A DNA stretch of 44,749 nt from Cyanobium sp. NIES-981 (GTDB lineage Bacteria > Cyanobacteriota > Cyanobacteriia > PCC-6307 > Cyanobiaceae), in the NCBI GenBank assembly GCA_945896675.1, contig CAMDEM010000018.1, forward strand, positions 1 through 44,749, read 5' to 3'. A model generated the notes under the pieces. The model was given only the letters and a program-made list of their open reading frames with translations, was not told the origin of the DNA and made no database searches. Shown one piece after another: positions 1-44,749 of the stretch. Position numbers and translations under genes: made by a program. Each line of letters opens with the position of its first letter. The stretch's first letter is position 1.

Positions 1-3000
1 TGGCTCCAGCCCCTGATGGCCCAAACCAAGGCCCTGCAAGCCCGGTTGCTGCTGGCGCTCGAGGAGCTCGATAGCGCCGATATCACCACAATCCATGGGT
101 TCTGCCGCCGCACCCTGCAACGCCAGGCCCTTGAAGCCGGCCTTCCCCCAGCCCTGCAGCTGGAGAGCGATAGCGGCCCCCTGGTGCGCCAAATTGCCCA
201 TGACTACTGGCACCAGCAGGTTCTGCCCCTGCCCGACCACCTCTTTGAAGGTGTGAGGAGCCGGCTCAAGGGGCCTGAGAGCCTGGAGCCCCTGCTGCTC
301 CAACTCGATGGCGATCCGGCGCTGCAACTGGATCCCTTGCCCGCTGACCTCGATGGCGGGGCGCCCCTGGCACCCCAACTAAAAGTGTTCTGGAGCGATT
401 GCTGGCGGCAATTTCGTGATCGATGGAGCAACCAAGGCCAGGCCCTGGAAGGGAACCTGCGCAGTGCCGCCGCCGAGTGGCGCGCTTTGGGGGCCAAGGG
501 CACCACGCCCTACAGCCCCAAGCCCACCAAGGACCGGGCCAGGCTGCTCGAGGGCTGGATTCAGGCCATGGGCGAAGGGGGTCACTACGGCGCCACCTCG
601 GCCCAGGAGCTGCTCACCCAGTACTTCCACCCCGGGGCCTTTTTGAAGGTGGCGCGGCCGATCGAGGCCCCGGCCAAGGGGGAGCCTTCCCTGCCCAATC
701 CGGAGCTGATGCAGGCGATCGCCGCCCTGGTGGAGGGGCCCACCGAACGACTGCTGCTCCACGCCTGCCACTGGGGCCTGGCCCAAATCAAGCAACGGCG
801 CCAACGCAGTGCCCGGCTTGGCTTTGCCCAACTCCTCGAAGGCCTCGATCCCGGTGAAGCCTCGAGCACAGCCTTGCTGGCCGCCGTGGGAGAGCGCTAT
901 GGCGCCGCCCTGATTGATGAGTTCCAAGACACCGATCCCATCCAGTGGCGCATCCTCTCGAGGGCCTTTACCCCCACCCAGCACCGGCTGGTGATGGTGG
1001 GAGATCCCAAGCAGGCGATCTATCGCTTCCGTGGTGGCGAGCTGGCCACCTATCTCCAGGCCCGCTCCTGTGCCGCCGCCGATGGGGGGATCAGTGGTCT
1101 GCGGGACAACTACCGCTCAGCCCCTGGTCTGATCCAGGCCCTGAACCGGTTGATGGCCCCTGGGCTGCGGCGATCCAAGTTGGCGGTGCCCCCGGTGGAG
1201 GCCAAGGCCAGCAAAGGGACGCTGAACCTCGACGCCGATGAGCATCCCCTCAAGTTGCTCTGGCTGGGTGGATCCCGGCCCGCAGGCACCAAGGCCCCCA
1301 GCCGCAGCCTGCTGGAGCAGGCCCTGCCCGGGCAGATTGCCGCCTACTGCGCCCAGCTCCTCGGCCGGGGGCTCGTTCTGCAACGGGGCGAGCAAAGCCA
1401 CCCCCTCACGGCGGGGGATCTCTGCCTGCTGGTGAGCACCCATGGCCAGGCCGAGGCCCTGCGCCAGGCCCTCGAGCACTGGGCCATCGCCAGCCGGCTC
1501 GTGAGCAAGGGAGATGTGCTCGAAAGCCCGGGTGCGGCGGCCTTGCAACGCTTTCTCGATGCCCTCGCCGATCCGGCCAACCCCAACCGCCTGCGCCTGT
1601 TGGCCGCATCGCCCCTGCTGGGCTGGAGCCCTGACCAACTGGCCCAAACCGGGCCCGAGGGCTGGAGCGAGCTGGCCGGCCGGGTGGGCCTGCTGGCCGA
1701 GCAATTGCCCCGCCGGGGCCTGTTGGGCGTCCTGGGAAGCCTGCTACAAACCCGGGGTCTGGCCGAGCTATCCCTGGGCGGAAGGCTGCTGGCCGATCTG
1801 CAGCAAAGCGCCGAGCTGGTGCAGGAGTGCCTCCACACCGACCACCTCAGCCCCGTGGCCGCGGCCGATTGGCTGAGGCGACGCCGGCTGGATCCCGATC
1901 GCCTGGTGCCGGAAGCCCACCAGCCCCACAGCGACGTGGTGGATACAGCCGTCTCGGTGGTGACCGTGCACCGCAGCAAGGGCCTGGAATATCCGGTGGT
2001 GATTTGCCCCTACCTCTGGCAAGCCCCCAGCGGCCAAGGGCCAGGGGCCCAGCGGCTGGGTGTGCGCTGGCATCCCAGCTGGCATAGAGAGGGAGAGCCC
2101 GGGCTGGATCTGCACCTCAACCGCCACTGGGGCATTGGCTATCAGGCCCATCACCACCAGCTCCAGGCCGAACTGGAAGAACGGGAGCGCTTGGCCTATG
2201 TGGCCGCAACCCGGGCCATGCATCTGCTGGTGCTGGCCTGGGGACCAGCCCACGACCAGGAGGGCAACCCCCTGCACCCCTGGCTGTTCAGCCAGGAACC
2301 CCTCCCCAAGGTTGAGCCTGGTGCCCCGGATGGGTCCTATCAGCAGCGCAGCGATGCCGAATGGCGCCTCCTGCTGGAACAGGACATCGCCGGGCGGGAC
2401 TTACCGATCGAGCTGCTGGAGCCCCTTACTACTGCCCCGGGCAGCCCATTACCAAGCAGCAATCTCGAGCGGCCGCCCCTCAGCAGCGGCCCAGTGCCCC
2501 GGCGCAGCTTCGACACCATCTGGGGGCGCAGCAGCTACACCAGCTGGACCCATGGCAGCCATGGCGCCGCCCCCGAGGCCCTGGAAGAGGGTCGAGAAAC
2601 CGATGGCCAAAGCCTGGAGACAGATCTCGCAGAACAGGACATCGACGCTGGGCGCAGGAAGGAAGAGCTACCGAACCCCGAGCCATGGGGCGAACAGGGG
2701 CCCCTGGCCACCTTTCCCCGGGGCGCCAATGCCGGCGATTGCCTGCACCGCATCCTCGAGCAACTGGACTACCAACAGTCCCCCCAGACCCCTGGCACCA
2801 TCGCCCTGGTGGAGCGAGAATTGCAGCGCTCGGGCATCGCCACCACCAACACCGATGCCGTGGTCCTGGGGATTGAACAACTGCTGGCCACCCCCTTTGG
2901 CGGCCCCCTGGGCAGCTTCCAGCTCAACCAGTTGGGAATGGACGCGAGGTTGAACGAACTCAACTTCGATCTCACCATTGGCCGGGTCACCGCCCAGGGC

Positions 3001-3534
3001 CTGAAGGCAGCCTTTGCCGACCACCCCGGCGGCTCGTTTGGCACCAGCTACGCCAACAGCCTGGGGCAGTTGGCTGTGATGAGCGAAGGCTTCCTCACCG
3101 GCTCCATTGATCTGGTGTTTCGCGCCCCGGGCCTCGATGGCCAGGGCCGCTGGTGGGTGGCTGATTGGAAAAGCAATTGGATGGGGGAACGGGATAACCA
3201 GGGCGAACCCCTGGCCTGCGGCCCCAGGCACTACGGCCAACAGGCGATGGTCGAGCTGATGGCGGCCAACCATTACCCCCTGCAGGCACACCTCTACCTG
3301 GTAGCCCTGCATCGCTACCTGGGCTGGAGGCTTCCCAACTACAAACCCGAACAAGACCTGGGGGGCTATGCCTATGTCTTCCTGCGCGGCGCCCCCGGTG
3401 GAGCCGATGGGTCCCAATCCCTGGCTAACAGCGGCGGGGGTGTCCCCGGCATGTTCCTCGAGGGCGCCCCCCTGGAGCGCGTGCTCGCCCTGGATCGCGC
3501 CCTCACCCGACCACCGGAGGCCGAAGCCGCGTGA
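1..3534 (+). CDS. recB: RecB-like exodeoxyribonuclease V beta subunit (5' end outside window)
   Basis: This is the helicase-nuclease subunit of RecBCD, which unwinds and degrades broken DNA ends and loads RecA. The frame is open to the left edge, so the start and the Walker A motif lie outside; the ATG at 16 is internal. Counting from that ATG, visible UvrD/Rep helicase motifs are TIHGFCRR (near residue 27, motif Ia), DEFQDTDPIQWR (motif II), VGDPKQAIYRFRGGE (motif III), TVHRSKGLEYPVV (motif V) and AYVAATRA (motif VI). A C-terminal RecB-type nuclease domain follows, with GSIDLVF, ADWKSNW and QAHLYLVAL carrying the acidic and lysine metal-site residues. recD starts inside its stop codon (GTGA overlap at 3531-3534), so the two are translationally coupled. 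recC is probably upstream, outside the window. Confidence 0.93.
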   Translation, partial: WLQPLMAQTKALQARLLLALEELDSADITTIHGFCRRTLQRQALEAGLPPALQLESDSGPLVRQIAHDYWHQQVLPLPDHLFEGVRSRLKGPESLEPLLLQLDGDPALQLDPLPADLDGGAPLAPQLKVFWSDCWRQFRDRWSNQGQALEGNLRSAAAEWRALGAKGTTPYSPKPTKDRARLLEGWIQAMGEGGHYGATSAQELLTQYFHPGAFLKVARPIEAPAKGEPSLPNPELMQAIAALVEGPTERLLLHACHWGLAQIKQRRQRSARLGFAQLLEGLDPGEASSTALLAAVGERYGAALIDEFQDTDPIQWRILSRAFTPTQHRLVMVGDPKQAIYRFRGGELATYLQARSCAAADGGISGLRDNYRSAPGLIQALNRLMAPGLRRSKLAVPPVEAKASKGTLNLDADEHPLKLLWLGGSRPAGTKAPSRSLLEQALPGQIAAYCAQLLGRGLVLQRGEQSHPLTAGDLCLLVSTHGQAEALRQALEHWAIASRLVSKGDVLESPGAAALQRFLDALADPANPNRLRLLAASPLLGWSPDQLAQTGPEGWSELAGRVGLLAEQLPRRGLLGVLGSLLQTRGLAELSLGGRLLADLQQSAELVQECLHTDHLSPVAAADWLRRRRLDPDRLVPEAHQPHSDVVDTAVSVVTVHRSKGLEYPVVICPYLWQAPSGQGPGAQRLGVRWHPSWHREGEPGLDLHLNRHWGIGYQAHHHQLQAELEERERLAYVAATRAMHLLVLAWGPAHDQEGNPLHPWLFSQEPLPKVEPGAPDGSYQQRSDAEWRLLLEQDIAGRDLPIELLEPLTTAPGSPLPSSNLERPPLSSGPVPRRSFDTIWGRSSYTSWTHGSHGAAPEALEEGRETDGQSLETDLAEQDIDAGRRKEELPNPEPWGEQGPLATFPRGANAGDCLHRILEQLDYQQSPQTPGTIALVERELQRSGIATTNTDAVVLGIEQLLATPFGGPLGSFQLNQLGMDARLNELNFDLTIGRVTAQGLKAAFADHPGGSFGTSYANSLGQLAVMSEGFLTGSIDLVFRAPGLDGQGRWWVADWKSNWMGERDNQGEPLACGPRHYGQQAMVELMAANHYPLQAHLYLVALHRYLGWRLPNYKPEQDLGGYAYVFLRGAPGGADGSQSLANSGGGVPGMFLEGAPLERVLALDRALTRPPEAEAA
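715..722. repeat. HIP1 octamer GCGATCGC
   Basis: This is one copy of the palindrome that is highly iterated in many cyanobacterial genomes, inside recB. A second copy is at 7495-7502. They appear sparse in this window, as expected for picocyanobacteria. Confidence 0.6.
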
Positions 3535-5126
3535 CCAAACCAGATCAGCCGCCCTGGATGGGTTCCCTTGCTGAGGCCCTGGGGGAAGCGTTGCCCCGAT
3601 TGCATGGCTGCCCGCCGAACCCCGAAATCAGCGCCTTGGTGGACGGGCTGACGGCCGCCCTGCTGGAGGGATCCCTCGAAATAGCCCTGCCCTCCGAAGG
3701 GCACCGTGGAGCGGCCCTGGCTTCAGCCCTGGGCCACAGCCCCGATGGACCCTTGGTGGTGGAGGGCGATCGGGTGATGTGGCGCCGCTGGTGGGCCCAG
3801 CGCCAGCACGTGCTTGAAGCGCTCATGGCCCGCGCCTGCAAACCCCATCCAGCCCACCACGAGCACCCCAAAACCAGCGCGGAACTCAGCCAGTCGGTGG
3901 CTGCCAAGCACCGCCTGGATCTCCAGCAACGGAAGGCGGTGCAAGCCGTGTTGGAACGCCAGCTGGTGCTCCTGGAGGGCGGCCCCGGTACGGGGAAGAC
4001 CAGCACGGTGTTGGCCATGGTGGAGGCCGTGGTCCACCAACAGCCCGACTGCCGCATCCAACTGGCAGCCCCCACGGGCAAAGCCGCCGCCCGGCTCAAG
4101 GCCGCCATTGCCCCCCTGGCCCTGCCCTGCACCACCCTGCACCGGCTCCTGGAAAGCCGGGGTGAGCGCTTTGGCCGCAACCGCCAGCACCCCTTACCCC
4201 TCGACCTCGTGGTTGTGGACGAGGTGTCGATGGTGGACCTCGCCCTGATGCAGGCCCTGCTCGAAGCCCTCCCCAGCGCAAGCCGGCTGGTGCTGGTGGG
4301 CGACAGCGGCCAGCTGCCACCGATCGGCGCCGGAGCTGTGTTGCTGGAACTGAACGCGCCAGGGCAGCGCCAACGGCTTGGGGACGCGTCGGTCTGCCTA
4401 CAGACCACCTACCGCAACAACGGGGCCATTGCGGCCGTGGCCTCCACCTTGGTTGGAACCCCAGGCGACTCCATCGCCCTGCCCCCAGCCACGCTGGCCG
4501 CTCTCGCCAACCTGGGGGCGAGCGACAACCTCATCTGGCAGCGACAGTCCCCCCGCAGGCTGCCCGACGGGCTGCTCCTGCGCTTGAAACAACGCCAGCT
4601 CCAGCTCCAGCAGCTCTGCCAAAGCCCCACAACAAACGATCCTGCGAACGATCAAGGGGTGGCGGTCCATCTGCTGGCGGAGCTCGAAACCCTGCTGGTG
4701 CTCACGCCCCTCCGCCGCGGGCGCTGGGGTGTGGAGGCCATCCACCAGGAGCTGCTGGGGGCGGCGGCCCAATCCGGACCCCAGCATTGGCCGATTGGCA
4801 CCCCGGTTCTCTGCCAGCGCAACCTCAACGATTTGGGGCTAGCCAACGGGGATGTGGGTCTTGTCGTTGACCACGAGGGCACCAAACGCCTGCTGTTTGG
4901 GGTCGCGGGCAGCGTCGCGGGCAGCCCAGCCCACCTGCTCATTCACCCCGCCCAGTTACCCGATGCCCAGCCGGCCTTTGCCCTCACGGTCCACAAGGCC
5001 CAGGGGAGCGAAGCCGATGAGGTTTGGATCCTGATGGGTGAATCCGGTCGGCCTTGCCAACGGCTGCTCTACACCGCGCTCACCCGGGCCAAGCAGCGGG
5101 CCATCTTGATCACACCCTCAACGTGA
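3531..5126 (+). CDS. recD: RecD-like exodeoxyribonuclease V alpha subunit
   Basis: This is the 5'-3' helicase subunit of RecBCD, 531 residues with a GTG start. The Walker A sequence GGPGTGKTS lies near residue 150 and Walker B VVDEVSMVD near 227. The helicase motifs VGDSGQLPPIGAGAVL and, near the C terminus, LTVHKAQGSEADEV and LYTALTRAK are typical of superfamily 1B RecD. The preceding roughly 130 residues correspond to the RecD N-terminal domain that contacts RecB and RecC. The 4-nt overlap with recB indicates one operon. Length is close to the usual 550-610 residues, slightly short, as in other picocyanobacterial RecD proteins (from memory). Confidence 0.93.
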   Translation: MTKPDQPPWMGSLAEALGEALPRLHGCPPNPEISALVDGLTAALLEGSLEIALPSEGHRGAALASALGHSPDGPLVVEGDRVMWRRWWAQRQHVLEALMARACKPHPAHHEHPKTSAELSQSVAAKHRLDLQQRKAVQAVLERQLVLLEGGPGTGKTSTVLAMVEAVVHQQPDCRIQLAAPTGKAAARLKAAIAPLALPCTTLHRLLESRGERFGRNRQHPLPLDLVVVDEVSMVDLALMQALLEALPSASRLVLVGDSGQLPPIGAGAVLLELNAPGQRQRLGDASVCLQTTYRNNGAIAAVASTLVGTPGDSIALPPATLAALANLGASDNLIWQRQSPRRLPDGLLLRLKQRQLQLQQLCQSPTTNDPANDQGVAVHLLAELETLLVLTPLRRGRWGVEAIHQELLGAAAQSGPQHWPIGTPVLCQRNLNDLGLANGDVGLVVDHEGTKRLLFGVAGSVAGSPAHLLIHPAQLPDAQPAFALTVHKAQGSEADEVWILMGESGRPCQRLLYTALTRAKQRAILITPST

Positions 5127-5139
5127 TCGGAGCCTCAAC

Positions 5140-5565
5140 ATGATCAGCGACCCCAACGCACCATCCATGCCCCGGCCATCAAGCCCAACAGCGGAGCGGG
5201 TCGAGCGGCCCTGGGGCTGGTTTGAAAACCTTGGGAATGGGGATGGCTATCTGGTGAAGCGCCTATTGATCCGCAGCGGTGCCCGGATCAGCCTGCAGAA
5301 GCATCGGCACCGATCTGAACACTGGGTGATCGTGGCTGGCGAGGGACTCCTGCAGATCGACGGGGACACCGTCCCGGCCACCCCGGGAACGAGCGTCTTC
5401 ATTCCCCAGGGGACCCTGCACCGCGCCACCGCCGGAACGGGCGATTTGCTGCTGGTGGAAGTCCAGCGCGGGGCTGTGCTCAGGGAAGACGACATCGAAC
5501 GGTTCGACGACGATTTCGGGCGGGCAGAGAATTTCGGGCGGGAAGGGGACAGCGGGGCAGGGTGA
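5140..5565 (+). CDS. Phosphomannose isomerase type II-like cupin protein
   Basis: This is a 141-residue single-domain cupin. It matches the C-terminal isomerase domain of bifunctional mannose-1-phosphate guanylyltransferase/mannose-6-phosphate isomerase, but stands alone without the nucleotidyltransferase half. The family signature RPWGWFENL near residue 26 is followed by the cupin metal site QKHRHRSEHWVIVAGEG (two His, Glu, then His in a later strand: IPQGTLHRA). Family knowledge suggests interconversion of mannose-6-phosphate and fructose-6-phosphate for GDP-mannose and envelope polysaccharide. GGAG at 5129-5132, 7 nt before the ATG, supports the start. It follows recD by 13 nt and could be co-transcribed. 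The C-terminal tail (FDDDFGRAENFGREGD) is acidic and charged. Confidence 0.85.
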   Translation: MISDPNAPSMPRPSSPTAERVERPWGWFENLGNGDGYLVKRLLIRSGARISLQKHRHRSEHWVIVAGEGLLQIDGDTVPATPGTSVFIPQGTLHRATAGTGDLLLVEVQRGAVLREDDIERFDDDFGRAENFGREGDSGAG

Positions 5566-5580
5566 TAAGTTAAGAATTCA

Positions 5581-5594
5581 CCCTTTTTCAAGGG
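5581..5594 (+). terminator. Weak hairpin after the cupin gene
   Basis: A perfect 5-bp stem (CCCTT/AAGGG) with a TTTC loop lies 15 nt after the cupin stop. Only a short T run follows, about 8 nt later. It may be a weak terminator or part of the deaD leader. Confidence 0.22.
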
Positions 5595-5606
5595 CAGGGC
5601 AGTTTT

Positions 5607-5616
5607 CTGAATTCAG
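5607..5616. promoter_or_regulatory. 10-bp palindrome CTGAATTCAG in the deaD upstream region
   Basis: A perfect palindrome sits in the 167-nt gap before deaD. A second GAATTCA copy occurs at 5574-5580. The rest of 5566-5732 holds no gene I can support. It could be an operator or part of a long untranslated leader, which cold-inducible RNA helicase genes often carry; the function is not shown by the sequence. Confidence 0.25.
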
Positions 5617-5732
5617 CGCAGGCGTGCAGTCATCTGATCGCACGAGTCCATCCAAAGGGCACGTTGAATCCTCACTTCCATTGGGTTTCTGCCGGCCTGC
5701 GTTGAAGGACATAACCAGGCCCAATCATTCCA

Positions 5733-7697
5733 GTGACCGAAATTCCAACCGGCGGCAGTTTCACCTGCGCAGTTGATAGCGATACGGCCCCATCCATTGC
5801 CAGCGATGCGGCAGCTGGCCAGCTCGATCCAGTAGCCACCTCCACTGGGGCGTCTAGCGGCTCCAGCGAAGCTTCTAGCGCTCTCCCTGAAATCAGCGCA
5901 GCGCCCAGCGAAACCAGCGCCACCACGAGTGCAGAGACCAATCCCGAGGCCGAGCCCTCCGGCTTCTCGCGCTTTGGCTTCGGCCCCGAATTGCTGAAGG
6001 CCCTCAGCGACATCGGCTACCAGGAGCCCTCACCGATCCAAAAGGCCGCTATCCCCGAACTGATGCTCGGCCGCGACCTGGTGGGCCAGGCCCAAACCGG
6101 CACCGGCAAAACGGCCGCCTTTGCCTTGCCCATGCTGGCGGCCCTGGACCCCGAGCAGCGCAAGCCCCAGGTGTTGGTGCTCGCCCCCACCCGGGAACTC
6201 GCCATCCAGGTGGCCGATGCCTTCAGCAGCTATGCCGCCCACCTGAACCATGTGCGGGTCCTGGCGATCTACGGCGGAGCTGACTTCCGCGATCAGATCC
6301 ACCAACTCAAACGCGGTGTGCAGATCGTGGTTGGCACCCCGGGACGGGTGATGGACCACATGCGCCAGGGCACCCTCGATCTCTCCTCCCTGCGGGCCTT
6401 GGTGCTTGACGAGGCCGACGAGATGCTCCGCATGGGATTCATCGACGACGTCGAATGGGTTCTCACCCAGCTACCTGAAAAGCGGCAGGTTGTGCTGTTC
6501 TCGGCCACCATGCCGAGCGAAATCCGCCGGATTTCCCAGAAGTACCTCAACGCTCCGGCCGAGGTCACCATCAAGCAAAAAGCTGCCGATGCCAGCCGCA
6601 TCCGCCAGCGCTACCTCATGGTGCACGCCCCCCACAAGATCGGGGCCCTCGAGCGGGTGCTGGAAGCGGAACGCAGTGAGGGGGTGATCATCTTTGCCCG
6701 CACCAAGGCCATCACCATGACGGTGGCCGAATCCCTCGAGCAACACGGCTACGACGTGGCTGTGCTCAATGGCGATGTGCCCCAGGCCCAACGGGAACGG
6801 ACGATCGAACGACTCAAGCAAGGCCAGGTGGATGTGTTGGTGGCCACCGACGTGGCAGCCCGGGGCCTGGATGTGGATCGCATCAGCCTGGTGATCAACT
6901 ACGACATCCCCTTTGATTCGGAGGCCTACGTCCACCGCATCGGCCGCACCGGCAGGGCTGGTCGCACCGGCGACGCCATCCTCTTTCTCACCCCCCGGGA
7001 GCGCCGCTTCCTCGGCGGCCTCGAGCGGGCTGTGGGCAAACCGATCGAGCAAATGGATGTGCCTAACAACGCCACCATCAACCAAAACCGCCTGGATCGG
7101 CTGCGCACCAAGCTCACCACCAGCCTGCAAACCCCAGCGAGCAACGAAGAAGAGCGGGCCCTGCTCAGCGAGATCCTGCAACGGGTCACCCAGGAACTGG
7201 GCTGCACCGCCGACCAACTGGCCTTGGCCGCCCTCGAATTCAGCCTGGCGGGCAAACCCCTGTTGATCCAGGGCGAAGACAACTTCGACCAGGTGCGTCA
7301 AAACGGTCCAAGCCGTGACATCGGCCGTGATCCCCGCCGGAGCCGGGAAGGCGGACGGGACTTCGGCCGCGATGGCGGCAGGGATGGTGGAAGGGATGGG
7401 GGCCGCGATGCTGGCCGGGGTGCCCCCCGCGGTGATCGCCCCATGGGCCCCCCCGAAGACCACATGGAACGCTTCCGCGTGGAAGTGGGCTGGCGCGATC
7501 GCATCAAGCCTGGAAATATCGTCGGCGCCATTGCCAACGAAGCCGGTCTGAACGGCCGCTCCATTGGACGGATTCAGATCTTTGATACCCACAGCACGGT
7601 TGATCTACCCAAGGGCATGCCAGAGGATGTCTTCCAGGGCCTCCGCCAGCTGCGGGTGATGAACAAGTCCCTGCAGATCTCCCGTTTCGACGGCTAG
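5733..7697 (+). CDS. deaD: DEAD-box ATP-dependent RNA helicase (DeaD/CsdA type)
   Basis: This RNA helicase of 654 residues probably remodels structured RNA at low temperature or during ribosome assembly. The GTG start gives a low-complexity Ser/Thr/Ala/Glu-rich N-terminal region of about 75 residues. The core then shows the Q motif (FGFGPELLKALSDIGYQEPSP), AQTGTGKT near residue 119, PTRELAIQ, TPGRVMDH, DEAD near 226, SAT, ARGLDV and HRIGRTGRAGR. After the core comes an RGG-like low-complexity stretch (GRDGGRDGGRDGGRDAGRG, about residues 545-565). A C-terminal DbpA-type RNA-binding domain follows (FRVEVGWRDRIKPGNIVGAI). An RRM protein gene starts 14 nt downstream, so the two probably form an operon. 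Homology to the cyanobacterial CrhR group is likely. Confidence 0.93.
   Translation: MTEIPTGGSFTCAVDSDTAPSIASDAAAGQLDPVATSTGASSGSSEASSALPEISAAPSETSATTSAETNPEAEPSGFSRFGFGPELLKALSDIGYQEPSPIQKAAIPELMLGRDLVGQAQTGTGKTAAFALPMLAALDPEQRKPQVLVLAPTRELAIQVADAFSSYAAHLNHVRVLAIYGGADFRDQIHQLKRGVQIVVGTPGRVMDHMRQGTLDLSSLRALVLDEADEMLRMGFIDDVEWVLTQLPEKRQVVLFSATMPSEIRRISQKYLNAPAEVTIKQKAADASRIRQRYLMVHAPHKIGALERVLEAERSEGVIIFARTKAITMTVAESLEQHGYDVAVLNGDVPQAQRERTIERLKQGQVDVLVATDVAARGLDVDRISLVINYDIPFDSEAYVHRIGRTGRAGRTGDAILFLTPRERRFLGGLERAVGKPIEQMDVPNNATINQNRLDRLRTKLTTSLQTPASNEEERALLSEILQRVTQELGCTADQLALAALEFSLAGKPLLIQGEDNFDQVRQNGPSRDIGRDPRRSREGGRDFGRDGGRDGGRDGGRDAGRGAPRGDRPMGPPEDHMERFRVEVGWRDRIKPGNIVGAIANEAGLNGRSIGRIQIFDTHSTVDLPKGMPEDVFQGLRQLRVMNKSLQISRFDG
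7495..7502. repeat. HIP1 octamer GCGATCGC
   Basis: This is a second copy of the cyanobacterial palindrome, inside the C-terminal RNA-binding domain of deaD. Confidence 0.6.
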
Positions 7698-7711
7698 TTC
7701 CTGCTTCAGCC

Positions 7712-8092
7712 ATGACGATTTACGTTGGCAACCTCTCCTTCCAGGCGGAACGGGAGGACTTGTTGGATCTCTTCGGCAAATACGGAGAAGTCACCCAATG
7801 CAGCCTTCCCCTTGACAGGGAAACGGGCCGCAAACGGGGTTTTGCCTTTGTCGAACTGGCCGACGCCGCAGCTGAACAAAAAGCCATCGACGACCTCCAG
7901 GAGGTCGAGTGGATGGGCCGCATGATCCGCGTCAATCCAGCCGCCCCCCGGGAAGGGTCCGGCGGTACCAACAGATCCAGCGGCAACCGATCCAGTGGCA
8001 ACCGTGGCAACGGTGAACGTGGTGGCGGCAGCCGTTCGGGTAGCAGTGAGCGCACTGAAGGTGGCTACGGAGATGGCGGCAACCGCTGGTAG
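7712..8092 (+). CDS. Glycine-rich RRM RNA-binding protein (cyanobacterial Rbp type)
   Basis: This is a 126-residue protein with one RNA recognition motif. RNP2 is IYVGNL (residues 3-8) and RNP1 is RKRGFAFVEL (near residue 45). The C-terminal third is Gly/Ser/Arg/Asn-rich (GNRSSGNRSSGNRGNGERGGG), as in the cold-inducible Rbp proteins of cyanobacteria. It is expected to bind RNA as a chaperone or mRNA-localisation factor in the cytoplasm. It directly follows the deaD helicase and is followed by a strong terminator, which fits a two-gene RNA-metabolism operon. Confidence 0.93.
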   Translation: MTIYVGNLSFQAEREDLLDLFGKYGEVTQCSLPLDRETGRKRGFAFVELADAAAEQKAIDDLQEVEWMGRMIRVNPAAPREGSGGTNRSSGNRSSGNRGNGERGGGSRSGSSERTEGGYGDGGNRW

Positions 8093-8107
8093 GTGGCCAA
8101 AAAGAAA

Positions 8108-8145
8108 ACCCCCGGGGTTGGCCTTGCCAATCCAGGGGGTCTTTT
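8108..8145 (+). terminator. Rho-independent terminator of the deaD-rbp operon
   Basis: Two 15-nt arms (8108-8122 and 8126-8140) pair at 13 positions around a CTT loop. The stem is GC-rich at its base (ACCCCC/GGGGGT) and is followed by CTTTTG. It begins 15 nt after the RRM gene stop. Confidence 0.8.
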
Positions 8146-8188
8146 GCATGGTTTTTGACTGGGCTCTGGGGCCCTAACCCCAAGGGGC

Positions 8189-8389
8189 CTAACTCAACTG
8201 CAAACCCGAATCCAAGGTCTCCAACTCATGCATTTGATCGGTTTGCCAACCCCGTTTGCGCAGATCAGCGCCCCGGGCTTCGGCAAGGGGTTCGCCTTCA
8301 CGTTGCTCTGGCAACCAGGCCTTGAGATGGCGGCGGCGCATTTTGGCCGTGAAGCGCTGGAATCGATTGAAAGCTCGACTTTTGGTCAT
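8189..8389 (-). CDS. Small basic hypothetical protein
   Basis: This 66-residue protein has an Arg/Lys-rich N-terminal half (NRFQRFTAKMRRRHLKAWLP) and an acidic-to-mixed C-terminal half. No known domain is recognised. The start is supported by a perfect AGGAGG at short distance before ATG 8389; an in-frame GTG at 8392 is too close to that site. The RNA- or DNA-binding flavour is only suggested by charge. It is divergent from the ABC exporter gene, with a shared intergenic region at 8390-8527. Confidence 0.65.
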   Translation of the reverse strand: MTKSRAFNRFQRFTAKMRRRHLKAWLPEQREGEPLAEARGADLRKRGWQTDQMHELETLDSGLQLS

Positions 8390-8527
8390 CACACCTCCTG
8401 AGGAGACGAATTCGTTCTACTGCCTTTGGGCCCGAAAAAGTTGTGCTGTACGAACATCTTCAGCATCGCCCCAGCGATTGCCCAAAACGTTGTCCCTGCC
8501 TACACCCCGTCTAGAGAACCTGCTTCC

Positions 8528-10312
8528 ATGACCACTCCAGCCCTGCAGCGCTTAACCGCCGCGCTCCACCCCCATCGGCGCCTGGTGTGGCTAGCGGCAA
8601 CCTGTTCTGTCTTGAACAAGCTGTTCGACCTGGCGCCACCGGTGCTGATCGGCCTGGCCGTGGATGTGGTGGTGAAGCAAAACACCTCCTGGCTCGCGGC
8701 TTGGGGTGTGAGCTCGGTGCCAGGCCAACTGGGCGTGCTGGCCGTGCTCTCCTTTGGAATTTGGAGCGCGGAGTCGCTCTTTGAATATCTCTACGCCCTG
8801 CTCTGGCGCAACCTGGCCCAAACCGTTCAGCATGAGTTGCGCCAAGAGGCCTATGGCCACCTCCAGCAATTGGAGATGGCCTTCTTTGAGCAAGGCAGCA
8901 CCGGCCGCTTGATGGCGATCCTCAACGACGACATCAACCAACTCGAGCGCTTTCTCGATCAGGGAGCCAATGAAATCCTGCAACTCCTCACCACCGTGTT
9001 GGCCGTCGGTGGCGCGATGGTGCTCCTCTCTCCCATGGTGGCGGGGGTGGCCTTCATTCCGATCCCCGTGATCCTCTGGGGATCCCTGCGCTTTCAAAAG
9101 CGGCTGGCCCCCCGCTACCGGGAGGTGCGCGAACGGGCCGGGGATTTGGCATCCCGGTTGAGCAACAACCTCGGGGGCATGCTCACGATCAAGAGCTATG
9201 CCGCCGAAACCTGGGAGCTGGGCCGACTCGCCGAGGACAGCCAGGCCTATCGGCTCAGCAACGGGCGGGCCATACGCCTCTCGGCAGCGTTTATTCCCCT
9301 GATTCGCTTTGCCATCCTGTTTGCCTTTTTGGCCATCCTCGTGATTGGTGGTCTTCAGGCTTGGCAAGGGGTCATTGCCGTTGGCACCTACAGCTTCCTG
9401 GTGTTCATCACCCAGCGATTGCTATGGCCCCTCACCACCTTGGGCCGCACCCTCGACGACTACCAACGGGCCATGGCCTCGACCTCCCGGGTGCTGGATC
9501 TGTTGGATACGCCGATTGCGATTGCCAGCGGTGATCAAGCCCTCCCAAGGCAAGAGGTGCACGGGGCAATCCGTTTTCAAGCGGTGGATTTCGCCTACGA
9601 CGGCCGCAAGCCCCTACTGCAGGGGTTCAATTTGGAGATTCCCGCTGGCAGCACCATCGGCATCGTGGGAGCCACGGGCTCAGGCAAGAGCACGATCGTC
9701 AAACTGCTGCTACGCCTCTATGAGATTCAAGGCGGCCAGATCCTCTTGGATGGTCAAGGGATCCAGGGGCTGAAGCTCCAAGACCTGCGCCAGGCCATCG
9801 GCCTGGTGAGCCAAGAGGTCTTCCTCTTCCACGGCACCGTGGCCGAGAACATTGCCTACGGCAGCTTTGGCGCCCCCAGGTCTGCCATCGAGCAAGCCGC
9901 CGTCCTCGCCGAGGCTGCTGGGTTTATTCAAACCCTGCCGGAGGGCTACGACACCGTGGTGGGGGAGCGGGGCCAGCGGCTGTCCGGTGGGCAGCGCCAA
10001 CGGATTGCCCTGGCCCGAGCCATCCTTAAAAATCCCCCGGTGCTGGTGCTCGATGAAGCCACCGCCGCCGTCGATAACGAAACCGAGGCCGCCATTCAGC
10101 GGTCCTTGGACCGGATCACCGCTTCACGAACCACCCTGGTGATTGCCCATCGCCTCAGCACCGTGCGCCATGCCGATCAAATCGTGGTGATGGAGCAGGG
10201 GCGCATCGTCGAATCAGGCCACCACGATGACCTGATTCGACGCAATGGGGCCTACGCCAATCTCTGGCGGGTGCAAGCGGGCCTGCGCCAAAACGAGGAG
10301 CTACGGCTTTGA
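8528..10312 (+). CDS. ABC exporter, fused permease-ATPase (MsbA/multidrug type)
   Basis: This half-transporter of about 594 residues is expected to homodimerise in the inner membrane and export lipids, drugs or another hydrophobic substrate. The N-terminal 320 residues form a six-helix ABC_membrane domain (including [20 protein letters not shown], the coupling-helix region). The ATPase domain has Walker [10 protein letters not shown] near residue 381, Q-loop [18 protein letters not shown], signature [14 protein letters not shown] near 485, Walker [13 protein letters not shown] and H-loop IAHRLSTV. There is no N-terminal C39 peptidase domain. The open frame reaches up to 8426, but ATG 8528 gives the usual N terminus. 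The substrate cannot be read from sequence. Confidence 0.9.
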
Positions 10313-10334
10313 CCCCGGCCTGGAAGGTGTTAGG

Positions 10335-10354
10335 GGTCACAGCAGGAAGTGACC
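10335..10354. other. Inverted repeat between the ABC exporter and LCP genes
   Basis: A perfect 6-bp stem (GGTCAC/GTGACC) encloses an 8-nt loop 22 nt after the ABC exporter stop. No T run follows, so it is a doubtful terminator and may be an operator-like site. Confidence 0.22.
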
Positions 10355-10409
10355 GTTGTGCTTGGCAGCATGGAGCTGGGCTTCCAAGTGGTGCAATAGC
10401 TTTTAGGGA

Positions 10410-11327
10410 ATGAACAGCACTCCGGCAAAGCGCCGCCGAAAGCGTGCGAAGCGTGGCCCCGTGCTGGTTGCCATTGCCGTGGGCTTGGGGGGCGGACTAC
10501 TCCTGGCCGAACCCCTATCCAATCTGCTCAATGGGAAGGGCCTGGGGAACCAAGCCATTACCAACCCATTCACCGCCTGGACAGGGATTGGTAACCAAGA
10601 CATCTTGCTCGTGGGAACTGATGTCGGTGGTGGCAACACCGATGTGATTGCAGCCCTGCGCATCGACGGCAACACCACCAGGATCACCCAGGTGCCCCGC
10701 GATTCCTATATCGAAGCCCAGGGCTATGGCCCCCACAAGATCAATGCCCTCTACAGCTTGGGAGGCCTCGATCTCCTCAAGCAAGAACTGTCTCGCAAGC
10801 TGGGTCGGCCGATCAGCCACCACGTGATGGTGAACCTTTCCGCCATTCGCAGGATGGCGGATGCCATTGGCGGCATTGAGGTGACCGTGCCCAAGCGGAT
10901 GTACTACGTGGACAACAGCCAGGGGCTCTACATCGACTTGAAACCTGGGCTGCAAAACCTCAAAGGCCGCCAGCTTGAGGGGTTCCTGCGCTTCCGCCAC
11001 GATGAAATGGGCGACATCGGCCGGATCGAGCGCCAGCAACTCGCCCTCCAGGCCCTCTTCCGAAAGCTCGCCCGGCCCGAGCAACTGGTGCGCCTACCCA
11101 TCCTTTTGAGTACGGCCGGCAAAGATCTCAAAACCGACCTGGGCCCCATGGAACTGGGAGGTTTGATCACGGCCATGGGCACCACCCACCTCGAAACCAA
11201 ACGGCTCGGGGGGCGACCCTTCTACCGCGATGGCCTGAGCTACTGGGATGCGGAATGGCCCCCCGCCAGCCCATCGGCATCGGATGGTTCCAGCACCGAG
11301 AACGACCGCTACCGCAACCTCTACTAG
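10410..11327 (+). CDS. LytR-CpsA-Psr (LCP) family envelope ligase
   Basis: This membrane-anchored LCP phosphotransferase has 305 residues. The family transfers polyprenyl-phosphate-linked glycopolymers onto the cell wall or related acceptors. A basic N terminus (RRKRAKRGP) is followed by one membrane segment (about residues 13-33). The LCP domain has DILLVGTDVGGGNTDVIAAL, ITQVPRDSYI with the catalytic-type arginine, HKINALYSLGG and a later FLRFRHDEMGDIGRIERQQ, all hallmarks of the family. It ends in a 4-nt tail-to-tail overlap with the MgtC-like gene. Its substrate is probably an envelope polysaccharide, which is inference. Confidence 0.9.
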   Translation: MNSTPAKRRRKRAKRGPVLVAIAVGLGGGLLLAEPLSNLLNGKGLGNQAITNPFTAWTGIGNQDILLVGTDVGGGNTDVIAALRIDGNTTRITQVPRDSYIEAQGYGPHKINALYSLGGLDLLKQELSRKLGRPISHHVMVNLSAIRRMADAIGGIEVTVPKRMYYVDNSQGLYIDLKPGLQNLKGRQLEGFLRFRHDEMGDIGRIERQQLALQALFRKLARPEQLVRLPILLSTAGKDLKTDLGPMELGGLITAMGTTHLETKRLGGRPFYRDGLSYWDAEWPPASPSASDGSSTENDRYRNLY

Positions 11328-11824
11328 GGCTGATCCTTTGGGGGTAGCCCATCGGCATTGTCCCTGGCAGAGAGGGTGATGAGGGCCAAGAGCAAGGCAG
11401 CCCCAGCCAAGATCGGCGTGGAGGCGGCAACCGTGACCCCCAGGGCAGCGGTGAACCAGATTGAGGCCGCACTGGTTAAGCCTCGCACCTCGGGGAGGGC
11501 ATGCTTGGGCTGCCACCTGGGCACCAGAATTTCCCCCGCCCCCAAAAACCCAATGCCCGTAGCCACCCCTTGGATAGCGCGGCTGCGGGCATCGAGGCTG
11601 GGGCCAGCCGCCAGCACCATCAGGCAGGCACTGAGGCCCACAAGCACATGCACCCTCAGCCGGTTCGGGTGCATCATGGCCCCGTGGTGAGCCCGGTTCA
11701 GGCCGACCGCAAGCCCGCACAACACCGCCAGGCCCATGCGGGCAACGGCCTCCAAATCAGGAGCTAGGGCCAAGGTGTCTGCATCACAACCCCCATCCTT
11801 GTCCAGGTGCAGGCGAAACGCCAT
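11324..11824 (-). CDS. MgtC/SapB-family membrane protein
   Basis: This is a small polytopic membrane protein of about 166 residues from ATG 11824. MgtC-type features are ARMGLAVLCGLAVGLNR near residue 27, LRVHVLVGLSACLMVLAAG, GVATGIGFLGAGEILV and VRGLTSAASIWFTAALGV, which make four to five membrane helices. MgtC proteins modulate ATP synthase or magnesium/phosphate homeostasis in other bacteria; the role here is unknown. The usual acidic residue after the first helix (GLNRE) is replaced by alanine-histidine (GLNRAHH). The reading frame extends further upstream, but that would run into the opposite-strand FUSC gene, so the shorter form is preferred. Confidence 0.8.
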   Translation of the reverse strand: MAFRLHLDKDGGCDADTLALAPDLEAVARMGLAVLCGLAVGLNRAHHGAMMHPNRLRVHVLVGLSACLMVLAAGPSLDARSRAIQGVATGIGFLGAGEILVPRWQPKHALPEVRGLTSAASIWFTAALGVTVAASTPILAGAALLLALITLSARDNADGLPPKDQP

Positions 11825-11854
11825 AGTTGCCGGGCGCCAAGCAGACAGCCCACC

Positions 11855-12823
11855 TTGAACGCCCTGCTGCTGCGCAACAGCCTCAAGATGGCCACGGCCA
11901 TCTTCGTAACAACGGCCTTGGCTGAGCATTTTACTGGTATTCAATATGTTTTTTACTCGCTAACGGGGGCACTGTTCGCTGTTGATGACAACGATGACCA
12001 AACCTGGAAAGCCGGAGCGAGCAGGATCCTAGGCACGGTGGTGGGTGGGCTCATCACCTTCTGGGTGCACACAATTGCCTCGGGCTGGGGAGGGGTCTTG
12101 CTCTCGCTGCTGTTCATGATTCCAGTCCTGCGAATACTTGGCTGGAGCAGCGGCCTGGGGACGGCGGCCACCATTTGCCTAATGTTCTTAATGATCCCGA
12201 GCCATACCGCGCTCAACTGGGATTACGTCTTCAATCGCACCATCGATACGGCCCTTGGTTGTGCCGTAGGAATCGGCACAAATGTGCTGTTTTGGCCTAA
12301 AAACCGGCCCGCCGAGCTGCAGGCCATTGAAGCCAGCCTGCAGGCGAGGCTCCTCAACCAAATTCAGGCCTATCGCGGCTGGATGACAGACCAGAAACCC
12401 CGGCCCGAGCCCCTTGCCCCTGCCCAATTCAGCGTAAGTCTGCAACGCATGCAACAGCTGGTCACCATGGAGCAAACCGGTCCGGCTGCCCACCAATTGA
12501 ACCGCCAGCGCTGGCCCCAGCGGCTCATGCTTTGGCAGCAGGTGGGGCTGCATTGGGTGCAATGGGAACGCCTTGTGGCGGCATCTGATCTACCAACGCC
12601 GATGGACGTCAACCATCCCTTGCGCCGGGGCCTTGAGGGGATGGCCAACCTGCTGGTGGGCCAGAGGGCCGGGGCTCCAGCCACCAGTAGCGACTGGAAT
12701 GCCCTGGCCCAACCCAGCGGCAGGCCCTTACTGCTGCTGTTGGCCTTGGCAGAAGAGCTCAAGCCGCTCCAATCCAACCTGCGCAGTCTCGCCCAGGGCC
12801 GTAGGCGAACGCCATGCCCCTAA
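11855..12823 (+). CDS. Half-size FUSC/ArAE transporter, type A (copy 1)
   Basis: This integral membrane protein resembles one half of the AaeB/fusaric-acid-resistance family exporters. The first roughly 165 residues hold about six hydrophobic helices and the family motif WDYVFNRTIDTALG; a soluble helical C-terminal domain follows. It is a clear paralogue of the minus-strand gene at 16922-17899 (WVYVFNRTLDTLVG in the same place). TTG 11855 aligns with the paralogue's N terminus; a longer GTG start at 11807 is possible but overlaps the MgtC gene. It is followed by a type B partner and a TolC gene on the same strand, which suggests a split aromatic-acid or drug exporter. Confidence 0.8.
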   Translation: MNALLLRNSLKMATAIFVTTALAEHFTGIQYVFYSLTGALFAVDDNDDQTWKAGASRILGTVVGGLITFWVHTIASGWGGVLLSLLFMIPVLRILGWSSGLGTAATICLMFLMIPSHTALNWDYVFNRTIDTALGCAVGIGTNVLFWPKNRPAELQAIEASLQARLLNQIQAYRGWMTDQKPRPEPLAPAQFSVSLQRMQQLVTMEQTGPAAHQLNRQRWPQRLMLWQQVGLHWVQWERLVAASDLPTPMDVNHPLRRGLEGMANLLVGQRAGAPATSSDWNALAQPSGRPLLLLLALAEELKPLQSNLRSLAQGRRRTPCP

Positions 12824-12858
12824 GGATCAAGGGGCCCAGAATCTCCAGGGGGCCATTG

Positions 12859-13914
12859 ATGAGCCGCTCCGAGCTCAGGCTGGCGTTGACCACCGGCCTG
12901 GTCAACGCCTTTGGCAGCATCAGCGGCCTAGCCGACAGCTACTACTCCGCCATGACCGTACCGGCTGTGCTCGCCGGCAATTACGGAGGCTCCATTGAAC
13001 TTGGCAAGCAACGCATCCTCGGCAGCCTCCTGGGTTCGGTGGTGCTCGTGGTTGGCCTTTACGGGCTCAAGGGAATCCCAGTACCTCTGGGCATGGCCAT
13101 CAGCATGGGATGCCTGCGCCTAGTCGGTGGCCTGTTGGGGCTGAAGGTTGGCTACAAGGCAGGCGGTTTGCTTTTGGTCATGGGCTGGCTGCTCCATAGC
13201 GGCCAACTGAGCAGCTGGATTCCCCTGCGCCTGGCTTGGACCATCTTCGGAATCCTGGTTGCCCTGCTGAGCCTGCAATGGTTTTGGCCCAGTCGCGCCT
13301 TCGAGCAAACCCTGAGGGCCTTGGCGGCGTTGAGCCTTCAGGTCCAAGCCAACTTGCAGGACTTGGCCAAACGCATCGATCCAAGCGAACCCCATGCCGC
13401 CCCAAGGGCCCAAACAACCAACCCGCTCGGCCCCTTGCGCAGTGGCCTGATGGCAGCCAGACGCATCGTTCCAGATTTGCTGCTCGAGCTGGGCAGCAAC
13501 CCGAAACGTCATCCCTCCTACCGCCTGGTGATCCTGCTGGATAACGCCCACTCCCGTTTGATTGGCACTGTGGTGGGCCTCGAGCGCCGGCCTCCAGCCT
13601 TCAGCGGAGATAGCGACCTGCTGAAGCAACTCCACCAGGCCGAGCACGACTTGCTGCAGCTACTGGCAGAAAGAGTGGGCCAGTGGGCATCCATTTTTGC
13701 CGAGGGGGGAGTGCGCTTGCCGGCGCCGCCCCAGGCCCCCATGGTTTGGCCCCAGAGCTGGATGGGGGTTGAAAGCCTGCTCAGTGATTCCCGCTGCAAT
13801 CAAGCCTCACCCGAGCAACTGGAGCGGATCGCCAGCCGCCTGGTGCTCTGCCGCCAGGCCCAACGGGCCATCGAGGAAGCCGAGCAAGGCTGGGCCGGCC
13901 TACTGAATGGCTAA
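12859..13914 (+). CDS. Half-size FUSC/ArAE transporter, type B (copy 1)
   Basis: This is the second half-size FUSC-like membrane protein, about 351 residues. Membrane helices fill the N-terminal 150 residues, with LGKQRILGSLLGS, RLVGGLLGLKVGYKAGG and FWPSRAFEQ; the C-terminal 200 residues are soluble and helical. The type B paralogue at 15846-16925 has the same landmarks (LGIQRMQGTVLGG, LGLRSGYKVAG, FWPSRAI). AGGGGG six nt before ATG 12859 supports this start; ATG 12814 would overlap the type A gene. Types A and B probably assemble into one transporter equivalent to a full-length AaeB chain, which is inference. The TolC-like gene overlaps its 3' end. Confidence 0.8.
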   Translation: MSRSELRLALTTGLVNAFGSISGLADSYYSAMTVPAVLAGNYGGSIELGKQRILGSLLGSVVLVVGLYGLKGIPVPLGMAISMGCLRLVGGLLGLKVGYKAGGLLLVMGWLLHSGQLSSWIPLRLAWTIFGILVALLSLQWFWPSRAFEQTLRALAALSLQVQANLQDLAKRIDPSEPHAAPRAQTTNPLGPLRSGLMAARRIVPDLLLELGSNPKRHPSYRLVILLDNAHSRLIGTVVGLERRPPAFSGDSDLLKQLHQAEHDLLQLLAERVGQWASIFAEGGVRLPAPPQAPMVWPQSWMGVESLLSDSRCNQASPEQLERIASRLVLCRQAQRAIEEAEQGWAGLLNG

Positions 13915-15817
13915 CCCACCAATCCCCAGGCTGATGCCATCAAGCAAACTAGAGCGAGCTGCTCCTGCAGGATCCATGCGGGCGATCAGCCGGCTCTTCA
14001 TCGCCATCGGATTAACGCCAATCTGGCTTGGTCCCTTCGCTGGCACGCCGAGCCTGGCCCAGGCCCTCGCTCCGGTGATCGGCCCCAATCCGGAGAGCAA
14101 GGCGACTGATCCAGGCACGGCCAGGCTGGAACGCAGCTGGAACCAACTCGATGCCCAGCTCAAGGCCCTCGATGCCCTGATCCCCCCCGATCGGGAACCA
14201 GCACCAAAGGTTGAGAACGCAACGCCCCGCCTGCCGGCTTCCCTGCTGACGCCCAATGCGGCCCCCCGGGGCGAACTCTCCACCAGCCAGGCCAATCCAG
14301 CTCCCCCCTTAAGCCTGCCCACCCCGATCCAGCTCAAGGGTGGGGGCCTGGTGCAGGGTCTCAGCCTGGAGCAATCCCTCGCCCTCGCTTTTGCCAACAG
14401 TGCCAGCCTCCAGGCCCAGCGGGAGGAGGTGGCTGCCAACCTCGCCCTTCTCCAGGCCCAGCTGGGCACCTACTGGCCACGGATTAGCGCCTTTGCCAAT
14501 GGGAGCTATGGCCAACAGGGCGCCACAACCACCGCCAACCAGGCCAATAACAATCTCGGCTTTGGTCCGCTGTTTAACCCAGCGCCCAATGGGATTGTCG
14601 GTTCAGGGACTGGACCTGGGGGTGGCATCAACAACATTGCCGGCCCGTTCTATGTGCCAGCCGGTGGCAGCGCTGCTGATGTGACAAGCACCAGCAGTTT
14701 TAGCGCTGGACTTTCCCTGGACTACGCCCTGGTGGATTTTGCCCGCACCCCAAAGATCAAATCAGCCCGGGCCCAATTGGCCAATGCCCGCAACACCTAT
14801 GCCAATGAGGTGCGCAAGCTCCAACTGCAGGTGAGCGAGGCCTACTACCAACTGCAGCAGGCTGACCAGCTGGTTCGGATTCAGGATGCCAATGTGCGCA
14901 ACGATCTGGTGATCCTGCAGGACACCTTGGATCTCAAAAAGGCTGGTCTGGTGCCCAGGCTGGATGTGCTGCGCCGGAGCTCCATCGAAGCCAGCAATCA
15001 GGAAAACCTGATCCAAGCCCTGGCGGATCGTGCCGTGGCCCGCAGGCGCCTGGCCGTGGTGCTCAACCTGCCCCCGGACATCAACCCCAGCGCCAGCGAT
15101 CCGATCGCCCTGCAATCCCGCTGGCCCCTGAATCTGGAGCAGAGCCTGCTGGCGGCCTACCAAGACAACCCCGAACTCCAAGCGATCCTCGCCACCAGGG
15201 ATGCCCTGGCCCAGCAGAAGCAGGCCACAGCCGCAGGGCTCCTGCCGAAGTTGTCGCTGTTTGCCTCGGGTGGAAGCAACACCTCAAACGCCACCATTTC
15301 CAATATCACGGTTGGAGGAGGTGGTTGTTGCGGCAGCAGCCTGCTTCCCGATAGCACCACCAGCGGCTGGGATTGGTCGATCGGCCTCACCATTAACTGG
15401 CTGTTGTTTGATGCCGGCACCACCTCGGGCGAAGCCAGGGCCCTGGCCAAGCGGGAGGCCGCCACCATGCAGCGCTATGCCGCCCAACGCAACGACATCC
15501 GCCTGAGGCTGGAGCAGGCCTTTTTCAACCATGAAGCCAGCCTGGCCAAATTGGCGTCGGCCCGCCGTGCGGTCTCAGCATCGCTGGAGGCGTTCCGCGA
15601 TGTGAAACTTCGCTACCTGAGCGGCCTCTCCAACGAGCTGCTCCTCTCAAACACCCAGGACCAGCTGATCAACAGCTTGATCAAAAGACTCACGGCCACG
15701 GTGAATGTCAACATCACCTACGCCCAGTTGTTGCGCGAACTCCTACCCGTCTCCCAGGATCCCAACAGGGCCATCACCCCCACCCTGCAGCTCGGATCCA
15801 AGTCTTCCGCCTACTAG
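13907..15817 (+). CDS. TolC-family outer-membrane efflux channel
   Basis: This is the outer-membrane channel of a tripartite efflux or type I secretion system. Starting at ATG 13907 it has 636 residues; the internal ATG 13976 begins a better signal peptide (basic residues, then LFIAIGLTPIWLGP, with a likely cut near SLAQA). After a Pro/Ala-rich stretch of about 110 residues come two OEP repeats of long helices, including LQLQVSEAYYQLQQADQLVRI and LEQAFFNHEASLAKLASA, ending near LSNELLLSNTQDQLINSL. It is longer than E. coli TolC (493 residues) because of the N-terminal extension. A vicinal Cys-Cys pair lies in a glycine-rich predicted loop (VGGGGCCGSS). It sits between two FUSC pairs. Confidence 0.9.
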   Translation: MANPPIPRLMPSSKLERAAPAGSMRAISRLFIAIGLTPIWLGPFAGTPSLAQALAPVIGPNPESKATDPGTARLERSWNQLDAQLKALDALIPPDREPAPKVENATPRLPASLLTPNAAPRGELSTSQANPAPPLSLPTPIQLKGGGLVQGLSLEQSLALAFANSASLQAQREEVAANLALLQAQLGTYWPRISAFANGSYGQQGATTTANQANNNLGFGPLFNPAPNGIVGSGTGPGGGINNIAGPFYVPAGGSAADVTSTSSFSAGLSLDYALVDFARTPKIKSARAQLANARNTYANEVRKLQLQVSEAYYQLQQADQLVRIQDANVRNDLVILQDTLDLKKAGLVPRLDVLRRSSIEASNQENLIQALADRAVARRRLAVVLNLPPDINPSASDPIALQSRWPLNLEQSLLAAYQDNPELQAILATRDALAQQKQATAAGLLPKLSLFASGGSNTSNATISNITVGGGGCCGSSLLPDSTTSGWDWSIGLTINWLLFDAGTTSGEARALAKREAATMQRYAAQRNDIRLRLEQAFFNHEASLAKLASARRAVSASLEAFRDVKLRYLSGLSNELLLSNTQDQLINSLIKRLTATVNVNITYAQLLRELLPVSQDPNRAITPTLQLGSKSSAY

Positions 15818-15853
15818 GGGAACCGCCTACTAGGGGAACCGCCAACTAGGAAA
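15807..15853. repeat. Tandem 16-nt repeat (three units) between convergent genes
   Basis: Two exact units of CCGCCTACTAGGGGAA (15807-15822, 15823-15838) are followed by a diverged 15-nt unit, CCGCCAACTAGGAAA. Unit 1 contains the TolC stop codon and unit 3 contains the stop of the opposite FUSC gene. Confidence 0.9.
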
Positions 15854-16925
15854 CCGCTTTCCAGGCGGCATCAAACCGCTGGGTGGTGATCAGCAGCTGT
15901 TGGCAGGCCACCGCCCGCCGACCACCAGAGGCCAACATCAAAATCCTGTTGGCCTCCGGATCGCCAAAGACCCCAACTTCAGCCTGCTCCAGCGCCAAGG
16001 CAGCCGCTTCGATCGCCCCAAGGGGGCTTTCGGCCGGGCCCAAGCCCTTGGGTCCGGATCGCTCGGGCCAAAGCCTGCCCCAATGGTCCAGACAGTCTGC
16101 GGTGGCTCTGAGGGCTGCGATTTCAGCGGCTAAAAGAGCCTGGAGGCTGGCCCCCTCCATGGGCACCACGGGCAATCGCAACAGGGTTCGGTAAACGGCA
16201 ATGAGTTCACTCAGCAATTGCTCCTGGAGATCCCAGAGGCGGCCCAACCGGACCCCCAGGACATCGGATTCCAATTCCACCTTGGCATCCCCACGGTTGG
16301 TTTCTAGGGCGAAAATCTGGGCCAACAACTGATCACGTCGGCCCAAACGATTGGCCGCACCGATTTCCGTACCTTGCCCTAGAAGCTCAGCCCGCTCCCG
16401 GAAGGCCGACGCGAAGGACGCAAATAACTGATGCGATAGATCTTGGCGCTGTTGGATAGCCCGACTAGGCCAGAAACAGCTCACGGCAATCCATGCCAAG
16501 AGCACACCAAGCAAGGTGTCGATCAAACGGGCGGGAAGCCATGTATAAATTTCTGCCTGGTGAATGGTCCAGCCCGCCGTTACAACCAAGCCGGCGACTT
16601 TATAACCGGAACGCAAGCCCAAAGCTCCACCAAACAACCGGGTACAAGCCAAAGACACGGCGATAGCGATAGGAAGTGGAACGATCGATCGCATGGTGGG
16701 AATGCCAACCATCACGATCAATCCACCCAAGACGGTGCCCTGCATCCGCTGAATCCCGAGGGTTCGGCTTGCCCCTAGGGTTCCGCCGAGTACAGAGCCC
16801 ACCGCCAACGGTCCATAGATGGGATCGGGCAACCCCAAGCTGATCAGCAGGCCAGCAGAAAGACCAGCCGTTAGCGCCATGCGCAGATCCGCCCGGGTGA
16901 TCAAGGGGGGCGGACGTTTTCTCAT
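15846..16925 (-). CDS. Half-size FUSC/ArAE transporter, type B (copy 2)
   Basis: This is a 359-residue paralogue of the plus-strand type B gene. Helical membrane segments occupy roughly residues 15-160 (LSAGLLISLGLPDPIYG, LGGLIVMVGIPTMRSIVPLPIAIAVSLACTRLFGGALGL), followed by FWPSRAIQQ and a soluble helical C-terminal half. It overlaps the upstream type A gene by 4 nt (ATGA), so the pair is translationally coupled. Together with the HlyD-type adaptor and the small membrane protein upstream it makes an AaeXAB-like set; the TolC channel is encoded tail-to-tail on the other strand. Confidence 0.82.
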   Translation of the reverse strand: MRKRPPPLITRADLRMALTAGLSAGLLISLGLPDPIYGPLAVGSVLGGTLGASRTLGIQRMQGTVLGGLIVMVGIPTMRSIVPLPIAIAVSLACTRLFGGALGLRSGYKVAGLVVTAGWTIHQAEIYTWLPARLIDTLLGVLLAWIAVSCFWPSRAIQQRQDLSHQLFASFASAFRERAELLGQGTEIGAANRLGRRDQLLAQIFALETNRGDAKVELESDVLGVRLGRLWDLQEQLLSELIAVYRTLLRLPVVPMEGASLQALLAAEIAALRATADCLDHWGRLWPERSGPKGLGPAESPLGAIEAAALALEQAEVGVFGDPEANRILMLASGGRRAVACQQLLITTQRFDAAWKAVS

Positions 16926-17899
16926 CGCCCCAGCCCATCCCCTCGGCTGGCCAGGGAAAGACTATGGATGCTCTTCACTAGCCGTTGCAGTTCATCGTCG
17001 ATGGCCAGAAGCAACAGGGGCGGGATCGTCAAGCGCTCTGCCAAACGCACCAGACTTTTGCGTTTGACCAGGGCAGGAACAAGACGCTGACCATTGGCCA
17101 TCAGCATGTCGGGCAAGCCTTCGAGCCAGGGAGTACTGGCTCCAGCGAGGGATCCTTGCGGCAACTGCAGACCCAGGCGCTGGAGCTGAAGACTGTGGTG
17201 GTTCACCCGATCCCAGAGGACACCGCGCTGGCGCCAATGCTGGCAATGGCAAAGGCCCCTGGGGGAACTGCGCAATTCATCGCCCACCAGCCGCCGCAGG
17301 CTCTCCACCAACCGGGCGCCCACAATCGGCTGGGGAGCTTCAACACAAGAGAGCTCTGCGTCTTTCAGCCATTGGCGAATGGCGATCAGGCGCCCAGCCA
17401 GGGTGGCTCGCAACTGGGAGTCAAGGCTGCGAATCTCGGCCATGCGATTGACAGGCCAAAGCAGGAAACTCACCACCAGGGTTGCAACAACCCCAACCAA
17501 GGTGTCCAGGGTGCGATTAAAAACATAGACCCAATCAAGGGCCGAATAATCTGCCACCAAAAACACCATCGAACACACCAACACTGCAATCGCAAAGCTG
17601 GATTGCCAACCCAAGAGCCGCAACAGGGGAGCGACGATCAACAAAGCAACCGTGAGGCCGATCCAACCGGACAGCATGGTATGGACCAAAAAACTCACCA
17701 CTCCGGCCGTAATCGTGCCAAGCAAACGGGCACGGGAAGCAGCCATGACACGGGTATCCGTCTCATCCATGCACATCACAACAGCAAGGATGGGATACCA
17801 AATGAACAAAATATCGCCCCGACTGACCGCATAGGCCCCTGCCAAGGCGGCGGCGATCCCATACTTCAAAGCCGCCCGTAGACGATGGATCTCAAGCAT
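16922..17899 (-). CDS. Half-size FUSC/ArAE transporter, type A (copy 2)
   Basis: This 325-residue protein has about six hydrophobic helices in residues 10-160, the motif WVYVFNRTLDTLVGVVATLVV and a conserved WPVNR at the membrane exit, then a soluble C-terminal domain. It is paralogous to the gene at 11855-12823. Compared with its neighbours its base composition looks less GC-rich by eye (notably 17460-17900), which may hint at a different history. It lies between the 68-residue membrane protein and the type B partner, in the order expected for an AaeX-AaeB-like operon. The substrate is unknown; the family exports aromatic carboxylates and related toxic weak acids. Confidence 0.82.
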   Translation of the reverse strand: MLEIHRLRAALKYGIAAALAGAYAVSRGDILFIWYPILAVVMCMDETDTRVMAASRARLLGTITAGVVSFLVHTMLSGWIGLTVALLIVAPLLRLLGWQSSFAIAVLVCSMVFLVADYSALDWVYVFNRTLDTLVGVVATLVVSFLLWPVNRMAEIRSLDSQLRATLAGRLIAIRQWLKDAELSCVEAPQPIVGARLVESLRRLVGDELRSSPRGLCHCQHWRQRGVLWDRVNHHSLQLQRLGLQLPQGSLAGASTPWLEGLPDMLMANGQRLVPALVKRKSLVRLAERLTIPPLLLLAIDDELQRLVKSIHSLSLASRGDGLGR

Positions 17900-17922
17900 G
17901 GTTAATCAACCAATGCATCAAC

Positions 17923-18129
17923 TCATTTAGACGGAGCAGAGGAAAACCAACGTTCAATGCGATAGGCCAAGATCACAATTAATACCACCAACCAAAACCA
18001 GAGTTCTGGGGCATTGGCGTTGAATAAAATCAACATCAGCACAACCTCGCTGACCAGCCAGGGCAGCTCCTGGCGGAGCAAGGCGTTGCGGATGAAGGGG
18101 AGCTTCAATTTGGAGGGTAAAGAAGCCAT
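17923..18129 (-). CDS. Small two-helix membrane protein in the efflux operon
   Basis: This 68-residue protein has a basic N-terminal 20 residues (LPSKLKLPFIRNALLRQ) and two closely spaced hydrophobic segments (LVSEVVLMLILFN and LWFWLVVLIVILAYRI), ending in a short basic/polar tail. I do not recognise a family with certainty. Size and position (between the HlyD-type adaptor and the FUSC genes, 34 nt from one and 23 nt from the other) match AaeX/DUF1656 proteins of Gram-negative ArAE efflux operons. The sequence itself is not obviously AaeX-like, so it may be an analogue. Confidence 0.7.
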   Translation of the reverse strand: MASLPSKLKLPFIRNALLRQELPWLVSEVVLMLILFNANAPELWFWLVVLIVILAYRIERWFSSAPSK

Positions 18130-18163
18130 TGATCTTGATGGGAACGTAGTTGGGAGACGGCAG

Positions 18164-19516
18164 CTAAGGCCGCGCGTCGGGTTGGCGCAGGAACGGGCGG
18201 TTCCACAGGCTGTCAATGCGGATGCTGCGATAGCCACCCGTGAGGGAACGCAGGCCAGGAATCACGTAACTCAACGGACTGCGCCATTCCACATAGGCAT
18301 GGCTTGTCACCGTGAGGCCATCCCGGACGGGGAAGACCCCACTGCCTCCGGAGATGGTCCAGCGGTAGCCATCATTGCTGCTCTTATCGCGCCCCAATTC
18401 AATTTCCGCCCGCATCACCGGACCATCCTTGGTGAGCTCTTTGGCGAGCTGGGGGTTGCCCACCGTTGTGGAGACGTCATCTTCGGTGGCGGGCAAGGTC
18501 AGCACTTGCTTGACCTTGCCGACAATCCCGCCAAAGCGGCCCCGCTGATTCCACATCGGCACCACTTCCACAGGGAGTCCAAGCGGTAGGCGCCTGGCAT
18601 CGGCGGGCGCAAAGTAAGCCACGGCCTTGAGCGGCTGGTCGGTGGCCAAGGGCCGATCAGTCCGGCCAATCGTGCCCAACCGCTGGCCCATGGCCACGGT
18701 TTGACCGGGGATCACCTGGAGATCGAGCACCGCTCCATCCCGATCGGCAATCACATTGCCGTCGTAGGCGAGCTTGGCTTCCGTGACCCTGATCTGACGC
18801 TTCAGGTCATCGATCTGATAGCGGCGTTGCAGGGCCTGGGTTTCGATCTGGAGTTTCACCTGCTGATAGCTGGTGATCACCTTCTTCTCGTTGATCTTGA
18901 CGTCATCGAGGTTGACGCTGGTGTTGGTCAGGCCCTGCTCGGCCGACACCACCTCACTCGACAAGGGCGCCACGACGTCGCGCCTGCTGAGCCATTCGAG
19001 GTTCTTGAGCTTGCTGGCGTAGGTGGCCTGCAGGCCCTGGTAACGCTGACGGTCGTCGCGCAACTTGGCCAACGATGTATCAACACTTGCCTTCTCGGTC
19101 ATCAGCCGCAGGACGTCCCGGAGATCCAACTCGCGGTTGTGACGTTGCAGTTGGGCCAGGTTGCCCTTCTGCTGCTGCAGTTCACGGTTGAGCACAGGCA
19201 GGTAAAGGCGCAGCATCACGTGGCCCTTCTGCACCCGGTCTCCCACTTTCACCGACACATCTTGAACCTGGCCGGCGGCCCGGGCATTGAGGAGGCCCGC
19301 GTTGTCGGGATAGATCAGCACGCCCGTGCCCACAACTTCCGTGGGCACGGGCCAAAACAGGGCCCAAAGCACGAGCACCCCCCCCACCCCGGCCAGGCAC
19401 ACGCCCACCTGATCGTGGTCACTGAAGCCTTGCCAACGCTGCGACCAGGCCTGGGCCCGGCGCCGATACCAAGGGGTTGGCTGGGTGTGGGGAGAAGGCG
19501 CCATGGGGGCCAGCAT
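18164..19516 (-). CDS. HlyD-type membrane fusion protein, resembling NHLM-system secretion proteins
   Basis: This periplasmic adaptor of 450 residues links an inner-membrane pump to TolC. There is one membrane helix (about residues 37-56), a lipoyl-like half (GQVQDVSVKVGDRVQKGHVM), a long coiled coil (about 110-310), the second lipoyl half (RDGAVLDLQVIPGQTVAMG) and a beta-barrel region. The C-terminal block with VGNPQLAKEL, VMRAEIELGRD, GYRWTISGG and SPLSYVIPGLR resembles, from memory, the secretion protein of NHLM/NHLP bacteriocin export systems (TIGR03794 type). No peptidase-ABC transporter or leader peptide gene lies nearby; it sits instead in a FUSC operon. GGAG 7 nt before ATG 19516 supports the start, although the frame is open to 19711. 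Confidence 0.85.
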   Translation of the reverse strand: MLAPMAPSPHTQPTPWYRRRAQAWSQRWQGFSDHDQVGVCLAGVGGVLVLWALFWPVPTEVVGTGVLIYPDNAGLLNARAAGQVQDVSVKVGDRVQKGHVMLRLYLPVLNRELQQQKGNLAQLQRHNRELDLRDVLRLMTEKASVDTSLAKLRDDRQRYQGLQATYASKLKNLEWLSRRDVVAPLSSEVVSAEQGLTNTSVNLDDVKINEKKVITSYQQVKLQIETQALQRRYQIDDLKRQIRVTEAKLAYDGNVIADRDGAVLDLQVIPGQTVAMGQRLGTIGRTDRPLATDQPLKAVAYFAPADARRLPLGLPVEVVPMWNQRGRFGGIVGKVKQVLTLPATEDDVSTTVGNPQLAKELTKDGPVMRAEIELGRDKSSNDGYRWTISGGSGVFPVRDGLTVTSHAYVEWRSPLSYVIPGLRSLTGGYRSIRIDSLWNRPFLRQPDARP

Positions 19517-19536
19517 GCAGGATCTCCGGCCTTCTG

Positions 19537-20628
19537 TCAGCCCACGAAAGGGCCCGGGGGCTCCCGCGGCGAAGCAAGGCTGGACGTGATCTGATCGGCC
19601 AAGGCTTGGGCGGCCCTGGGGACCTCCCCAAAAGCCCCCCGAAAACCAGCCAAGGCCCAAAGGCCCGGCGCCCCAGCCACGGGCCCCGCCAGAGCCTTGC
19701 CATCCAAGCAAAAACTCACTGGCACCTGGCGGTAGCGGGCCGGCAACTCCGCCAGCACCGGATCGAAATGGCCCAACCCCTGGCGCAGGCGGCTTTCCAT
19801 TACGGCCCGATCAGGGGGAGCCCCTAGCTCCAAACCAGGCCGCACCAGGCTGATCTGCCCCACCAACAGACCGTCTCCCAAGCAAGCCAGGCCCGGATCC
19901 ACCACCCACTCCTCCTGGGCCAAGGACCCCGCCCGCTGCTCCAGGGCCGGGCGCACCATGGCCTGGGGCAACACCACCCCACCACCCCTGGCCCGCCGCA
20001 ACCAGCGACTGGGATAGCGCTTGGGATCGGGCCAAGCCTCCAGGTGCAGAATCCCCGCCCAACTGCTGCGCAGGCTTTCGCCTAGGCCGGGCCACAGGGC
20101 ACGGCAACCCGCCCCAGCGGCAAGCACCACCTGGCCGACCTGCAGCGAAGGCGGCCCATCAGCTTGGCCCTGGAGCTCCAGTTGCCAAAGCCCGCCCATG
20201 CGCCGCGGGGGCTGGGCCACCTGGGCTTGGAGCTGGCGCACCCCCAAGCGATCCAAAGCCAGGGGCAAGGCTTGGTAGAAGCGATTCAAATCCACCTGGC
20301 CAAAGGCCTGGGGCGCCCCTGGCAGAAGCCGGGAGGGATCTAGCCAGGCCTGACCATGGCGGTACAAGCGCCGGCGGCGCAGGCCGAGATCGCCATGGCG
20401 CTCCTGGAGTTGCCCCCAGGCACCCAGGTCGGGGCCCAAAACCCCCGCATAGCTCCAGGAGGTGGCGGAGCCCAGGGGAATGGCCGGACCCAGGGCAGTT
20501 GGAAGCCCTAGCGATCCGGCGCTGACCAGCACCACCGCCAGGCCCCGCTCGGCAATCTCCAGGGCCACAAGCCCCCCGGCCAGCCCCCCCCCTATGACGG
20601 CGACGTCACCGGGGCGGCCTCGATGCAT
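19537..20628 (-). CDS. FAD-dependent oxidoreductase (DAO/glycine oxidase-like)
   Basis: This flavoprotein of about 363 residues belongs to the D-amino-acid oxidase fold. The Rossmann dinucleotide motif VAVIGGGLAGGLVALEIAERG begins near residue 9, a second FAD-contact region is VVLAAGAGCRALWPG, and the C terminus has the GLWALAGFRGAFGEVPRAA segment typical of the final FAD-binding strand and helix. ATG 20628 starts 4 nt after the CyanoP stop, so the two genes are probably co-transcribed. The substrate is unknown; glycine or another small amine is possible. It lies 20 nt upstream of the HlyD-type gene, which might read through from the same promoter. Confidence 0.82.
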   Translation of the reverse strand: MHRGRPGDVAVIGGGLAGGLVALEIAERGLAVVLVSAGSLGLPTALGPAIPLGSATSWSYAGVLGPDLGAWGQLQERHGDLGLRRRRLYRHGQAWLDPSRLLPGAPQAFGQVDLNRFYQALPLALDRLGVRQLQAQVAQPPRRMGGLWQLELQGQADGPPSLQVGQVVLAAGAGCRALWPGLGESLRSSWAGILHLEAWPDPKRYPSRWLRRARGGGVVLPQAMVRPALEQRAGSLAQEEWVVDPGLACLGDGLLVGQISLVRPGLELGAPPDRAVMESRLRQGLGHFDPVLAELPARYRQVPVSFCLDGKALAGPVAGAPGLWALAGFRGAFGEVPRAAQALADQITSSLASPREPPGPFVG

Positions 20629-20632
20629 CACC

Positions 20633-21199
20633 TCAAACCAACAGGGTGAAGGAGGACACAACCTGGTGGAACAGCCCTTTCACCTTGTTCCAGCGAATTT
20701 CATTGGTACTGGCCGCAAAGGTGTAGAGCCGGCCCCGGTCGACCACCACGGTGGCCAATTCATGCCGGTCCCGGTCCTCCAGGTGCACGGCGTACTCCAG
20801 GTCGTAGAAGGTGCGCGCGCCCTCTTGGCGCTCGCTCGCCTCCACCAGGGTGGCCTGGCGGCCGCTGCCCTCGGGGGCAATCACCGTGCGGCGCAACTGC
20901 TCGCCAACGGCCACCGCACTGCCCAGGGTCTCCAGATTGCTCTGGGTGCTGACGTCAGCAATCACCAGGCTGAGGGTCTCATCACTGTTGATTAGGTCGT
21001 GGAAGACCACCTGGGGGCCGCCACTCACCTGGGCCCGGGTCCAGCCGGTGGGATACAGAAAGGCGTAGCGGCCATCTGGGCTTTGGAAACCATTAAGCCC
21101 AGCCGCCGCCGCACTGCATCCCACCAGCACAAACCCAGTCAGGAGCACCGCAACCAGGCGGGTCAACAGGGCAGGCAGCACTTTGCTGAGAAAGGCCAT
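20633..21199 (-). CDS. psbP: CyanoP, PsbP-like photosystem II lipoprotein
   Basis: This is a 188-residue lumenal lipoprotein. The signal peptide ends in a lipobox (LVGC, with Cys28 the likely lipidated residue). The mature part has PsbP-fold landmarks: SPDGRYAFLYPTGWTRAQV, VVFHDLINSDETLSLVIADVS, then FYDLEYAVH, HELATVVVDRGRLYTFAASTNEIRW and a final VSSFTLL strand. CyanoP is an assembly-associated PSII factor in cyanobacteria. ATG 21199 is preceded by an in-frame TTG that is less likely. It heads a minus-strand group with the FAD oxidoreductase and diverges from recR across 21200-21295. Confidence 0.92.
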   Translation of the reverse strand: MAFLSKVLPALLTRLVAVLLTGFVLVGCSAAAAGLNGFQSPDGRYAFLYPTGWTRAQVSGGPQVVFHDLINSDETLSLVIADVSTQSNLETLGSAVAVGEQLRRTVIAPEGSGRQATLVEASERQEGARTFYDLEYAVHLEDRDRHELATVVVDRGRLYTFAASTNEIRWNKVKGLFHQVVSSFTLLV

Positions 21200-21295
21200 C
21201 AAATCGCGCCAAAGAATGCGTTATCCCATTCTGCTGGCTGTCCGAGTGCAGGCGAGCAAAAGCACCCCTAGATTCTCGCCACTTGCGGCGGATCG

Positions 21296-21895
21296 CTGAG
21301 CGGCTTCACGCGCCCCCTAGCCAGGCTGATAGAGCAGTTTGAACGGCTGCCAGGCATTGGTCCGCGCACCGCCCAACGGCTGGCCCTGCACCTGTTACGC
21401 CAGCCGGAAGAGCAGATCCATTCCTTTGCCGATGCCCTGCTGGCGGCCCGAAGCCAGGTGGGTCAATGCCAGCGCTGCTTCCACCTCTCGGCGGAACCCC
21501 TCTGTGAAATTTGCCGCAATGGGGAACGCCGCAATGGCCAGATCTGTGTGGTTGCCGACTCCCGGGACCTCTTGGCCATGGAGCGCACCCGCGAGTTCAA
21601 GGGGAGCTATCACGTCATTGGCGGCTTGATTTCACCGATGGATGGCATCGGCCCGGAACTCCTCCAAATCCAGCCCCTGGTCCACCGGGTCGACCAGGAA
21701 CAGATTTCCGAGGTGATCCTGGCCCTCACCCCCAGTGTGGAGGGAGACACCACAAGCCTCTATCTGGCCAGGCTGCTCAAATCCTTCACCACGGTGAGCC
21801 GCATTGCCTACGGCCTGCCGGTGGGCAGCGAGCTGGAATATGCCGACGAAGTCACCCTGGCCCGGGCCTTTGAAGGCCGCCGCCAGGTGGAGTAG
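21296..21895 (+). CDS. recR: RecR recombination mediator, start codon uncertain (CTG assumed)
   Basis: RecR acts with RecF and RecO to load RecA on gapped DNA. The conserved N terminus is read in this frame ([19 protein letters not shown], with the helix-hairpin-helix). A four-cysteine zinc site follows (Cys58, 61, 70, 73), then a Toprim domain ([16 protein letters not shown], with SPMDGIGP and [13 protein letters not shown]). The length of 199 residues from CTG 21296 matches the usual 195-205. There is no ATG, GTG or TTG between the in-frame stop at 21269-21271 and GTG 21458, and the latter would delete the HhH region. The real start is therefore a rare codon (CTG 21296 or ATT 21272) or a base is wrong. 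Confidence 0.88.
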
Positions 21896-21904
21896 GCCAC
21901 CGCC

Positions 21905-22843
21905 GTGAGCAAGCCCTCCATGAGCACCCCTGGCAGCCGATACAGCGCCATCGCCCCGGCGGAGCGGCTACCGCCCTGGCTCAGGCGGCCGATTGGCACG
22001 GCCTCGGCCTTGGAGGCGGTGCAGGGGATCGTTAAACAGCAAGGGCTTCACACCATTTGCGAGGAGGGCCGCTGCCCCAACCGGGGCGAGTGCTACGCGG
22101 CAGGGACGGCCACCTTTCTGTTGGGTGGTCCGATTTGCACCCGCAGTTGTGCCTTTTGCCAAGTGGAGAAGGGGGAAGCCCCAGCGCCCTTCGACGGCCT
22201 CGAAGCCGAACGGGTTGCTACGGCGGTTGCCGCCATGGGCCTGCGTTATGTGGTGCTCACCGCCGTTGCCCGCGACGACCTCCCCGACCACGGGGCCTGT
22301 CTGTTTACGGGAGCCATGGCCGCCATTCGAGCTGGCAATCCCCTGGTCAGCATTGAAGTGCTCACGCCCGACTTCTGGGGCGGTTTCCGGGATGAAAGGG
22401 CGGCCATCGCCGCCCAGCGGCAACGGCTGGCTGCCGTGCTTGCCGCCGGGCCCGTGTGCTTTAACCACAACCTCGAAACGGTGGAACGCCTCCAGGGGGT
22501 GGTGCGCCGCGGGGCCACCTACCAACGCTCCTTGGGGCTGCTTGCCGCAGCGAGGGACCTGGCCCCAGGAATCCCCACGAAATCGGGCCTGATGCTGGGC
22601 CTGGGGGAAAGCTTCGCTGAAGTGGTGGCAGCCCTGGGTGATCTTCGCCAGGTGGATTGCCAGCGCCTCACCCTCGGGCAATACTTGCGGCCGTCCCTGG
22701 CCCACATTCCCGTGGCCCGCTATTGGAGGCCTGAGGAGTTTGATGAACTCGGGGCCATCGCCAAGGGGCTGGGTTTCCAGCAGGTCCGCAGTGGGCCCCT
22801 GGTGCGAAGCAGCTACCACGCGGAGTCAACCCAAGGCCCCTAG
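21905..22843 (+). CDS. lipA: Lipoyl synthase (radical SAM)
   Basis: LipA inserts two sulfur atoms into octanoyl-lipoyl domains to make the lipoyl cofactor. It has 312 residues with a GTG start at 21905 (an in-frame ATG at 21920 is an alternative). The auxiliary cluster motif CX4CX5C is Cys52, Cys57 and Cys63, and the radical-SAM motif CX3CX2C is Cys78, Cys82 and Cys85. The conserved [17 protein letters not shown] and a C-terminal RSSYHAE are present, the last carrying the serine that ligates the auxiliary cluster. It starts 9 nt after recR and is followed by an overlapping porin gene. Cyanobacteria often carry two LipA copies; only one is in this window. Confidence 0.95.
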
Positions 22844-24176
22844 ATCCCCTAGGGCCAAGGGCCTGCTCTTGGCATGGCTTGCCCTAGCCGCGGTGGCAGC
22901 GCCGGTTGCAACCCAGGCTGGGCCCGTGGACGACAAAGGTCCTGAAACTGGCCGTGAAACTGGCCGTGAAACAGTTCTCGAACCCGCCAGCCCCTGGCCA
23001 ACCCTGAACAGCTTGCTGAAGGTCCCCCCGTGGCTGGATCTCGGCCTCAATATCCAGAGCGATGGGCTGGGAAACCCCAGGGGAGGAACCAGCAAAACCA
23101 CCAATTGGATCCAGCAAACCACCTTGGATGCCAGCTTCAGCAGGGGCTTTGGCAAGGACGTAGCCCTCTGGAAGGAAGCCGACCACTGGAAAGGCCATCT
23201 GGGACTCACCCTGTTCAGCGGCACGGCGGGCTACGGCCAAACCATCGGGAGCGCCTTTCCCCTAACGGCGAGCGACCACCCCATCGGTCTTTGGCTCACG
23301 GAAGCCAGTGTGACCCGGTCCGCTGGCATGGGGGAGGTGGATCTCAAGGCCGGGGTGTTTTCCCTCAACCCCGGCTTCATCGAAGCACCGGTGCTCGATG
23401 CCTACGTGAACTCGGTGCTCAACAACACGCTCAATCTCAATGTGACGGGCTTACCCATCAACCCCTCTGTGGCGCCTGGCGTAGAGCTGCATTGGCGACC
23501 GGGAACAGGCGGTCAGGGCAGCAGCGGCGACCTAGGGCCCTATGGGGAATGGCGCTACGGGGCCTTTCTCTTGAATCCCCAAAATGCCTTGGCCTCGCTG
23601 TTTGGCGTCAACACCGGCCTACCCCAGATCAATGGATCCATGCAAGTTGTGCAATGGAGTTTTGATCGCCTCCAGGGAGCCAAACGGTTGGCCCAACCCA
23701 TCCAAATGGACAAGCAACAGGTGGCACGCCAACTCCCCCAGCCCCTGTTACAAATCGGCGGTGGCTACCTCAACGACCAAACCAACAACACGGAAACGCC
23801 AGGGATTTTCGGCACCCTCACCCTGGCCGCACCAACGCCCTTGGGCCTTGACAACCGATTCTGGCTCGGTCTCAGCTCCGCCCTGACAACCTCCACCAAC
23901 CCCAATCCCTTGTTTCTCAGTGGTGGCTGGCTGAGTCAAGGGGTGATCCCTGGTCGCCCCCTGGATGTGTTGGCCCTCGGCCTGGGCCGCAGCAGCTTCA
24001 ACAGCGACGTGACCACGGGCCTGAGCCCGGAATCCTTGCTTGAGCTCAACTACAGCGCAGTGATCAACAGCACCCTCACCCTTCAACCATTTCTGCAGTG
24101 GGTGATCAATCCCGGGGGCACGGGAACCGCCCCAAACATCCTGGCCCTTGGCCTGCAGCTTCAACTCCAGTTTTGA
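22791..24176 (+). CDS. OprB-like carbohydrate-selective porin without SLH domain
   Basis: This is an outer-membrane beta-barrel of up to 461 residues. An N-terminal signal ([21 protein letters not shown]) precedes a short repeat (GRETGRET) and a barrel with many alternating strands, including [44 protein letters not shown] and the OprB-like [17 protein letters not shown]. It ends in alternating LQLQLQF with terminal Phe, the usual outer-membrane assembly signal. Cyanobacterial OprB-type porins normally carry an N-terminal SLH domain; none is visible. The start is uncertain: GTG 22791 (inside lipA, used here) or TTG 22869. The 3' end overlaps the opposite-strand GNAT-like gene by 16 nt. Confidence 0.8.
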
Positions 24177-24682
24177 TCCAACAGCGTCACCGCCCGCTCC
24201 AAAACCACCTGGCAATCGGCTTGCATCACCAAACCAGCGCCGCCCCACACCAACCGCTCGGGTAGATCCCAAAGCGCTGCCCCCAGTTCCTTGGAGGGCA
24301 CAAAACCCAAACGCCGGAAATAGCGCACCAAGCGTTGGTGCTGGCCATCGTCATCCCGGATCGCCAAGATCTGGGCCCGCCGGCAGGGGGTTTGCTCCAG
24401 GGCCCAGGCGAAGGCCGCCGCCGCAATCAAGGGCCCCACACCCAGGTCTGGCAAACCACTGGAGCGGCCCGCCACCTGAAGGGTGTCGAGCTGCAGGCCC
24501 CCTGGCGTGGGCCAGGCCCAGCCCTTCAGCTCCCCCACCAACCGCAGCTGCCCCCCTGCAGAGGACTGCCGGGCCACGGCCACGCGGAGCCCGTAGAGCA
24601 GGCCCAAGGGCCGTCCCACCTGGAGGCGCAACAGCAAGCCCCGCTCGGCGGCCCGTCGTTCCAGGCTTTCGAGGGTGGTCAT
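24161..24682 (-). CDS. GNAT-like hypothetical protein
   Basis: This 173-residue protein's segment AQILAIRDDDGQHQRLVRYFRRLGFVPSKELGA has the look of the last part of a GNAT acetyltransferase (R-Y-F-x-x-L-G-F), with SSGLPDLGVGPLIAAAAFAWALE in the place of the acetyl-CoA loop and helix. The acetyl-CoA P-loop consensus (RxxGxG/A) is not clear, so activity is uncertain. It is the last gene of the minus-strand lysA operon and overlaps the GST-DUF952 gene by 4 nt (ATGA), indicating coupling. The function is otherwise unknown. Confidence 0.7.
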   Translation of the reverse strand: MTTLESLERRAAERGLLLRLQVGRPLGLLYGLRVAVARQSSAGGQLRLVGELKGWAWPTPGGLQLDTLQVAGRSSGLPDLGVGPLIAAAAFAWALEQTPCRRAQILAIRDDDGQHQRLVRYFRRLGFVPSKELGAALWDLPERLVWGGAGLVMQADCQVVLERAVTLLDQNWS

Positions 24683-25671
24683 GGCACCACGGGAGCGAGG
24701 CCAAAGGGAACGGGGCCAAACGGCTCAGCTAGGCGCACCGCCCCAACGGGCAAGGGGCCATAGATGTGGGGGAAGAGCTCATCGCTGGGCGGTGTCGCTT
24801 CCCATCGCAGCGGTGCGTCCAAACGGCCGGGATCCAGGGTGAGCAACAGCACTGCTTCGGCATCGGCATAAAAGCGCCGGAAGGTGGCCTCCACCTGATG
24901 GGCCCCGCTGGCATGGATAAAGCCCACCTGCTCGAGGGAAAGGCCCCGGGTTGAACGGCGGTATTCGCCGCAGGCCTTGGCCGTGCGCCATTCATCGGCC
25001 AGGGCCAAGTGATAAACCCATTGGGGAGAACGCCAGGCCTGGCGCTGGGCCCAGGGCGGAGCCATCACCGCTGCCAACTCCGGCCCCTCCTCAAAACGCT
25101 GCAGCCACGGCCGCAGACGCTCCAGGCCCCCATGCCGGTCAAACCGATCGGGATCGGCCAAACGCCATTGGCGCACAAACGGCAGCACCGCCCAATCCAG
25201 CCAGCTGGGTTGATCACCCAACAACCAGCCTTTAGCCAGCTGGCCATCCCAATCCCCCAGGATCGATTCAGCCGCTACGCGGTGGTGCTCACCATCGACC
25301 CCTGGGTAGCGATCGGGATATTTGAACCGGTCGAGATGGTGCTTGAACGGCCCATCGTTTTGGACCAAGAGCGGATGGGCGAGCTGGTCGTTCGACTGGT
25401 CTGTGGCCTGGTCTGAGGGCAGAGCTAGGGCCCATTGCATGATCTCCATGCTTTCAGCCAAGACGGTGCCATCGGTGAGCTCGAGCAGGGGAACCGTGGC
25501 CTTGGCCGATCGCTCCAGGAGCTCTGGGGGCTTGGCCTTAAGGCTCACCTCCCGAAGCTCAAAATCCTGGCCAGGGCTCTTCCCAGCCAGAAGCAAGGCC
25601 AGGCGGGCCCTAATCGCATAGGGGCAGCGGCGAAAGCTATAGAGAATCGGCCGGGGCAGTTCAGCCAGCAT
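24679..25671 (-). CDS. Glutathione S-transferase-like protein fused to DUF952
   Basis: This is a 330-residue two-domain protein. Residues 1-90 form a thioredoxin-like GST N-terminal domain (ILYSFRRCPYAIRARLAL with a CPYA redox-like site, then KATVPLLELTDGTVLAESMEIMQW), and 95-220 a helical GST C-terminal part (GDQPSWLDWAVLPFVRQW). Residues 225-330 match DUF952 (VYHLALADEWRTA, VGFIHASGAHQVEATFRRFY, LRWEATPPSDELFPHIYGPLP). The ATG at 25671 overlaps trhO by 11 nt; an upstream in-frame start at 25773 lies inside trhO and is rejected. The biological role of DUF952 is unknown to me; the fusion suggests a detoxification or redox function. Confidence 0.85.
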   Translation of the reverse strand: MLAELPRPILYSFRRCPYAIRARLALLLAGKSPGQDFELREVSLKAKPPELLERSAKATVPLLELTDGTVLAESMEIMQWALALPSDQATDQSNDQLAHPLLVQNDGPFKHHLDRFKYPDRYPGVDGEHHRVAAESILGDWDGQLAKGWLLGDQPSWLDWAVLPFVRQWRLADPDRFDRHGGLERLRPWLQRFEEGPELAAVMAPPWAQRQAWRSPQWVYHLALADEWRTAKACGEYRRSTRGLSLEQVGFIHASGAHQVEATFRRFYADAEAVLLLTLDPGRLDAPLRWEATPPSDELFPHIYGPLPVGAVRLAEPFGPVPFGLAPVVP

Positions 25672-26623
25672 CAAACACCTTGCCGATGTGGAGTTCGCCC
25701 CGTTGCTTGGCGAGGCCAATCTGGCGCTGGCGCTCGGCAAAGCGGGCCCGATCGTCGCTGCCGTGCTCGCCAATGCAATGCAGACAACTCACCCCTTCGA
25801 CATAGCTGGGCTGTTGGCGATCAGCGGCAGTAAGGGGTTTGCGGCAGGCATGGCACAGGCTCGCTTCTCCGGGTTCGAGCTGGTGGTTCACCGTGACCCG
25901 CTGGTCGAAGACGAAGCACTCCCCCGTCCAACTGCTGGCCGATTCCGGCACGGTTTCCAGGTAGCGCAAGATGCCGCCCTGGAGATGGTGGACCCCCGCA
26001 AAACCTTGCTGCAACAGATAGGCCGTGGCCTTTTCGCAGCGGATGCCCCCGGTGCAAAACATGGCGATTTGCTTGGGTTGGCGTTGCTCAACCAGGGGGC
26101 GCAGCCCAGTTTCCACCCATTGGGGAAACTCCCGAAAGCTGGCGGTACCAGGATCGATGGCCCCGGCAAAGCTGCCGAGGGCCACCTCGTAGCCATTGCG
26201 GGTATCGATCACCAGGGTGTCTGGATCGGCAATCAAGGCGTCCCATTGCTCGGGCGGCACATGGGTGCCAACCGCCGCGCTTTCCAGCTCCCCCTCCCCC
26301 ACGTAGGGCTTCACCGTGGGGCAGCCCATGCTCACAATTTCGCGCTTGAGCCGCACCTTCAGCCGATAGAAGGTCTGCTGCTGCGCCACCGCCGTTTTGA
26401 CCTCCAACTTGGCCAACCGCGGATCACTCCGCAGCTCTGCCAAGAGGGCCTCCACCCCAGGGGCAGGTCCACACACGGTGCCGTTGACACCCTCGGGGGC
26501 CAGCAGCACCGTGCCCTTCACTTCAGCGCTTTGGCCCAGGGCAACCAACCGCTGGCGCCAAGGGGCCAGCTCCTCGTCGGCCAGGGAGGCAAAGCGATAA
26601 AAAGCAGCAACTACAAGCCCCAT
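25661..26623 (-). CDS. trhO: tRNA uridine(34) hydroxylase TrhO (rhodanese family)
   Basis: TrhO (YceA) makes 5-hydroxyuridine at the wobble position of some tRNAs using oxygen. The 320-residue protein has an N-terminal acylphosphatase-like/UPF0176 domain (FYRFASL, KGTVLLAPEGVNGTVCG), a central rhodanese domain with VIDTRNGYEVALGSFAGA and the catalytic loop CTGGIRCEKA (Cys190), then a C-terminal Cys-rich segment (LCHACRKPL, CLHCIGEH). ATG 26623 starts the conserved N terminus, 13 nt after the bioB stop. It overlaps the downstream GST-DUF952 gene by 11 nt and is part of a long minus-strand operon. Confidence 0.92.
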   Translation of the reverse strand: MGLVVAAFYRFASLADEELAPWRQRLVALGQSAEVKGTVLLAPEGVNGTVCGPAPGVEALLAELRSDPRLAKLEVKTAVAQQQTFYRLKVRLKREIVSMGCPTVKPYVGEGELESAAVGTHVPPEQWDALIADPDTLVIDTRNGYEVALGSFAGAIDPGTASFREFPQWVETGLRPLVEQRQPKQIAMFCTGGIRCEKATAYLLQQGFAGVHHLQGGILRYLETVPESASSWTGECFVFDQRVTVNHQLEPGEASLCHACRKPLTAADRQQPSYVEGVSCLHCIGEHGSDDRARFAERQRQIGLAKQRGELHIGKVFDAG

Positions 26624-26636
26624 CGGCCCTCCAGGA

Positions 26637-27599
26637 TCAGCGCGATACCGAAACACCCGCCGCGGCCAGCAGCTCCCGATCGGCCGCCACATCGGGATTG
26701 CCCGTGGTGAGGAGGGTGTCGCCGTAGAAGATCGAATCAGCTCCTGCCAAGAGGCACAGGATCTGGGCCTCCCGGTTCATCTGCTCCCGACCCGCGCTCA
26801 GCCGCACCCGGCTGTGGGGCATCAGGATCCTGGCGGCAGCCACCATCCGCACCAGGTCGAGGGGGTCGACGGCCTGCTGGTGCTCCAGAGGGGTCCCCTC
26901 CACCGCCACCAGGGCATTGATGGGCACGCTCTCTGGATGGGGCTCGATGTTGGCGAGCACTTCCAACAGGCCCGCCCGATCGCTGGGCCCTTCCCCCATG
27001 CCGATGATTCCACCGCAGCAGAGGGTGATGCCCGATCGACGCACCCTGGCCAGGGTTTCCAGCCGTTCTTGATAGGTGCGGGTGGTGATGATCTGGTCGT
27101 AGTGCTCGGGGCTGGTATCCAGGTTGTGGTTGTAGGCGGTTAGTCCCGCATCCGCTAGGCGGGCGGCCTGCTGGTCGGTGAGCATGCCAGCGGTGACGCA
27201 GGCCTCCAGGCCCAGCTCCCGCACCCCCTGAACCATCTCAACCATGGCGTCAAAGGGGGCCCCATCGCGGATCTCCCGCCAAGCCCAGCCCATGCAGAAC
27301 CGGTGGGCCCCAGCCTCCTTGGCCGCCCGGGCGCGGGCCAACACCGGCGCCACATCCAATTCCGGTTGGCCGGCCACATCGCTGCTGTGGTGCATCGATT
27401 GGGGGCAATAGGCACAGTCCTCCTCGCAGCCACCGGTTTTGACACTGAGCAGCGAAGCAAGCTGCACCTCGTAACCAGGATTCGCCACGCGGTGCACCTG
27501 CTGGGCCTGCCAAAGCAGATCCATCAGGGGCTGATCCAGCAGGGCCTGGATCTCGGCGCGGGTCCAGTCGTGGCGAGTGATCACTGGCAGAGGGGCCAT
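26637..27599 (-). CDS. bioB: Biotin synthase (radical SAM)
   Basis: BioB converts dethiobiotin to biotin. The protein has 320 residues from ATG 27599. The radical-SAM motif [13 protein letters not shown] gives Cys58, Cys62 and Cys65. Later landmarks are [25 protein letters not shown] (NHNxD), [10 protein letters not shown] and RLSAGREQM, whose arginine ligates the [2Fe-2S] cluster in characterised Bio[17 protein letters not shown] closes the protein. Spacing to uppS upstream is 16 nt and to trhO downstream 13 nt, consistent with one transcript. The frame extends upstream to 27716 inside uppS, which I take as non-coding in that frame. Confidence 0.95.
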
Positions 27600-27615
27600 C
27601 AGGAGAGTGCAGCCA

Positions 27616-28392
27616 TCAAGGGAGGGAGGTGACGCCACCGAAACGGCGCTGGCGACCCTGGTAGTCGAGCAGAGCGGCCACCAAGGCCTGTTGATCAAAA
27701 TCAGGCCACAGCACATCGGTGATGTGCAGCTCGGCGTAGGCCAACTGCCACAACAAAAAATTGCTGATGCGCTGTTCGCCGCTGGTGCGAATCAACAAAT
27801 CGGGATCCAGCTCCCCGGCCGTATGGAGTTCGGCGCTCAACAGGGCCTCATCAATCGCGCTGGGATCCAATTCGCCGCGGGCCGCGCGTTCGGCCAAGGT
27901 CCTCGCCGCCCGCACCAATTCCGCCCGGCTGCCGTAGTTGGTGCAGACGTTGAAGTGGATGCCGGTGTTCGCCGCTGTGCGGGCTGTGGCGTCGGCAATC
28001 AGCTGCTGCAGGCCGGGGGGCAACGGGGAAAGATCTCCCAGAAAGCGAATCCGAACCTGCTCCCTTTCGAGGGCTTCAAGCTCCCGGGCCAGCACCCGTT
28101 CAAACAGGGTCATCAAAAAACTCACCTCCTCGCCGGGCCGGTTCCAGTTTTCGGTGGAGAAGGCATAGGCCGTCAGGGCCCCCACCCCCCAATCACTGCA
28201 CAGCCGCAACATGCGCTTGAGTGCTTCGACCCCTTCGCGGTGGCCCATCACCCGCGGCAGGCTGCGGCTCTTAGCCCAACGGCCATTGCCATCCATGATC
28301 ACGGCAATGTGCCGGGGCAAGCGCGCCTGATCGAGCCCCTCAGGCAAGGCCATTGGGCCCACAACAGGAGTGGTCGCCAGCGCGCGACTCAT
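27616..28392 (-). CDS. uppS: Undecaprenyl diphosphate synthase
   Basis: This cis-prenyltransferase makes the C55 lipid carrier for peptidoglycan and polysaccharide synthesis. It has 258 residues. [14 protein letters not shown] holds the catalytic Asp34, followed by [25 protein letters not shown] and, near the C terminus, [25 protein letters not shown], all family signatures. The first 25 residues are a variable extension. Its ATG overlaps the dacA stop (ATGA at 28389-28392), so the two are translationally coupled; the dacA-uppS linkage makes sense as control of envelope growth and turgor. Confidence 0.95.
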
Positions 28393-29228
28393 CCGCGACG
28401 TTCCAGCGGGTCTTTGGCCACGCTACGCCCCGCTGGCAGGGCCAGCGCCTGGCTCAGCAAATCGTGCAGACGGCTGCTGGTAATTGGCCGTTCGAGCTTG
28501 CCCTGGCAGGCCAGCGACAGGGTGCCGGTTTCCTCGGACACCACAATCGCCAGGCATTGATCAAAGCGTTCGGTTAGGCCCAGGGCGGCCAGATGGCGGG
28601 TGCCGTAGCGGTTCAAACCCTGACGAGAGAGGGGCAAGATCACCCCCGCCGCCACGATCCGATTGGCTTTTACCAGCACGGCCCCGTCATGGAGGGGGGT
28701 ATCAGCCGCAAACAGATTGAGCAGCAGATCCACGGAGAGCTGGGCATCCAGGGAAATCCCCGGATTGAGAAAATCCTCAGGCCGCAGGTCACTGCCCAGG
28801 TCCACCACGATCAGTCCCCCGCGGCGGGATTGGGAGAGGCGACCAGCCGCTTCACTGAGCACCGCCACCGAGCCCGAAGCCAATTGGTCGCGCTTGCGGT
28901 CGCCGAAGAGAACCCCCAGCCGGCCCGTACCCAGCAACTCCATCAACCGGCGCAATTCGCCTTGCCAGAGGATTGCCAGCGCCAAACTGCAGGCCAGGAC
29001 GAGGGCGTCCACCAGCTTGGAGGTGAGCGGCAGGTTGGCGTAGCGCTGCACGAACCAGGCCAGGGCCACGAGCAGCAGATAGCCGCGCAACAGCCAGAGG
29101 GTGCGCGCTTCGGTCACGCGACCGAGCACCAACACCCCCAGGCCGGTGGCAAACAGCAAGTCGAGCAGCAGTCGAATGTCGATGAGCTGCAGGGGGTTGA
29201 TCTGCAGCGCGCTCACCGGTGCACCCAT
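28389..29228 (-). CDS. dacA: Membrane diadenylate cyclase (CdaA/DacA type)
   Basis: This enzyme makes c-di-AMP from two ATP molecules. It has 279 residues: two to three hydrophobic segments in about 20-95 ([44 protein letters not shown]), then a DAC domain. The catalytic DGA motif is Asp181-Gly182-Ala183 in PLHDGAVLV. The second ATP-site motif, usually GTRHRAA, reads GTRHLAA here (Leu213 replaces the second arginine). [17 protein letters not shown] is typical. Neighbours are lysA (9 nt upstream) and uppS (4-nt overlap). c-di-AMP controls osmolyte and potassium balance and day-night responses in cyanobacteria, which is known for the family and not shown here. Confidence 0.92.
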
Positions 29229-29237
29229 GCCTTTCGG

Positions 29238-30674
29238 TCAACTTACCGTTGTGAGCCGGGAGGGCAAAACGTCGTAGCGCAGTAGCTCTTCCGGCTGTTC
29301 CCGGCGTTGCACCAGGTCGGCGATGCCCCCGTGCACCAGCACGGCCGCTGGCCTTGGGATGCGGTTGTAGTTGGAGCTCATGGAAGCGTTGTAGGCGCCG
29401 GTGGCCAGCACCACCAAATGGTCGCCGCTGGTGGCAGGTGGCAAGGCCACGTCCTTGAGGAGCACATCCCCCGACTCGCAATGCTTACCCGCCAGGGTCA
29501 CGGTTTCCGTGGCCTCAGCCAACGGTCGATCCGCCAACAGGGCCGTGTATTGGGATTGGTAGGTAATTGGCCTGGGGTTATCGCTCATGCCGCCATCCAC
29601 CGAAAGGTAGGTGCGAATGCCCGGAATCTCCTTGCGACTTCCCACCTCGTAAACCGTGACACCGGCCGTGGCGACCAGGGATCGACCGGGCTCGCAGAGC
29701 AGGCGCGGCAGGGCCAGGCGCCGCTGCTGGCAGGCCGTGGCCACCGCTTCGCCAACGGTTTGCACCCACTCCTGGATCGACGGGGGATCGTCGCTGGCCA
29801 CGTAGCGAATCCCGAGGCCGCCGCCCACGTTGAGGTCGCCCACTGGGTGACCCATGGATCGGGCCAGGGCCACGGCATCGGCAAGCACCCCAGCCAAATC
29901 GCGGTGGGGTTGGAGTTCGAAGATTTGGGAGCCGATATGGGCGTGGAGCCCGGTGAGGCGGGCCCAGCTGCAGCCGACCAAGTGCCGCAACACCGGTTCG
30001 AGCTGGTCGGGGTCAAAGCCAAATTTGCTGTCGAGGTGACCGGTGCGGATGTACTCGTGGGTGTGGCACTCGATCCCCGGCGTAAAGCGGAGCATGAGCT
30101 CCACGGGCGCAGCCAGGCCAGGCGCCAATTCAGCCAATAGCTCGAGGTCGCGCCAGTTATCCGCCACCACGGTGACGCCCCGTTCCACCGCGAGGGCCAA
30201 CTCCTGGCGGGATTTGTTGTTGCCGTGAAACACGATCCGATCGGCGGGCATGCCGCCGTCGAGGGCCGTGAGAAGCTCTCCCGCCGACACCGCGTCCAGG
30301 CCCAGGCCTTCTGAGGCCACCAAGGCAGAAATGGCCAAGGAGCTATTGGCCTTCGAGGCGTAGAGGGCGAGGGCTTCGCCGGGGTAGTGGGTCGCCAAGG
30401 CCTCCCGGTAGGCCCGGCAGGTACCCCGCAGACTCGCCTCATCGAGCACATACAACGGTGTGCCATAGGTGCGGGCCAGGGTGCTCAGCCCACAACCGCC
30501 CACCTGCAAACGGCCGTCGGCATCGACCTCGGCGGTGATGGGCGCCAGGTTGCGATTCGGACTCCTGGCATCCCGATGGGGCTCAAACAGACGCTGGGCA
30601 GACGCGGCTGCCCCATCCAGAACGCCGGCTCCGCCCTGATCGAGCTCACTGGAGATCACCATGGCGGCGGGCAA
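29238..30674 (-). CDS. lysA: Diaminopimelate decarboxylase
   Basis: LysA is a PLP enzyme making lysine from meso-diaminopimelate. It has 478 residues. The PLP lysine is Lys108 in LALYASKANSS. Other conserved parts are FHGNNKSRQEL, GLHAHIGSQI, NVGGGLGIRYV, LCEPGRSLVATAG, the substrate-site Cys in GKHCESGD, and GAYNASMSSNYN. The first 45 residues are a poorly conserved extension; ATG 30674 is used, and an internal ATG 30662 is possible. It is the first gene of a seven-gene minus-strand operon through dacA, uppS and bioB, and diverges from rimI across 47 nt. Confidence 0.95.
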   Translation of the reverse strand: MPAAMVISSELDQGGAGVLDGAAASAQRLFEPHRDARSPNRNLAPITAEVDADGRLQVGGCGLSTLARTYGTPLYVLDEASLRGTCRAYREALATHYPGEALALYASKANSSLAISALVASEGLGLDAVSAGELLTALDGGMPADRIVFHGNNKSRQELALAVERGVTVVADNWRDLELLAELAPGLAAPVELMLRFTPGIECHTHEYIRTGHLDSKFGFDPDQLEPVLRHLVGCSWARLTGLHAHIGSQIFELQPHRDLAGVLADAVALARSMGHPVGDLNVGGGLGIRYVASDDPPSIQEWVQTVGEAVATACQQRRLALPRLLCEPGRSLVATAGVTVYEVGSRKEIPGIRTYLSVDGGMSDNPRPITYQSQYTALLADRPLAEATETVTLAGKHCESGDVLLKDVALPPATSGDHLVVLATGAYNASMSSNYNRIPRPAAVLVHGGIADLVQRREQPEELLRYDVLPSRLTTVS

Positions 30675-30721
30675 AACAACGGGGGGACTATGAATGTAAA
30701 GAACGCCGCTGGCAGCTTGCT

Positions 30722-31210
30722 GTGACAGGTGAACAGCTCCAAAAGCTGGCGTGCTTCCCCCTGGAGCCCAACCACCTCCAGGCCTGCCAAGACTTGGACC
30801 AACGCAGCCTCGGTGGCCTCTGGAACCAGGAGCAATGGCACAGCGAGCTGGCAGAAGAGCGCCGACCGGGCATCGGCCTTTGGTGCGAAGGCGCCTTGGT
30901 CGCCATGGCCAGTGGCTGGCTGGTGGTCGACGAACTGCACATCACCGTGGTGGCCGTCGATCCGCTGCAGCGCCGCCAGGGCCTAGGACGGCAGGTGCTG
31001 CAAGCCCTGCTCAGCCATGGCCAACGCCTTGGGGCCGAGCGGGCCACCCTGGAAGTGGCCACCTCCAACACCGCCGCCGTGGCCCTCTATCGGGACTTGG
31101 GATTTCGCGATGCCGGCATTCGTCGTGGTTACTACCGCAATGGCGACGATGCCCTGATCCAATGGCTGAGGCTGCCTCCAGTTAATGATGCGCAGCAGGG
31201 GTGTGGATAA
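30722..31210 (+). CDS. rimI: RimI-like ribosomal protein N-alanine acetyltransferase (GNAT)
   Basis: This GNAT acetyltransferase of 162 residues starts at GTG 30722. The acetyl-CoA loop is RRQGLGRQVLQALL near residue 85, preceded by ITVVAVDPLQRR. It is followed by ATLEVATSNTAAVALYRDLGFRDAGIRRGYY, which matches the RimI/TsaE-neighbour type (EV...N..A..LY...GF...G.R..YY). RimI acetylates the N-terminal alanine of ribosomal protein S18; related enzymes act on other N termini. It is followed by the clpC promoter region. Confidence 0.85.
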   Translation: MTGEQLQKLACFPLEPNHLQACQDLDQRSLGGLWNQEQWHSELAEERRPGIGLWCEGALVAMASGWLVVDELHITVVAVDPLQRRQGLGRQVLQALLSHGQRLGAERATLEVATSNTAAVALYRDLGFRDAGIRRGYYRNGDDALIQWLRLPPVNDAQQGCG

Positions 31211-31228
31211 CCGCCTTTTCTTACTGCT

Positions 31229-31258
31229 TTGACTGGATAAATAGACCCTCTGTATTAA
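31229..31258 (+). promoter_or_regulatory. Sigma-70-like promoter upstream of clpC
   Basis: TTGACT (31229-31234) and TATTAA (31253-31258) are separated by 18 nt. This predicts a transcript start near 31265 and a clpC leader of about 110 nt. Confidence 0.5.
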
Positions 31259-31279
31259 CAATACAAATGCACAAAGCAC

Positions 31280-31316
31280 TTGCGGCTACTGCTGATTTGC
31301 TGACCCAGAGCCGCAA
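31280..31316 (+). promoter_or_regulatory. 8-bp inverted repeat in the clpC 5' leader
   Basis: TTGCGGCT (31280-31287) and AGCCGCAA (31309-31316) are perfect complements with a 21-nt spacer, just after the predicted transcript start. It may be a leader hairpin or a repressor site. A 9-nt direct repeat, AGCACTTGC, occurs at 31275-31283 and 31351-31359. Confidence 0.4.
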
Positions 31317-31374
31317 ACCACACCAGCCTCACCAACCCTGATAGCTTGGAAGCACTTGCAACAGGCCCCGGCCC

Positions 31375-33933
31375 ATGTTCGAGCGCTTTACCGAGAAAGC
31401 CATCAAGGTGATCATGCTGGCCCAAGAGGAGGCCCGCCGCCTTGGTCACAACTTTGTGGGCACCGAGCAAATCCTGCTGGGCCTGATCGGCGAGGGCACC
31501 GGCGTGGCCGCCAAGGTGCTCAAGTCGATGGGGGTGAACCTCAAGGATGCCCGGGTGGAGGTGGAAAAAATCATCGGCCGGGGCTCGGGCTTCGTCGCCG
31601 TGGAAATTCCGTTTACGCCCCGCGCTAAACGGGTTCTGGAGTTGTCGCTGGAAGAGGCCAGACAGCTCGGCCACAACTACATCGGTACCGAGCACTTGCT
31701 GCTGGGCCTAATTCGGGAGGGCGAGGGTGTCGCCGCGCGGGTGCTCGAAAACCTTGGGGTTGATCTGGCCAAGGTCCGCACCCAGGTGATCCGCATGCTG
31801 GGCGAAACCGCTGAGGTCGCTTCCGGCGGTGGCGGCGGCAAAGGGTCCACCAAGACCCCAACCCTGGATGAATTTGGTACCAACCTCACCCAGCAAGCGG
31901 CTGACGGCAAATTGGATCCCGTGGTGGGGCGCCAAAACGAGATTGAGCGCGTCATTCAGATCCTGGGCCGCCGCACCAAGAACAACCCGGTGCTGATTGG
32001 TGAACCTGGCGTGGGCAAAACCGCTATCGCCGAGGGCCTGGCCCAGCGCATCAATTCCGGCGATATCCCCGACATCCTGGAAGACAAGAGGGTTCTGACC
32101 TTGGATATCGGCCTGCTGGTGGCGGGCACCAAATACCGGGGCGAATTCGAAGAACGCCTCAAAAAGATCATGGAGGAAATCCGGGGTGCCGGAAACGTGA
32201 TCCTGGTGATCGACGAAGTGCACACCCTGATCGGCGCTGGCGCCGCCGAAGGCGCCATTGATGCCGCCAACATCCTCAAGCCAGCCCTCGCCAGGGGTGA
32301 GCTGCAGTGCATTGGCGCCACCACCCTGGATGAATACCGCAAACACATCGAAAGGGATGCCGCCCTTGAGCGGCGCTTCCAACCGGTGATGGTGGGTGAA
32401 CCTTCCGTTCAAGACACGATCGAGATCCTTCGCGGCCTGAAGGAGCGCTACGAGGATCACCACCGCCTCAAGATTGCCGACGAAGCCCTGATTGCAGCGG
32501 CCACCCTTGGCGACCGCTACATCTCCGATCGCTTCCTCCCCGACAAGGCCATCGACCTGGTTGATGAGGCCGGCAGCCGGGTGCGGCTGATGAACTCGAA
32601 GCTGCCACCTGCCGCCAAGGAGGTGGACAAGCAGCTACGGACCGTGCAGAAAGAAAAGGAAACGGCCGTCCGGGAACAGGACTTCACCAAGGCCGGCGAA
32701 CTGCGCGACAAAGAAGTGGAGCTGCGCGAGCAAATTCGCTCGATCCTCCAGGCCCGCAAGGACGACCAGCCCGACGAGACGGCCCCAGCAGACGCCACCT
32801 CAGCCGAAGGCACCAGCCCAGAAACCACAGACTCAGCTGGGGCCGATGGGGATCGCACCCCGATGGTGACCGAAGAGGATATCGCCCACATCGTGGCGTC
32901 CTGGACCGGGGTGCCCGTACAGAAACTGACCGAAAGCGAATCGGCCAAGTTGCTGAACATGGAGGACACCCTCCACCAGCGCCTGATCGGCCAAGACGAA
33001 GCTGTGAAGGCCGTCTCCCGGGCCATTCGCCGGGCCCGGGTGGGCCTAAAGAACCCCAACCGTCCCATTGCCAGCTTCATCTTCTCCGGCCCCACCGGCG
33101 TTGGTAAAACCGAGCTCACCAAGTCGCTTGCGGCCTACTTCTTCGGCAGCGAAGAGTCCATGATCCGCCTCGACATGTCCGAGTTCATGGAGCGCCACAC
33201 GGTCAGCAAGCTGATCGGTTCGCCTCCGGGCTACGTGGGCTTCAACGAGGGCGGCCAACTCACCGAAGCCGTGCGCCGTCGCCCCTACACCGTGGTGCTG
33301 TTCGACGAAATCGAAAAGGCCCACCCCGATGTGTTCAACCTGCTTCTGCAGCTCCTGGAAGACGGTCGACTGACCGATTCCAAGGGCCGCACGGTCGACT
33401 TCAAAAACACCCTGATCATCATGACCTCGAACATCGGTTCGAAGGTGATCGAGAAGGGTGGTGGCGGCCTGGGCTTTGAATTCTCCGGTGGCGCCGCCGA
33501 AGAGACCAATTACAACCGGATTCGTTCCCTGGTGAATGAGGAGCTGAAGCAGTACTTCCGCCCCGAATTCCTCAACCGCCTGGACGAAATCATTGTGTTC
33601 CGCCAGCTCACCCGCGATGAGGTCAAGGTCATCGCCGAGATCATGCTCAAGGAAGTGTTCGGCCGGATGCAGGAGAAGGGCATCACCCTCTCGGTCACCG
33701 AGACCTTCAAGGAACGCTTGGTGGAAGAGGGCTACAACCCCAGCTACGGGGCCAGGCCCCTGCGCCGGGCGGTGATGCGCCTGCTCGAAGACTCGTTGGC
33801 CGAAGAGTTCCTCTCCGGCAGGATCAGCGATGGGGATTCAGCCCTTGTCGATGTGAACGAGGAGAAGCAGGTGGTGATTCGCAAGCAGCTCTCTGCCCCT
33901 GCGATGCCTGAACTCGCCGCCGCTGGAGCCTGA
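31375..33933 (+). CDS. clpC: ClpC, Hsp100 AAA+ chaperone subunit of Clp protease
   Basis: ClpC unfolds substrates for the ClpP/ClpR protease; it is usually essential in cyanobacteria. The protein has 852 residues. Two Clp_N repeats (about 1-75 and 78-145, with [15 protein letters not shown] and [15 protein letters not shown]) precede AAA-1, with Walker A GEPGVGKT near residue 209 and Walker [17 protein letters not shown]-domain linker follows ([21 protein letters not shown], near 440), then an Ala/Thr/Asp-rich variable insert (about 465-500). AAA-2 has GPTGVGKT near 572, [13 protein letters not shown], and the C-terminal [21 protein letters not shown] promoter and a leader hairpin lie upstream. 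Confidence 0.97.
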
Positions 33934-33958
33934 TCCCGGCAGTTTTTACACTTTTGGG

Positions 33959-35107
33959 ATGAAAACGGCCCCTCCCCCCTCCGTGTGCCCCCACACGATT
34001 GCCCCCGCCACCGTGTTGCGGGGCGATGGGGCCTGGCAGGAAGCCCTCCCAGCTATCGCCTCCCTCACGAGCCACGCCTTGGTGCTGGGCCGCAGCCCAG
34101 CCACCCGGCCCCTGCGTCAGCAATGCCTCCAGGATCTCGCCCAGGCAGGCATCAGCTGCACCAGCTTCGAACTTGAGTTCGACTGCTGCGAAGCCGATCT
34201 GAGCCGGATCGAGGCCCTAGCCGCCCCAGTCCAGCTCTCCCCCGGCACAGCTCAAGAACCAGCCTTTGATGCGGTGATCGCCATTGGTGGCGGCAAGGTG
34301 ATCGATGCGGGCAAGTTGCTCGCCCATCGGCTCGGCTTGCGGTGCATCACGGTGCCCACCAGTGCGGCCACCTGTGCGGGCTGGACAGCCCTGGCCAACA
34401 TCTACAGCCCCCAGGGCGCCTTCGAGGGGGATGTGAGCTTGAACCGCTGCCCGGAGCTTTTGGTGTTTGACCACGGCTTCGTGCGCCAAGCCCCCGCCCG
34501 GACCCTGGCCAGCGGCATCGCCGATGCCATGGCCAAGTGGTACGAAGCCTCGATCAGCAGTGGCACCAGTAGCGATGGGTTGATTCAGCAGGCCGTGCAA
34601 ATGGCCCGGGTCCTGCGGGACCAGTTGCTGCTGGAAGCCGAAGCCGCCATGGCCGACCCCCCCGGCGAAGCCTGGGTACGGGTGGCGGAAGCCTGCGCTC
34701 TTACAGCCGGCTTAATTGGCGGAATTGGCGGTGCCCGGTGCCGCACGGTGGCCGCCCACGCGGTACACAACGGCCTCACCCAATTGGAAGCCACCCACGG
34801 CGTGCTCCATGGCGAAAAGGTGGGCTTCGGAATCCTGGTGCAACTGCGGATGGAAGAACTCCTCGGCGGCAACCAATTGGCCGCCCAAGCGCGGCGCCAG
34901 CTGATTCCCCTGTTCCGCGCCCTTCAGCTGCCGGTGGAATTGGGCGATCTGGGCCTGGCCGGAGCCAGCCTCAGCGAGCTGCAGGAGGCGTGCGCCTTTG
35001 CCTGCCAGCCCAGCTCCGATCTCCACCACCTGCCCTTTGCCGTGGCGCCGAGCGATCTCATCGCAGCCCTGGTGAGCACCTGCAGCGGCGAGCGCGTCGC
35101 GGCGTGA
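33959..35107 (+). CDS. Iron-containing alcohol dehydrogenase, glycerol dehydrogenase-like
   Basis: This NAD(P)-dependent, metal-containing polyol/alcohol dehydrogenase has 382 residues. It shows the cofactor loop AVIAIGGGKVIDAGKLLAH near residue 104, the ITVPTSAATCAGWTALANIYS segment typical of GldA-like enzymes, a metal Asp in LASGIADAMAKWYEA, and metal histidines in VAAHAVHNGL and VLHGEKVGFGI. Its substrate (glycerol, or a related sugar-phosphate ketone) cannot be told from sequence. It begins 25 nt after clpC, with no convincing terminator between them, and is translationally coupled (GTGA overlap) to the following hydrolase. Confidence 0.87.
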   Translation: MKTAPPPSVCPHTIAPATVLRGDGAWQEALPAIASLTSHALVLGRSPATRPLRQQCLQDLAQAGISCTSFELEFDCCEADLSRIEALAAPVQLSPGTAQEPAFDAVIAIGGGKVIDAGKLLAHRLGLRCITVPTSAATCAGWTALANIYSPQGAFEGDVSLNRCPELLVFDHGFVRQAPARTLASGIADAMAKWYEASISSGTSSDGLIQQAVQMARVLRDQLLLEAEAAMADPPGEAWVRVAEACALTAGLIGGIGGARCRTVAAHAVHNGLTQLEATHGVLHGEKVGFGILVQLRMEELLGGNQLAAQARRQLIPLFRALQLPVELGDLGLAGASLSELQEACAFACQPSSDLHHLPFAVAPSDLIAALVSTCSGERVAA

Positions 35108-36018
35108 GCCAAACCACCCTCAACCACGACCTGCTCCTCGAGCGACTCAGCACCTGCAAAGCCCTCGTGGCCGATGCAGCCACCCACTTGCTCGATCCCC
35201 AGGGCCGGGATCTGGCGGCCCAGATCCAGTGGTGGAAGCTTCCGGGCTTAGGGGCGGAATGGCCCGTGGCCGTGGTCGGCGCCGGGCCACCGGTGCTGTT
35301 GCTGCACGGCTTCGACAGCTCGTTTCTTGAATTCCGCCGGCTGGCCCCCCTGCTGGCCCCCCACTGCCAGCTGTTCATTCCCGATTTGTATGGCTTTGGC
35401 TTTTGCCCCCGGCCCGCACCGCCAGCGGCCAACCCCGAAGCGGTGCTGCGGCACCTCGGCAGCCTGGTGAGCACCATTGGTGAGCGCACCCCAGGCCCCC
35501 TGGGTTTGATTGGGGCCTCCATGGGCGGGTCAGTCGCCGTGGAACTGGCCCGGCGCTGCCCGCAGCGGATCGATCGGCTGTTGTTGCTTGCCCCTGCTGG
35601 CCTCACCGGCAATCCCATGCCCCTCCCCCCCGTACTCGATGGTTTGGGGGTCAAATTTCTAGCCCTGCCTTGGGTGCGCAAGGGTCTGTGCCGCTCCGCC
35701 TTCGCCAACCCCGACCAGGACGTAGGCGAGGCTGAACTCCAAATCGCTTCGGGGCATCTGCAGGCCCCTGGCTGGGCCGAAACGTTGGCGACCTTTGCCC
35801 GCTCCGGGGGCTTTGCTGGCTGCGGCAACCCTTTACCCGATCAGCCCATCGCAGTGCTCTGGGGGGCCAACGACAGAATTTTGCGGGCTCCCCAGAAACG
35901 GGCAGCCCAAGCCCTGTTAGGAGAGCGGATCAGGGAGCTTCAGAACTGCGGCCACCTGCCCCACATCGACCAACCCCAAACCGTGGCCGAGACCTGGATT
36001 CCATGCCAATCCGTTTGA
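35104..36018 (+). CDS. Alpha/beta hydrolase
   Basis: This is a 304-residue alpha/beta-hydrolase-fold enzyme. The oxyanion region is VLLLHGFDSSFLEFRRLAPLL, the nucleophile elbow is LIGASMGGSVAVELA, the acid is in VLWGANDRI, and the catalytic histidine is in LQNCGHLPHIDQP. GTG 35104 lies in the stop of the dehydrogenase gene (GTGA overlap). The same frame is open back to 34738, but that stretch lies inside the dehydrogenase and is not coding. The substrate is unknown. In picocyanobacteria this hydrolase group often sits beside chlorophyll or lipid genes (from memory), which gives no firm role here. Confidence 0.87.
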   Translation: MSQTTLNHDLLLERLSTCKALVADAATHLLDPQGRDLAAQIQWWKLPGLGAEWPVAVVGAGPPVLLLHGFDSSFLEFRRLAPLLAPHCQLFIPDLYGFGFCPRPAPPAANPEAVLRHLGSLVSTIGERTPGPLGLIGASMGGSVAVELARRCPQRIDRLLLLAPAGLTGNPMPLPPVLDGLGVKFLALPWVRKGLCRSAFANPDQDVGEAELQIASGHLQAPGWAETLATFARSGGFAGCGNPLPDQPIAVLWGANDRILRAPQKRAAQALLGERIRELQNCGHLPHIDQPQTVAETWIPCQSV

Positions 36019-36019
36019 A

Positions 36020-36658
36020 ATGACCACCAGTAGCGGCCCGGTCATGCAGCTGCTCGCCAGCGGCCTGCAGCTTTGGGTCAGACAGCAATGTGATGCGATC
36101 GAGAGCCTGGAGATCCAATTGGAGGGCTCCGCCCTGGGCCTGTTACGGGGGAAGCTGGCGGGGGTAAGCCTGATGGCCCGGCGGGTGAGCTACCAGCAGT
36201 TGGAGCTGGAATTGGTGCAACTCACCAGCAGCCCCATTGAGGTGAACATCGGCAAGCTGCTGAAGGGCCAACCGTTGCAACTGCAGCACCCCTTCTCGAT
36301 TCGAGGCCAGGTGGGCTTTACGGCGGAAGGCCTCAACCAATCGATCAGCAGGCCCCAGTGGCGAGGGCTGGCCGACCACCTGGGCGAAATGCTGCTGGGA
36401 ATCAGCCCCGTGGTGGAGCTACGCATCAGCCAAGACAAACTTATTTTTGCTGCAAAGGCCGCAGGCGAGGTGGGGCTGGTGGAGCTCGAAACCCACCTGG
36501 ATGCCAGCGATGGCGCGGTGGTCATCAACGCCATCCAAGGGAAGCTGCAGGTGGAACTGCCCATGGATCCGGGCATCACGATTGAGCGCGCCAATCTCGA
36601 AGGAGGCATGGTGCAGCTCTATGGCACCGCCAAGGTGTCAGTCGGAGCTTCCAGCTAG
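36020..36658 (+). CDS. DUF2993 (LmeA-like) lipid-binding domain protein
   Basis: This 212-residue protein starts 1 nt after the hydrolase stop. The pattern IESLEIQLEGSALGLLRGKLAGVSLMARRVSYQQLELELVQL, then EVNIGKLLKGQPLQLQHPFSIRGQVGFTAEGLNQSI, matches DUF2993 proteins of cyanobacteria, which are related to mycobacterial LmeA phospholipid-binding proteins. No signal peptide is evident. The function is unknown; the alternating beta pattern fits a lipid-binding TULIP-like or curved-sheet fold. It is co-transcribed with the dehydrogenase and hydrolase genes. Confidence 0.82.
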   Translation: MTTSSGPVMQLLASGLQLWVRQQCDAIESLEIQLEGSALGLLRGKLAGVSLMARRVSYQQLELELVQLTSSPIEVNIGKLLKGQPLQLQHPFSIRGQVGFTAEGLNQSISRPQWRGLADHLGEMLLGISPVVELRISQDKLIFAAKAAGEVGLVELETHLDASDGAVVINAIQGKLQVELPMDPGITIERANLEGGMVQLYGTAKVSVGASS

Positions 36659-36682
36659 CCCCTCTGGTGCTGGTTGGCCTGC

Positions 36683-37669
36683 CTAGCTGGCCTGGATCAG
36701 CGGCAACACCAGGGTCACCAGGGTGAACACCACCGCCGGCACAAACAAATAGCTATCGATGCGATCCAGGATCCCCCCATGGCCGGGGATGGCATCGCCC
36801 GAATCCTTAATGCCGGCATCGCGCTTCATCATCGACTCAGTGAGATCCCCCACCAGGGCAAACACCGCCACCACCGCCCCCAGGCCTGCCCCCACCAGGG
36901 CTCCCCAGTGCCAACCCAGCAGCACCCCGCCCAGGGCGCCCACCAGGCAGGCACAGGCCATGCCGCCCAGGGCACCTTCCACGGTTTTGCCAGGCGAAAT
37001 TGGGGACAGAGGATGGCGGCCCAGGCGGCGACCAATCACATAGGAGCCGATATCGGTCGCCACAATCAAAAAGCAGGCCATCAGGGTGAGGCCCAGGCCA
37101 GCGCTTTGGGGCCAGCTCCAGCCCGCCAGGTTGGGGGCCAGGGCTTGGTCGGCCAGGTCGCGCAGCTTGATCCAATGGCTGGGCAAAAACCCCAAATAAA
37201 ACAGGCCAAAAATCGAGGCTGCGATATCGGCGATCGTGCCGGTGACCGGCTGCAACAGCAGCCAGCCACAAATCACCGCCCCTGAGGCCGGCAGGATCGC
37301 GGCCGCCACATCCCCGGAAAACCAGTGGCTGCCCTCCATGCCCGTGGCGGCCTGGGTGGAAATCAACAGCAACTGCACCGCCACCAGGGTGGTCTTGGTG
37401 GCCGGGCGAATCCCCTTGAACTGGGCCATGCGGAAGAACTCCAGCAGGCCCAAATGCACGATCACGCCCACGGCAGCGGTGAACCACCACCCCCCAAGCA
37501 TCACCACCACAAACCCAAAGCCACCGGCGGCCCAGCCACTCAGCAGCCTGGCAAGCGGCGTGGCTGTCCGCCTCTTGGCGTTGCCGCCGGCGGGGTTGCC
37601 GTTGGCGGGGTTGCCGTTGGCAGGGTTGCCGTTGGCAGAGGCATCGCTGGGGGGCGGGCTGGGCTTCAA
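36683..37669 (-). CDS. cdsA: Phosphatidate cytidylyltransferase (CDP-diglyceride synthase)
   Basis: CdsA makes CDP-diacylglycerol from phosphatidate and CTP for phospholipid synthesis. The polytopic protein has 328 residues. The C-terminal signature ESMMKRDAGIKDSGDAIPGHGGILDRIDS (near 285-313) is complete, and ISPGKTVEGALGG is also conserved. Eight or so membrane helices span residues 40-320. The first 36 residues are a soluble tail with NGNPA repeats. Its start overlaps the cbiT stop by 4 nt (ATGA). It is the last gene of a three-gene minus-strand cluster. Confidence 0.93.
   Translation of the reverse strand: MKPSPPPSDASANGNPANGNPANGNPAGGNAKRRTATPLARLLSGWAAGGFGFVVVMLGGWWFTAAVGVIVHLGLLEFFRMAQFKGIRPATKTTLVAVQLLLISTQAATGMEGSHWFSGDVAAAILPASGAVICGWLLLQPVTGTIADIAASIFGLFYLGFLPSHWIKLRDLADQALAPNLAGWSWPQSAGLGLTLMACFLIVATDIGSYVIGRRLGRHPLSPISPGKTVEGALGGMACACLVGALGGVLLGWHWGALVGAGLGAVVAVFALVGDLTESMMKRDAGIKDSGDAIPGHGGILDRIDSYLFVPAVVFTLVTLVLPLIQAS
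37591..37635 (-). repeat. Three 15-nt tandem repeats in the 5' end of cdsA
   Basis: The units at 37591-37605, 37606-37620 and 37621-37635 are CGGGGTTGCCGTTGG twice and one copy with one base changed. On the minus strand they encode repeats of Asn-Gly-Asn-Pro-Ala in the N-terminal tail of CdsA. The length is a multiple of three, so unit gain or loss would keep the frame. Confidence 0.92.
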
Positions 37670-38271
37670 CGTTCGGCGGCGATCAAGAACAGGGGCTCGG
37701 CTGCCGCCAGCTTGGCCTGGCTGCCGCGGCGCTGCATGCGATGCACGGTGGCCTGAACCACCTGGAGATCCCGGGCCTCCAACTGGCCGAGGGTGTCGGT
37801 GGCATCCACCAGGCCCTCGAGGCTGGCGGTGCTAATCACCAAGCGCCCATGGGGCACCAAGGCGTCCCACACCGCCAACAACACATCTCCCAGCGGCCGG
37901 CCCACCTCCAACAACACCCGATCGGGGTTGGCCGGCAACTGCTGCAGATCGTGGGGCGCCTGGCCGGCATGGATGTGCAAGTTGGCGATGCCGAAGCGCT
38001 GGCGGTTCTGCTCCAGCAGGCGAATGGCATCGGGATCCCGCTCCAAGGTATGCACCGCCCCCTGGGGCATGAGCCTGGCAATTTCCAACGCCAATGCTCC
38101 GGTGCCCCCGCCCACATCCCACACCAGCGAATCGGGCCTGGGCCGCAGGTGGGCCAGCAGCATCACCCGGAGCTCCATGGGGGTGGGGCTGAAGCCCGGG
38201 GCATGCTCAAACGCCCCATCGGGCAGGCCCGGGGTCACGAAATCCCACTGGTAGGCCCCGGCCTGCTGCAT
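37666..38271 (-). CDS. cbiT: Precorrin-6B C15-methyltransferase/decarboxylase-type (CbiT)
   Basis: CbiT methylates C15 and decarboxylates precorrin-6B (cobalt form in the anaerobic route) in cobalamin synthesis. The 201-residue protein has the SAM motif VWDVGGGTGALALEIARL (residues 50-67), an acidic post-II residue in HTLERDPDAI, and the QAPHDLQQLPANPDRVLLEVGRPLGDVL region typical of CbiT. The N terminus DFVTPGLPDGAFEHAPGFSPTPMELRVMLL is also family-like. The ATGA overlap with cdsA downstream, and 5 nt from the PLP protein gene upstream, indicate an operon. Most picocyanobacteria make pseudocobalamin, so this is probably for that pathway. Confidence 0.9.
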   Translation of the reverse strand: MQQAGAYQWDFVTPGLPDGAFEHAPGFSPTPMELRVMLLAHLRPRPDSLVWDVGGGTGALALEIARLMPQGAVHTLERDPDAIRLLEQNRQRFGIANLHIHAGQAPHDLQQLPANPDRVLLEVGRPLGDVLLAVWDALVPHGRLVISTASLEGLVDATDTLGQLEARDLQVVQATVHRMQRRGSQAKLAAAEPLFLIAAER

Positions 38272-38276
38272 CAGCT

Positions 38277-39608
38277 CTACGTGGCCACAACTTTTACCGT
38301 ATCAGCGATTTGGCCGGGCCATAGCGCCTGTTGACAGGCCAACCAGGCAGCCCGATCCCCATCGATCCGCTCCCCTGGAACCAGCAAGGGGATCCCCGGG
38401 GGGTAGGGGCAGAGCGGTTCGGCAGCAATCCGCCCCACCGCATCGGCCAGGGGCACACCGATGGCGGGCGAGCGCCAGGCCTGGCCAAGGGGCATCGCTG
38501 GCGTGGCCACCAAGGGCAAGGGGGGGGCACTGAAGGGCGGCAAGGGCCGGCCACCTAGGGCGCGGCGCAGGGCCAGCAAATGCCGAGGCAGGCGCCATTC
38601 CAGCCAGGCCGGGGGCTCCATGCCGAGGCAAAAGGTGAGGGTGCCCGGCTCAGGCAGCTCACCAATCACCCCCCGCTCCAGCAGCCAACCATCAGCATCG
38701 AGGCCATTGATGCCCATGGCGGCGGTGTGGAGCACCAGGCGCAGGGGGTCCTGGTTGGCCACCAGGGGCAATTGCTTTTGATGGCAACGCCTGCGCAGGC
38801 GCCCGGCGATGGCGAGGGCCCGGCGGCGTTGGCCCTGGCCACGGGCGCTGGTGGCGTGCCGTACGGAAGCGGCAGCCGATGCGAGCAACAAAGCGCTGGG
38901 GCTGGAGCTTTGCAGCCACAACAGGGCCCGCTCCATCGCCCCAGGATCCACCCTCTCGCCCTGAAGCAACACCAGGGCGCTTTGGGCCAAGCCACCACTG
39001 GATTTCTGGCACGACACCACCACCAGATCGGCACCGGCAGCAAGGGCTTCCCCCTGGCCATGGGCCTGATCCACCAGCACCTTGAGGCCCGCTTGATGGC
39101 CCAGGGCCACCAGAGCAGCCAAATCCCCCGCCAGGCCCTGGTAGCTCGGATCCACCAGCACCAGGCCCGCCAAGGGACCGGTCGCCTGGGCAGCGGCAAT
39201 CACCTGCGCCAGATGGGGCACAGGTGGCGGCAACCACAGGCCGGTAGCGGGGTCAAAGGGCAGATCAAACAGGACCGGCTCCAGGTCCCCCAGCAGACAG
39301 CCGTGCAGCAGGGAGCGATGCAGGTTGCGGGGCAGCAGCACCCGGCTACCCGGCTCTGCCATCGCCAGCAGGGAGGCCTGCAACAGGCCACTGGCCCCAT
39401 TCACCCCAAACCAACAGCGCTCCGCAGCCAACAGGTGCGCGCACTCCTTTTGCGCCTCGGCCACCCAGCCCGTGGGGATTAAGGGTCCGCCCACCTCAGG
39501 CAGCTCTGGCAGATCCCAGCGGGCCGGCACCTGCCGCAGAAGCCTGCGCAGCTCTGGGGCCAAGCCTCGCCCGCGGCCATGGGCCGGCAAATGCAGCCAC
39601 AGGCTCAT
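38277..39608 (-). CDS. Orn/Lys/Arg decarboxylase-like PLP protein
   Basis: This 443-residue fold-type I PLP protein belongs to the Orn/Lys/Arg decarboxylase major-domain group. It has VNGASGLLQASLLAMAEPGSRVLLPRNLHRS near residue 70, VLVDQAHGQGEALAAGADLVVVSCQKSSGGLAQSALVLL (Asp180 and His183 for PLP, Lys202 for the Schiff base) and a C-terminal YPPGIPLLVPGERI. Most relatives have His-Lys at the Schiff base; here it is Gln-Lys. ATG 39608 is chosen; the frame is open to 39629. Possible reactions are arginine, lysine or ornithine decarboxylation, which sequence alone does not decide. Confidence 0.82.
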   Translation of the reverse strand: MSLWLHLPAHGRGRGLAPELRRLLRQVPARWDLPELPEVGGPLIPTGWVAEAQKECAHLLAAERCWFGVNGASGLLQASLLAMAEPGSRVLLPRNLHRSLLHGCLLGDLEPVLFDLPFDPATGLWLPPPVPHLAQVIAAAQATGPLAGLVLVDPSYQGLAGDLAALVALGHQAGLKVLVDQAHGQGEALAAGADLVVVSCQKSSGGLAQSALVLLQGERVDPGAMERALLWLQSSSPSALLLASAAASVRHATSARGQGQRRRALAIAGRLRRRCHQKQLPLVANQDPLRLVLHTAAMGINGLDADGWLLERGVIGELPEPGTLTFCLGMEPPAWLEWRLPRHLLALRRALGGRPLPPFSAPPLPLVATPAMPLGQAWRSPAIGVPLADAVGRIAAEPLCPYPPGIPLLVPGERIDGDRAAWLACQQALWPGQIADTVKVVAT

Positions 39609-39687
39609 CGCCCCTTTGCCCCCACCCAATCCATGGATCCACCACAGGCGTTTCTAGAGTCTGCGCTCCCCGTCGGCGGCAGCAAGC

Positions 39688-41343
39688 GTGACCACCTATT
39701 CCCCAGGGCGGGATTTGCGTTGGTTACTGCTGCGGCCTTGGGTGCTGGTGGGCCGCCTGGTGGAGGTGCTTTGGCAACTGGGCAGCCTGGCTGTGGTGCT
39801 GGTGATCCAGGGCTCAAGCCCCAAACCAGAGGTCCAAAAGCGGCTCGCCCAGAAGATCCTGGCCACCCTCACGGGCCTGGGGCCCTGCTTCATCAAGGTG
39901 GGGCAATCCCTCTCCACCCGCCCCGATTTGGTGCGGCGCGACTGGCTGGACCAACTCACCCAACTGCAAGACAACCTGCCCCCCTTCCCCCACGCCATCG
40001 CCCTGGCCACGATCGAGCAGGAATTGGGAGGCCCCGCAGACCAACTGTTTGAGCATTTCCCTGGCCATCCGATGGCTGCAGCCAGCCTGGGCCAGGTTTA
40101 CAAGGCCCAACTCGCCGATGGCCATTGGGTGGCCGTCAAGGTGCAACGGCCCAATCTTCCCTATCTGCTGCGGCGCGACCTGGTGATCATCCGGCTGCTT
40201 GCCGTGGCGGCAGCACCGCTGTTGCCCTTGAACCTGGGCTTTGGCTTGGGCGACATCATCGATGAATTTGGCCGCAGCCTGTTTGCCGAAATCGACTACC
40301 GGCAAGAGGCCGACAATGCCGAACGCTTTGCCACTCTCTTTTCCCACCATCCCGAGGTCACCGTGCCCCGGGTGGAGAGGCTGCTCTCGGCGGAGCGGGT
40401 GCTGACCACCACCTGGATCAACGGGACCAAACTCCAGGAACGCCAGGTGCTCGAAGCCCGCCAGCTCGACCCCTCGGCCCTGATCCGCACTGGCGTGATT
40501 GCCGGGCTGCAGCAATTGCTGGAATTCGGCTATTTCCACGCCGATCCCCACCCCGGCAATCTGTTTGCCCTACCGGGCAAAAACGGGGCCCTGGGCCATG
40601 TGGCCTACGTGGACTTCGGCATGATGGATTCGATCAGTGATAGCGATCGGCTCACCCTTACCGGGGCCGTGGTGCACCTGATCAACCGCGACTTTCGCGC
40701 CCTGGCCAGGGATTTCGTTGGACTGGGCTTCCTTAATCCCAAAACCGACCTCGAACCAATCGTGCCCGCCTTGGAGGAGGTGCTTGGTGGTGCCATCGGC
40801 GAAAACGTGGGGGCCTTCAATTTCAAGGCGATCACCGACCGGTTCTCGGAGTTGATGTATGCCTATCCCTTCCGGGTGCCGGCGCGCTTTGCCCTCATCA
40901 TTCGCGCCGTGGTGAGCCAGGAGGGTCTGGCACTGCGATTGGATCCGGATTTCAAAATCGTCCAGGTGGCCTACCCCTATGTGGCCAAGCGCCTGTTGGC
41001 CGGCGATACCGCGGAGATGCGCGAAAAACTGCTGGAGGTGCTCTTTGACGGCGACGGCCGGCTCCAGATCGAGCGGCTCGAAAACCTGCTGGCCGTGGTG
41101 GAAAGCGAAGGCCCCAGCACCGATCTGTTGCCCGTCGCTGGTGCGGGCCTGAAGCTATTGCTGGGGCCTGGGGGCCGCAGCCTGCGCCAGCGGCTGTTGC
41201 TCACCCTGGTCCAAGACGATCGGCTCAACACGGACGACCTCAGGTCCCTGGCATCCCTACTGGGCCGAACCTTCGGACCGCGCCGGTTGACCGCCCTACT
41301 GGGGGAACGGCTGCTGACAAGGCTGAATCCCCTGGCTGCCTAG
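39688..41343 (+). CDS. ABC1/UbiB-family atypical kinase
   Basis: This protein-kinase-like ABC1 (AarF/UbiB/ADCK) protein has 551 residues with a GTG start. Signature parts are KVGQ (Lys70-Gln73 in CFIKVGQSLSTRPDLV), the Ala-rich loop AAASLGQVYKAQL, the lysine strand WVAVKVQRPN, the catalytic YFHADPHPGNLF and the metal-binding YVDFGMMD. An N-terminal hydrophobic stretch (about 18-40) may associate with the membrane, and C-terminal helices follow the kinase. In cyanobacteria and plastids the family is linked to prenylquinone and tocopherol metabolism and stress; the target here is unknown. The divergent gap 39609-39687 holds a possible TAGAGT -10 element at 39655-39660. Confidence 0.9.
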   Translation: MTTYSPGRDLRWLLLRPWVLVGRLVEVLWQLGSLAVVLVIQGSSPKPEVQKRLAQKILATLTGLGPCFIKVGQSLSTRPDLVRRDWLDQLTQLQDNLPPFPHAIALATIEQELGGPADQLFEHFPGHPMAAASLGQVYKAQLADGHWVAVKVQRPNLPYLLRRDLVIIRLLAVAAAPLLPLNLGFGLGDIIDEFGRSLFAEIDYRQEADNAERFATLFSHHPEVTVPRVERLLSAERVLTTTWINGTKLQERQVLEARQLDPSALIRTGVIAGLQQLLEFGYFHADPHPGNLFALPGKNGALGHVAYVDFGMMDSISDSDRLTLTGAVVHLINRDFRALARDFVGLGFLNPKTDLEPIVPALEEVLGGAIGENVGAFNFKAITDRFSELMYAYPFRVPARFALIIRAVVSQEGLALRLDPDFKIVQVAYPYVAKRLLAGDTAEMREKLLEVLFDGDGRLQIERLENLLAVVESEGPSTDLLPVAGAGLKLLLGPGGRSLRQRLLLTLVQDDRLNTDDLRSLASLLGRTFGPRRLTALLGERLLTRLNPLAA

Positions 41344-41377
41344 GAGAGAAACGAACCATCCTGGTTTGAAATCAGGC

Positions 41378-42613
41378 TCAGACGATGGCTGTCATGGGGA
41401 TGGTGAACCAGCAAAGGCCCACCGAGATAATGCCGACCACAACCACAACCAGGGGCCAGATGTCGTCGACCCTCTCCAGGCGGTTGATCTGCGTTTGGCG
41501 AGAAAGCTCATCGGGCAGTTGCTCCACCTCAGCCGATCGTTTGCCGATCCAGATCACCAGCACAAAGGCGACGAGGGTTAACAGATAGGCCACCACATAC
41601 ACCCGATCCAGAAAGGCCAGATAGGGCAGATCAGGGAGAGAAGAGCGATAGCTCTGCTGTAGGAAGACCAACGTGAGCAGGATTGTGACGGGAATCGTCG
41701 AGCGCACATCCTGAAGATCATTGCGCAACTTGGAGACCAACAACACCATTGCCATCACCACGGCAAGAGGCAGCAGCAAACGCCAAAAAGACGACCAGGC
41801 CGAAGCCCCGTAGCCCAGGTCAAAAATGACCTGGCTGTAGTCAGCTTCTGCACCGCCAAGGCCAAAGTTGGTGGCGTAGTGATGACGATATTCCGCCATG
41901 GACCATCCTTGGGTGAGAAAACCAGTGATGCCTGCATAGAGGCCCATGCCACTATCCTTCAATTCAGGCAACAGACGCAGATTTCCATAGTCAAGCCCAC
42001 CTTCAGGATCATTCGCTTCGAAGACCAGAGGGAGATTGACCTCCAGGAAAGGAAAGCGTCGGAAATCTACATTATCAATGTAGAACGAGCCCTGATAAGT
42101 AAACATCTGGTAGTAACGCCCACTAGGCAGCTTCAACGGCTTGACGCCCACAGGTTTCAACACCGAAGATGGATTTGAGTCCAGCACATTGATCGGCACA
42201 ATTAGCTGCTGAATGGGCAGATCCTGCTCCTCCAGATAACGTTGCATTTCTCCATCCCAATTCATCCACACATAACCGCTACTCACGTAACTGGGTATGC
42301 GCAAATCAACGCTGTAGTTGTTATTGGTATAAATACCTAAATAGACGTGAAATCTGGCTTCATCGAATTCCTTTTGGTCGGCCTCCATCTCCGCTGGCAT
42401 GAGCCGGTCGCCGCGCTCGCGAGAACCCGTTAGCAGGGATCCAGACCCGTCTTTGGTCGTCAGCGCCCGGGGAGTGGATGCCAACCTCAGGTTGTCCCGG
42501 GAACGGGTGCCATCGAGCTCGATGCCTGCAACACTGAACAGCGCCAGAACAAGCGCCAACAGCAAGGCCACAAGCACCAGGAGATTCCACCGGCGTTGCT
42601 TACGCTGAGCCAT
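41378..42613 (-). CDS. Pentameric ligand-gated ion channel (pLGIC)-like membrane protein
   Basis: This 411-residue protein has the architecture of a prokaryotic Cys-loop/Pro-loop channel. A hydrophobic signal or anchor (about 9-29) precedes an extracytoplasmic domain (about 40-270) and four helices: M1 272-294 with LLPLAV, M2 302-322, M3 334-356 and M4 385-407. Matches to GLIC (recalled, not computed) include VYLGIYTNNNYSVDL, VWMNWDG, the loop motif DFRRFPF (184-189), LPDLPYL after M2, and a proline-bearing M4. Aligning the LP of the M2-M3 loop places Asp302 at -2', Thr306 at 2', Thr310 at 6' and Leu313 at 9', which suggests a cation pore. The M3-M4 loop is short, as in bacterial channels. 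It diverges from a solute-binding protein gene 53 bp away. Part of the gene (about 41870-42360) looks AT-richer than its surroundings. Confidence 0.82.
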   Translation of the reverse strand: MAQRKQRRWNLLVLVALLLALVLALFSVAGIELDGTRSRDNLRLASTPRALTTKDGSGSLLTGSRERGDRLMPAEMEADQKEFDEARFHVYLGIYTNNNYSVDLRIPSYVSSGYVWMNWDGEMQRYLEEQDLPIQQLIVPINVLDSNPSSVLKPVGVKPLKLPSGRYYQMFTYQGSFYIDNVDFRRFPFLEVNLPLVFEANDPEGGLDYGNLRLLPELKDSGMGLYAGITGFLTQGWSMAEYRHHYATNFGLGGAEADYSQVIFDLGYGASAWSSFWRLLLPLAVVMAMVLLVSKLRNDLQDVRSTIPVTILLTLVFLQQSYRSSLPDLPYLAFLDRVYVVAYLLTLVAFVLVIWIGKRSAEVEQLPDELSRQTQINRLERVDDIWPLVVVVVGIISVGLCWFTIPMTAIV

Positions 42614-42666
42614 ACCAGTGACAACAACCTGGCCGCGACGCTAGGCCAGCCAGGAGATTTTCAGCC

Positions 42667-43797
42667 TTGTTTTTCCCAACCTCCTGCCTGCGCCTGGCTT
42701 TCGCCGCAATCACAGGCCTCGGACTGGGACTCGGAGCAGCAGCCTCGCCGATTCGGCTCGGGCAATCAGCCCCCCTCTCCGGGCGATCCGCCCAGCTGGG
42801 CCAGGAGTACCGCGCAGGTGCTCTGGCCTATTTCTCCCAGGTCAATCAGCGCGGCGGCATCAACGGCAAGACAATTGCTCTGATCACCCTTGACGACCGC
42901 TACGAGCCCAAGCTCACCTTGCGCAATACGCGAACTCTCCTGGAGCGCGACAAGGTCTTAGCTCTGTTCGGGTATGTGGGCACCCCCACGGTGCAGGCCG
43001 TGCTCCCCTTAGTCGATGCGCAGCGGATTCCCCTAATTGCGCCATTGAGCGGCGCCGAACTGCTGCGCTCCCCGCTCCGCCCAACGGTCTTCAACCTGCG
43101 CACCAGCTACCGGAGTGAACTACGCGAGAGCATCAAGGCCCTGGTGCGCGCGGGCCTCCGCAGGATCGGCGTGATCTACCAGCGGGATGCCTTCGGTCTG
43201 GATGGCCTGCGCGCCACCAAGGCAGCCCTGAAGGGCTACAACCTGGCCGCTGTGGCAGAGGTTTCCGTTAACCGGAACAGCCTGAACAACGAAGCTGCCG
43301 CCCGTGAGATGGTGGCAGCCAGCCCCAACGGATTGGTGCTGGTGACCACCTATGGCACCGCAGCCGACCTGATTCTTCGACTGAGGAAACTGGGCAACCA
43401 TGCCCCCGTGATGAGCGTCTCGTTCGTGGGCACCCAGGCCCTTCAAAACGCCCTGTCACCGCACCTGGCTAATGGCATCGGCATCAGCCAGGTGGTGCCA
43501 TTCCCATGGGATGGACGTCTACCAGTTGTGAGGGAATATCAGCAGGCGATGCGCCGCCAGAGCCAAAAGCCTCGCTATGGCTTCACCAGCCTGGAGGGTT
43601 TTTTAGCCGCCAAGCTCACGGTGGAGGCCCTGCGCAAAGCTGGTCCGGATCCCAGCCGCGAGCGGCTCGTTGCAGCCCTCGATTCGCTTCGCTCCATTGA
43701 TCTGGGCGGCTACCGAGTGTCCTTTTCCCCCCAGGACCACGAGGGCAGTGATTTTGTTGAGCTGACCTATCTCGGTACCCAGAGGTGGGAACCATGA
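42667..43797 (+). CDS. Type I periplasmic solute-binding protein (LivJ/ANF-receptor-like)
   Basis: This secreted binding protein has 376 residues. The start is TTG 42667: no ATG or GTG exists between the in-frame stop at 42619 and this codon, and AGGAG lies at 42652-42656, 10 nt before it. A signal peptide (CLRLAFAAITGLGLGLGAAAS) has no lipobox. The mature protein shows the two-lobe type I fold: IRLGQSAPLSGRSAQLGQEYRAG, VLALFGYVGTPTVQAVLPLVDAQRIPLIAPLSGAELL, VFNLRTSYRSELRESIKALV, RRIGVIYQRDAFGLDGL, LVLVTTYGTAADLI and a C-terminal LGGYRVSFSPQDHEGSDFVEL. No ABC permease or ATPase lies alongside; the neighbour is the divergent pLGIC-like gene. Ligands of the family are amino acids, amides or aromatic acids. 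Confidence 0.9.
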   Translation: MFFPTSCLRLAFAAITGLGLGLGAAASPIRLGQSAPLSGRSAQLGQEYRAGALAYFSQVNQRGGINGKTIALITLDDRYEPKLTLRNTRTLLERDKVLALFGYVGTPTVQAVLPLVDAQRIPLIAPLSGAELLRSPLRPTVFNLRTSYRSELRESIKALVRAGLRRIGVIYQRDAFGLDGLRATKAALKGYNLAAVAEVSVNRNSLNNEAAAREMVAASPNGLVLVTTYGTAADLILRLRKLGNHAPVMSVSFVGTQALQNALSPHLANGIGISQVVPFPWDGRLPVVREYQQAMRRQSQKPRYGFTSLEGFLAAKLTVEALRKAGPDPSRERLVAALDSLRSIDLGGYRVSFSPQDHEGSDFVELTYLGTQRWEP

Positions 43798-43861
43798 ACG
43801 CAAGGGAGCTGGCCTAGGGTCGCCCCATCGCGCCCTGGCGCACCACCCACTGAAGTTGCCC

Positions 43862-44326
43862 ATGGCCGCCCCGATCGATCTGCTGGATGCCGATCTCGAT
43901 GCGCTCAGCGGCTACTACGGCGACCTCGATGGCAGCGAAATCCTGCTTGAGTTCGCCCCCATCAGCCAGCCCCCCTATCTGGTGGCGGGGCTGGGCCTGG
44001 CCATCGCCATGCTCTGCGGCCTCACCTTCGCCAAGTTGGTGCAGCAACGGCTGGACGGCTGGAAACAGGACCGTCTGGCCCTGCTTCCCCTCGGCACGGC
44101 CGTGGTCACGATCCCCTACATGGGCGTGGTGCTGGGCATCACCCTGTTCATTGGCGGCGGCCTCCAGGTGTTTGGCTTCTCCGCCGGGGCTGCCCTGCTG
44201 GTGTCCTTTGTGTTGTCGGTCGGCACCGCCGGGGCCCTCTGGGTCCAGCTCGAACGCCTGATGGGCCAGGTGCAAGACGGCACCTTCAGCGCCGTCGACT
44301 TCGACAACTTCGATCAGTTTTTCTAG
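43862..44326 (+). CDS. Small three-helix membrane protein, conserved hypothetical
   Basis: This is a 154-residue protein from ATG 43862 (a TTG two codons earlier is less likely). An acidic N terminus (DLLDADLDALSGYYGDLDGSE) precedes three hydrophobic segments: about 35-60 (PYLVAGLGLAIAMLCGLTFAKL), 75-105 (GTAVVTIPYMGVVLGITLFIGGGLQVFGF) and 108-132 (AGAALLVSFVLSVGTAGALWVQL). The tail is acidic and Phe-rich (FSAVDFDNFDQFF). I recognise no named family. It follows the solute-binding protein by 64 nt on the same strand, so co-transcription is possible but not shown. Confidence 0.75.
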   Translation: MAAPIDLLDADLDALSGYYGDLDGSEILLEFAPISQPPYLVAGLGLAIAMLCGLTFAKLVQQRLDGWKQDRLALLPLGTAVVTIPYMGVVLGITLFIGGGLQVFGFSAGAALLVSFVLSVGTAGALWVQLERLMGQVQDGTFSAVDFDNFDQFF

Positions 44327-44365
44327 CTTTTCTTTTTCTGGGTATTCTTTTTTTTAGCTTTTCGC
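44327..44365 (+). terminator. T-rich tail after the membrane-protein gene
   Basis: Several T runs follow the stop, including eight T at 44348-44355, with no strong GC hairpin before them. It may be a weak terminator. The remaining gap to 44408 shows only a short AGGTG/CACCT repeat (44397-44410) overlapping the opposite sigma-gene stop. Confidence 0.3.
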
Positions 44366-44408
44366 TGTTCTAGTGCTCTGCGTGCAGCCCTGCATGAGGT
44401 GATGCCAC

Positions 44409-44749
44409 CTAGGCCACCAAATACCCCTCGATCATGGGGGATTGGTCGCGGATGCCATCAAGGCCCTTGCGTTCGAGGTTTCTGGTCTTATCGCGGCTGA
44501 GGCCCAGGGCTTTGGCGATCGAGCTGAGGCTCATGGGTTCGGCGCCCTCCGGCCCCTCACCATCAATCCCATAGCGCATCTTCAATACCCGGCACTGCAG
44601 CTCCGGCAGACGCTCCAGCAGCGCACGCAAATCCCCCTTTAGGCACTCCCCATCCACCTGCTCATCCGGCAGCTCCCCATCCCCAGCCAACAAATCCAAC
44701 AGCTCCGTGTCGTCGCCATCGCCCACCTTCATCTCCAAACTCACCGGCT
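44409..44749 (-). CDS. Sigma-70-family factor, C-terminal part (start outside window)
   Basis: This is a partial gene that runs off the right edge; about 113 residues are visible. EMKVGDGDDTELLDLLAG and the region around LPELQCRVLKMRYGIDGEGP correspond to sigma regions 3.2 and 4.1. MSLSSIAKALGLSRDKTRNLERKGLDGIRD is the region 4.2 helix-turn-helix that reads the -35 box. The pattern is that of cyanobacterial group 2 (SigA-like, non-essential) sigma factors; the recognition helix differs from the principal-sigma consensus ERVRQIE. GTG 44744 is internal, because PVSLE upstream of it is also conserved in sigma factors. Confidence 0.88.
   Translation of the reverse strand, partial: PVSLEMKVGDGDDTELLDLLAGDGELPDEQVDGECLKGDLRALLERLPELQCRVLKMRYGIDGEGPEGAEPMSLSSIAKALGLSRDKTRNLERKGLDGIRDQSPMIEGYLVA

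What the first reader, a model, noticed from the sequence alone, without database searches (positions are those of the whole stretch)
41378..43797. Divergent pair: pLGIC-like ion channel and orphan periplasmic solute-binding protein
A channel of the GLIC/Cys-loop superfamily shares a 53-bp divergent promoter region with a secreted type I binding protein that has no ABC permease or ATPase partner. The simplest reading is a periplasmic sensor in which the binding protein captures a solute and presents it to the channel, turning solute into ion flux. Bacterial channel genes near binding-protein genes may have been noted before; I cannot check. A role in cyanobacterial sensing appears undescribed to me.
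Basis: partly seen in the sequence, partly recalled or inferred. Interest (0 to 1): 0.88.

Follow-up and report, generated by a model that had tools for sequence, protein, structure and literature searches.

The report
Binding protein paired with ion channel
A cyanobacterium carries a bacterial cousin of nerve-cell receptor channels next to a soluble solute-catching protein; in relatives the two usually stay together and evolve together, which suggests that they form one sensor, although nothing has been tested at the bench.

Summary
In detail: 41378-42613(-) encodes a pLGIC of ELIC/GLIC type (profile vs ELIC 3e-14), 42667-43797(+) a Peripla_BP_6 binding protein (SBP), 53 bp apart, with no PF02653 permease on the contig. 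The pairing is conserved: 42 of 49 channel matches of >=49% identity in 300 genomes have the SBP next door; 37 distinct pairs fall into 8 flanking contexts. Distances co-vary (r=0.94; partial r=0.85, 18 loci). Two candidate docking elements: all 39 pLGIC-linked SBPs end in W-x-P, 0 of 62 other relatives do; the channel's N-terminal extension has decayed in 5 of 5 close SBP-less channels. Of 12 SBP loci elsewhere in those genomes, 11 precede a Bestrophin-like (PF14023) gene and one is a remnant, so one SBP family appears to serve two unrelated channel types. A UrtA-like SBP overlaps other pLGIC genes (8 of 8 copies of >=65% identity). That SBPs sense or concentrate ligand for bacterial pLGICs was proposed in 2004 (PMC549065). 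Contact, ligand and gating are inferred; structure prediction never ran.

The parts
41378..42613 (-). pLGIC-type channel subunit, 411 aa
   Evidence: ELIC profile match 3.4e-14 over profile positions 84-362; GLIC about 1e-7 over 82-382
42506..42598 (-). N-terminal hydrophobic segment (residues 6-36), perhaps an uncleaved anchor
   Evidence: hydropathy; conserved W-N start, no obvious A-x-A site in A2; 'uncleaved' is inference
42356..42517 (-). N-terminal extension (residues 33-86) with motif S-R-D/E-x-L-R-L-S/T-S; candidate SBP docking element
   Evidence: 32 divergent paired channels keep 81-100% of about 16 conserved sites (window protein 13 of 16), 5 convergent ones 10-11 of 15, 5 SBP-less ones 7-10 of 15, 8 of the decarboxylase-linked group 3-8 of 15
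41798..42355 (-). extracellular ligand-binding-type domain (residues 87-272); P188-F189 of the Pro-loop invariant in the alignment
41636..41710 (-). pore helix M2 (residues 302-326): D-2', R0', T2', T6', L9'; cation-selective by analogy with GLIC E-2'
   Evidence: alignments; prime numbering, GLIC comparison (recalled) and selectivity are inference
42614..42666 (.). 53-bp divergent intergenic region
   Evidence: gap between aligned parts in 44 divergent pairs 40-244 bp
42667..43797 (+). type I solute-binding protein without permease neighbours, 376 aa, TTG start
   Evidence: Peripla_BP_6 1.3e-55; PDB 3lop 2.5e-59, 4kv7 9.3e-53
42667..42744 (+). probable Sec signal peptide of the SBP
   Evidence: hydrophobic residues 7-25; cleavage site inferred
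43774..43794 (+). C-terminal tail GTQRWEP (W-x-P) of the SBP, seen only in pLGIC-linked members; candidate docking element
   Evidence: 39 of 39 pLGIC-linked, 0 of 62 others

Best explanation
A two-component ligand-gated ion channel. The SBP is exported to the periplasm, binds a small solute (probably amino-acid-like, as its LivJ/HAAT-type relatives are annotated), and in its closed, loaded form docks on the top of the pentameric channel through its W-x-P tail and the channel's N-terminal extension. Docking, rather than free ligand, shifts the channel open and lets cations in, turning solute supply into a membrane-potential or ion signal. Shown here: the genes, their conserved linkage, their correlated evolution, and partner-specific sequence elements. 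Inferred: solute, contact, docking site, gating direction, cation selectivity, downstream use.
For: Linkage: 49 of 69 tabulated channel matches have the SBP adjacent (44 divergent, 5 convergent); 42 of 49 at >=49% identity; 8 flanking contexts. Correlated evolution: 37 pairs r=0.94, 0 of 5000 permutations as high; at 18 loci channel-SBP 0.91 vs channel-ABC1 neighbour 0.63, partial 0.85. In the two loci examined with two pairs (L107, L129), each channel copy and its own SBP have matching nearest relatives. Natural experiment: four SBP-less channels nested in the paired clade keep 86-96% of conserved ECD sites and 93-100% of TMD sites but 53-67% of extension sites (Fisher p 1.7e-5 to 1.1e-3). 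Tail W-x-P in 39 of 39 vs 0 of 62. Co-loss: G183 has no channel match and keeps only an SBP end at the same site. The 47 full-length cyanobacterial SBPs in the tree form one clade and all lie beside a pLGIC (39) or a PF14023 gene (8). A related SBP begins a chemosensory operon in L141 (Pfam) and L152 (same gene clusters). UrtA-like SBPs overlap other pLGIC genes (8 of 8 copies of >=65% identity).
Against: No physical, electrophysiological or expression data. Five close channels (G047, G264, G169, G156, G032) persist without the SBP, so it is not strictly required. 67 of 76 channels of more distant groups have no type I SBP within 400 bp, nor have two further ones, L070 and the second channel of L044. 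Paired SBPs form one clade and paired divergent channels nearly one, so 39/39 and 32/32 are few independent events (about 3 SBP losses). In absolute terms the 5 convergent channels keep only 10-11 of 15 extension sites, like the SBP-less L043 (10 of 15); they stand out only relative to the rest of their sequence (ratio 1.11-1.24 vs 0.69). The window's own channel is among the less conserved paired ones (13 of 16, ratio 0.93). Structure or complex prediction could not be run.
Confidence: 0.58

Rival explanations
1. Concentrator model (Tasneem et al. 2004): the SBP only raises the local level of a solute and hands it over; free ligand in the channel's own orthosteric site gates it, as amines do in ELIC.
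For: The ELIC-type extracellular domain is retained. A related channel group without the SBP lies in an operon with a PLP-dependent decarboxylase (seen in L058-L062, L064 and L115; the one tested is of histidine/serine decarboxylase type), and ELIC's gene lies in an operon with an amino-acid decarboxylase (PMC3119659, passages read), so amine ligands are plausible. Published idea (PMC549065, passages).
Against: A pure concentrator needs no partner-specific tail or co-varying extension.
Confidence: 0.18
2. SBP-dependent permeation: the channel is a low-selectivity pathway and the SBP delivers its solute to it for uptake, replacing an ABC permease.
For: No PF02653 permease beside the SBP; the same SBP family is also linked to Bestrophin-like genes, and bestrophins are reported to pass small organic anions (recalled).
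Against: The pore has the usual pLGIC pattern (T2', T6', L9', numbering inferred); passive flow from a high-affinity SBP gives no accumulation (general reasoning).
Confidence: 0.1
3. Shared regulation only: two independent nutrient-related genes share a compact divergent control region, and the SBP serves the HAAT-type transporter on contig C12.
For: Divergent genes often share control; an HAAT-type permease pair exists on C12.
Against: Five pairs are convergent; the C12 transporter sits beside two SBP-like genes of its own; correlated evolution and partner-specific elements. Four genomes with an SBP-less close channel (G264, G169, G156, G032) have no SBP match at all, and their channels show the decayed extension.
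Confidence: 0.1

Closest known systems
PBP-fused or PBP-linked prokaryotic Cys-loop homologues (Tasneem et al. 2004, PMC549065; passages read)
   Same: pLGIC core plus a periplasmic binding protein; proposed ligand sensing and ion flux
   Different: There the type I PBP is fused, and the stand-alone gene is assigned to PBP-II in 'some bacteria'; the figure was not held, so the Synechococcus case could be among them. Here a stand-alone type I SBP is divergent or convergent, co-varies with the channel and has a partner-specific tail; its sister copies lie beside Bestrophin-like genes
ELIC (PMC3119659, passages read)
   Same: closest solved relative by sequence; a decarboxylase gene in its operon parallels the related channel group here
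   Different: no SBP partner in the passages read; the solved chains align only from profile position 84 on, so the N-terminal segment and extension have no counterpart there
DeCLIC (PMC12664993, passages read)
   Same: prokaryotic pLGIC with an N-terminal regulatory addition
   Different: calcium-binding N-terminal lobes on the same chain, not a separate SBP
iGluR/NMDA-type receptors and GluR0 (recalled; a passage of PMC12664993 mentions the PBP-type domains of AMPA and NMDA receptors)
   Same: periplasmic-binding-protein folds control an ion channel
   Different: covalent fusion to a tetrameric, K-channel-like pore
SBP-chemoreceptor pairs such as MBP-Tar (recalled)
   Same: loaded SBP docks on a membrane receptor
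   Different: receptor signals to CheA instead of passing ions

Membership tests
pLGIC (Cys-loop/Pro-loop) superfamily | homology over extracellular domain plus transmembrane domain to solved pLGICs | tested here: met
   ELIC 3.4e-14 over 84-362, GLIC about 1e-7 over 82-382; single-sequence 5.7e-8
pLGIC (Cys-loop/Pro-loop) superfamily | Pro at the tip of the beta6-beta7 loop | tested here: met
   P188-F189 invariant in 26 aligned sequences; [quoted passage not shown]
pLGIC (Cys-loop/Pro-loop) superfamily | four transmembrane helices M1-M4 | tested here: inconclusive
   hydropathy finds an N-terminal segment, M1, M3, M4; M2 falls below that threshold but aligns with ELIC M2
pLGIC (Cys-loop/Pro-loop) superfamily | pentameric assembly and ligand gating | not testable with these tools
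   structure server busy at all 21 tries; no electrophysiology
Pfam PF02932 Neur_chan_memb as curated | score above the gathering cut-off | tested here: not met
   13.8 vs 28.1 bits for the window protein; 14 of 19 aligned sequences match at E<=0.01, best 2.6e-6, the window protein not among them
type I solute-binding proteins (Peripla_BP_6) | score above the gathering cut-off over the whole domain | tested here: met
   189.9 vs 31.7 bits, residues 28-361
HAAT/Liv ABC importer component | permease gene beside the SBP | tested here: not met
   PF02653 only on contigs C12 and C33, not on the window contig; ATPases were not searched for
Bestrophin-like (PF14023), partner of the sister SBPs | score above the gathering cut-off | tested here: met
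   61.3 and 59.3 vs 32 bits; 4 of 4 members of A3 match at E<=0.01; the other copies were tied to these by similarity
Bestrophin-like (PF14023), partner of the sister SBPs | bestrophin fold or channel activity | not testable with these tools
   no PDB chain by sequence at E<=1; fold prediction not run; 'channel' rests on the Pfam name

The most novel reading that the evidence does not exclude
Binding-protein-gated ion channels exist as a class: one family of periplasmic binding proteins acts as an exchangeable ligand-sensing subunit for two unrelated channel folds (bestrophin-like first, pLGIC later), having gained a short C-terminal tail when it switched, while other pLGICs independently recruited a UrtA paralogue as lipoprotein co-receptor.
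Probability: 0.33. Interest if true: 0.88.

Novelty: new variant of a known kind. Interest (0 to 1): 0.68.

Why it matters
What prokaryotic pLGICs do in the cell, and what their native ligands are, is largely open (general knowledge). A co-varying binding protein makes that tractable: its ligand can be found by thermal-shift screening and then tried on the channel. [quoted passage not shown]

Tried and rejected
Promoter and terminator scan of 42450-42850: nothing. Wider phylum search for the channel: 34 of 386 genomes match; full-length matches of the SBP-linked type appeared only in the window's own family. Bestrophin-like profile over 386 genomes: one full match (G106), plus a 57-residue stretch at E 1.3e-4 with two stops. 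Ligand of the SBP: only the family level (3lop, 4kv7) could be said; pocket residues were not mapped. Amine-ligand theme: an Orn/Lys/Arg-type decarboxylase lies near the window pair (38277-39629), but it belongs to a conserved string of genes, so I do not count it as functional linkage. Neighbours of other pLGICs: 118 proteins scanned, no SBP among the 25 commonest of 122 families (rarer ones are not listed). One false pair (L115_2257, convergent with the SBP of a truncated neighbour channel) was in the first mirror-tree run (38 pairs, r=0.83) and was left out (37 pairs, r=0.94). Rows dropped before counts: of the channel matches listed (a capped list), I tabulated 69, from the best down to 37% identity, partial ones included; 2 of the 7 misses at >=49% (G227:C155, G074:C168) begin at base 5 of their contig. 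One search lists L100, L102 and L103 under 'none' although they are bestrophin-linked; one search corrects that (8 bestrophin-linked, 2 MCP-linked, 52 others). In one search the label 'pLGIC' was set by the tail itself; the same 39 had been assigned by adjacency. The 52 others carry no pLGIC or PF14023 gene in the maps; I did not scan them for ABC partners.

Full report
What is there. The window is a complete 44,749-base contig (C18) of a 1.97 Mb, 88.5%-complete genome; the best SBP relatives with names are Cyanobium, Synechococcus and other Synechococcaceae. At 41378-42613(-) lies a 411-aa ORF, at 42667-43797(+) a 376-aa ORF, 53 bp apart and divergent. The first matches ELIC across the extracellular and transmembrane domains (5.7e-8; profile of 19 sequences 3.4e-14, GLIC about 1e-7). 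It keeps the Pro-loop P-F and a conventional M2 (D302 at -2', R304 at 0', T310 at 6', L313 at 9' by my counting back from L-P-x-L-P-Y). The acidic ring at -2' resembles GLIC's (recalled), so cation selectivity is likely (inference). Before the first domain it has a hydrophobic segment and about 50 partly conserved residues that the solved ELIC chains lack. The second ORF is a Peripla_BP_6 protein, closest in PDB to 3lop and 4kv7. PF02653 permeases were found only on C12 and C33; the C12 pair sits beside two SBP-like genes of its own.

Is the pairing more than chance? I searched 300 genomes of the family with each protein: 100 of 300 have a channel match, 78 of 300 an SBP match, weak ones included. 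Of 69 channel matches tabulated, 49 have the SBP within 250 bases: 44 divergent, 5 convergent. At >=49% identity it is 42 of 49; two of the seven misses are at contig starts, five are real (G047, G264, G169, G156, G032). The 37 distinct pairs that could be extracted fall into 8 groups by shared flanking genes (short contigs could hide links), so the pair survives or travels as a unit. Three genomes hold two divergent pairs (G106, G158, G214); in the two loci examined (L107, L129) the nearest relatives of each channel copy match those of its own SBP.

Correlated evolution. Distances between channels and between their SBPs correlate at r=0.94 over 37 pairs (0 of 5000 permutations as high); over the 32 divergent pairs 0.90. 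At 18 loci with the ABC1-kinase neighbour, channel-SBP is 0.91 while channel-kinase is 0.63 and SBP-kinase 0.60; the partial correlation is 0.85. Vertical descent alone would not be expected to give that gap, though clade structure inflates all such numbers.

Candidate docking elements. All 39 distinct pLGIC-linked SBPs end in W-x-P; none of 62 other relatives does (8 bestrophin-linked, 2 chemoreceptor-linked, 52 others, mostly proteobacterial by record title). On the channel side, residues 33-86 carry S-R-D/E-x-L-R-L-S/T-S. In 32 divergent paired channels this region is as well kept as the rest (leave-one-out ratio 0.90 or more; the window protein 0.93). Five convergent channels keep 10-11 of 15 sites, better than the rest of their sequence (ratio 1.11-1.24). 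In all 5 SBP-less close channels it is worse than the rest (0.56-0.69); four of them are nested inside the paired clade and keep 86-96% of conserved ECD and 93-100% of TMD sites. The 8 channels of the decarboxylase-linked group are at 0.31-0.77 (Fisher tests). These amount to about three independent SBP losses, if the pairing is ancestral. G183 has no channel match, and a 78-residue SBP end, still reading LGSQRWEP, remains at the site behind the kinase gene.

A second kind of partner. The SBP rows not beside a pLGIC are 13 pieces at 12 places. One is the G183 remnant; the other 11 each lie directly upstream, on the same strand, of a gene of the PF14023 Bestrophin-like kind (coordinates; Pfam on L080 and on 4 named copies). 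In 8 of the 11 a PBP_like_2-type SBP gene follows (Pfam on one such copy from L080 and on its upstream homologue in L081). Conversely, searching the 300 genomes with that protein gave 11 matches, all of them these. Two of these 11 SBP copies are broken (G203, G278). In the SBP tree the 47 full-length cyanobacterial members form one clade (support 1.0), 39 beside a pLGIC and 8 beside a PF14023 gene; the latter are paraphyletic (2 basal, 6 sister at 0.86), the pLGIC-linked are one clade (0.85). The simplest history is a switch from a bestrophin-like partner to the pLGIC with gain of the tail. That PF14023 proteins are channels rests on the Pfam name; no PDB chain matched by sequence.

A third case. 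Eight other, more distant pLGIC genes (L099, L245, L249-L254) are followed on the same strand by a UrtA-like Peripla_BP_5-type gene, with ORF overlaps of 4-46 bp (Pfam on L099). Among listed matches in 300 genomes these 8 copies are the 8 best (65% identity or more), and ordinary urtA-like genes follow at 54% or less. I did not test by a tree whether these eight channels form one clade. The SBPs carry a lipobox-like L-S-C or S-G-C. In G106 a urtA-like copy, 84% identical to the urtA of G195's urea locus and with what looks like the start of ureG attached, lies convergent beside yet another pLGIC. By contrast 67 of 76 channels of more distant groups have no type I SBP within 400 bp, and the commonest families among 118 of their neighbours are housekeeping ones.

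Mechanism. The anatomy (SBP without permease neighbours, full-length receptor channel, co-varying ends, a related SBP in chemosensory operons) fits a sensor in which loaded SBP docks on the channel. Which solute, whether docking opens or closes the pore, and what the ions do are not known. Rivals are a mere concentrator, solute permeation, and shared regulation; the convergent pairs and the decayed extension speak most against the last.

Against what is known. Tasneem et al. 2004 (PMC549065; passages read) described PBP-I fusions in Magnetospirillum and Bradyrhizobium, stand-alone PBP-II genes near ART-LGIC genes in 'some bacteria', and proposed that these domains concentrate or sense ligands so that ion flux steers motility. 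The general idea is therefore not new. I saw no report of this type I pairing, of the bestrophin-like partner, or of the tail and extension in eight full-text searches (only the listed 1-20 papers of each, with starts of abstracts), nor in the passages read of PMC4795631, PMC12664993, PMC9674596, PMC3119659 and PMC2950845. Most subscription papers are not held. ELIC's own operon contains a putative amino-acid decarboxylase (PMC3119659), which parallels the related channel group here.

Noticed in passing
L058, L059, L060, L061, L062, L064, L115 (and L069, where only the MFS gene is on the contig): A related pLGIC group without SBP sits with a PLP-dependent decarboxylase (L060: NCBIfam histidine decarboxylase 366 vs cut-off 305 bits; nearest PDB serine decarboxylase), a Cache-like membrane protein (no Pfam hit, resemblance recalled) and an MFS transporter: possibly an amine-making and amine-sensing operon.
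   Followed up: partly
L099, L245, L249-L254: UrtA-like lipoprotein-type SBP genes overlap the end of a pLGIC gene by 4-46 bp; these are all 8 of the SBP copies of >=65% identity listed.
   Followed up: yes
L275:5563-6861 and L275:6851-8023: A urtA-like copy (84% identical to G195's urtA), apparently with the start of ureG attached, lies convergent with a pLGIC gene in G106.
   Followed up: partly
L126, L128, L131, L134 and L080-L090: SBP > Bestrophin-like (PF14023) gene pairs, in 8 of 11 surveyed loci followed by a PBP_like_2-type SBP gene.
   Followed up: partly
L141:3427-8147, L152: A relative of the SBP starts a chemosensory operon with a methyl-accepting protein and a CheA-type kinase (Pfam on L141; homologous genes in the same order in L152).
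   Followed up: partly
G000:C5:3461-4405 (L076): The window's genome has a second, distant pLGIC (30% identity) beside a hydroxyacylglutathione-hydrolase-type gene and a short gene of L-PSP type (type inferred from the pooled scan).
   Followed up: no
window 38277-39629, 39688-41343, 43856-44326: The pair sits in a gene string seen in many relatives: Orn/Lys/Arg-type decarboxylase, ABC1 kinase, pair, small hydrophobic protein without a clear family.
   Followed up: partly
L070:4197-5861: Another pLGIC lies beside a Tll0287-like gene and a spermidine-synthase-type gene.
   Followed up: no
L114: A public record titled Bifidobacterium breve MAG carries this cyanobacterial-type gene pair; probably a mislabelled or contaminated bin.
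   Followed up: no
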